35,351 nt of DNA from an uncultured delta proteobacterium. Lineage in GTDB: Bacteria; RBG-13-61-14; DRUE01. Where the stretch lies: positions 1 through 35,351 of the forward strand of contig CAIYYW010000156.1 of NCBI GenBank assembly GCA_903930515.1, written 5' to 3'. The notes under the pieces are model-generated. The model saw nothing but the letters and a program-made list of their open reading frames with translations, did not search any database and was not told the DNA's origin. Each line of letters starts with the position of its first letter. The first letter of the stretch is position 1. Below, one piece after another: positions 1 to 35,351 of the stretch. The position numbers were made by a program, and so were the translations under genes.

Positions 1-963
1 AAAATATGTCCGATTGATCCCGGGCTTTGATCCGGGAGGGATGATCCAGTCCGGCAATTTTTGCCCGTGGATGATCCGGTCAATCTGGAATTCCGGGAAG
101 CGGTAAAGCTCCGGCACCCAGTTCTTGCCGGACACAAATGCGTTCCAGGCCTGGGGGTTGGAATTTTTAGATGCGTTGTAGAGGCTGGGGACATATTTTC
201 CCTCCGGACCGTAACGCGCGATATTGGAATCTATCTGGGTTGAACTCTTGATGATGAAATTACCTTTGTCATCCACGCCGAACACGAACGCGCCCACCAG
301 GGAGATTCCCGAAGTCCCGGTCATAGTCCCGGCCAGGAAATTGTAATGGTTCATATCCGTGGCCGTGATGATATGGGTCTGGGCGTTCGGATAAAAAACC
401 GCGGCCTTCATCAGCCGATGCAAATTGGGCATCAGCCAGTCGCCCTCTTGGCCCGGGCCGGTTGCGGCCGCGTTCAGGTTCAGATACCTCGGGTCCAGAG
501 AGTCAATGGACACATAATATATCTTGCGGGTATTGGACGCTTGCGCAAACACCTTCAGGATGTCGGAAAAGCCGTTGCTGGAATTGGCTAAGATGGATAC
601 CTGGAACAATTCCCCCGGCTTGACCAAAGCTTTGGGCTTTACGGTGAGCAAAATATTTTTATACGCGCCCGGCTTCAACCCGCTCACCTGGGTCTCGGAA
701 AGAGACGCGGACCACAAATCCGAATTCGGAACTGTCATCTCCAGCTTGATCTCCGCCGGGTCCTTCCAGGGGTTGCTCACCCGGATAATGTATGTGGTGA
801 TCGCCCCGGGCCGGACCAAATGCTGATGAAAAGCCGGTGCGCCCTCTTCCGAAGGCGTGGAGATAAAATCCGAGGAGACCGCGGCTTCCGCATCAACAAT
901 GAAAATTAAGCTGAAGAGAGTTGCAATTATTAAACCCAAGATCCTCAATTTTTTGCTTGCCAT
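1..963 (-). CDS. Exported alkaline-phosphatase-superfamily phosphodiesterase/phosphatase (N-terminal part, cut by window edge)
   Basis: Reading on the minus strand from ATG at 963 gives 321 codons with no stop before the window edge. The start follows GGGAGG about 5 bases upstream. Residues 1-28 form a signal peptide ending in an AEA-type site. Residues ~45-140 look like an Ig-like beta domain. From ~145 the fold is the type I phosphodiesterase/nucleotide pyrophosphatase branch of the alkaline phosphatase superfamily: YYVSIDSLDPRYL supplies the first metal-binding Asp, and ITATDMNHYNFLAGTMTG matches the nucleophile motif (Thr three residues before Asn-His). It should hydrolyse phosphate or sulfate esters outside the cytoplasm; the substrate is not predictable. 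The C-terminal metal ligands lie outside the window. It is last in a minus-strand run with the peroxiredoxin-like and GH38 genes. Confidence 0.8.
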   Translation of the reverse strand, partial: MASKKLRILGLIIATLFSLIFIVDAEAAVSSDFISTPSEEGAPAFHQHLVRPGAITTYIIRVSNPWKDPAEIKLEMTVPNSDLWSASLSETQVSGLKPGAYKNILLTVKPKALVKPGELFQVSILANSSNGFSDILKVFAQASNTRKIYYVSIDSLDPRYLNLNAAATGPGQEGDWLMPNLHRLMKAAVFYPNAQTHIITATDMNHYNFLAGTMTGTSGISLVGAFVFGVDDKGNFIIKSSTQIDSNIARYGPEGKYVPSLYNASKNSNPQAWNAFVSGKNWVPELYRFPEFQIDRIIHGQKLPDWIIPPGSKPGINRTYF

Positions 964-997
964 TTTTATCCTCCCTTTAAATAACTTTTTCCTTTTC

Positions 998-1021
998 GCG
1001 CGAGCGGCTTCAGCCGCGATT
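998..1021 (+). repeat. REP-like palindrome, copy A
   Basis: The short palindrome GAGCGGCTTCAGCCGCGAT folds as GCGGC-TTCA-GCCGC. It sits in the 60-base gap between two minus-strand genes. Related palindromes of the form GCGAGCG-N-TTCAG/TTTAG-N-CGCGAT occur at 20684-20706 (inverted) and 35292-35314, so it looks like a dispersed intergenic repeat and not a dedicated terminator; no T-run follows on either strand. Confidence 0.55.
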
Positions 1022-1023
1022 CT

Positions 1024-1623
1024 TCAATTCAATTTCTTCAACTCCTCCAAAATCGTTTCCACCTTCGGGTTGTCCGCCAGATCCTTTCCCAAATGCGCGG
1101 CCTTGATCCTGCCGTCCTTGCCGATGATGAAACAGGCCGGCGGCTGATAGTGCTCCCCCTCCAGGCCTTGATCCACATATTCATATTTACCAAGATACTT
1201 CAGGAAACGCAACGACTGCCAGAAAATATTACCGGTCATTTTCTTCTCGTCCATCTTCACCCCGTAAAGCGCGTAGAGCTTGCGCGCCGGGTCCGGGACC
1301 AGGTCAAAGGAAAAATCCGAGGGAGCCTGATACTTCTCCAGAACCGCCTTCTCGCTCAGGTTGATGATGATCACTTGGGTGTTGGTCTGAGCGATTTCCT
1401 TACGGCGGTTGTGAAGATCAATCATAAACATCTGGCACCAGGAACAACCGATGTAGCGCGAAAACACCAGAAGCACATTCTGCTTCCCGAAATTCTGCGA
1501 GAGCTGAATCTCCTTCCCCTTCCAGTCCATCACCTTGAAATCAGGGGCCAAAGCGCCGAGGTTCAGCGCGAGCGCCGATCCCGCCAGGAGCAATATCCCG
1601 GCCGCCAGTATTGCCTTTTTCAT
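1024..1623 (-). CDS. Exported peroxiredoxin-like (AhpC/TSA, PRX-like2) protein
   Basis: A 199-residue protein. ATG at 1623 is chosen because GGAGG lies 5 bases upstream; an in-frame TTG four codons earlier would place that GGAGG inside the gene. Residues 1-19 are a signal peptide ending ALA. The thioredoxin fold follows: APDFKVMDWKGKEIQL, then FSRYIGCSWCQMF with a CxxC pair, then a PDPARKLYALYGV segment typical of the PRX-like2 branch of the AhpC/TSA family. A thiol peroxidase or disulfide reductase role outside the cytoplasm is inferred; the physiological substrate is unknown. It lies 45 bases after the GH38 gene on the same strand and is probably co-transcribed with it. Confidence 0.8.
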   Translation of the reverse strand: MKKAILAAGILLLAGSALALNLGALAPDFKVMDWKGKEIQLSQNFGKQNVLLVFSRYIGCSWCQMFMIDLHNRRKEIAQTNTQVIIINLSEKAVLEKYQAPSDFSFDLVPDPARKLYALYGVKMDEKKMTGNIFWQSLRFLKYLGKYEYVDQGLEGEHYQPPACFIIGKDGRIKAAHLGKDLADNPKVETILEELKKLN

Positions 1624-1668
1624 TTCCGCCTCCAAGAATTGTGACTTGAAATAATCATTGGGTCAAAG

Positions 1669-4410
1669 CTATTTTTTTATTTTCAGCTTGACGGTCCGGA
1701 TCTGATATGGCTCAATTCCCAGGCTGAGAGAAGACCCGGAAGCCGGGATCGGTTTCGGGTTCAGTTCAATCAGGTCGGTCTCGGCCGCGGAGATAATTTT
1801 CAGGCCCTGTCCCAGCTTAAGGGTTGCTGGTCCGGATTTGCCTTCCGCCTCAATCAGCCGCACCACCAGGTCATCATCATCCTCCGCTTTCTTGATCGCG
1901 CCGATGTAAGATGAACCGGAATCCAGGCTGATGAAGGAGCTTTGGTCCGGAAGCTCTCCGGAATGAGGCTCGGTCCCGATCATTTCCAGGGGCAGATTGA
2001 AATTGTAGCCCTGTCGGTAAAGCTTGGCTTCGCGCCATCCGCCCTGGTGCACTATCAACGCTAGCTCAATATGGTGAATTCCCTGGTCGGTGTATGGCAG
2101 TTGTTCGGGCGGGTAGTGTTCCACATTCTCGGAGTCGGGATTGGACGCGGGATACTCGGCGCCCTTGATCAGGGTCTGGCGGAAACCTTTTCCGGAGTCG
2201 GTGAGGGAGAAACCGTATTTGCCGTTGTTGAGGAGGGCGAGTCCGAACTTTCCGTCGGAGAGATCAATCCATTTCTGGTTTGCCATTTCCCAGCGGGCCT
2301 TTGCCGCGACCGTTTGCGGATGGGTGGGCCGCTCAATGGCGAGGTAAGGGCCGTCCGCGGAGATGGTGTTTCCGTCCAGGGTGGTGTTGAATTCCAGCTT
2401 GACCAGCGAGTTCTCTATATGGAAATCGCTGTCCAGGTCCAGGTAAAGAAGCGGGTCTCCCTTCACCAGCCGGAGCTTCTGCTCAAAAACCGTGACCTGG
2501 TCCCCGGCTTTCATCTCCCGGCGCACAGTCGCCTCAATGAAGAGCGGGCCTTGGGCGGATATTTTCACTTCGGAGGCCGCGGGAATTTCAATCGGTTTTT
2601 TGTAATAGTCCGGGTCAATGTTCCAGGCCCGGTGCTGCTTATGGCGGTCATTGAAAGCGAGAATTTTATTGCCCGAGCCGTCAATCATCTCCCTGCCCGA
2701 GGCCCGGTCAACGAGCGAGACGATCCATCCCTGCTTTTTGGAGACGCTTACTTTCAAGGATTCGTTTTCCATCAAGATCTGATCCCCGGAGTCGGAAATA
2801 TTGAGTTGGCCGCTGAGCAACGGATCGCTCCCGGCCGCGGGCTTCAAATAATAAACGCTGTATCCGACCGACGGGATCTGGTTGGCGCGAAACCAGAGAT
2901 AGCTCTTGCCGCCGCTGGAAACTGTTTGCGAAGGCAGGGTCTTGCCATCCTTGTCCAAGACCTGGAAATTTTTGCCGGCCTCGGTTTCCATCTTCACCAG
3001 CCCGGCCCTCTCCCATCCGAGGGAATTGAAAACCAGGACCGGGTCCGCGCCTTCCATCTTCTTCACCGTGGCGAGCCTTGCGACCTGCTTGAGTCCGTCA
3101 CCGATCAAAGATCGGGCGTCGCTCTCCAGAAGCGTGAAATCCTTTCTCGCGTCCTGATATACCTCCGGGATGGACGACCCGGGAAGGATGTCGTGGAACT
3201 GGTTGGTGCATAAAATCTTCCAGGCATCCCGGATTTTTTGCGCGGGGTAGGCTGTCCCGAAAAGGTTGGCGACCGAGCTGATGGTTTCCGCGCTCCGCAT
3301 CAGGTTCTCGCTCAAGCGGTTGGCGCGCTTAAGCCAGGCTTGGGTGGTCTGAACCCCGCGGTGCCGCTCCAGATACATCTCATCGTCCCACACCGGCAGC
3401 CGCTCGCGGAATTTATCCAGGTCCTGGAAAAATTCCGCCGCGCTTGAGAATCGGGCATATCCTTTTTTCTCCAGCCGTTCCTGGTTCACGATCTCGCGCT
3501 CCTGCGGCCCCATCCCGCCGTCTCCGATGCCGTAATAGATCGGGATCTCGGTGATGAATTCTTGGGAGAGCGCGGCGCGGATGGCCTCGGGCGGGACCTG
3601 GTAGTTATACACCCGGTCAACGCCGGGCTTGAGTTCATAGTTTGTGTATTTGAACAGGTAGCGGTATCCGTCAATATTGATCAACTCGCGGTAGGGGAAG
3701 AACTCGGGATAGCCGATGGAGATCCAGTTGTTGACCAGGATGGTTGACCCGTCGGGGGAGCGCCAGAGGAAGTTATGGAACGGGAATCGGGTGTCAAAAT
3801 TGGTGGTGAGTTTTTTGGCCCAGAGGTATTTGATTCCGGCTCGGGCGGAGAGCTGGGGGAGGTTTCGGTTGTAGCCGAAGGTATCGGGTAGCCAGAGTAT
3901 TTCCACGGGGTGCCCGAAATGCTCAAGATAGAAGCGCTGTCCGAGCAGGAACTGGCGCGCGAAGGATTCTCCTTCAGGCATATTGCAATCCGGTTCCACC
4001 CACATCCCGCCGGTGATCTCCCAGCGGCCTTGTTTTTCCATCTCCTGGATCTGTTTGAAAAGGTCGGGATGGTCCTGCATCATCCACTCGTAAAGCAGAG
4101 GCTGCGACTGGGAATAGATGAACCCGGGATGGCGGCCCATATTTGCAACGGCGTTGCTGAAAGTCTTATAAACCTTGGTGTGGGTCTGGGCCATTCGCCA
4201 GCGCCAGGCCACATCTATATGCGACTGGCCGATCGAGTGCGCCTGGAGCGCGTCGGTTTTAAACCGGGTGACCGCCATCAGGGTCGGATGCAAGGAAACC
4301 AGGACGCCCGAGTCCTTGGGCTTGCTCGAGGGCTTTTCTCCCAAAACCGGACCCGCGAAAAGAGCCAGCGCGGCGATCCCGAAAACCCAAGCCCTGAGAA
4401 AAATTTTCAT
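1669..4410 (-). CDS. Secreted GH38 alpha-mannosidase
   Basis: A 913-residue protein starting at ATG 4410 behind AAGGAG. Residues 1-24 are a signal peptide (cleavage near VLG-EK). The GH38 catalytic barrel begins with SHIDVAWRWR (zinc ligands His64 and Asp66). WLPDTFGYNRNLPQ carries Asp176, the expected nucleophile. FHDILPGSSIPEVY near residue 400 is another conserved GH38 motif. The C-terminal half is the beta-sandwich region of the family, and the length is normal. It would cleave alpha-mannosides from glycans in the periplasm or outside the cell. Its neighbours are a periplasmic sugar-binding protein upstream and a peroxiredoxin-like protein downstream, suggesting a glycan-use cluster. The family call is secure; the exact linkage is unknown. 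Confidence 0.93.
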   Translation of the reverse strand: MKIFLRAWVFGIAALALFAGPVLGEKPSSKPKDSGVLVSLHPTLMAVTRFKTDALQAHSIGQSHIDVAWRWRMAQTHTKVYKTFSNAVANMGRHPGFIYSQSQPLLYEWMMQDHPDLFKQIQEMEKQGRWEITGGMWVEPDCNMPEGESFARQFLLGQRFYLEHFGHPVEILWLPDTFGYNRNLPQLSARAGIKYLWAKKLTTNFDTRFPFHNFLWRSPDGSTILVNNWISIGYPEFFPYRELINIDGYRYLFKYTNYELKPGVDRVYNYQVPPEAIRAALSQEFITEIPIYYGIGDGGMGPQEREIVNQERLEKKGYARFSSAAEFFQDLDKFRERLPVWDDEMYLERHRGVQTTQAWLKRANRLSENLMRSAETISSVANLFGTAYPAQKIRDAWKILCTNQFHDILPGSSIPEVYQDARKDFTLLESDARSLIGDGLKQVARLATVKKMEGADPVLVFNSLGWERAGLVKMETEAGKNFQVLDKDGKTLPSQTVSSGGKSYLWFRANQIPSVGYSVYYLKPAAGSDPLLSGQLNISDSGDQILMENESLKVSVSKKQGWIVSLVDRASGREMIDGSGNKILAFNDRHKQHRAWNIDPDYYKKPIEIPAASEVKISAQGPLFIEATVRREMKAGDQVTVFEQKLRLVKGDPLLYLDLDSDFHIENSLVKLEFNTTLDGNTISADGPYLAIERPTHPQTVAAKARWEMANQKWIDLSDGKFGLALLNNGKYGFSLTDSGKGFRQTLIKGAEYPASNPDSENVEHYPPEQLPYTDQGIHHIELALIVHQGGWREAKLYRQGYNFNLPLEMIGTEPHSGELPDQSSFISLDSGSSYIGAIKKAEDDDDLVVRLIEAEGKSGPATLKLGQGLKIISAAETDLIELNPKPIPASGSSLSLGIEPYQIRTVKLKIKK

Positions 4411-4479
4411 GGTCCCTTCTCCTTGCCGCCCCGGGGCCGGGGTCAGCGGTTCGGCCGGGCAGGAATGTCCGGCGTCAAT

Positions 4480-5529
4480 TTATTTCAAATCGTTCCTGGT
4501 CAGCACCCGGACCGGCACCTTGAGGTCGCGGGGAACAATGGATCCGGAGAGAATTTTCACCACTCCGTTCGCGACCATCTCCCCGGTCTTGGACGGCTGG
4601 GTGTCCACGGTTCCACGGTACATCCCGCCCTGGCGGATGGATTCCAAGGCTTTCATCTCCGCGTCAATTCCGATGATGATGTTCTGGTTGGGATTCTTCT
4701 TGGCCTGTTCCATTGCCAGGAGCGCGCCGTATGCCCCGGCGTCATTGATGCTCACCACCACATTGATCTCGGGATGGGCCTGGAGCGCGTTCTCCATTGA
4801 CTTGAGTCCGTTATCCTGGGTGGCGCCCAAATATCTGCCGATGATCTTGGCGTTGGGGGCGAGTTGGTGAAGGGCCTTTTCAATCTCGTTCGCCCGGATC
4901 ACCACATTGGGCATATCCGGATAGTCCAGGATCGCGACCGTCGCCTTCCCGGCCATCTCCTCCCGGATCAACTTGGCGGCAAACTCGCCCGCGGCCCTTC
5001 CCAAATCGGCGTCCTCAATGGAAATGCTGATCCCGTTGAAGGCGGATTCGCGGCCGGCGTATTGCACGATGTAAACCCCCTGGTCCGCGGCTTCCTGCAA
5101 AGCGAGCTGGAGAACCTTGGGGTCCAGAACGCAGATCACGATCACCTTTGACCCCGCGGAGGTGTAATTTTCAATCGCGGAAATCTGCGCCTCGGATTTC
5201 ATCTCCGGGTCAACCATCTGCGCCTTGAGACCATAGCTTTCCAAAGTCTTCCTGGCCGAGGCCGCAACCGCGTAATGATACTCGGTCTTGAGCGTGCACG
5301 GGACAATGCCGACAAAACTTTTGCCCAGGCCGGCTTGGGCCTTGCTGATTTCATCCGGCGTAATGCTCAGGTCTTCCGCGCTTCCCATCTTGCCCGCAAC
5401 GATCTTGGGCTTGCCCGCAGCCAAAGTCTTCCCGGCTTGTCCGGGCATGGCCGGCTCGGGCTGCGGCTTGCAATAACTCATGCCCATGCCAATCAAAATC
5501 ATCAGACTCACAATTTTCCAAATTTTCAT
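4480..5529 (-). CDS. Periplasmic sugar-binding protein (type 1 PBP, ribose/xylose type)
   Basis: A 349-residue protein. ATG at 5529 is preferred because GAGGGGAG lies directly upstream; an in-frame ATG at 5547 has no ribosome binding site. The N-terminus is a signal sequence with Cys20 preceded by M-S-Y, a non-canonical lipobox, so a lipid anchor is possible but not certain. The rest matches the LacI-like periplasmic binding fold: two Rossmann-like lobes, with NVVVSINDAGAYGALLAME and IIIGIDAEMKALESI typical of Peripla_BP_4. It should bind a monosaccharide for an ABC importer or a sensor. No permease or ATPase gene lies in the window, so it is an orphan here. It starts 10 bases after the nuclease gene of the AT-rich island. 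Confidence 0.85.
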   Translation of the reverse strand: MKIWKIVSLMILIGMGMSYCKPQPEPAMPGQAGKTLAAGKPKIVAGKMGSAEDLSITPDEISKAQAGLGKSFVGIVPCTLKTEYHYAVAASARKTLESYGLKAQMVDPEMKSEAQISAIENYTSAGSKVIVICVLDPKVLQLALQEAADQGVYIVQYAGRESAFNGISISIEDADLGRAAGEFAAKLIREEMAGKATVAILDYPDMPNVVIRANEIEKALHQLAPNAKIIGRYLGATQDNGLKSMENALQAHPEINVVVSINDAGAYGALLAMEQAKKNPNQNIIIGIDAEMKALESIRQGGMYRGTVDTQPSKTGEMVANGVVKILSGSIVPRDLKVPVRVLTRNDLK

Positions 5530-5539
5530 TCTCCCCTCT

Positions 5540-6079
5540 CTATTCATAATACTCGTTTTTTAGATGGCAATGGGTTCCATTAAATTCTGTCCTCAACCGG
5601 CAGGCCGGTTTATCGCCTTTGGTAAAATAAATTAAATCCGCTTCCGACAATGGCCCGGCAACTTGCCCTGAAACAAACTCCAGGTAATCCTGTTTGCCCT
5701 TCTGGTATTCGAATTTAACGCAATAGAGGTGTTCATAAATACCTTTATTTTTTAGCTCGTCAACCACCGATGCGCTAAAAAGCCAGGTCGCCTCAAGATT
5801 TTGTCTGGATTCCTGGGTCTTGATATTCACATAAACTGTCTCCTCAAGCAGGATAATAACCACATCGTATCCCCGCCAGTTCTTGAACTTGACCTTATCC
5901 TTGCCAAAATAATCAATCATATAGTCAAGGGTGTGTTTTTCGATGACATCCGAGATCGTTCGGGACGATAGCGACAGGTGATGTTTCCCAATTTTGACTG
6001 GAATTTGCGCTGAATTTAGATGCGCGCGGCACTTTTCTGCAAATTTCTTCAGCGCTCTTTTAGACCCGGTCGGAGCCAA
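5540..6079 (-). CDS. Putative PD-(D/E)XK-type restriction endonuclease
   Basis: The frame is open from 6202, but the best start is TTG at 6079, with AAGGAG six bases upstream. That gives 179 residues overlapping the end of the zinc-ribbon gene by 20 bases. The core WRGYDVVIILLEETVYVNIKTQ fits the nuclease pattern D-x(n)-(D/E/N)-x-K, with Asp72, Asn85 and Lys87 (Asn in place of the usual Glu/Asp); Glu47 in the preceding helix may complete the site. I do not recognise a specific restriction-enzyme family. Its place as last gene of an operon with an N6-adenine methyltransferase supports a DNA-cutting role. The region is AT-richer than the flanking genes. Confidence is good for a nuclease and modest for specificity. 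Confidence 0.6.
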   Translation of the reverse strand: MAPTGSKRALKKFAEKCRAHLNSAQIPVKIGKHHLSLSSRTISDVIEKHTLDYMIDYFGKDKVKFKNWRGYDVVIILLEETVYVNIKTQESRQNLEATWLFSASVVDELKNKGIYEHLYCVKFEYQKGKQDYLEFVSGQVAGPLSEADLIYFTKGDKPACRLRTEFNGTHCHLKNEYYE

Positions 6080-6266
6080 CTTCCTCTCCTTTGATATAGG
6101 CAATGGCGCAATCAGGGCAAAGCGGTCCCCATCCTTCCTCGGTATTGAAGGCGTCATAAGGATCTGAGCCTTTCTTGACCTCGGCGGAATCCACATAGCC
6201 AAACCTTACATCAACAGCCATGGTTTTATCAGAATGCTTTTTCCGACATTGTTCACATTCCCACAT
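6060..6266 (-). CDS. Small four-cysteine zinc-ribbon protein of the restriction-like island
   Basis: A 68-residue protein starting at ATG 6266 behind GGAGG with a 6-base spacer. Cys4-x2-Cys7 and Cys50-x2-Cys53 form a likely C4 zinc site spanning almost the whole protein, with an acidic middle (YVDSAEVKKGSDPYDAF). I do not recognise a family. It lies 13 bases after the coiled-coil gene and overlaps the nuclease gene start by 20 bases, so it is translated within the same operon, probably with the nuclease translationally coupled to it. It could be a DNA- or protein-binding accessory or a regulator of the nuclease; this is inference only. Confidence 0.7.
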   Translation of the reverse strand: MWECEQCRKKHSDKTMAVDVRFGYVDSAEVKKGSDPYDAFNTEEGWGPLCPDCAIAYIKGEEVGSDRV

Positions 6267-6279
6267 TTGATCCCTCCGC

Positions 6280-6720
6280 CTATTCTTCCAGAATGCGGTT
6301 CAATTCTTCAACAATTTCCGGGATAGATCGGCTTAATGATCGCTCAATTCTTGCTCGGTTTCTTTCGATTTTTTGATCCAGTTGAACTTGGCGTTCATCA
6401 ATTCTTTGTTGAATTGTAGCGGTATCCGCGCCCTCTTGTTGGAGCCGCCGTCTCAAGACTCGAAGTTTATCTGCCTCCATCAATCTTACCAGCAGTTCAG
6501 CCAGATCCTGATTCCGAGGCATGTATTCAAGAACATCATTGGAACCGATTTTGTAAGTTAAGGGCTTAGCAATCTGTTCTCCCTCCGGGCCGCCCCTCCT
6601 AATCCTAACACGGCTCCTTTGGCTGGTCAGGGCCATATAAATCAAGACCTGGAATTCAATGGAAGCCCAATCTCCGGGGTTGTTATATAATCTGATTTCA
6701 ATTGGCGGTCGCCTGGGCAT
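6280..6720 (-). CDS. Unrecognised coiled-coil protein between methyltransferase and nuclease
   Basis: A 146-residue protein from ATG 6720, with AAGGAG 7 bases upstream inside the end of the methyltransferase gene. The two genes overlap by 23 bases. The first ~60 residues are mixed (IEIRLYNNPGDWASIEFQ, then a basic stretch RVRIRRGG). Residues ~75-146 are a charged heptad-like helix rich in Arg, Glu and Gln (RRRLQQEG, QQRIDERQVQLDQKIERN), predicted to form a coiled coil. I know no family for it. Its conserved-looking operon position suggests an accessory or scaffold subunit of the restriction-like system. It could instead be a regulator. Confidence 0.65.
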   Translation of the reverse strand: MPRRPPIEIRLYNNPGDWASIEFQVLIYMALTSQRSRVRIRRGGPEGEQIAKPLTYKIGSNDVLEYMPRNQDLAELLVRLMEADKLRVLRRRLQQEGADTATIQQRIDERQVQLDQKIERNRARIERSLSRSIPEIVEELNRILEE

Positions 6721-8185
6721 CCTGTATCTCCTTTCCATAATTAAGCAATTGATTTTCGAGATGATCTATAACATTTTTTATCTTCTGATCTCTTATTTGC
6801 TCTTCGGAATCATGGTCAGCAAGAATCCTCTTGAATTCCACCGATATGGCTTGTTGGATTTGGATGGGAACGATGGGAATCGGCAGTGACAGAAGATCGG
6901 TTTTATTTATGCTGACGGTACCCACCCCATGCTTTAACAGGCTGATTGAATCTTGACCAAACCGCGTTTTCAAATAGGCGACCAGAAAAAATGGATCAAT
7001 GCCTGTCACCCCGAAGATATGTAAATAATCGGATGCAACCCCTTCTTTTTCCTTGGAATCCACCATGGCGATTCTTCCCGCGCACCCTACGCCTACGCGA
7101 ACGAAGACAAGCTCTCCCACGCGAACATGGGCCTCGGGGGAATACATTTTGCTCTTGGGATCAATAAATTTCTTATCTCGTTCATAATCAATGCCGAGTT
7201 CGGTGATATTGGTGGCGTGCAAAAATCTCGCCCCCTTGGATGCAAAATTCCTTTCCTTGCCATACAGAGTCTTTCCGGTTTTGCAGTATGTGACAAATTG
7301 GCTCAAAGGCACGAACTTGAATCCTTTTCTTAGCAGAAGATGCAGGTTGCTTTCATTAAGCTTATGATGATATTCCCAGTCCATGCGGTTCCTAAGCTGT
7401 ATCCCGTTCAAAGAAATTGGATCGCCGATTATGCCCGGGCTTTGAAACCGGCAAAGCTTTGCAGAATAATGAAGGTTATGAGAGTTGCTTTTTTTCAATA
7501 TTAAGATGCTGGTTTTGGCAGAGGTATCCCGAAAAACGTGCCTGGGAAGACTTATGATGCAATGAACTTTGGTTTGAGCCAGGATAAATTGCCGAACATA
7601 GGCATATTGGGGGTTTGACAATATGCCGTCGGGAAGAATAATCACGATATGCCCATTGGCCCGAGCCAGGCTGATAAATTTTTCAAGAAAGAGCACCTCG
7701 ATGGCTTGGCCGCGCCGTAACTTTTTATTGTTGTGCGCCAGGCAAAAATCCCTTAAAGCCTCGGGGGCTTTGATGCGGTCAAACCAGCTGCTGAAAGGAG
7801 GATTTCCCAGGACCAGATCAAAGCCGCCTTTGGAGAGCACTTTGGCGATTTCGGCATTTTCCCATGTTTGCCTTTCCAGGCTGTTTGAGCAGTAAAGATG
7901 AGCCTTGAATGCATTCGCGCTCCTTATCTTGTGGATCATGCCCCGGTCAATGTCAATGCCGAAAAGGCTGGATGTTTGCCATAATTCGGATGCTGCAGAT
8001 AGAAAGGCCCCCTCTCCAACCGCTGGGTCAATGATGGCCTCGGGTTCTATTTCGGGCAGCAAGGAAAGCGCTTTTTTTACCACAGTCTCCGGAGTAAAAT
8101 ATTGGTTAAGCTTCTGTCGGTCATGATGCCGTCGCCGCTCACGGTTTTCAGATTTAAAGGCCCCATCTTGGTTAGTCCTTGCCAT
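6698..8185 (-). CDS. N6-adenine DNA methyltransferase with fused HsdS-like target-recognition domain
   Basis: A 495-residue protein from ATG 8185. The N-terminus has LNQYFTPETVVKKAL, like the FFTP segment of N6-adenine methylases. AdoMet motif I is DPAVGEGAF (residues 53-61) and the catalytic motif IV is NPPF (128-131). From ~290 to the end it resembles one HsdS-type target-recognition half: FVPLSQFVTYCKTGKTLYG, VRVGVGCAGRIAMV, then VGTVSINKTDLLSLPIPIVP and a terminal helix. It should methylate adenine within a specific sequence to protect host DNA. Unlike type IIG enzymes it carries no nuclease domain; a separate nuclease lies downstream. The gene is AT-richer than its neighbours, suggesting horizontal acquisition. 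A TTG start at 8212 was rejected because it lies inside the promoter. Confidence 0.88.
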   Translation of the reverse strand: MARTNQDGAFKSENRERRRHHDRQKLNQYFTPETVVKKALSLLPEIEPEAIIDPAVGEGAFLSAASELWQTSSLFGIDIDRGMIHKIRSANAFKAHLYCSNSLERQTWENAEIAKVLSKGGFDLVLGNPPFSSWFDRIKAPEALRDFCLAHNNKKLRRGQAIEVLFLEKFISLARANGHIVIILPDGILSNPQYAYVRQFILAQTKVHCIISLPRHVFRDTSAKTSILILKKSNSHNLHYSAKLCRFQSPGIIGDPISLNGIQLRNRMDWEYHHKLNESNLHLLLRKGFKFVPLSQFVTYCKTGKTLYGKERNFASKGARFLHATNITELGIDYERDKKFIDPKSKMYSPEAHVRVGELVFVRVGVGCAGRIAMVDSKEKEGVASDYLHIFGVTGIDPFFLVAYLKTRFGQDSISLLKHGVGTVSINKTDLLSLPIPIVPIQIQQAISVEFKRILADHDSEEQIRDQKIKNVIDHLENQLLNYGKEIQDAQATAN

Positions 8186-8197
8186 TTGACTTTTTAA

Positions 8198-8226
8198 ATT
8201 ATACCGAAGCAATTATCCAAAGTAAA
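8198..8226 (-). promoter_or_regulatory. Sigma-70 type promoter of the restriction-like operon
   Basis: On the minus strand, -35 TTTACT (8226-8221), a 17-base spacer and a perfect -10 TATAAT (8203-8198). The expected transcript start near 8191 leaves only a few bases before ATG 8185 and there is no Shine-Dalgarno sequence, so the methyltransferase mRNA is probably leaderless. Confidence 0.7.
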
Positions 8227-8238
8227 GTTGCGCTCGAC

Positions 8239-8670
8239 TCATTCCCCCATCACCTGCACACAAAAATTCCTTGCCAGGGGGCCGTCATATTCGGCGAAGT
8301 AGATGCGCTGGCGGGAGCCTTTGACGATTTTGCCGTTTTCAATCGGGAAGAAGGCGAAGTATCCGGAGATTACGCTCTTGAGATGAGCGGGGGCGTTGAA
8401 GGCGACCCTTCCGTCAATGTCCAAATAGCGGTTGTGATAGTAGCCGCTTCCCTCGGGCGCGAGCGAGCCGAGGTTGTTGAGCACATCCATTTCCAGGCAA
8501 GGCAGTCCCTCGGTGACCAGGATTCCGGAGGAGGTATGCATAGTGAGGATATTGACGACGCCATTTTTTACTTTGCTTTTCTTGACCGCGGCCTCAACCT
8601 CCGAGGTGATGTCAATCAGCTCCTGATCTTTTTTGGTCTGGACTTCCAGCTTCTCCAGCTTGATCTTCAT
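8239..8670 (-). CDS. YjbQ/UPF0047 family protein (secondary thiamine-phosphate synthase family)
   Basis: A 143-residue protein, the usual length of the YjbQ family. Matching family motifs are NILTMHTSSGILVTEG, the GYYHN segment, HLKSVISGYFAFFPIENG and RIYFAEYDGP near the C-terminus, ending VQVMGE. Members have weak thiamine-phosphate synthase activity, but their main role is not settled. ATG at 8670 overlaps the TGA of the amidohydrolase gene by one base (TGATG), with GGGGAGG upstream, so the two are translationally coupled and probably act in one pathway. The stop codon lies 12 bases from the -35 box of the restriction-like operon. Confidence 0.9.
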   Translation of the reverse strand: MKIKLEKLEVQTKKDQELIDITSEVEAAVKKSKVKNGVVNILTMHTSSGILVTEGLPCLEMDVLNNLGSLAPEGSGYYHNRYLDIDGRVAFNAPAHLKSVISGYFAFFPIENGKIVKGSRQRIYFAEYDGPLARNFCVQVMGE

Positions 8671-9518
8671 CAGGAAACCTCCCCGAGCAATTTTTTCGCA
8701 TTATCCGAAAAGAGCAGTTTCATTGTGTCCCGGCTCAGTCCCAGGCTTCTGACCGCGGCCGCCATATTCTTGATCTCCACGCGCGGATAGTTGGACCCGA
8801 AGACGATCTGATGGCGGAGTCCTTTTTCAATCAGGCTGAGCGGGACCTGTTTGGTCATCACGAAGCCGATGAAATCTTTGGGGTTGTCAAAATAAAGGCA
8901 GGAGGTGTCAATATATATATTCGGGTATTTCAGCGCAAGCATCGCCGAGTCCAGCACCCAGGGCCAGCCGAAATGGGCGATCACGATCTTGAGGTCCGGA
9001 AATTCATAAGCCGCATCTTCCAGCAAAATCGGATGGGAGGATTTGACTTTCACCCCAGGCTCCCAGCTCATCCCGGAGTGGAACAGGATGGGGATTTTGA
9101 GATCCTGGGCCGCTTGATAAATCGGCCGCATCAGCTTGAGGTCATCCGGGAAAAATTCCTGGGTGGCCGGAGAGAGTTTGAGTCCGCGCAGTTTCAATTT
9201 TTTCACCGCGGATTCCAGGTCTTTGGCCGCGGATTTCTTGTGCGGGTCAACGCTGGCGAACCCGACCAGGCGATTGCTCATTTTACACAGCTCCGCGATC
9301 TGTTCGTTGGAGTAAATCTTGCACCCCTTGGTGGAGCCGGCGTCAATGGGAAGGATCACCGCGCGCTCCAATCCGGCAACCTCCAGTTCCAGCAGAAAAG
9401 TTTCCAGGGGCTGCGGGTTGTTCCGGATGTAAAAAACCTCGCGGGCGATCCGCTTCAAGTCCGGATGCTTCCGGATCATCTCCCGCACCAACAGCGGGTG
9501 GGTATGGAAATCAATCAT
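8670..9518 (-). CDS. Amidohydrolase-2 family metal-dependent hydrolase
   Basis: A 282-residue TIM-barrel protein starting at ATG 9518 behind AGGAGA. Motifs: H5-T-H7 after strand 1, RGLKLSP (Lys114), ILFHSG (His147), VIAHFGWPW (His182) and VFGSNYPR near the end. The last motif usually reads GSD in metal-dependent members; here it is Asn243, so metal binding or chemistry may differ. Family reactions include decarboxylation and hydrolysis of lactones or amides. The substrate cannot be read from sequence. It is the first gene of a two-gene operon with the YjbQ homologue, sharing one base. Confidence 0.85.
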   Translation of the reverse strand: MIDFHTHPLLVREMIRKHPDLKRIAREVFYIRNNPQPLETFLLELEVAGLERAVILPIDAGSTKGCKIYSNEQIAELCKMSNRLVGFASVDPHKKSAAKDLESAVKKLKLRGLKLSPATQEFFPDDLKLMRPIYQAAQDLKIPILFHSGMSWEPGVKVKSSHPILLEDAAYEFPDLKIVIAHFGWPWVLDSAMLALKYPNIYIDTSCLYFDNPKDFIGFVMTKQVPLSLIEKGLRHQIVFGSNYPRVEIKNMAAAVRSLGLSRDTMKLLFSDNAKKLLGEVS

Positions 9519-9553
9519 CAGCGTTTCTCCTGAATTTTATTTTGCTGACAGGA

Positions 9554-9582
9554 ATTTTACCGCAACCGTTTCCTTTGAACAA
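9554..9582 (-). promoter_or_regulatory. Probable promoter of the amidohydrolase-YjbQ operon
   Basis: Minus strand: -35 TTGTTC (9582-9577), 17-base spacer, -10 TAAAAT (9559-9554). The leader to ATG 9518 would be about 30 bases and carries AGGAGA. A second TAAAAT lies closer to the gene but has no matching -35. The gap 9519-9699 holds divergent promoters and no gene. Confidence 0.45.
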
Positions 9583-9660
9583 GCGCGAACCGGGATTCAG
9601 CCGGGCCGCGTTTCAAATCCGCTCAAGGAAAGGTTTCCAAAATTTGCCGGGGTTCCGGGC

Positions 9661-9689
9661 TTGCTTGCGAACGGGAACTGTCGGATACT
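9661..9689 (+). promoter_or_regulatory. Probable promoter of the M28 peptidase gene
   Basis: TTGCTT (9661-9666), 17-base spacer, GATACT (9684-9689). The start codon at 9700 is only 10 bases further on and has no proper Shine-Dalgarno sequence, so a leaderless transcript is likely. Confidence 0.4.
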
Positions 9690-9699
9690 TTAAAGAGAA

Positions 9700-10866
9700 A
9701 TGATCAAGGAAATCCTGGAAGGGCTGTGCGGGTTCGGGAACCGGCTGACTGCGACGGAGAATGAGCAGAGGGCAGGGGACTATCTTAAGTCAAAGCTGGA
9801 CGGGCTGGGCTATCAGGCTGAAGCGGAAGGGTTCAAATCCCCGCGCACTTTTTCCTGGACCTATTTGGCGATTTACCTGGGATTTGCCGGCTCCATCCTT
9901 CTCTCCCTCTTCTTCCCGCTTCCGGGCCTGGCGGTTTTTGTGACCGCCCTGATCCTTTTTTTCGGAGAGCAGACCACCCTCTTCGGGATCCTGACCACCA
10001 ACATCTTCGCGACCGGAAAGAGCCGGAATATTATTGGCCGCGGGAAATCCGATCCGAAAGCAAAACCCGGCCGGGTCTGGCTGGTGGCTCATTATGACAC
10101 CAGCAAAACTTCGCTGGCGTTCTCTCCCGGATCGGTCCCGTTGCTCAAGCCCCTGTTCGCCTTCTCCCTGATCCTGCTGCTGGCAACCCTGGTGATACTG
10201 CTTCTCAGGACCTTCTCCTTGGCCCTTGATTCCCTCTTGCTCAAGATCATCCTCGGCTTCAGCACGGTCTATTTCTCCTACCTCGCCGCAATGATGCTTG
10301 AGCGTGAGGCGCGGGGCAAGCCGGTGCAGGGGGCCGCGGATAATGCCAGCGGGGTCGCGGTCGCGATGGAATTGGCGGAAAGGTTTCATGAACATCCGCT
10401 CGCGGCCTCTGAGCTTCGGGTTTTGCTCACCGGCGCGGAAGAGGTGGGGATGGTCGGGATGTCGGCTTTTCTCAAGGCCCATCAAATTGAGCTGGATCGG
10501 AAGCGGGATTATTTCATCAATTTTGATTCCATCGGCGAGGGCGGCCTGTGCTATATCACCAAAGAGGGAATGCTTATGCCCCTGTCCGGCTCGGAAATTT
10601 TGCTCAAGCTCGCGGATCAACTTTCCCGGGAGGATAAATTCTCGCAAGTGAAGGGAAAGCCTTTTACCGCGCTGACCTTGGATACCCTGGCGGCGAGGTC
10701 GCGCGGGTTCCCGGTGATCTCGTTTATGGCGTTGACGGAGAAATTATTCCCCAAACCCTGGCATTGGTTTGACGACACCATTGAGAGGGTTGACTTGAAG
10801 CAACTGGACCTCTGCGCCGATTTCGCCGAGGAGTTGATCCGGAGATTCGACCGGGAAAAAGTCTAG
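9700..10866 (+). CDS. Membrane-embedded M28 family zinc peptidase
   Basis: A 388-residue protein. M28 di-zinc ligands are visible in order: VAHYDTSK (His131, Asp133), GAADNASGVAVAMELA (Asp214), TGAEEVGMVG (Glu247 and Glu248 as catalytic base and ligand), INFDSIG (Asp276) and a C-terminal WHWFDD His. Hydrophobic segments at ~53-72, 74-91, ~150-170 and ~178-198 mean two membrane hairpins are built into the peptidase; the second lies between His131/Asp133 and Asp214. It should be an aminopeptidase or similar exopeptidase acting at the membrane. No signal peptide is seen. It converges with the DUF4124 gene, leaving a 2-base gap. Confidence 0.87.
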   Translation: MIKEILEGLCGFGNRLTATENEQRAGDYLKSKLDGLGYQAEAEGFKSPRTFSWTYLAIYLGFAGSILLSLFFPLPGLAVFVTALILFFGEQTTLFGILTTNIFATGKSRNIIGRGKSDPKAKPGRVWLVAHYDTSKTSLAFSPGSVPLLKPLFAFSLILLLATLVILLLRTFSLALDSLLLKIILGFSTVYFSYLAAMMLEREARGKPVQGAADNASGVAVAMELAERFHEHPLAASELRVLLTGAEEVGMVGMSAFLKAHQIELDRKRDYFINFDSIGEGGLCYITKEGMLMPLSGSEILLKLADQLSREDKFSQVKGKPFTALTLDTLAARSRGFPVISFMALTEKLFPKPWHWFDDTIERVDLKQLDLCADFAEELIRRFDREKV

Positions 10867-10868
10867 TA

Positions 10869-11504
10869 TTACCAGGGCAATTTATCCTGATAGCAGCCGA
10901 GCTTCCGATCCAACTCTTCTATTTTTTGCGAGGTCGCCTGATCAAGTTGGGCGCTGCCCCTGATCTCGGCCAGGTCCAGCCGGCTCAGGTTGAGGAACTT
11001 AGCCGCGGACGGCATCAGGAAAATGACCAGAATCGCCGGAGCCAGGATCAGGTATCCGGCAATGATGCTGATGAGGGAGTTTTTCCGGCCTTTTTGGGTG
11101 GGCCAGTTGCGGAAGGAGATCAGCAGGATCGCCGCAATGATCAATAAGGCGACTTCCGCCGAAGCCCAGATCACCAGCCGGCTTTTCTTGAAATTTTTCC
11201 AGAACAGGGTTTTCTGCTTCAGGCCGACCGCGATGCCCTGATCGTCAAAAATCAGCATCTGGTTCCAGGAGATTCCCCCTTTTGCAAAATAATCCCGGAC
11301 CGAGTTCGGCTTCTTCTCCACGGTGATTTCTTTTCGAACCGGCTTGACCTGATCCCGGTATCGCTCAGGCGCCAATTCCGGCCGGTCCGTGAAATGGATC
11401 ACCCCGTCCTTATCCTTATATTGATAGAGCGCCGCGTCCGCTCCCCAAGCAAGGCTCAATCCCGACGCCAATACCGCCAATGCCAGCAGGACCCGTTTTT
11501 TCAT
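10869..11504 (-). CDS. DUF4124-domain membrane protein
   Basis: A 211-residue protein with a signal peptide (residues 1-24) followed by the DUF4124 motif ALYQYKDKDGVIHFTDRPE. A middle region of unknown role precedes two membrane helices at ~110-130 and ~145-165. The C-terminal ~40 residues form an amphipathic, probably helical tail. DUF4124 has no assigned activity and is found in cell-envelope proteins. Its ATG overlaps the dinB stop by four bases (ATGA), so it is translated from the same message as the polymerase, an unexpected partner. Function unknown. Confidence 0.8.
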   Translation of the reverse strand: MKKRVLLALAVLASGLSLAWGADAALYQYKDKDGVIHFTDRPELAPERYRDQVKPVRKEITVEKKPNSVRDYFAKGGISWNQMLIFDDQGIAVGLKQKTLFWKNFKKSRLVIWASAEVALLIIAAILLISFRNWPTQKGRKNSLISIIAGYLILAPAILVIFLMPSAAKFLNLSRLDLAEIRGSAQLDQATSQKIEELDRKLGCYQDKLPW

Positions 11505-12730
11505 TTCCCCTCCTCCGGTTTTTTACCGTCGTCCTCTTCTTCCGACCCGATCTGTTCCATCAAAGACTTCAGCCGGGCCGGATAGATCGCGTCAAACCCG
11601 AATTGCTCCCGGGCATGGTCCAAGGCCTTCATCAGTCGTTCCCGCTTCTGCCGATCCTCTTCCCCGAACAGGCCGGCCTGTCTGGTCAGGCCCAGGTCGC
11701 TCGCGCTGATCCCGAGCAATCTCAGCGACTGGGCCTTGGCCTTTTCCCGGCCGAGCAGCTTGAGCGCCGCGTCCATCAATTCCTGGTCCTGGCTGGTCGC
11801 GAATTCCAGACCGCTGGTCCTGGTCCAGGTCGTGAAATCGGGCGAGCGGAATTTTAGGGTGAGTCGTTTGGCGAAAAGTCCTTTGGCCCGGAGCCGAATC
11901 CCGAGCTTGAACGCAAGCAGATACAGCCATTGCTCAATCTGAGCGAAATCATAAAGGTCCTGCTCAAAGGTCACTTCCTTGCCGATGCTTTTGGGCAACT
12001 CGGCCTCCGAGATCACCTCGGCATCGGCAATCCCCCGGGCACGATCATAAAGCTCCCTCCCCATCTTCCCGAAATGTCTCTCCAGCAACTCCGGCCCGAG
12101 CCGGACCAGGTGCTTGATCTTTTTCGCCCCCAGCAAATTCAGCCGCTCCTCGCTCTTGCCCCCCACTCCCGGAATCGCGCTGATCAGAAGCTCGGACAAA
12201 AATTCCTGCTCCGTCCCGGCCTTGACTTCCACGATCCCGAGCGGCTTGGCCAGTTGGGAAGCGATCTTGGCGATCATCTTATTGGACCCGATCCCGATTG
12301 AGGCGGGAAGACCGAGTGCTTGTTGAATCCGGTTCCGGATTTGCTCCGCAGCCGATTTCGCCGGCCCGAACAGGCGCTCGCTGCCGGTCAGGTCCAGGTA
12401 GGCCTCGTCTATGCTGGCCTCTTCCAAGAGCGGAGAAAAATCCCGGAGCAATACAAAAACTTTTTCAGAATAATCCGCGTAAAACCCCATCCGGACCGGG
12501 AGAACCACCGCCTCCGGGCACAGCCTTCTCGCCCGCTGGATCGGCATCGCGCTCTTCACCCCGAACCTCCTCGCCTCGTAGCTCGCGCTGGAAACCACTC
12601 CCCGCCCCTCCGGGTTCCCGCTCACGATCACCGGCTTGCCCTTAAGCTCCGGGTTCAACACCCGCTCCACGGAAACGAAAAAGCAATCCAGGTCCAGATG
12701 CAAGATGACTTTTTCCTGATTTTCCTCCAT
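11501..12730 (-). CDS. dinB: DNA polymerase IV (Y-family translesion polymerase)
   Basis: A 409-residue protein with the Y-family order palm-finger-thumb-little finger. HLDLDCFFVSVE carries the first catalytic Asp and steric-gate region. PVIVSGNPEGRGVVSSASYEAR is the finger motif. EASIDEAYLDLT supplies the second Asp and Glu. ASIGIGSNKMIAKIAS and ISAIPGVGGK (helix-hairpin-helix) follow. The little finger ends with TLKFRSPDFTTWTRT. The charged Glu/Lys-rich tail has no clear clamp-binding motif. It copies past DNA lesions with low fidelity. It shares a four-base overlap with the DUF4124 gene. The start at 12730 has only weak ribosome-binding context; GATACT sits 12 bases upstream as a possible -10. 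Confidence 0.93.
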   Translation of the reverse strand: MEENQEKVILHLDLDCFFVSVERVLNPELKGKPVIVSGNPEGRGVVSSASYEARRFGVKSAMPIQRARRLCPEAVVLPVRMGFYADYSEKVFVLLRDFSPLLEEASIDEAYLDLTGSERLFGPAKSAAEQIRNRIQQALGLPASIGIGSNKMIAKIASQLAKPLGIVEVKAGTEQEFLSELLISAIPGVGGKSEERLNLLGAKKIKHLVRLGPELLERHFGKMGRELYDRARGIADAEVISEAELPKSIGKEVTFEQDLYDFAQIEQWLYLLAFKLGIRLRAKGLFAKRLTLKFRSPDFTTWTRTSGLEFATSQDQELMDAALKLLGREKAKAQSLRLLGISASDLGLTRQAGLFGEEDRQKRERLMKALDHAREQFGFDAIYPARLKSLMEQIGSEEEDDGKKPEEGK

Positions 12731-12794
12731 ATTATTATCTAGAGTATCACTCCCGGATGCATTCAGCCAGCAGGCCGCGCCGGGTGCGGCGAAA

Positions 12795-12833
12795 TTGCCC
12801 GCGCGGAGAAGCTATGATAAGATAATATATAAT
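12795..12833 (+). promoter_or_regulatory. AT-rich promoter region of the chemoreceptor operon
   Basis: An AT-rich stretch just before the chemoreceptor gene contains TTGCCC (12795-12800) with TAAGAT 17 bases later (12818-12823), and a perfect TATAAT at 12828-12833 without a good -35. AAGGAG follows at 12836-12841. Which -10 is used cannot be decided. Confidence 0.35.
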
Positions 12834-12854
12834 GAAAGGAGCAGGTAAGGAACC

Positions 12855-15452
12855 TTGATCTCAAAAGAAGTTTTTAGAAGAACCTTGATCACCAGTTTCC
12901 TCGCCAGCGCCGGCGAGGTGGCCGCGTTGATCATTCTTTTGGCCCTGATCACGGACCTGGGCTTGGGCCATCTGTTCAAGGCCCTGCCCGCCCTTTTATT
13001 CAACGCCCTGTTCGTGATCGGCTTAGAGTGGTTTTTTTTCCACCACTGGCTCAAGCAAACCCGCGGCTATGATGCGATCTCCGGGAATAGTTCCGAAACC
13101 GACGAGTTGGGGCAGCAGGCCCTGCTGGCCCAGGAAGAGCTGGTCCGGTTCCCGATGCGGGCCGCGATCCTGGTGATGATCCTCTGGGTTTTCTGCGGGG
13201 TATTCCTTATGCTCAACCTGCTCTTCCCGCGCGGGGAAATCTTCTTCATCTGGGAAGCGATCTTCGTTTTGATTGTGTCGGTGCTGGGCGGGTTTTTGGC
13301 CCTGGTCTTCCAATTCTATTTCGCGCGCCGGATCATCCGCCTGAACGCAAAGCCGATTTTGGAATACGAGACCGGGTATCATCTGAGCCAGTCCGAGACC
13401 GGCTTTTTTGATTTGAAGAAAAAAATCCGGCTCAGCTTTATCCCGGTTATTTTCACCGGACTGATGGTCCTGGTCACCCTCGGTTTTTTCCAGACCTCCG
13501 CGATCGTCCAGAAGACCTACATCCAGGAACTCAGCCGGATGAAAAAAGTTTTCCAGGATTCCAACCTGCCCCTGGACCAGTTCCAAGGCCGGATTGAAGA
13601 AACCGCAAAATTGCTGGGGGTGAACCTGTTCCTGCTCAACGACCAGGGCAAGGACCCGCTCACCGGGTATGACCAGGGGCTTTCCCAGCCTTTGATCCGG
13701 AGCCTGAAGACCGGGCGGGCGGAAACCTACAGCTTGCGCTTCAGCAATAAGATCAGCCTGTTCGTGACCAGGATCAGCGTTCCCGGGCAGCCTCCGGTGT
13801 TTCTGGCGATGGTTTATGACTGGGACCGCTTCTTCAGCTTCGGATACCGGATGCTCCTGATTATGGGGATCGTGGCCCTGGCTATGGTCGGGATCGGATT
13901 TTACATCTCCCGCCTGATCTCCTTTGACCTGAGCGACCCGCTCACCCAGATGATGGAGCAGACCGAGCGGATCAGCAAGGGCGACTTGAATGTGGATTTC
14001 AACATCATCTCCAACGACGAGTTGGGGATTCTGGCCGGAAGGCTTAAAGGGATGATCCTGAATTTGCGCGAGCTGGTCGAGCGGGTGAGCGATTCCTATG
14101 AACAGGTGCGCAAGGTGATCAGCGAGATCCTGAAAAGCTCGGAGAGCGTGGCCAAGGGAGCGGAGGAGCAGACCCTGGCGATTGATAACACCAGCCACAA
14201 CATCAGCGAGGTCAGCCGGGCGGTCAAGGAAGTGAGCGACAATGTTGAAATCCTGCACCAGTCCGGCACGGAGACCACAGACCGGGCGGAGAAGATGATC
14301 CAGCGGGTGGAGCAGATGGGCCAGAGCCTGGAGGATTTGGGGAAATTGAGGGAGGTGAGCGTCAGTTCCACCTATCAGATGAGCAGTTCAATCAAGCAGA
14401 TCGCGGGCAACGCCGAGGAGCTGAACCGCCGCTCGGAGGAGACCAGCCGGGCGGTGAAGGAGATGGAGGCGAGCATCACCCAGGTTGCCGGGATCAGTTT
14501 GCAGAACCGGGAAATTTTTGACCGGATGAAAAAGAGCGCGGAGCAGGGAGTGAAATCGGTCCAGGAGACGATCAAGGGGATCAGCGCCATTGAGGACACG
14601 GTGAGCCAGGCGCGCGGGGTTCTGGAGTCGCTGGGACAGGGCGCGAACCAGATCGAGAAAATCCTCAAGGTGATCCGGGAAGTGGCCAACCGGACCAACC
14701 TGCTCGCGCTCAACGCCGCGATCATCGCGGCCCAGGCCGGGCAGCAGGGGCAGGGATTCGCCGTGGTCGCCGACGAGATCAAGAGCCTGGCCGACCGGGT
14801 GGCCAGCTCCACTATTGAAATTGACCAGATCATCAAGCAAGTCCAGGAAGGGACCCGCAATGTGATCTCGGTAATGGGCAAGAGCTACCAGCAGGTGGAA
14901 GCCGGAGTCAACCTGAGCTACGAGGCCGGGGCGGCCCTGGAGCGGATTATGAAAAGCGTGGAGCAATCCCTGACCGGCGCGGAAAAAATCACCCTGGCCA
15001 CCAACCAGCAGGTGCAAAGTGTCCAGGTCGCGACCAAGGAAATCTCCACGATCGCCGACCTGATCAACCAGATCGCGGTCAGCACCCGCGAGCAGACCAA
15101 AGGCGCGGACCTGGTCTTGAAAGCAGGAGACGAGATCAAGCAGGTGAACCTGACCGTAATTGCCCGCTCGCGCGACCAGAGCGAGGAGGCGAGACGGGTG
15201 CAGGTGGCGATGGAAAATGTGGAACAGATGATCAAGTTTATTTTAAGCACCCAGCGCGGTCAGTCCCAGGCGAGCGAGAAAATTGTGGAAGCGATCAGCC
15301 GGGTCAAGAACATCGCGGTGAGGAACTCCCAGAGCGTCTCGGTCCTGGACAAGAACATCGGCATCCTGAACCAGCAGTCCGAGATTTTGAAAGGGGTGCT
15401 TAACCAGTTCCGGATCGGAAATTTCTCCGATGAAAATAAATCAAAAAAATAA
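12855..15452 (+). CDS. Methyl-accepting chemotaxis protein with multi-helix membrane N-terminus and atypical signalling tip
   Basis: An 865-residue protein from TTG 12855 (AAGG just upstream). The N-terminal half has four membrane helices (~12-35, 43-62, 98-122, 130-155), then ~193-215, a periplasmic segment of ~110 residues and a helix at ~330-350. A HAMP domain follows (~350-402), then a long coiled-coil signalling domain to the end. The hairpin tip is at ~612-640: [11 protein letters not shown] is conserved, but the charged tip residues are replaced (I624, Q627, Q630, Q633 where E, R, E, R are usual). The role would be sensing an envelope or extracellular cue and controlling a CheA-type kinase; no che genes lie in the window. 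The gene overlaps the LolA-like gene by 23 bases. Confidence 0.9.
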
Positions 15453-16239
15453 AATCCGGATCCTACTGCTCGCAGCCGGCCTGGCCTTGAGCGCAGCGGC
15501 CTCGGCGCAGGAACTCACCGGCAAACAGGTCCTGGAGAAGAGCATCCGCCGCAAAAATTTCAAGGACGCCCGTCTCCAAGTAAAAATCCAGAAGACCCGG
15601 TCCGGCATCACCAAGCAGATCGGGATGGACCTTTACCAGAAAAATTACCCGGAGCTGACCGCGACCCTGGTGATCATCACCGACCCGGAGCCGGCCCGCG
15701 GGATCAGCTTCCTTACCTGGGACTACTTCGCCAAAGACCAGCCGGATCAGAAATGGTATTACCTCCCCGCGATCAACCAGTACAAGGAACTCAACGACGA
15801 GCAGGGCCGCAAATACGAGGACCAGTTCGGGTTCTCAATGAAGATCTTCGCGGTCAATTTAGAGGAAGCCGATCACAAGCTTTTGGGTGGGGAAAAAATC
15901 AATGGCAAGGACACCTGGAAAGTGGAGAGTGTGCTCAAGAATCCGGATTCGCCGGATGGAGCCCGGATTCTCACCTGGGTGAACCAACAGAGCTTTGGCG
16001 CGGAAAAAATCCAGATTTTTAACCGGACCGGCAAGATGATCAGGCAGTTTGATTTGACCGACGAGAAAAGAATCGGGGAATGCTGGCAGGAGATGGCCGG
16101 GGTGTATCAGGATTTTGTCAAAACCCAGACCCTGAAATTCCAGATCACCGACGCCCGGTTCAATACCAATTTGAGCGAAGAACTGTTCCTCTCCACCCGG
16201 CTCAAGGCCCGCGGCGAAGCGGTATCCAGGCAAAAATAA
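15430..16239 (+). CDS. LolA-like outer-membrane lipoprotein-sorting family protein
   Basis: A 269-residue protein with a signal peptide ending ASAQ-EL (residues 1-26). The body matches the LolA-like family of the TP_0789 type: [23 protein letters not shown], then [29 protein letters not shown] and the closing TWKVESV and [18 protein letters not shown] strands of a half-barrel. It probably carries lipid or lipoprotein between membranes in the periplasm; the cargo is unknown. It begins inside the chemoreceptor gene with a weak ribosome binding site, so it is likely translationally coupled to it, and the ParB-like gene follows seven bases later. Confidence 0.83.
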
Positions 16240-16246
16240 TTCCCGG

Positions 16247-17215
16247 ATGAAAAATCCCGGCCTGATCCAGGTTCAGCTCCTGAGCTTGAGCGGCGAGGAC
16301 CAATACCGGCTCAGTTGTTTCCGACCCGTTGACTCCCTGATCCAATCCCTGAAATGCATCGGCCAGACCGTTCCGCTCCTTTGCCGCGAAACCACAACCG
16401 GATATGAACTATTCTCCGGGTTCTTGAGAAGGGAAGCTATGCTCGCGCTTGGCCGGGAAAACGCTTCGGCCCTGGCCTGGAAAGAAGATCAACTGAGCGA
16501 GCTTGAAGCGTTCCGGGTCGCTTTTTTTGAAAACGCCTGTTCCCGCGGCTTGAATTTGGCGGAGATGGCAAAAGCGGCGGGACGGCTCAAAGGCTTCGGA
16601 CTTGCCGACCGGGAAATCGCCCTTGACTATTTCCAACAAGCCGGCCTTGCGGGTTCGGTGAAAAATATCGGTCTGCTGGAACGGTTCTGGACCCTGGATT
16701 GGGATTGGAAAAAATATCTGACGGAAAAAGAATTCTGCTTGCGGCATTTGAGTTGGTTCCTGAACCTGCCGGAGCCGGATCAAAATGAATTGAAAATACT
16801 GCTCAGGCTCAAGCCCACTTCCAGCCAGTTCCGGGAAATGCTGGAGATGATGGAAGAGGTTTGCCAACGGGATCGGATGCCGGTCGCGAGGCTGTTGGCC
16901 GCGCTCGGCGGCGCGGCAATTTTGAAAGAAGGAAAGGGGAACCTTCCCCAACAATTGAAACTCCTGATCAACGCCCTGAGAAAGATCAGATACCCGGAAT
17001 GGGACAAACTCTTTTCCCGACATCAGAAGATTCTCCGAAACCTGGAAATCCCCGGGCCGGTCACGCTTGAGCCGGTGGATTTTTTTGAACAGCCTAAATA
17101 TCGGCTGGAGCTGATCCTGGGCCGGGACACCGACGCGAAAAAAATTCTGGAGAAACTTTTACAGGCCGCTTCCGGTCCGGATTGGGAAAAATTGTTCAAG
17201 CCGGATGATGATTGA
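16247..17215 (+). CDS. Divergent ParB-like protein
   Basis: A 322-residue protein. Residues ~25-120 follow the ParB/Spo0J N-terminal pattern: FRPVDSLIQSLKCIGQTVPLL, a GYELFSGFLRREAMLALG segment replacing the usual G-E-R-R motif, and a FFENACSRGLNLAEMAKA segment replacing the ENxxR motif. A helical middle (KGFGLADREIALDYF) may be the helix-turn-helix. The C-terminal ~150 residues are not recognisable. Classical ParB binds CTP and centromere DNA; several motif residues are changed here, and no ParA lies nearby, so a chromosome-segregation role is doubtful. It follows the LolA-like gene after 7 bases and ends the operon. Confidence 0.6.
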   Translation: MKNPGLIQVQLLSLSGEDQYRLSCFRPVDSLIQSLKCIGQTVPLLCRETTTGYELFSGFLRREAMLALGRENASALAWKEDQLSELEAFRVAFFENACSRGLNLAEMAKAAGRLKGFGLADREIALDYFQQAGLAGSVKNIGLLERFWTLDWDWKKYLTEKEFCLRHLSWFLNLPEPDQNELKILLRLKPTSSQFREMLEMMEEVCQRDRMPVARLLAALGGAAILKEGKGNLPQQLKLLINALRKIRYPEWDKLFSRHQKILRNLEIPGPVTLEPVDFFEQPKYRLELILGRDTDAKKILEKLLQAASGPDWEKLFKPDDD

Positions 17216-17255
17216 CCGCCTAAGTTTTAAGGAGCCGTCATCTTTATGGACAAAA

Positions 17256-17282
17256 GGGAATAAAGTCCGCCGGTCTATTCCC
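17256..17282 (+). other. Hairpin after the ParB-like gene
   Basis: GGGAATA (17256-17262) and TATTCCC (17276-17282) can pair over a 13-base loop, 40 bases after the ParB-like stop. No T-run follows, so it would be at best a weak or factor-assisted terminator. The rest of the gap 17216-17419 holds the next promoter and no gene. Confidence 0.35.
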
Positions 17283-17307
17283 ATTCACGGATCTGAAAAG
17301 AATATAT

Positions 17308-17336
17308 TTGACAACCAATCCCGGCGCTGATATTTT
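17308..17336 (+). promoter_or_regulatory. Sigma-70 promoter of the GH15 gene
   Basis: Consensus -35 TTGACA (17308-17313), 17-base spacer, -10 TATTTT (17331-17336). Transcription would begin near 17343, leaving a leader of about 75 bases before ATG 17420 with GGGAGG. Confidence 0.65.
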
Positions 17337-17419
17337 TTGGGAAAATCGGGAAGGGGCCGGAGAAAAAATCTTGGCGGCCGCTGATGCTGATCAAGGCCTG
17401 AAATTTGGCGGGAGGAAAA

Positions 17420-19702
17420 ATGGTCTGGAAAAAAATAGGAATCTTGGCCGGGCTGGCGCTGTTCGGGATCGGGTTGCGGGCTTATGCCAAGCCTCCGGCG
17501 CTGGAAGACCCTCTGCTCAAGGCGGATTTCGGGTCCGAGCATAACCGGGGCGGGACCAATGCGGTAACCGGCCTGGGCAACGGCCGTCTCACCATCGGGA
17601 TCAGCCCGTGGTCGGAGCTGGTTTATTTCCGCTGGCCCCGTCCTTCGGCTTATGAGCAGCTCCGCTATCTGACCGTGGCGTATTTCGCCCGGGACCTGAA
17701 GATGAACAAGGATGCGCGTTACAGCGATGACGCGCCGAGTATTGACTGGCGCCGCTACGGAAGGCCCTATGAAGTTTATCCCGGCCTGGGCGCGAAGGGC
17801 GGCATCTATTTCCAGGACGGGAGCATCAACTGGTTCGGGGACCCGAGCTGGGTGAGCAAGCGGGCATATCAGCCGGAATCCGGCCCGGTCTTATGCACCA
17901 CCCTTTCCAACCCCAAAGCTTTTGCCAAAATCTGCCAGTGGGTGGACTGGGAAGATGACCTGTTGGTCCAGGATTTCCAGATAGAGTCCGAAGCGGCCCG
18001 GAAATTTTTCTACTACGGAACCTTTGATCCCTATGACAAGGATTGCCATTATAAAGGAGCGCCGGACCCGATTGACGCCGGATTCGCCACCGCGTATCTG
18101 CCGGATTCCGGGATCATCCTTTATTTCAGCCCCAAGAATAAAAACCCGAAAAAACTTTTGTCCCGGCCCCAGGGAAATTTTTCCGGCCAAATGATTGACC
18201 GGCTCTATCCCGAGGGCGGGTATTTTGTGGCAATGGGACTGATCCTTCGGCCCGATCATTTCCAAGTCGGCGCGGACCGAAAAGGGAGAAAGGTTTCAGC
18301 CTCTGCCCCGCTGGCCGCGAGCGAGCAGGCGGCTTCCGGACAACTGGCCGATTCTGATTTTTTTATGGGCCAGTCCGACTCCGGTTTGGAAAAATCCATT
18401 TCAACCCCCGCGGAACATCTGGTGATTTTGATCTCAGCCGCTTCCAGCGCCACCCAGGCGGTTTCCATTCTTGAGGCCGGCCGCGCCAAAGGGGTGGAGT
18501 CCTTGCGGAGCAAAGCGGTTTCAGATTGGAACCCGATCTCGGAGCGGATCAATATATCGCCCCAGGCAAGCGCGTCTGAAAAACGGGTGGCCCAAAGGTC
18601 CATCCTGAATCTGTTCGTCGGGCGCGACCGGGAAAGCGGGGCGATTGTGGCCTCTCCCTCGCGCCAGCCGCCCTATCATTTTGACTGGCCGAGGGACGGC
18701 GCTTTTTTTGATCTGTCCCTGGATTTGGCCGGGTTTCCGGAAATCGCCGGCTCTCATCTGGACTTTTATCGGCGCACCCAGCGCCGCGAGCTTCTTGACT
18801 ATAATTGGAACTGGATCTTCGGCTTGAAAAATATTTTTTACTCTCCCCGCGGGCACTGGTACCCGCATTATTACACCGACGGAAGGCCGGGCCGGATCAG
18901 CCTCCCGTTGGAGATTGACGAAACCGCGTTAATGGCCTGGGACCTCTGGAGGCACGAGCAATATATCCCGCAAGCCGGCCGCGCTCAATATCAAAAGGAG
19001 CATCTGGAGCAACTGACTTTTGCCGCGGACGCGCTCCTGGAATATGTGGACCTGAAAAACGGCTGGACCAAAAAGGCGATGGAGGATGATAATTCCAAAC
19101 CCAACAACACCCTGCACGGGGCGTCATCCGTCCTGGCCGGGCTGGCTTCCGCGGTGGACGCGGGCAAAAAATGGGGGGCGAACCCGAAGAAGGTTGAGCG
19201 ATGGCAGGAGGCCGCAATCGCCTTGCGGGAGGGTATCCTTCGCCGGATCACCGACGATCAGGTTCTGAAAAAAGGGGGATGGCGGGGACTGCAATGGACC
19301 TTGTTCCCGGCCCCGGTTTTTGAAAAATATGATGACCCGCGCGCGCAAAAGCTGATCAAGAAACTCGCTTATGAAGTGGAGCAGAACGCCTATAAGAAGC
19401 GGCCCGGGTTCGCATATCTGGGGGAGCAGGTGTTCATCCTCGCCGTTGCCACCGCCGAGATGCCCGAGTATCGGCCGGTCCTGGAACAGGCGCTCCGGGT
19501 GCTGACCGATCAAGCGCCCATCCCCGGAGCGGACACCTACGGCGAAGTCACCATTTGGATTGACCTGCCCGGCTCTCCGGAAAAAATCGCGGAACAACGG
19601 ACCAGCATCCCCCACCTCTGGACCGGAGTCACCAGCTACCTCTCTGTGGAATCTATCTACCGCCCCGAGCGACTGCGCTCCCAGATCCCTCCCGTGCCCT
19701 GA
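17420..19702 (+). CDS. Secreted GH15-like glucoamylase/glucodextranase family protein
   Basis: A 760-residue protein. ATG at 17420 is chosen because GGGAGG stands 5 bases upstream; an in-frame TTG at 17405 precedes that site. A signal peptide ends near AYA-KP. Residues ~30-350 form a beta-rich domain (GLGNGRLTIGISPWSELVYFRWP). An (alpha/alpha)6 barrel follows: FDWPRDGAFFDLSLDLAGF, the PLEIDETALMAWDLWRH acid region, and near the end IAEQRTSIPHLWTGVTSY, where the AEQ Glu resembles the GH15 base. It should release glucose from alpha-glucans in the periplasm or outside the cell. The family is likely; the linkage and the catalytic pair are inferred from memory of GH15. Confidence 0.78.
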   Translation: MVWKKIGILAGLALFGIGLRAYAKPPALEDPLLKADFGSEHNRGGTNAVTGLGNGRLTIGISPWSELVYFRWPRPSAYEQLRYLTVAYFARDLKMNKDARYSDDAPSIDWRRYGRPYEVYPGLGAKGGIYFQDGSINWFGDPSWVSKRAYQPESGPVLCTTLSNPKAFAKICQWVDWEDDLLVQDFQIESEAARKFFYYGTFDPYDKDCHYKGAPDPIDAGFATAYLPDSGIILYFSPKNKNPKKLLSRPQGNFSGQMIDRLYPEGGYFVAMGLILRPDHFQVGADRKGRKVSASAPLAASEQAASGQLADSDFFMGQSDSGLEKSISTPAEHLVILISAASSATQAVSILEAGRAKGVESLRSKAVSDWNPISERINISPQASASEKRVAQRSILNLFVGRDRESGAIVASPSRQPPYHFDWPRDGAFFDLSLDLAGFPEIAGSHLDFYRRTQRRELLDYNWNWIFGLKNIFYSPRGHWYPHYYTDGRPGRISLPLEIDETALMAWDLWRHEQYIPQAGRAQYQKEHLEQLTFAADALLEYVDLKNGWTKKAMEDDNSKPNNTLHGASSVLAGLASAVDAGKKWGANPKKVERWQEAAIALREGILRRITDDQVLKKGGWRGLQWTLFPAPVFEKYDDPRAQKLIKKLAYEVEQNAYKKRPGFAYLGEQVFILAVATAEMPEYRPVLEQALRVLTDQAPIPGADTYGEVTIWIDLPGSPEKIAEQRTSIPHLWTGVTSYLSVESIYRPERLRSQIPPVP

Positions 19703-19733
19703 ATTTAAATTTTAAAACAGAAATATCTTTGCC

Positions 19734-19775
19734 GCAGGGCCGCATCCTGCTTCATTCCTCTGGAGCTACGCAGGA
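19734..19775. other. Overlapping hairpins between convergent genes
   Basis: GCAGG (19734-19738) can pair with CCTGC (19746-19750), or TCCTGC (19745-19750) with GCAGGA (19770-19775); the two are mutually exclusive. The segment fills most of the 83-base gap between the converging GH15 and aminotransferase genes and may act as a weak bidirectional terminator. No strong T-run is present on the plus strand. Confidence 0.3.
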
Positions 19776-19785
19776 CAGGAAGAGC

Positions 19786-20631
19786 TTAAATATTTTTTTG
19801 GTTTGTCCGTTCACTGTGTCCGGACCAAGCTTGGTCGCGATATGCGGAAAGAAGATTCTTGACCAGGCTTAGGGCTTTTTGGTTTTGGAAGGTTTTTTTG
19901 GAATAGCTCCGGACGATGGCGATTTCAATGATGGAATTGGTGAGGAAGGCGAGGTCGGAGGAGATGAGGTCTTTTTCGGTGAATTGTCCTTCAATAACTT
20001 TGATTCCCCGGCCGCGGGCGAGCTCAATAAGTTTGGCGCGGGTGATTCCGGGGAGGATGGGCAAATCCAGGGACGGGGTTTTCAGTTGGCGGTTCTTGAC
20101 CAGGAAAAGATTGGCCCGGGTGGATTCCAGGAGAATTCCATCCTCGGTAAAAAGCAAGGCGTCGTCCGCTCCTTTTTCTCTCGCCTGATTACAGGCATAA
20201 AGATAGGGCAGGCGGCTGATGGTCTTGTGTTTGGCGAGCGGGGAATTTTTGGAAATGGACAAGTCACCTTTGACCAGCTTGAGGGGCCTCGCCCCGCCGG
20301 GCTTAATCACGCTTGCCGTGATCAAGATGGTGGAGCCTTGGGCATCTCCTCCCCGGCTGACGGTGATCCGGACCCGGGCGCTTTTGATATGGTTGGCTTG
20401 GATGGTTTCTTCGCAGGCCTCTGCCAGCCTTTTTTTGGGGAGGGGAATTTTGATCTTGAGGGCATGGGCTGAGGAGCAGAGCCGGTCCAGATGCTCCCGG
20501 ATCAGGAAAATCCGGCCCTGGTAAGACCTCATCGTTTCAAACAATCCGTCCCCGAGGATGAACCCGCGGTCCAGGGGGCTGATGGCCGCTTCCCGGTCCG
20601 GGATAATTTTGCCGTTGAGATAAAGTTTCAT
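19786..20631 (-). CDS. Class IV PLP-dependent aminotransferase/lyase (PabC or D-amino-acid/branched-chain transaminase type)
   Basis: A 281-residue protein of normal family length. SPLDRGFILGDGLFETMRSY is the typical N-terminal motif. HKTISRLPYLYACNQARE carries the PLP lysine (Lys136). LLESTRANLFLVKN supplies the phosphate-side Glu/Ser region, and PILPGITRAKLIELARGRG is the usual C-terminal motif. Family members are aminodeoxychorismate lyase (folate), D-alanine transaminase and branched-chain transaminase. The short length and the LES-TRANLF form favour the PabC/DAAT side, but the reaction is not certain. It is a single gene, converging with GH15 and divergent from the M29 aminopeptidase. 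Confidence 0.85.
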   Translation of the reverse strand: MKLYLNGKIIPDREAAISPLDRGFILGDGLFETMRSYQGRIFLIREHLDRLCSSAHALKIKIPLPKKRLAEACEETIQANHIKSARVRITVSRGGDAQGSTILITASVIKPGGARPLKLVKGDLSISKNSPLAKHKTISRLPYLYACNQAREKGADDALLFTEDGILLESTRANLFLVKNRQLKTPSLDLPILPGITRAKLIELARGRGIKVIEGQFTEKDLISSDLAFLTNSIIEIAIVRSYSKKTFQNQKALSLVKNLLSAYRDQAWSGHSERTNQKNI

Positions 20632-20648
20632 TATTTTGATCCTGGAGC

Positions 20649-20654
20649 ATTATA
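20649..20654 (-). promoter_or_regulatory. -10 box of the aminotransferase gene
   Basis: A perfect TATAAT on the minus strand lies 17 bases before ATG 20631, with AGGA in between. No convincing -35 is seen at 16-18 bases spacing, so this is a half-supported promoter. Confidence 0.4.
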
Positions 20655-20683
20655 ATTGATCGGCAGGGAAAAAGCATCAGGGA

Positions 20684-20706
20684 ATCGCGGCTAAAGTCGC
20701 TCGCAC
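20684..20706 (-). repeat. REP-like palindrome, copy B
   Basis: On the minus strand this reads GTGCGAGCGACTTTAGCCGCGAT, closely matching copy C (35292-35314) and copy A (998-1021). Its stem is less perfect than theirs. It occupies the divergent intergenic region. Confidence 0.5.
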
Positions 20707-20731
20707 CGCGCCGTTTCCGGGCGCGGGCCGA

Positions 20732-20760
20732 TTGATTATCCGGCACAAACTGGCTACCAT
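20732..20760 (+). promoter_or_regulatory. Promoter of the M29 aminopeptidase operon
   Basis: TTGATT (20732-20737), 17-base spacer, TACCAT (20755-20760). Only seven bases separate the -10 box from ATG 20768, and no Shine-Dalgarno sequence exists, so transcription would start at or next to the start codon (leaderless). Confidence 0.5.
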
Positions 20761-20767
20761 CTGAGCT

Positions 20768-21832
20768 ATGGACAAAAGGGTTCAGAGCTTGGCAGAGGTG
20801 TTGGTCCATTATTCGGTGAAGGCGAAGTCGGGGGAAACGGTCTTGATCCGGGCGAACGATCTGTCCAAGCCTTTGGTGATCGCGGTTTACAAGGAAGCGT
20901 TGCGGGTCGGGGCGCATCCCCGGCTTTCCATCGGGTTTGACGAGGTGAACGAGGTTTATTACCGGGAGGCGAGCGAGACACAGCTCAAGCATTTCCCGAA
21001 TATTTCGTTGTATGAGGCCAAGAACATAGATTGTATGATCGCGATTTCCTCTCCGATGAATTTAAAGGGGATGAGCGGGGTTGACCCGAACCGATTGGTC
21101 AAGCGCTACCGGACCTTGAAGCCGGTCAACGAATGGATCACCACCAAGGTGCGCTGGGTGATTGTGAACTACCCGGGGGCGGCTCAGGCGCAGGAAGCGG
21201 AGATGGGCTTGGAGGAGTACGAGGATTTTGTTTATCGGGCGTGTCTGTTGGACTGGGATAGCAAGAAGAAGGAGATGGCCCGGATCGCGCGGATCCTGGA
21301 AAAGGGAGCTGAGCTTTTGATCAAGGGCAGGGACACGGAGCTCAAGCTCAGGATCAAAGGCCGGAAGTTCATAGTCGGCGGGGGCGAGTTCAATATGCCG
21401 GACGGGGAGATTTTCACCGGGCCGATTGAGGATTCCGCGCAGGGAAAAATCTGTTACGAGTTCCCGGCGATTTACGGCGGTCGGGAAGTGGCCGGGGTCC
21501 GGCTCTGGTTTGAAAAGGGCAAGGTGATCCGGGCGCAGGCGGACAAGAACCAGGCGTTTTTGGAATCAATGCTCAACAGCGACGCCGGGGCGAGAAGAAT
21601 TGGGGAACTTGGGATCGGTTTGAACTATCTAATAAGCAGGTTCAGCAATGACATATTATTTGACGAGAAGATCGGGGGAAGTATCCATCTCGCGATCGGG
21701 AGGTCTTACCCGGAGACCGGCGGGACCAACCAGAGCGCGATTCACTGGGATATGATCAAGGACTTGCGAAAGGGAGGCGAGCTGATTCTGGACGGAAAGA
21801 GGATCCAGAAGGATGGGAAATTTCTGATTTGA
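20768..21832 (+). CDS. M29 family aminopeptidase (AmpS/aminopeptidase T type)
   Basis: A 354-residue protein. Family motifs are the FIVGGGEFNMPDGEIFTGP region with its metal-ligand Glu, RIGELGIGLNYLIS, DEKIGGSIHLAIGRSYPETGG with a ligand His and the TNQSAIHWDMIKDLR segment with further ligands, then a GGELILDGKRI ending. The enzyme removes N-terminal residues from peptides in the cytoplasm with a two-metal centre. No signal peptide is seen. It is the first gene of an operon with a ClpX-like unfoldase 10 bases later and a GNAT acetyltransferase, which suggests a shared role in peptide or protein turnover. Confidence 0.92.
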   Translation: MDKRVQSLAEVLVHYSVKAKSGETVLIRANDLSKPLVIAVYKEALRVGAHPRLSIGFDEVNEVYYREASETQLKHFPNISLYEAKNIDCMIAISSPMNLKGMSGVDPNRLVKRYRTLKPVNEWITTKVRWVIVNYPGAAQAQEAEMGLEEYEDFVYRACLLDWDSKKKEMARIARILEKGAELLIKGRDTELKLRIKGRKFIVGGGEFNMPDGEIFTGPIEDSAQGKICYEFPAIYGGREVAGVRLWFEKGKVIRAQADKNQAFLESMLNSDAGARRIGELGIGLNYLISRFSNDILFDEKIGGSIHLAIGRSYPETGGTNQSAIHWDMIKDLRKGGELILDGKRIQKDGKFLI

Positions 21833-21842
21833 AGGAGGAAAA

Positions 21843-22916
21843 ATGCCCCCCAAGACCATTGAACGGGAAAAAGAATGCCGGCTCACTCCCCGGGAGATTT
21901 ATCATTTCCTGGACCAGTATGTAATCGGCCAGGACCGGGTCAAGCGGGCGATCTCGATCGCGGCTTACAACCATTTCAAGCGCGTCTCCTATAACCGGGA
22001 AATGGAGCGGAAGGGTTTCCAGCTTCCCCTGCTCAAGAAGTCCAATATTATGATGGTCGGCCCGACCGGGTGCGGCAAGACCCATATTGCGCGGAACCTG
22101 GCGCAGGTTTTGGAGGTTCCGTTCGCGGTGGCGGACGCGACCGAATACACGGAGGCCGGCTATTACGGCAAGGATGTGGAAGTGATGATCGGGGAGTTGC
22201 TGTATAGCGCGGAGATGGATGTGTCGGTGGCGGAGCGGGGAATCGTTTTCGTGGACGAGATAGACAAGATCGCTAGGCGCGGGAGCGCGATGAAGGACGG
22301 CTCAGGCGGGAGGGACATCCGTGGGGAAGGGGTGCAACAGGCCTTGCTCAAATTGCTGGAAGGATCCAAGGTGTTCGTGCCATATAATATTACCCAGCAT
22401 TGGAACAAGCACGACTTCGTGCAGATGGACACCACCAATATTTTATTCATCTGCGCCGGGACTTTTACGGATATTTACCGGGGCGGAAAAACCCGGCCGG
22501 TCGGTTTCAAGCGGGGGGATGCGGGGAAGGTTGTGAAGCCGATGGAGGACCGGGTTACGACCGAGGATTTGTTGAAATACGGGATGCTGGCGGAGTTTAT
22601 GGGAAGGATGCCGGTGATCGTGGAGCTGGAGGAGTTGACCGACCAGGAGATGGTGCGGATTGTGACCGACCCGCCGGATAGCATCCTCAAGGAATATAAG
22701 CAACTGCTGGCGCTGGATAAAATTGAGCTGGATTTTTCCGAGAGCGCGCTCAAGGAGATCGTGAGCGAGGCGAAGCTGAGGAAACTGGGGGCGCGGGGAT
22801 TGCGGACCATTTTTGAGGAAGTGATGCAGGACCTTATGTTTGAGGCGCCGGAGATGTCCGGGAAACAGGTGATGATTGATGCCGGGGATGTTCGGCGAAG
22901 AGTGGGCCGGGACTAG
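21843..22916 (+). CDS. ClpX-like AAA+ unfoldase lacking the N-terminal zinc-binding domain
   Basis: A 357-residue protein from ATG 21843, with GGAGGAAAA upstream. Walker A is GPTGCGKT (73-80), Walker B IVFVDEIDKIAR (~134-145), the pore-1 loop GYYGKDVE (ClpX has GYVGEDVE) and sensor 2 GARGLR near 318. GEGVQQALLKLLEG and EFMGRMPVIVELEELT also match ClpX. The four-cysteine N-terminal domain (~60 residues) is absent, the RKH substrate loop reads QHWNKH, and the ClpP-contacting IGF loop is VGF (residues 220-222). It is probably an unfoldase with different substrates or partners. No ClpP gene is present; the operon partners are the M29 aminopeptidase and a GNAT enzyme. The gene may be a paralogue of the normal clpX. 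Confidence 0.88.
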   Translation: MPPKTIEREKECRLTPREIYHFLDQYVIGQDRVKRAISIAAYNHFKRVSYNREMERKGFQLPLLKKSNIMMVGPTGCGKTHIARNLAQVLEVPFAVADATEYTEAGYYGKDVEVMIGELLYSAEMDVSVAERGIVFVDEIDKIARRGSAMKDGSGGRDIRGEGVQQALLKLLEGSKVFVPYNITQHWNKHDFVQMDTTNILFICAGTFTDIYRGGKTRPVGFKRGDAGKVVKPMEDRVTTEDLLKYGMLAEFMGRMPVIVELEELTDQEMVRIVTDPPDSILKEYKQLLALDKIELDFSESALKEIVSEAKLRKLGARGLRTIFEEVMQDLMFEAPEMSGKQVMIDAGDVRRRVGRD

Positions 22917-23367
22917 GCCCGAGATTATCCGGCTGGGTCTCTCCGACCTCAACCGGTGCTATTCTTTGGACCAGGCCTGTTTTTCGCAGCCGCTCGCCTT
23001 TCCCAAAAATTTCTTCCTCTATCTGCTGGTGGCCCCGGATTGCATTTCCTTCGGGATCAAGAAAGGCCGGAGGCTCCAGGGATTCATCACGCTCCAGGTC
23101 AAGAACCGGGAACAGGCGCAGTTGATCACCCTGGACATCGCCCTGGACCAGAGGAGAAGGGGCATCGGCAAGAAACTTTTGGAATTCGCGCATTCCTATC
23201 TCAGGGAACGCGGCCTCAAGGAAGTTTTTTTGGAAACCGCGGTCAACAACAAGCCCGCGCTCAGCCTCTATAAAAAATCGGGATACCAGCCGCTCCGGAC
23301 CCTGAAAAAATATTACCCCGACGGCGCCGACGCGGTCCGGATGGGAAAAAAACTCTCGGCCGAATGA
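22879..23367 (+). CDS. GNAT N-acetyltransferase, RimI-like
   Basis: A 162-residue protein starting inside the ClpX-like gene. ATG 22879 is chosen because AGGTGA lies about 7 bases upstream; ATG 22888 and TTG 22876 are alternatives. Residues ~75-140 show the GNAT core: ITLDIALDQRRRGIGKKLLEFA (acetyl-CoA motif A with RRRGIG) then VFLETAVNNKPALSLYKKSGY (motif B), as in RimI-type protein N-terminal acetyltransferases. The C-terminal YPDGADAVRMGKKL matches RimI endings. It likely acetylates a protein N-terminus or small amine. The 38-base overlap with the preceding gene implies coupled translation. Confidence 0.83.
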   Translation: MPGMFGEEWAGTRPEIIRLGLSDLNRCYSLDQACFSQPLAFPKNFFLYLLVAPDCISFGIKKGRRLQGFITLQVKNREQAQLITLDIALDQRRRGIGKKLLEFAHSYLRERGLKEVFLETAVNNKPALSLYKKSGYQPLRTLKKYYPDGADAVRMGKKLSAE

Positions 23368-23405
23368 AAGCGGTCGGCTCAATTCCCGGAATCCGATCCT
23401 TCTGC

Positions 23406-23411
23406 TAAAAT
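23406..23411 (+). promoter_or_regulatory. -10 box of the YfhO-like gene
   Basis: TAAAAT stands 9 bases before ATG 23421, with TTCCCG (23383-23388) at a 17-base spacing as a poor -35. There is no Shine-Dalgarno sequence, so a near-leaderless transcript is suggested. Confidence 0.4.
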
Positions 23412-23420
23412 GTCCGGGTG

Positions 23421-26105
23421 ATGCAAGAGGATAGAGCAGGCGGTCGGAAGGTTGCGGTCGCGCTGATCGGATTGGGAATGGCCCTGATCTGGCTGCCGTT
23501 CCTGATCAGGACCTTCACCGGCGACAGCGCCCTGGCCGGGCTGTTGGAGCACGATATCGGTTTCCAGTGGATCCCGTTCAAGGAATATTCCCGCTGGGCC
23601 GTCTCGCAGGGATACTTCCCGCTCTGGTGTCCGTACCTGTTCGCCGGGATGCCTTTCCTGGCTTTCTCTCATACCCAGGTTTTATATCCGCTTGGATTTC
23701 TGCTCACTTTTTTTGAATACGCCAAGGCGGTGAATTTTTATTACCCGATCCATCTCAGCATCGGATTCCTCGGGCTTTACCTGCTCCTGACCAGCCTCGG
23801 CCTTTCCCGGTTCGTCTCCTTCCTGATCGGACTGTGCACGATCCTGAGCGGGAATTTTTTCTACTTCATCCATTTCCTGCCGGTTGCCAGTTCCGATTTC
23901 TGGGGCATCTGGTTTTTTTATTTCCTGGTCAAAATCGGCCGACGCGGGAATCTGGCCGGCTTGCTCGGGCTGGCTCTCGCGCTCTGCCTGGAAATCCTGG
24001 GCGGGGACATTGAGGGCGCGACCTACCAGCTTTTCTTCACGCCATTTTTTATCCTGATCGTTTTGGGCCGGGATAAAAACTTCCCGAGCCGCGCCTGGAT
24101 TTTCCTGGGCCTGGGAATCCTGCTCGGAATTTTCCTCGCCCTCGCCCAGTTCCTGCCCCTCTTTGAATACAGCCGGTTCTTTCTCAGAAGCGCCGGCTTC
24201 ACCTTCCGGGGATTTGAGGCTCGGGTGTTGCCCTATCAACTGGCCTGGGCGCTTTTATTTCCGATCCGTAATTTATCCTTCCCCGGATTCACCACTCCGG
24301 CGCCCTATTTTTATCTCGGCCTGATCAGCGCCTTTTTCCCCTTTTACGCGGTCCTCGCAAATAAAAAATATCGCCGGCTATTTTTGCTTTCGCTGTTCGC
24401 CCTGCTCTTTTCCTTCGGAAGTCTCAAGTCCCTGGACTGGATCATCTATCATATTCCTTTTCTCAGCCGCTTCGGCGCCCAGGAGCATTGCTTTTTTGTG
24501 TTCCAGATTTTCTGGGCGATCCTGGCCGGGGTCGGGATTGAAGAAGCGCTCAAGGAAAACCGCAGGGGCATCATCTGGTTCTTTGGTTTTGCCTTCCTCC
24601 TGGTTTCATTCGGAGAACTGTTTATGGAAAATTTGGGATTGAGAATAACCTTAATCGTTTTTTCCGGAGCCGCTCTGGCCGGGCTGCTGGCGTTAAGCGG
24701 AAAGAAAGTCCGGCCGGTCTCCCGCAGATTGAGCTGCGGACTTCTGCTCCTGATATTTTTGGTTGACCTTTACTGGCTCGCGCTTTCAAATGTGCCGAAT
24801 CATTCTCCGGAATTATACCGGCTTCCGGACTCATTGAGGCAATTCCAGAAAATGCCGGGCAAAACCGGGGCTAGATGCGTCGCAATATCCAGCCGGGGCG
24901 TGAACGATCCGGAGCTGCTTCATCATTTGGGACTCCGGGCAAGAGTCGGAACCATTGACGGCTGGATCACCACCCCTCCCTTGGATTACGCGAAATTCCT
25001 TAACCTGATTGAGCCGCGCTCGGTGGTATTCCAAGAGGGCAAGATCCAGGAATTCGGTTTCAATGTCCATTTCCGGGATGGAAAATTCCTCCAATCAGAC
25101 ACCCTCCCGCTCCTGGATTTGCTCTCCCTGAAATATTTTTTGGTCCGGGGAGAAAATTTGAAATTCGCCTCCCCCTATTCTTTTGCCGACACCGGGCCGG
25201 CCGAGAAGGGAACCGGTTGGTCCGGGAAAAATATGATCCTGCCCGGCGACCTTTCCCTGCGCTACCCGGTTTACCTGGACCCGCAAGACAAATTGGTTTC
25301 AGAAATTTCCGCGTCCTCCCCGGAGACCCCGTCATTCCTGACCATTGCTTTTGAATCGCCGACCGGGAAGAAGCTGATTTACGGACGCGCGATCAATTCC
25401 GCCAAAGCCCGGCCGGTTTCGCTGAGCCTTGAGGGCTCGGCGGGAAAACCGGGCGCGCTGGTTTTTGCCGGCCTTCGGCTCAACCCGGGAAAAGATCAGG
25501 AAATTATTCTCGCGGATCCCCGGATCGAAAATCCCGCCCGGCCGATTCAGTTGGCCGCGCAAAATCAAATCAAAATATTTCAAAACCGGGAGCCCTTCCC
25601 CGAGGCCTGGATCGTCCATAACTGCCGATGGTTCCCGGACCCGGAAACGGCGCTTTCGGCCTTGAAAAAAAAATCCCAATGGGACCTGGCCAGGGAGATC
25701 ATCCTGGCGAAGGAATCTCCGACCGGAAAGATCGTCCGGGCCGCGGGCGAGGAAATGAAACGGAATGGGGTTGATCCGTTCAGGCTCCGGGAGCCGGTGG
25801 CCAAGGTGGAAGACGCTCCGGACCGGCTGGCCTACCGGGTATATCTGGCGTATCCGGGATATTTGTTCCTCAACCATCAATACCTTCCAGGCTGGAGGGT
25901 TTTGGTGGACGGCCGGGAATGGGAAATAGAAAAAGCCGACTATTGCTTCCGCGCGGTGTTTCTGGAAAAAGGTGAGCATCAAGTGGAATTCCGGTATCAG
26001 CCGGTCTCGTTCCGGATCGGGCTCTGGTTCAGTCTCGCGAGTATTTTTACCTTCCTCCTGCTCGGACTTGTGCTAATAAGAAAAAGTTCCCGCCCCTCAA
26101 CCTGA
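23421..26105 (+). CDS. YfhO-family large multi-spanning membrane protein
   Basis: About 894 residues; a GTG at 23418 directly precedes ATG 23421. The first ~460 residues hold about a dozen membrane helices, with family-like segments HDIGFQWIPFKEYSRW, YFPLWCPYLFAGMPF and LEILGGDIEGATYQ (an acidic loop region typical of GT-C type glycosyltransferases). The C-terminal ~400 residues are largely extracytoplasmic, with YLPGWRVLVDGRE and a final anchor helix, as in YfhO. In Gram-positive bacteria YfhO proteins glycosylate lipoteichoic acid; here a transfer of sugar to an envelope polymer is inferred. The donor is likely a polyprenyl-phosphate sugar. It is a single gene without tight neighbours. Confidence 0.85.
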   Translation: MQEDRAGGRKVAVALIGLGMALIWLPFLIRTFTGDSALAGLLEHDIGFQWIPFKEYSRWAVSQGYFPLWCPYLFAGMPFLAFSHTQVLYPLGFLLTFFEYAKAVNFYYPIHLSIGFLGLYLLLTSLGLSRFVSFLIGLCTILSGNFFYFIHFLPVASSDFWGIWFFYFLVKIGRRGNLAGLLGLALALCLEILGGDIEGATYQLFFTPFFILIVLGRDKNFPSRAWIFLGLGILLGIFLALAQFLPLFEYSRFFLRSAGFTFRGFEARVLPYQLAWALLFPIRNLSFPGFTTPAPYFYLGLISAFFPFYAVLANKKYRRLFLLSLFALLFSFGSLKSLDWIIYHIPFLSRFGAQEHCFFVFQIFWAILAGVGIEEALKENRRGIIWFFGFAFLLVSFGELFMENLGLRITLIVFSGAALAGLLALSGKKVRPVSRRLSCGLLLLIFLVDLYWLALSNVPNHSPELYRLPDSLRQFQKMPGKTGARCVAISSRGVNDPELLHHLGLRARVGTIDGWITTPPLDYAKFLNLIEPRSVVFQEGKIQEFGFNVHFRDGKFLQSDTLPLLDLLSLKYFLVRGENLKFASPYSFADTGPAEKGTGWSGKNMILPGDLSLRYPVYLDPQDKLVSEISASSPETPSFLTIAFESPTGKKLIYGRAINSAKARPVSLSLEGSAGKPGALVFAGLRLNPGKDQEIILADPRIENPARPIQLAAQNQIKIFQNREPFPEAWIVHNCRWFPDPETALSALKKKSQWDLAREIILAKESPTGKIVRAAGEEMKRNGVDPFRLREPVAKVEDAPDRLAYRVYLAYPGYLFLNHQYLPGWRVLVDGREWEIEKADYCFRAVFLEKGEHQVEFRYQPVSFRIGLWFSLASIFTFLLLGLVLIRKSSRPST

Positions 26106-26165
26106 TCAAGCAGATTATTGGCTCCGGCCCGGAGCAGCGCCAGGAACTGCTGCTGGGCCAGGCCC

Positions 26166-26294
26166 TTCCTCGGCGGCCAGGGGCTGATGACCCTGATGGG
26201 GAAGGGATATTTGACCGCGGCCCATCGCGAGAAGGAAATAGACGCCACGGTGGAGGCCTGCCAGGAACTGATGAAATCAATTGAAAGCGACTGA
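26166..26294 (+). pseudogene. Possible C-terminal remnant of a class III aminotransferase (glutamate-1-semialdehyde type)
   Basis: The plus frame ending at TGA 26294 encodes 42 residues containing MGKGYLTAAHREKEIDATVE, resembling the F-(I/L)-S/T-x-AHTEEDI-x-x-T-I-E-A tail of GSA-type aminotransferases. No start codon, no ribosome binding site and no readable upstream domain are present; the frame runs on upstream through non-homologous sequence. It sits in the 292-base gap between the YfhO-like and symporter genes, which otherwise holds only a promoter. The similarity is short, so it may be chance. Confidence 0.35.
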
Positions 26295-26339
26295 TTCCCG
26301 GGCCGAGCCTTGGACGGAGGCGGGATGGGATCCGGGGTG

Positions 26340-26367
26340 TTGACTGGATTTGGTAATATGTTAGATT
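26340..26367 (+). promoter_or_regulatory. Probable promoter of the SSS symporter gene
   Basis: TTGACT (26340-26345), 16-base spacer, TAGATT (26362-26367). AGGAGGG follows at about 26384 for ATG 26398. Confidence 0.5.
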
Positions 26368-26397
26368 CAATGTCATAAAATTCAGGAGGGTAGTTGG

Positions 26398-28116
26398 ATG
26401 CAAAGCATGCATCTCCAAGGGATTGATTACGCAATCCTGATCGCTTATTTCGTCTTTGTCCTCGGCATCGGGTTTGTGCTCAGGAAATTCGTCAAGACCG
26501 GAAATGATTTTTTCCTCTCCGGCCGCTCGATCCCGGCCTGGATCACCGGGCTGGCGTTCATCTCCGCGAACCTGGGCGCGCAGGAAGTGATCGGGATGGG
26601 CGCTTCCGGGGCCAAGTACGGGATTATGACCAGCCACTTCTACTGGGTGGGCGCGATCCCGGCGATGGTGTTCGTGGGCCTGTTTATGATGCCCTTTTAT
26701 TACGGGTCCAAGGCCCGGTCGGTGCCGGAATATTTAAAGCTGCGCTTTGACGAAAAAACCCGGGGCCTGAACGCGATCTCCTTCACGGTGATGACCGTTT
26801 TTTCTTCCGGCATCTCCATGTTCGCCTTGGCGAAATTGTTCGGGATCCTGCTCGGTTGGAATTTCAATTTCAGCATCTGTGTCTCCGCGGCCATCGTGCT
26901 CATCTATATCTTTATGGGCGGACTCACCTCCGCGATCTATAACGAGGTGCTCCAATTCTTCCTGATCGTGCTCGGGTTCCTGCCCCTGGTGTTCCTCGGA
27001 CTCCACGACGCGGGCGGATGGTCCGGGTTGACCGCGAAGCTCGCGGTGGTCGCGACCAAGAACGGCTTTGCCGCGGGGGCCTGGAACAATTCCTGGCAAT
27101 TTATGGGCAATGCCAAGGAAAACCCGATGGGGGTCGGCTGGTTCGGGATGGTGGCTGGGCTGGGGTTCGTGCTTTCCTTTGGGTACTGGTGCACGGACTT
27201 CCTGGTGGTCCAGCGAGCCATGGCCGCCAATTCTATGTCCGCGGCCCGGCGCACCCCCCTGATCGGCGCCATCCCCAAGATGTTCATCCCGGCCCTGGTG
27301 ATCCTGCCCGGAATGATCGCCATCGCCCTGACCGCCACCTCCGGTCCGGGCGGCTTCTCGCTCCCGACCAAGGCGGGCGGGGTTTTGGATTACGATATGG
27401 CGATCCCGATGATGCTTGCGCACTACCTGCCGTCCGGGCTGCTCGGACTCGGGCTGACCGCGCTGATGGCCAGCTTTATGAGCGGAATGGCCGGGAATGT
27501 CACCGCCTTCAATACCGTGCTCACCTACGACATTTATCAGGGCTACCTCAACAAGGACAAGTCCGACCAGCATTACCTCTGGATGGGCAGGTTCGCAACC
27601 GTGTTCGGAATCCTGCTCAGCATCGGCGCGGCATACCTCGCGGACCAGTTCAATAACATTATGGATATGATCCAACTGGTATTCGCCTTTGTGAACGCTC
27701 CCCTTTTCGCGACCTTCCTGCTCGGGATGTTCTGGAAAAGGAGCACCGGCCACGGCGCGTTTTTCGGACTTCTGTCCGGGACAATCGCCGCGTCCATTCA
27801 TCACGGCTTTACCGTGCCGGTCGGGGCGCTCAGCCTGATCAAGGGAGGCTGGACCGGGCATATCATTCATACTTACCCCAGCGAGATGGCGCAGAATTTC
27901 TGGACCGCGATTTTCGCCTGGACCACCTGCTTTGTCGCGACCATCGTGATTTCAAAGCTCACCAGGCGGAATAAATCCGACGCCGAGTTGCGCGGCCTGG
28001 TTTATTCGCTCACCCCCAGGATCAAGGAAGAGGGAATCCCCTGGTACCAACAGCCCTGGGTCCTCGGAGTGATCGTGCTCGCGGCCGCGGTCGTGCTTAA
28101 TATTATTTTCTGGTAA
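26398..28116 (+). CDS. Sodium:solute symporter (SSS family)
   Basis: A 572-residue protein with about 13-14 membrane helices. FFLSGRSIPAWITGLAFISANLGAQEVIGM is an SSS hallmark of helix 1 (only its ends are decisive: SGRS and SANLGAQE). Further matches are GSKARSVPEYLKLRF in the first cytoplasmic loop, GGLTSAIYNEVLQFFLI, and the GLTALMASFMSGMAGNVTA helix 8 sodium-site region. It would import a sugar, amino acid or similar solute with sodium ions. Its closest relatives by motif are the glucose/galactose-type SSS members, but the substrate is not certain. A small membrane protein follows 10 bases later and is likely co-translated. Confidence 0.9.
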   Translation: MQSMHLQGIDYAILIAYFVFVLGIGFVLRKFVKTGNDFFLSGRSIPAWITGLAFISANLGAQEVIGMGASGAKYGIMTSHFYWVGAIPAMVFVGLFMMPFYYGSKARSVPEYLKLRFDEKTRGLNAISFTVMTVFSSGISMFALAKLFGILLGWNFNFSICVSAAIVLIYIFMGGLTSAIYNEVLQFFLIVLGFLPLVFLGLHDAGGWSGLTAKLAVVATKNGFAAGAWNNSWQFMGNAKENPMGVGWFGMVAGLGFVLSFGYWCTDFLVVQRAMAANSMSAARRTPLIGAIPKMFIPALVILPGMIAIALTATSGPGGFSLPTKAGGVLDYDMAIPMMLAHYLPSGLLGLGLTALMASFMSGMAGNVTAFNTVLTYDIYQGYLNKDKSDQHYLWMGRFATVFGILLSIGAAYLADQFNNIMDMIQLVFAFVNAPLFATFLLGMFWKRSTGHGAFFGLLSGTIAASIHHGFTVPVGALSLIKGGWTGHIIHTYPSEMAQNFWTAIFAWTTCFVATIVISKLTRRNKSDAELRGLVYSLTPRIKEEGIPWYQQPWVLGVIVLAAAVVLNIIFW

Positions 28117-28126
28117 AGGAGGGAAA

Positions 28127-28330
28127 ATGAGTTTTGATATCAGATATCCGATCGGGTTGATGTTCGCGCTTTTCGGCGCCATGCTGGTGGTCTTCGGCTT
28201 GGTCTCCGACCCCGCCATCTACCAACGCTCGTTCGGGATCAATGTCAATCTCTGGTGGGGGATCGTGATCTTCATTTTTGGAGCGGTGATGCTCGGCCTG
28301 GCCTGGACCGCCAAGCCGAAAAAGGCATAG
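28127..28330 (+). CDS. Small two-helix membrane protein, symporter partner
   Basis: A 67-residue protein from ATG 28127 behind AGGAGG. Two membrane helices are visible (~8-28 and ~42-61), joined by a short loop with DPAIYQRSFGINVN, and a basic tail TAKPKKA facing the cytoplasm. No family is recognised. Its tight spacing to the SSS symporter gene suggests an accessory or stabilising subunit; this is inferred from position only. Confidence 0.75.
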   Translation: MSFDIRYPIGLMFALFGAMLVVFGLVSDPAIYQRSFGINVNLWWGIVIFIFGAVMLGLAWTAKPKKA

Positions 28331-28383
28331 TTCCAAATGCGAGAGCCGGCAAGTTGCTGGGAATGATGTTTTAAGGCAACCGG

Positions 28384-29073
28384 ATGAGGAGCCCTTTAAA
28401 AAAAATGAACAGCCGGACCCGGGTAATCGGCACGATCCTAATAATGTATCCGCTGCTGACCCTGGCCGGCCAGGCCCTGAACCAGGCGTTCAATCCCAGC
28501 CTGTTCCTGACCCCCACGCTCAACTATTCGGTGGTGGGCAAGGGGTTGGCTTTGATGTATTCGCCGCAGATGGTTTCAATGGCCACCCGGATCAACCAGG
28601 AGATCAAGAGCGACCGCTTTGAGATGATTGACACCAGCCACTCGCCGATGGCCAGCATCGGCTTCTTTTCCAGCCCCACCAGCCTGACCCCGACCGCGCG
28701 GTTCCTGGGAGTGACCGCGGCCGTGAATGTGAGCCTGACCTATTTCCCGGACACCGACTCCGGCCGGCTGGGGGACGCGATGGACGCGTTCGGGAAGGAT
28801 TTGCTCACCATTTTAGGCGGGACCCTGGGAACGGTCCAGGACATCGGCATCCGCGGGGCGGTGCTGATCCTGATCTATTCCAAAGCGCAACTCAATGACC
28901 CGAATTATTTCAACCAGGCCGAGGCGGTCGTGATGTTCATCCCGAGGGACCCCCTGCAACAATATAATACTTTTAAAATCCGGTTTGACAAACTGTTTGA
29001 GCAGAGCGAAATCTATTCCTTCAAAGGTCAGGACCAGATCAAGGTCCTGTTGAACGATTTTTTATCCGGGTGA
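28384..29073 (+). CDS. Unrecognised membrane-anchored or exported protein
   Basis: A 229-residue protein. Residues ~13-31 (RVIGTILIMYPLLTLAGQ) form a signal anchor or uncleaved signal sequence after a basic N-terminus. The remainder is soluble-looking with alternating strands and helices; features include FFSSPTSLTPTARFLG, a Gly-rich ILGGTLGTVQDIGIRGAVLI stretch and a hydrophilic C-terminus. I recognise no domain. The ribosome binding site is weak. It stands 53 bases after the small membrane protein and before the ABC-2 cassette, which has its own promoter, so its functional partners are unclear. Confidence 0.7.
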   Translation: MRSPLKKMNSRTRVIGTILIMYPLLTLAGQALNQAFNPSLFLTPTLNYSVVGKGLALMYSPQMVSMATRINQEIKSDRFEMIDTSHSPMASIGFFSSPTSLTPTARFLGVTAAVNVSLTYFPDTDSGRLGDAMDAFGKDLLTILGGTLGTVQDIGIRGAVLILIYSKAQLNDPNYFNQAEAVVMFIPRDPLQQYNTFKIRFDKLFEQSEIYSFKGQDQIKVLLNDFLSG

Positions 29074-29086
29074 GGAAATGACCGGT

Positions 29087-29115
29087 TTGACGGGCCTGGA
29101 GATTTCAGTTAGAAT
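29087..29115 (+). promoter_or_regulatory. Sigma-70 promoter of the redoxin-ABC transporter operon
   Basis: TTGACG (29087-29092), 17-base spacer, TAGAAT (29110-29115); both boxes match five of six consensus bases. The leader of about 33 bases ends with AGGG before ATG 29155. Confidence 0.65.
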
Positions 29116-29154
29116 TTTATCAGCCCTGAAACCAGCCGCGGGGCTTGATCAGGG

Positions 29155-29745
29155 ATGAAAAAAGATTTCAAAAACATCGCGCTGGCCGGAATCTGGGGAT
29201 TGGTCCTGATCGGGTTGCTCGTCTTTCAGGTCAGCCTGATCTTTCTCCAGAAGACCGGCCCGGTCTTCCAGGTCGGGGACCGGATGCCGGATATCAATCT
29301 CAAGTCCTGGGACGGGCAGGGCTATCAACTGGACGAGCTGGTCAAATCCAAACCGGTTTTGCTGATCTTCTTCGCATCTGACAGCGGGCCTTCGCGGCTC
29401 CAGATCGGGGAGATTGCGGAATATTTGAAACGGCAGACCGACGCGGGATTCCAGGCGGTCCTGGTCAGCGATGACAGCCGGGCAAAGATTGAAGGATTCC
29501 AAAAGGAGATGAACTTGCCCCTGCCCATCCTGATTGACGAGAACAGCGAGGCGATCAAGGCCTATCAGGTCAATGTGGTGCCCACCAGTTTCCTGATTGA
29601 CCAGAAACGGTTATTGCTTTATTACCAGGCCGGCAGCGAGGGCTTCAGCGTTTACAAAATCCAGGCCTTGCTCAAATACGGGGGCGGGATCAAGATTGAG
29701 GAGCGGCAAGACCCGGGCAAACAAGAAGGAACCAAGAGTCAATGA
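29155..29745 (+). CDS. TlpA/AhpC-like thioredoxin-fold protein with SGPS in place of CGPC
   Basis: A 196-residue protein with an N-terminal membrane anchor (~9-31) and an extracytoplasmic thioredoxin-like domain: VGDRMPDINLKSWDGQGYQL, then LLIFFASDSGPSRLQIGEI, and VNVVPTSFLID with the cis-proline retained. Where TlpA-type proteins read WCGPC, this protein reads DSGPS (Ser77 and Ser80), so no redox disulfide can form there; no other cysteine is present. It may be a chaperone, adaptor or binding subunit. Its stop overlaps the ATPase start by four bases (ATGA), tying it to the ABC-2 transporter. Confidence 0.85.
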   Translation: MKKDFKNIALAGIWGLVLIGLLVFQVSLIFLQKTGPVFQVGDRMPDINLKSWDGQGYQLDELVKSKPVLLIFFASDSGPSRLQIGEIAEYLKRQTDAGFQAVLVSDDSRAKIEGFQKEMNLPLPILIDENSEAIKAYQVNVVPTSFLIDQKRLLLYYQAGSEGFSVYKIQALLKYGGGIKIEERQDPGKQEGTKSQ

Positions 29746-30710
29746 GCGAGCCGATCATAGTCGCGACCGAGCTGGTGAAATATTACCGGGAGCACGCGTT
29801 TTCCCGCCATAAGAAACTCGCCCTGGATAACCTGACCTTGGAAATCGGTCCCGGACAAATCGTGGCATTGCTCGGTTGCAACGGCGCGGGCAAGACCACT
29901 TTCTTAAGGATCCTGTTCGGGCTGATCTTTCCGACCAGCGGGGAAGTCAAGGTGTTCGGACAGGCGAGCGACGATCCCTCCTGGCGCAAACGCGCCGGGT
30001 ATGTTTCGGAATTTTATACCCCGCCCAAATTTTTGCGCGGGTTTGAGTTGCTGAAAATTTCCGCGCGGATGAACGGGAAAACGAAGAAGGAATTTCTGGA
30101 CCGATTGGAATGGCTTGACCAGGCGCTGGGGATCAAGCCCCTGCTCTCGATGCGGATCTCGGATTATTCGCGCGGGAATCACCAGCAGATCGCGATCGCG
30201 CAAGCCTTGATCCACGACCCGAATCTGGTGGTCTTGGACGAGCCGACCGCCAATCTGGACGCGGTGAGCCGGAAGCGGTTGAAACTGCTTTTGGCCGAGT
30301 TGCGGAAAAATGGCAAAACCATTTTGCTCAGTTCGCATATTTTGTCGGAAGTGGAAGAGCTGTGCGACCGGGTGATTTTCCTGGAAAAGGGAAAACTGAT
30401 CCAGCAGGGCAAGACCAAGGATTTGCTCAGCTTTGAAGGCGGATACCTGATCACCTTCAAGACCCCGGGGGTGATCCCGGAGGAATTGGGCCGGCTGGGA
30501 AGCGTCACTTCGGACGCCGAATTGGGGACCACCTTGATGGAGGCCCGGACCGAAGGCGAGAAGGACCTGGCGGTGAGAATTTTGGCCCAGAACGGGATTT
30601 CGCTGGAGTGTTTGGAGCCGAAGCAGAAGACTTTGGAAGACCTGTTTTTAAGCCTGATGGAAGAGAAAACCCTGGAGAAATATTTTTTGGAACTGGTCAA
30701 GGACCAATGA
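29742..30710 (+). CDS. ABC-2 type transporter ATP-binding protein
   Basis: A 322-residue protein. Walker A is GCNGAGKT (45-52), the Q-loop region AGYVSEFYTPPKF, signature YSRGNHQQ (~141-148, in place of LSGGQ), Walker B LVVLDEPTANLD, and the H-loop ILLSSHILSEVEELC. After residue ~230 a C-terminal extension of ~90 residues, common in ABC-2 export ATPases, is present. It powers export or membrane extraction of an unknown substrate together with the permease. It overlaps both neighbours by four bases. Confidence 0.93.
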   Translation: MSEPIIVATELVKYYREHAFSRHKKLALDNLTLEIGPGQIVALLGCNGAGKTTFLRILFGLIFPTSGEVKVFGQASDDPSWRKRAGYVSEFYTPPKFLRGFELLKISARMNGKTKKEFLDRLEWLDQALGIKPLLSMRISDYSRGNHQQIAIAQALIHDPNLVVLDEPTANLDAVSRKRLKLLLAELRKNGKTILLSSHILSEVEELCDRVIFLEKGKLIQQGKTKDLLSFEGGYLITFKTPGVIPEELGRLGSVTSDAELGTTLMEARTEGEKDLAVRILAQNGISLECLEPKQKTLEDLFLSLMEEKTLEKYFLELVKDQ

Positions 30711-31513
30711 AGCAGAAGTATTTATATCAATATTTTTTCAAGAGCGCCCTTTACAGCTTCCTGTTCTGGCTGTTCGTGTTCGTGGTGGTGGTTCAATTTA
30801 TCGCGCCCTTTTTGCTCAACCTGGACCAGCTTTTGGATTTGAGCCAGAAAACCGACGCCAAAATGATTGAGCGGCAAATCCAGGAGAACCTCAACCTCAG
30901 CCTCTATGTCCTGGGATTTTTCCTCGGACCGACCCTGGGGATTCTGGCCGGAAGGATGCTGATCAAAAAGGAAAGCGAAGTGATGCTGTCCTTGAATATC
31001 TCCCGCCGGGAATTCTTTATCGGCTCATTCCTGTTCCACGGATGTCTGCTCGCGTCCATCTGGTTCGTCTTCGTCCTGTTCTATCTCCTGGTCGCTTTCA
31101 TCTTCAAACAGCCGATCAACGCGGAATTGATGCTCAAGCTGGTGCTCTCCATTTTCGGAATCCTGCTCCCCTTCTTCTGGATCGGGTTCTTTGCCGCCAA
31201 CACCAAGCCGATCGCCGCCATCCTCCTCTACCTGATCGTCTTCCTGATCGTCCCCAATCTGGTCTCGGTGGAATTGCCCTCCGGGGCTTCCTCCCAAAAA
31301 GCCGTCAATATTTTCGCCAAAGTCGCATCCATCATCGTGCCCCAGACCCAGCCCTTCCAGCTCGCGGCCAGCCCCTTCTCCCGACTCGGTCCCGCAACCA
31401 TGAACCTCACCAACTGGAAGTGGCTCGCCTACGGAATCCTCTGGTCCACATTCCTGCTCCTCTCCGGCTATCTGATCTACCGCCGAAAAGACCTGAACGA
31501 TCCCCATAGCTGA
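30707..31513 (+). CDS. ABC-2 type transporter permease
   Basis: A 268-residue protein. ATG 30707 is chosen because it gives the ATGA overlap with the ATPase gene; a longer open frame upstream is inside that gene. Six membrane helices are visible (~13-33, 63-85, 105-135, 140-165, 168-187, 236-258), with a periplasmic stretch of ~45 residues before the last. NLSLYVLGFFLGPTLGILAGRML and SLNISRREFFIGSF fit the ABC-2 membrane family. It forms the channel of the transporter with the preceding ATPase, probably as a dimer. The substrate is unknown. Confidence 0.88.
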   Translation: MKQKYLYQYFFKSALYSFLFWLFVFVVVVQFIAPFLLNLDQLLDLSQKTDAKMIERQIQENLNLSLYVLGFFLGPTLGILAGRMLIKKESEVMLSLNISRREFFIGSFLFHGCLLASIWFVFVLFYLLVAFIFKQPINAELMLKLVLSIFGILLPFFWIGFFAANTKPIAAILLYLIVFLIVPNLVSVELPSGASSQKAVNIFAKVASIIVPQTQPFQLAASPFSRLGPATMNLTNWKWLAYGILWSTFLLLSGYLIYRRKDLNDPHS

Positions 31514-31516
31514 ATA

Positions 31517-31640
31517 AAGGTTCAAAGGGGGGAAGGGTGCGCGGGGTGTGCGATAAAAAAAATTGAGAAAGGCGTGAAAGGTGAGCGAAGTGCGAAAGGT
31601 GTATCCTCGTAACCTTTAAGACTTGGAACCCTTGAACCTT
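31517..31640. repeat. Intergenic segment bounded by a 9-base inverted repeat
   Basis: AAGGTTCAA (31517-31525) is repeated inverted as TTGAACCTT (31632-31640). Between them are short direct repeats of GCGAAAGGTG/GTGAAAGGTG and an A8 run. It fills the gap between the converging permease and DUF35 genes and encodes nothing. It resembles a small non-autonomous repeat element; no transposase is seen. Confidence 0.4.
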
Positions 31641-31642
31641 AA

Positions 31643-32119
31643 TTAGGCTTTCGCCGGCTTAAGGTATTTGATGTCCTTCCAACCGCCCTTGGTTTCCGCG
31701 TTCCAGGCGAGTTCCACCTTCATCCCGATTTTGAGGTTTTTGGGGTCAATTTCTTCCAGGGGCATAAAAAGGGTGGAGTTTGCCCCGTCCAGATTGACTG
31801 CGGCGATCATCTTGGGGGTTTTCAGGTCGGAGAAACTTCCCTTGCCGTCCAGTTCCACATTGGCCAGGCAGTAACTTACCAGGGTTCCCTTGCCGGGAAT
31901 TTCCAGAAGGTCTTTCTCTTCCATCTTGGTGGCGCATTTTCCGCAGCGGTTCCGGGCCGGGGCATAGGTGTAGCCGCAGGAGGGGCATTTGGAGGCGAGG
32001 AATTTTTTCTGGGCCAGGGCTTTGAGGAATTTTTCCATCAGAACCCCGACGGACCAGTTGAAATTGGCCACCACGATCGGCAACCCGTTAACCGTAATTA
32101 AATTTGGCTTCGTTTCCAT
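31643..32119 (-). CDS. DUF35 zinc-ribbon/OB-fold protein (thiolase partner), second copy
   Basis: A 158-residue protein from ATG 32119 behind AGGGGG. After an N-terminal segment (~30 residues), a four-cysteine rubredoxin-like site CPSC...CGKC is followed by an OB-fold: KGTLVSYCLANVEL, MIAAVNLDG and the GMKVELAW ending typical of DUF35 acyl-CoA-associated proteins. DUF35 subunits bind thiolases and thiolase-like aldolases and help hold the CoA ester. It is the last gene of a four-gene run with two thiolase-like proteins and another DUF35 protein. Confidence 0.88.
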   Translation of the reverse strand: METKPNLITVNGLPIVVANFNWSVGVLMEKFLKALAQKKFLASKCPSCGYTYAPARNRCGKCATKMEEKDLLEIPGKGTLVSYCLANVELDGKGSFSDLKTPKMIAAVNLDGANSTLFMPLEEIDPKNLKIGMKVELAWNAETKGGWKDIKYLKPAKA

Positions 32120-32143
32120 TATTAGTTCCCCCTCTCCCTTACC

Positions 32144-32162
32144 TCTCCCGCCAGGGGAGAGT
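32144..32162. repeat. Short palindromic repeat between the two DUF35 genes
   Basis: CTCTCCC and GGGAGAG pair over a 5-base loop (GCCAG). On the minus strand it reads CTCTCCCCTGGCGGGAGAG, a form common in bacterial intergenic repeats. It lies in the 57-base gap between the two DUF35 genes. Confidence 0.45.
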
Positions 32163-32176
32163 GATAAAGGATTTTG

Positions 32177-32689
32177 TCAAAGTTTTTCCAAAGGTTCCAC
32201 GCCGTCCAGATCACTCATCGCGCCTTTCGGCTCAGCCGCCCAGACCGCCTTCACCCTCATCCCGATGAAGACCTTTTTCGGGTCGGCGTTGAATAAAAGA
32301 CAGGCGAGGTTGGAATCGGAGCCGTCAAAGCGGATGAACACCGGCACCATTACTTCGCCTTCCTTGAGCGCGCCGGTATCCACCGGGTCCACGCCGAACA
32401 ATTTATATTTCCCTTTTACCACCGGCGGGCTGACCACAAAGGAGGTGATGGTTCCAATCTCGCTCACGATCATCCTTCCCTCCATCCGCATATGGCATCT
32501 CCCGCAGATGTTCCTGGGCGGGACAATCACCTTTCCGCAGCCCATACACATCGTGCCGAGGATTTTTTTCTTCTTCAAAGCCCGGGTGTATTCCTCCAGC
32601 AGACGCGGCGCCTTGTAGCGATAGCATCCGACCTGCCAGTCGCCCTCCACCATCATTGTTTCCGGTCTCGTCTCTTTGACATATCCCAT
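32177..32689 (-). CDS. DUF35 zinc-ribbon/OB-fold protein (thiolase partner), first copy
   Basis: A 170-residue protein from ATG 32689 (AGGGGGTG upstream, just 3 bases from the thiolase-like stop). Zinc site CMGCGK...CGRC at ~48-66 with RNICGRC, then an OB-fold: VSEIGTITSFVVSP, the FNADPKKVFIGMRV segment and KAVWAAEP near the end. It differs clearly in sequence from the second DUF35 protein, so the two may pair with different thiolase-like subunits. Function is inferred from DUF35-thiolase complexes. Confidence 0.88.
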   Translation of the reverse strand: MGYVKETRPETMMVEGDWQVGCYRYKAPRLLEEYTRALKKKKILGTMCMGCGKVIVPPRNICGRCHMRMEGRMIVSEIGTITSFVVSPPVVKGKYKLFGVDPVDTGALKEGEVMVPVFIRFDGSDSNLACLLFNADPKKVFIGMRVKAVWAAEPKGAMSDLDGVEPLEKL

Positions 32690-32692
32690 TTT

Positions 32693-33934
32693 TCACCCCC
32701 TGGGAGAATCTCCTAAAACGGTTACCGTGATGTAATTGGTCACTCCGCCCCAACCGTGGGCCATTGCGGTTTTGACCTTTTTCGGAACCTGGTGCTCGCC
32801 GGCCTTGCCCATAATTTGGAGCGCGCATTCCAGGACTCGCTGGAGCGCTGAGGAGCCGATGGCGTTGGTGGCGTTGACGCCTCCGGACACGCTGATCGGG
32901 AGTCTTCCGTTGATGTCGGTTTCCCCTTTTTCCATATGGCGCCAGGCCGTGGCATCATCAAACAATCCGAGCCGCTCGGAAAAGATCAACTCCTGGCTCG
33001 GGAAGGGCTGATAGATTTCGGCCATATCAATTTCTTTTTGCGGGTCGGTGATCCCGGCCATGGAGTATGCTTTTTGCGCGGACACCCGGGCGCCCATTTG
33101 CTCGGACGGGTCCAAAACTCCTACCCCGCCGTAGTTCTCGCTCTGGAGCTGGTTCTCCTCGTCCGAGTATGAGGCCAATCCCTTGAGCCAGGCCGGATGT
33201 TTGCATAATTTCTTCGCCAGCTTTTCCTCGGCCACCACGATGCAGGACGCGCCGTCGGATGCCGGGCAGACATGCCCGAACCGGAACGGATAGGCGATCA
33301 TATCGGTCTTGGCGATGTCCGACGGTTGGCAGTTCGGCCATTGCAGGTGCGCGTACGGGTTCTTGGCCGCGTTCCGTCTCGCCTTGGCCGCCACCATATC
33401 CAGATGCTCAATCCCGGCTCCGGAACGGTGCATATAGAACCGGGCCTGATAAACGGCGACCCCCGCGGCGGCTCCGACCGCGGTGGTTGCGATCAGGTTC
33501 TTCAGGCTCAGGCCGTAGCTCAGGGCGTGGAACAGGTTTCCTATTCCCACATGGGCCAGGCCGGTGGTTGCTCCGGCTTCCTTGCTGTCCGAATGTTTCT
33601 CCCAGGCCACCCCGATTGAGATGTCATACATCCCGCTTGCCACCGCGTATAAGGCCCCGTGCGCGACCGACCCTCCGGTGGTTCCTCCGGTGGCGATCCG
33701 GATCGCGGGCTTGCCCGCGCATCCGATCCAGTCTCCGATCCATTGCTCGGGCTGGGCCACTCCCCCGAACCCCTGCATATTGCCGGAAATAACCGCGCCC
33801 ACTTCTTTCATCGTGATCCCGGCGTCGTCCAGCGCGGCGGAAACGGCCTCGGCCGCCAGCTCGGCCACGCTCACATCCCGCCTCTTGCTGGTATGCTTGG
33901 TCTGACCACAACCGATAATCGCGGCGTTTCTCAT
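32693..33934 (-). CDS. Thiolase-like protein without the nucleophilic cysteine (second of pair)
   Basis: A 413-residue protein from ATG 33934, with AGGAGG upstream and a four-base overlap with the preceding gene. The thiolase fold is clear: RNAAIIGCGQTKHTS start, AELAAEAVSAALDDAGI, and MAEIYQPFPSQELIFSERLGL in the place of the family's HDaF-type motif. Aligning by eye, the usual C-x-S-G nucleophile site is G84-T-T-G87, and the C-terminal GHP motif is replaced in SGGVNATNAIGSSAL. Classical thiolysis therefore looks impossible; an aldolase or structural subunit role, as in Ltp2-DUF35 steroid side-chain aldolases, is the nearest known precedent. The gene is followed directly by DUF35. Confidence 0.85.
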   Translation of the reverse strand: MRNAAIIGCGQTKHTSKRRDVSVAELAAEAVSAALDDAGITMKEVGAVISGNMQGFGGVAQPEQWIGDWIGCAGKPAIRIATGGTTGGSVAHGALYAVASGMYDISIGVAWEKHSDSKEAGATTGLAHVGIGNLFHALSYGLSLKNLIATTAVGAAAGVAVYQARFYMHRSGAGIEHLDMVAAKARRNAAKNPYAHLQWPNCQPSDIAKTDMIAYPFRFGHVCPASDGASCIVVAEEKLAKKLCKHPAWLKGLASYSDEENQLQSENYGGVGVLDPSEQMGARVSAQKAYSMAGITDPQKEIDMAEIYQPFPSQELIFSERLGLFDDATAWRHMEKGETDINGRLPISVSGGVNATNAIGSSALQRVLECALQIMGKAGEHQVPKKVKTAMAHGWGGVTNYITVTVLGDSPRG

Positions 33935-35079
33935 TGCTCGCCTCCTAAAATAATTACGGTGTTTTTCTGGGCGCACGGGCCGAACTGGCCGTGGGCGAGC
34001 GCTCTTTTCACCCCCGGCACCTGATGCCCGTCCGCTTCTCCCCGGATCTGCCTCACCGCCTCAACCACCCGGATCAAACCGGTCGCGCAGACCGGGTCCG
34101 CTCCCAAAGCCCCTCCGCTCGGGTTGACCGGGAATTCCCCGCATTTGGAAGTAATACCTTTTTCCAAAAGCATTTTCCCCTTGCCCTCGCGGCAAAGACC
34201 GAGCGCCTCGTAAATCATCAACTCCTCATGCGCGTATTTTTCGGAAACCTCGGCCAGATTCAGCTCGTTGAACGGGTCTGAAATACCGGCCATGTGATAT
34301 GCGGCCTGGGCAGATTTCTTCAACGAGTCCAGCCCGAGCAAATTCCGGTCCCGGATATAATCGTCCTGGAAAGTGGCCGCCCCTTGAATCCAGACCGGCT
34401 TTTCGCAAACCTGCTTGGCTTTTTCCTCGCTCGCCAAAATCACCACGGCGCAACCGTCGCTAACCGGCGAGATCATCAGCTCGGTGAGCGGGTCGTAATA
34501 CATCTTGCTGTTCAGCACCTCGGGGATGCCGATTTCCGGAAGCCTCCGGTCCGCAAAGGGGTTGCTCGCGGCATTGGTCAGGTTCTTGACCGACACCCGG
34601 GCCAGGTCTTCCCTGCTGACACCGAATTTGTCCATATACATCCGGGCCTGGAGCGCTCCCGCGGAAATGTCATTGAGCAATCCGATCTGGCGTTCCACCA
34701 GCGGGTCCATCGCGTAGTAAGCCACCTGGTGCGGATTGAAAGTCCAGCCGATGGTATGCGCTTCCACCAAGGCAATCTCATACGCCCCGGCCATCAGCTT
34801 CATCATCGCGTAAAAAAGGGCGTTGGTCCCATCCTCTTCCACCTTGGACTCGTCTTTGAGGAACGCTCCCACCGCCATACTGAGAAAGACATTGGAGATG
34901 GTGCGACCGTCCAGGAAGTCGGTGGATGAAGTGACCACGGTGCCCAAATCCTCGCGCAAAATGTCGGCTTTTTTCAAGGCCTCCTTGACCACATCAAAGA
35001 CCAGATCCTCCCTGGTTTTTGGCAGGTCGCTTTGGTGATGCGACTGGGCATACCCGATAATTGCCACCTTCTTGGACAT
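33931..35079 (-). CDS. Thiolase-like protein without the nucleophilic cysteine (first of pair)
   Basis: A 382-residue protein from ATG 35079 behind AAAGGAGG. Thiolase-fold landmarks: KKVAIIGYAQSHH, EDLVFDVVKEALKKADI, LNLAEVSEKYAHEELMIYEALGL and NPSGGALGADPVCATGLIRV. At the nucleophile position the alignment by eye gives E81-E-D-G84 where thiolases have C-x-S-G, and GHP is replaced by ADP. A cysteine remains in FGPCAQK near the C-terminus. It resembles SCP2-type thiolases in length. It is the first gene of a thiolase-like/thiolase-like/DUF35/DUF35 operon and probably forms a heteromeric complex acting on an acyl-CoA; the reaction is unknown. Confidence 0.85.
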   Translation of the reverse strand: MSKKVAIIGYAQSHHQSDLPKTREDLVFDVVKEALKKADILREDLGTVVTSSTDFLDGRTISNVFLSMAVGAFLKDESKVEEDGTNALFYAMMKLMAGAYEIALVEAHTIGWTFNPHQVAYYAMDPLVERQIGLLNDISAGALQARMYMDKFGVSREDLARVSVKNLTNAASNPFADRRLPEIGIPEVLNSKMYYDPLTELMISPVSDGCAVVILASEEKAKQVCEKPVWIQGAATFQDDYIRDRNLLGLDSLKKSAQAAYHMAGISDPFNELNLAEVSEKYAHEELMIYEALGLCREGKGKMLLEKGITSKCGEFPVNPSGGALGADPVCATGLIRVVEAVRQIRGEADGHQVPGVKRALAHGQFGPCAQKNTVIILGGEQ

Positions 35080-35145
35080 ATTTCCTCCTTTGGCAGACCC
35101 TTGCGATCTCCCCGGAAAATTCCGTTCCCGTTCCGGAGCATACCT

Positions 35146-35174
35146 ATTGAACAGAATCATCCTCTAGTTGTCAA
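35146..35174 (-). promoter_or_regulatory. Sigma-70 promoter of the thiolase-like/DUF35 operon
   Basis: Minus strand: consensus -35 TTGACA (35174-35169), 17-base spacer, -10 TTCAAT (35151-35146). The transcript would start near 35139, giving a leader of about 60 bases. Confidence 0.65.
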
Positions 35175-35245
35175 GAACAAAACTCGCAAAGTTTCTCTAA
35201 AAAATTTTCCTCCCTGGGACAAGGAAAGTCGGGGTGGCGCTTAGG

Positions 35246-35331
35246 ATACACCTCGGGGTGCAGGCACTCTTGCCTGAGTGCTGCTTTGAATGTGCGAGCG
35301 CCTTCAGGCGCGATAGCTATGAATACACCTC
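35246..35331. repeat. Palindromic doublet with REP-like copy C, flanked by 9-base direct repeats
   Basis: ATACACCTC occurs at 35246-35254 and 35323-35331. Between the copies are two hairpins: one combining CAGGCA-CTCT-TGCCTG with an overlapping GCACTC...GAGTGC, and GCGCC-TTCA-GGCGC within GTGCGAGCGCCTTCAGGCGC (35292 onward). The second matches copies A and B. No gene is visible in 35175-35351. Confidence 0.5.
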
Positions 35332-35351
35332 TCCCTTCAATTTCCCTTTTG

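Follow-up and report, generated by a model that had tools for sequence, protein, structure and literature searches.

Gene content and genomic context of the locus

In the window, by which we mean the whole 35,351-nucleotide stretch of DNA that was analysed, four genes form an operon on the minus strand, reading from position 8185 to 5540 between two ordinary genes. The first, M (6698..8185), encodes a putative gamma-class N6-adenine DNA methyltransferase whose C terminus carries a target recognition domain of the HsdS/TaqI type; translation from the ATG at 8185 yields 495 aa, and an in-frame TTG at 8212 represents an alternative, less likely start. The second gene, P2 (6280..6738), encodes 152 aa with a helical C-terminal half and appears to be an optional accessory gene; an alternative ATG at 6720 has a better ribosome-binding site and would give a product of 146 aa. 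P3 (6060..6266) is a conserved partner gene encoding an acidic C4 zinc-ribbon/treble-clef-like protein of 68 aa, and P4 (5540..6079) encodes a predicted restriction endonuclease with a PD-(D/E)XK fold of the EcoRV/HincII branch. The open frame of P4 extends from 6202; because the homologues begin at the TTG at 6079 and AAAGGAGAGGAAG precedes this codon, it was taken as the likely start, resulting in a protein of 179 aa. M and P2 overlap by 23-41 bp, P3 and P4 by 20 bp, and P2 and P3 are separated by 13 bp, as described in an earlier reading of this DNA from the letters alone (all genes overlapping or within 13 bases). A consensus scan located a promoter-like TTTACT-17-TATAAT upstream of M (8198..8226, minus strand), which is well placed and scores 10/12, but the number of such matches is not clearly higher than expected by chance. 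Homologues in distant phyla indicate that P3 and P4 are genuine coding genes, and a single homologue with 37% identity indicates the same for P2.

The operon is part of an inserted block (5542..8238, no strand assigned), delimited by a blastn junction in a genome of the same genus and by a GC content lower than that of its surroundings (45% in the cassette, 55-59% in the flanks). In the only genome of the same genus, G001, the sugar-binding-protein gene (window 4480-5541) abuts the 3' end of the UPF0047/YjbQ gene (window 8239-8320) at 90% identity (blastn), and this direct joining of the two flanking genes indicates that the segment between them was inserted in the window, with the caveat that the G001 junction contig holds just 80 bp of UPF0047 and then diverges. 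The full UPF0047 gene of G001 is located on a different contig with unrelated sequence behind it. The UPF0047/YjbQ 3' end is a possible integration hot spot (window 5541/8239; L079, corresponding to G001:C23; L080, 1570-1651): in G001, an 80-bp duplicate of the UPF0047 end lies beside the sugar-binding-protein gene, and the full copy is followed by another insert.

M is a methyltransferase of the ordinary type II layout

M matched the Pfam families PF02384 (N6_Mtase, 1e-25), PF07669 (Eco57I, 3e-12) and, above the cut-off, PF01420 (Methylase_S, 2e-6). A match to the PADLOC profile MTase_II (PDLC03311, 3.5e-69) covers residues 17-474 and thereby nearly the full length. The protein opens directly with the methyltransferase, carries an NPPF motif and a single recognition domain, and no nuclease domain was found in it with Pfam or PADLOC. 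A profile search yielded 15 relatives with 39-55% identity, and GNPPFS is invariant in the alignment of M with three of them. With all four reading frames on the minus strand, these matches bear out the sequence-only reading of a four-gene restriction-modification (R-M) operon with an N6-adenine methyltransferase fused to an HsdS-like recognition domain.

That reading had further set the operon against type IIG enzymes, in which the nuclease is fused to the methyltransferase. BsaXI and Eco57I indeed have related methyltransferase and recognition domains, but their nuclease is fused and here it is a separate gene. No nuclease is fused to M, and type IIG was rejected. Gamma-class methyltransferases accompany many type II nucleases, for example those of TaqI and HincII (PMC4081073). 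By its domain matches, M is an ordinary N6-adenine methyltransferase of the gamma class that carries a recognition domain in the same chain, a layout usual for type II systems, and the comparison with type IIG does not apply since a separate nuclease beside the methyltransferase is what this class commonly shows. A type I system was likewise rejected, as the operon contains no helicase/HsdR translocase gene and M has a single recognition domain.

The cassette is scattered over distant phyla

GTDB genomes were searched with the profile of M and three relatives, yielding 15 loci; as these were found through M, cassettes with another methyltransferase escape this search. P4 follows M in 11 of the 15, with 50-77% identity to P4 of the window, and nine of these 11 loci also have P3 adjacent to P4. 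Including the window, 10 of 12 intact cassettes contain P3. The two diverged cassettes L042 and L047 consist of M and an intact P4 without P3; in L044 the order is M-P2-P4-P3. In L038, M is intact, P3 is truncated and P4 is gone; at L045 and L050, an M of this family has unrelated genes beside it, and L048 is interrupted by a contig end. The host genomes are labelled as Neomarinimicrobiota, Stahlbacteria, Chloroflexota/Dehalococcoidia, Nitrospinota, Nitrospirae, Zixibacteria, Elusimicrobia, Desantisbacteria, Planctomycetales, Aenigmarchaeota and others, thus comprising bacterial phyla and one archaeon. This scatter, combined with the close similarity of the P4 proteins, indicates horizontal spread of the cassette. 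Homologues of P4, P3 and P2 were absent from the plasmids searched and P4 homologues from the phages searched; viral contigs yielded no P4 homologue and, for M, just one distant methyltransferase.

A P4 profile run on 296 genomes of the phylum that hosts L041 recovered two known cassettes and one remnant (L085, in genome G531), in which P3 is intact and P4 lacks about 124 internal residues. Survival of M (L038) or P3 (L085) after loss or deletion of P4 is as expected for a toxic nuclease.

In L036 (2577-2990) and L041 (2686-3183), M-P3-P4 is located between a beta-class methyltransferase and a type II nuclease gene (PADLOC PDLC03511), and remnants of these genes are present in L038, L039, L043 and L049, an arrangement of nested R-M systems.

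P3, and not P2, is a conserved component

The sequence-only reading had counted both small proteins as parts of the system. P2 occurs in 2 of the 12 cassettes, its sole homologue being located at the corresponding position behind M in L044. It gave no family match, no viral homologue and at most marginal matches in 240 other genomes. We conclude from the two occurrences that P2 is an optional extra and not a conserved component.

The claim held for P3. A P3 profile matched the window alone among 290 genomes and G396 alone, the host of L046, among 350 Chloroflexota; no host genome has more than one copy, which is always that of the cassette. Its position beside P4 in 10 of 12 cassettes and its confinement to cassettes or a cassette remnant in the approximately 640 genomes searched indicate that P3 is a real cassette component, although its absence from L042 and L047 shows that it is not universal. 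At the operon end of L044, P3 adjoins P4, indicating that P3 goes with P4 rather than with a fixed place after M. In L042, a different small zinc-ribbon protein ending in ...CPYCGEYVEG follows P4 (about 5300-5480); the same kind of protein is also present in the G001 insert (tail of L079).

In the alignment of ten P3 proteins, C4, C7, C50 and C53 (CxxC...CxxC) are invariant and the middle part is conserved; judged by these cysteines, P3 probably binds zinc. The AlphaFold2 model (pLDDT 79) is treble-clef-like with the second CxxC at a helix start, no helix-turn-helix (HTH) was detected, and a fold search against the PDB gave no significant match. A Cas8b match was taken as chance. All ten members have a pI of 4.2-4.7 and a net charge of -4 to -10, and this acidity argues against DNA binding and for a protein partner. 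The binding partner of P3 is most likely P4, for which it would serve as a subunit, a chaperone or a brake. It has no known counterpart in R-M systems and is linked to P4 across very distant bacteria.

P4 is a predicted nuclease with a non-canonical active site

P4 gave no credible match in Pfam, NCBIfam, PADLOC or the PDB sequences, and so represents a predicted nuclease family that is absent from these libraries. KwaB matches (0.0012) obtained for two of the P4 proteins were taken as chance. The AlphaFold2 model of P4 (pLDDT 84.5, pTM 0.82) was compared with the PDB by Foldseek; HincII and EcoRV were the top matches, with E values of 2e-4 to 1e-3 and a moderate TM score of about 0.5. P4 is predicted to belong to the EcoRV/HincII branch of the PD-(D/E)XK nucleases and would accordingly cleave DNA, and the structure prediction substantiates the earlier description of a PD-(D/E)XK-like protein.

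In the alignment of twelve P4 proteins, E47, W68-x-G70-Y71-D72 and N85-I-K87-T88 are invariant. The spacing of D72, N85 and K87 is usual for the motif and the same as in HincII; in 12 of 12 members, Asn occupies the usual D/E position of the (D/E)xK half-motif, and position 96 is always acidic (D/E). The catalytic residues of HincII are D114 and D127-I-K129, where P4 has N85-I-K87 instead. Those of EcoRV are D74...D90-I-K92 (PMC4081073), so that D72...N85-I-K87 of P4 corresponds to the EcoRV arrangement with D90 replaced by Asn. Active enzymes with a relocated acid in the PD-(D/E)XK motif are known (PMC551604; PMC4081073). E47 and D/E96 are candidate substitutes for the second catalytic acid; if no other carboxylate takes its place, the nuclease activity of P4 could be weak or lost.

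Do M and P4 share a target sequence?

Averaged over all pairs of the twelve cassettes, identity amounts to 55% in the catalytic part of M, 63% in the recognition part and 70% in P4, which is thus more conserved than M as a whole (58%). Compared with M of the window, M at each of the 11 P4-containing loci is more similar in the recognition domain than in the catalytic domain; the reverse applies to L045, which has no P4. The higher conservation of the recognition part relative to the catalytic part suggests that M and P4 may recognise one common target sequence. This pattern is suggestive only, because L050, with an unrelated second gene, also has the better conserved recognition domain.

A probable mobile type II R-M system with a dedicated zinc protein

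We consider it probable that the locus is a mobile, acquired and self-contained type II R-M system, formed by M and P4, with P3 as a dedicated zinc protein. M would use its C-terminal recognition domain to read a specific sequence and methylate an adenine within it, and P4, probably as a homodimer resembling EcoRV and HincII, would cut the same sequence when unmethylated, as in incoming phage or plasmid DNA. P3, translated together with P4, would most likely bind P4 or its dimer, not DNA, and be needed for folding, stability or controlled activity of P4; P2 would be an optional extra gene. The earlier proposal of an undescribed multi-subunit restriction or defence system was, in our view, overstated: no observation pointed to a four-subunit complex or to a new kind of defence. 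Among the named defence systems of PADLOC only M found a match (type II MTase), with none credible for P2, P3 or P4, and a literature search with selected terms found no description of such a cassette.

The closest known system is HincII/HindII (GTYRAC), in which, as in the cassette, a gamma-class N6A methyltransferase is combined with a separate nuclease of the EcoRV branch (PMC4081073). HincII is the best structural match of P4, yet sequence similarity is not detectable, HincII is longer (about 257 aa compared to 179 aa) and its system is not known to have a gene for a zinc protein such as P3. EcoRV shares the P4 fold and is likewise not known to have an accessory zinc protein, and its partner methyltransferase is of a different class from M. 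BslI, an alpha2beta2 restriction enzyme, likewise contains Cys4 zinc motifs and is built from two kinds of chain (PMC4081073). The zinc motifs of BslI sit inside its large subunits, whereas P3 is a separate acidic chain of 68 aa. P3 and P4 are co-inherited together with M, the observation that bears on a two-chain enzyme of the BslI or type IIT kind, in which both chains are required for cleavage.

P3 might play a more stringent role, the type II system then having three components and its D...NxK endonuclease being obligatorily switched or assembled by an acidic, treble-clef, non-DNA-binding zinc protein; we regard this as possible, with the balance against it. Less likely still is that P3 is an antidote that binds P4 and blocks its activity for as long as the host genome is not yet methylated. 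A small, acidic protein translationally coupled ahead of P4 in most cassettes would suit this role, as would the intact P3 beside the deleted P4 of L085, but L042 and L047 have an intact P4 without P3, and the one case in which P3 outlived P4 may be recent and due to chance.

Two further alternatives are both improbable. In the first, P3 regulates expression within an otherwise ordinary type II system, resembling R-M systems controlled by C proteins (AciI, PvuII and others), in which a small extra gene also lies next to that of the nuclease. The overlapping reading frames and the place of P3 between M and P4, where control genes often lie, are in line with this. However, C proteins are HTH DNA binders, and P3, a C4 protein with a pI below 5, no HTH and a negative charge throughout, is unlike a DNA binder and lies downstream of P4 in L044; the cassette differs in this from the class controlled by C proteins. 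In the second, P4 has ceased to be a nuclease and acts as a DNA-binding partner of M in a modification or epigenetic system, as the invariant N85 might suggest; but K87, D72 and E47 are likewise invariant over great distances, enzymes with a relocated acid are active, and P4 is lost or deleted in places where its neighbours remain. A five-gene system of the type IIT kind, with a second methyltransferase (M1) upstream and a second nuclease (R2) downstream, would fit the flanking beta-class MTase and PADLOC REase_II genes of L036 and L041 and the M1/R2 remnants at four other loci, but is very improbable as M-P3-P4 is intact with M1 and R2 decayed or absent at several loci, among them the window, L037, L040, L044 and L046.

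The proposed type II system adds a predicted nuclease family whose active site is non-canonical, together with a small zinc protein that accompanies this family in distant phyla; P3 and P4 jointly occupy a compact 0.7 kb. If P3 controls or completes P4, this would be another way in which R-M systems keep their nuclease in check.

Other genes were observed behind M-family methyltransferases. At L045/L029 (G040:C109), three genes unmatched in PADLOC follow that of the methyltransferase; they encode a 201-aa protein without known function, then a GHKL ATPase (HATPase_c_3), then a protein of 138 aa. The end of a related GHKL ATPase gene is located just upstream of P3 in L085 (G531:C62, 1-480). A separate methyltransferase-GHKL defence system having parts in common with the M-P3-P4 cassette is possible. 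At L050/L033 (6413-7408), a 331-aa protein without family match, possibly another unrecognised nuclease, is encoded directly behind the methyltransferase.
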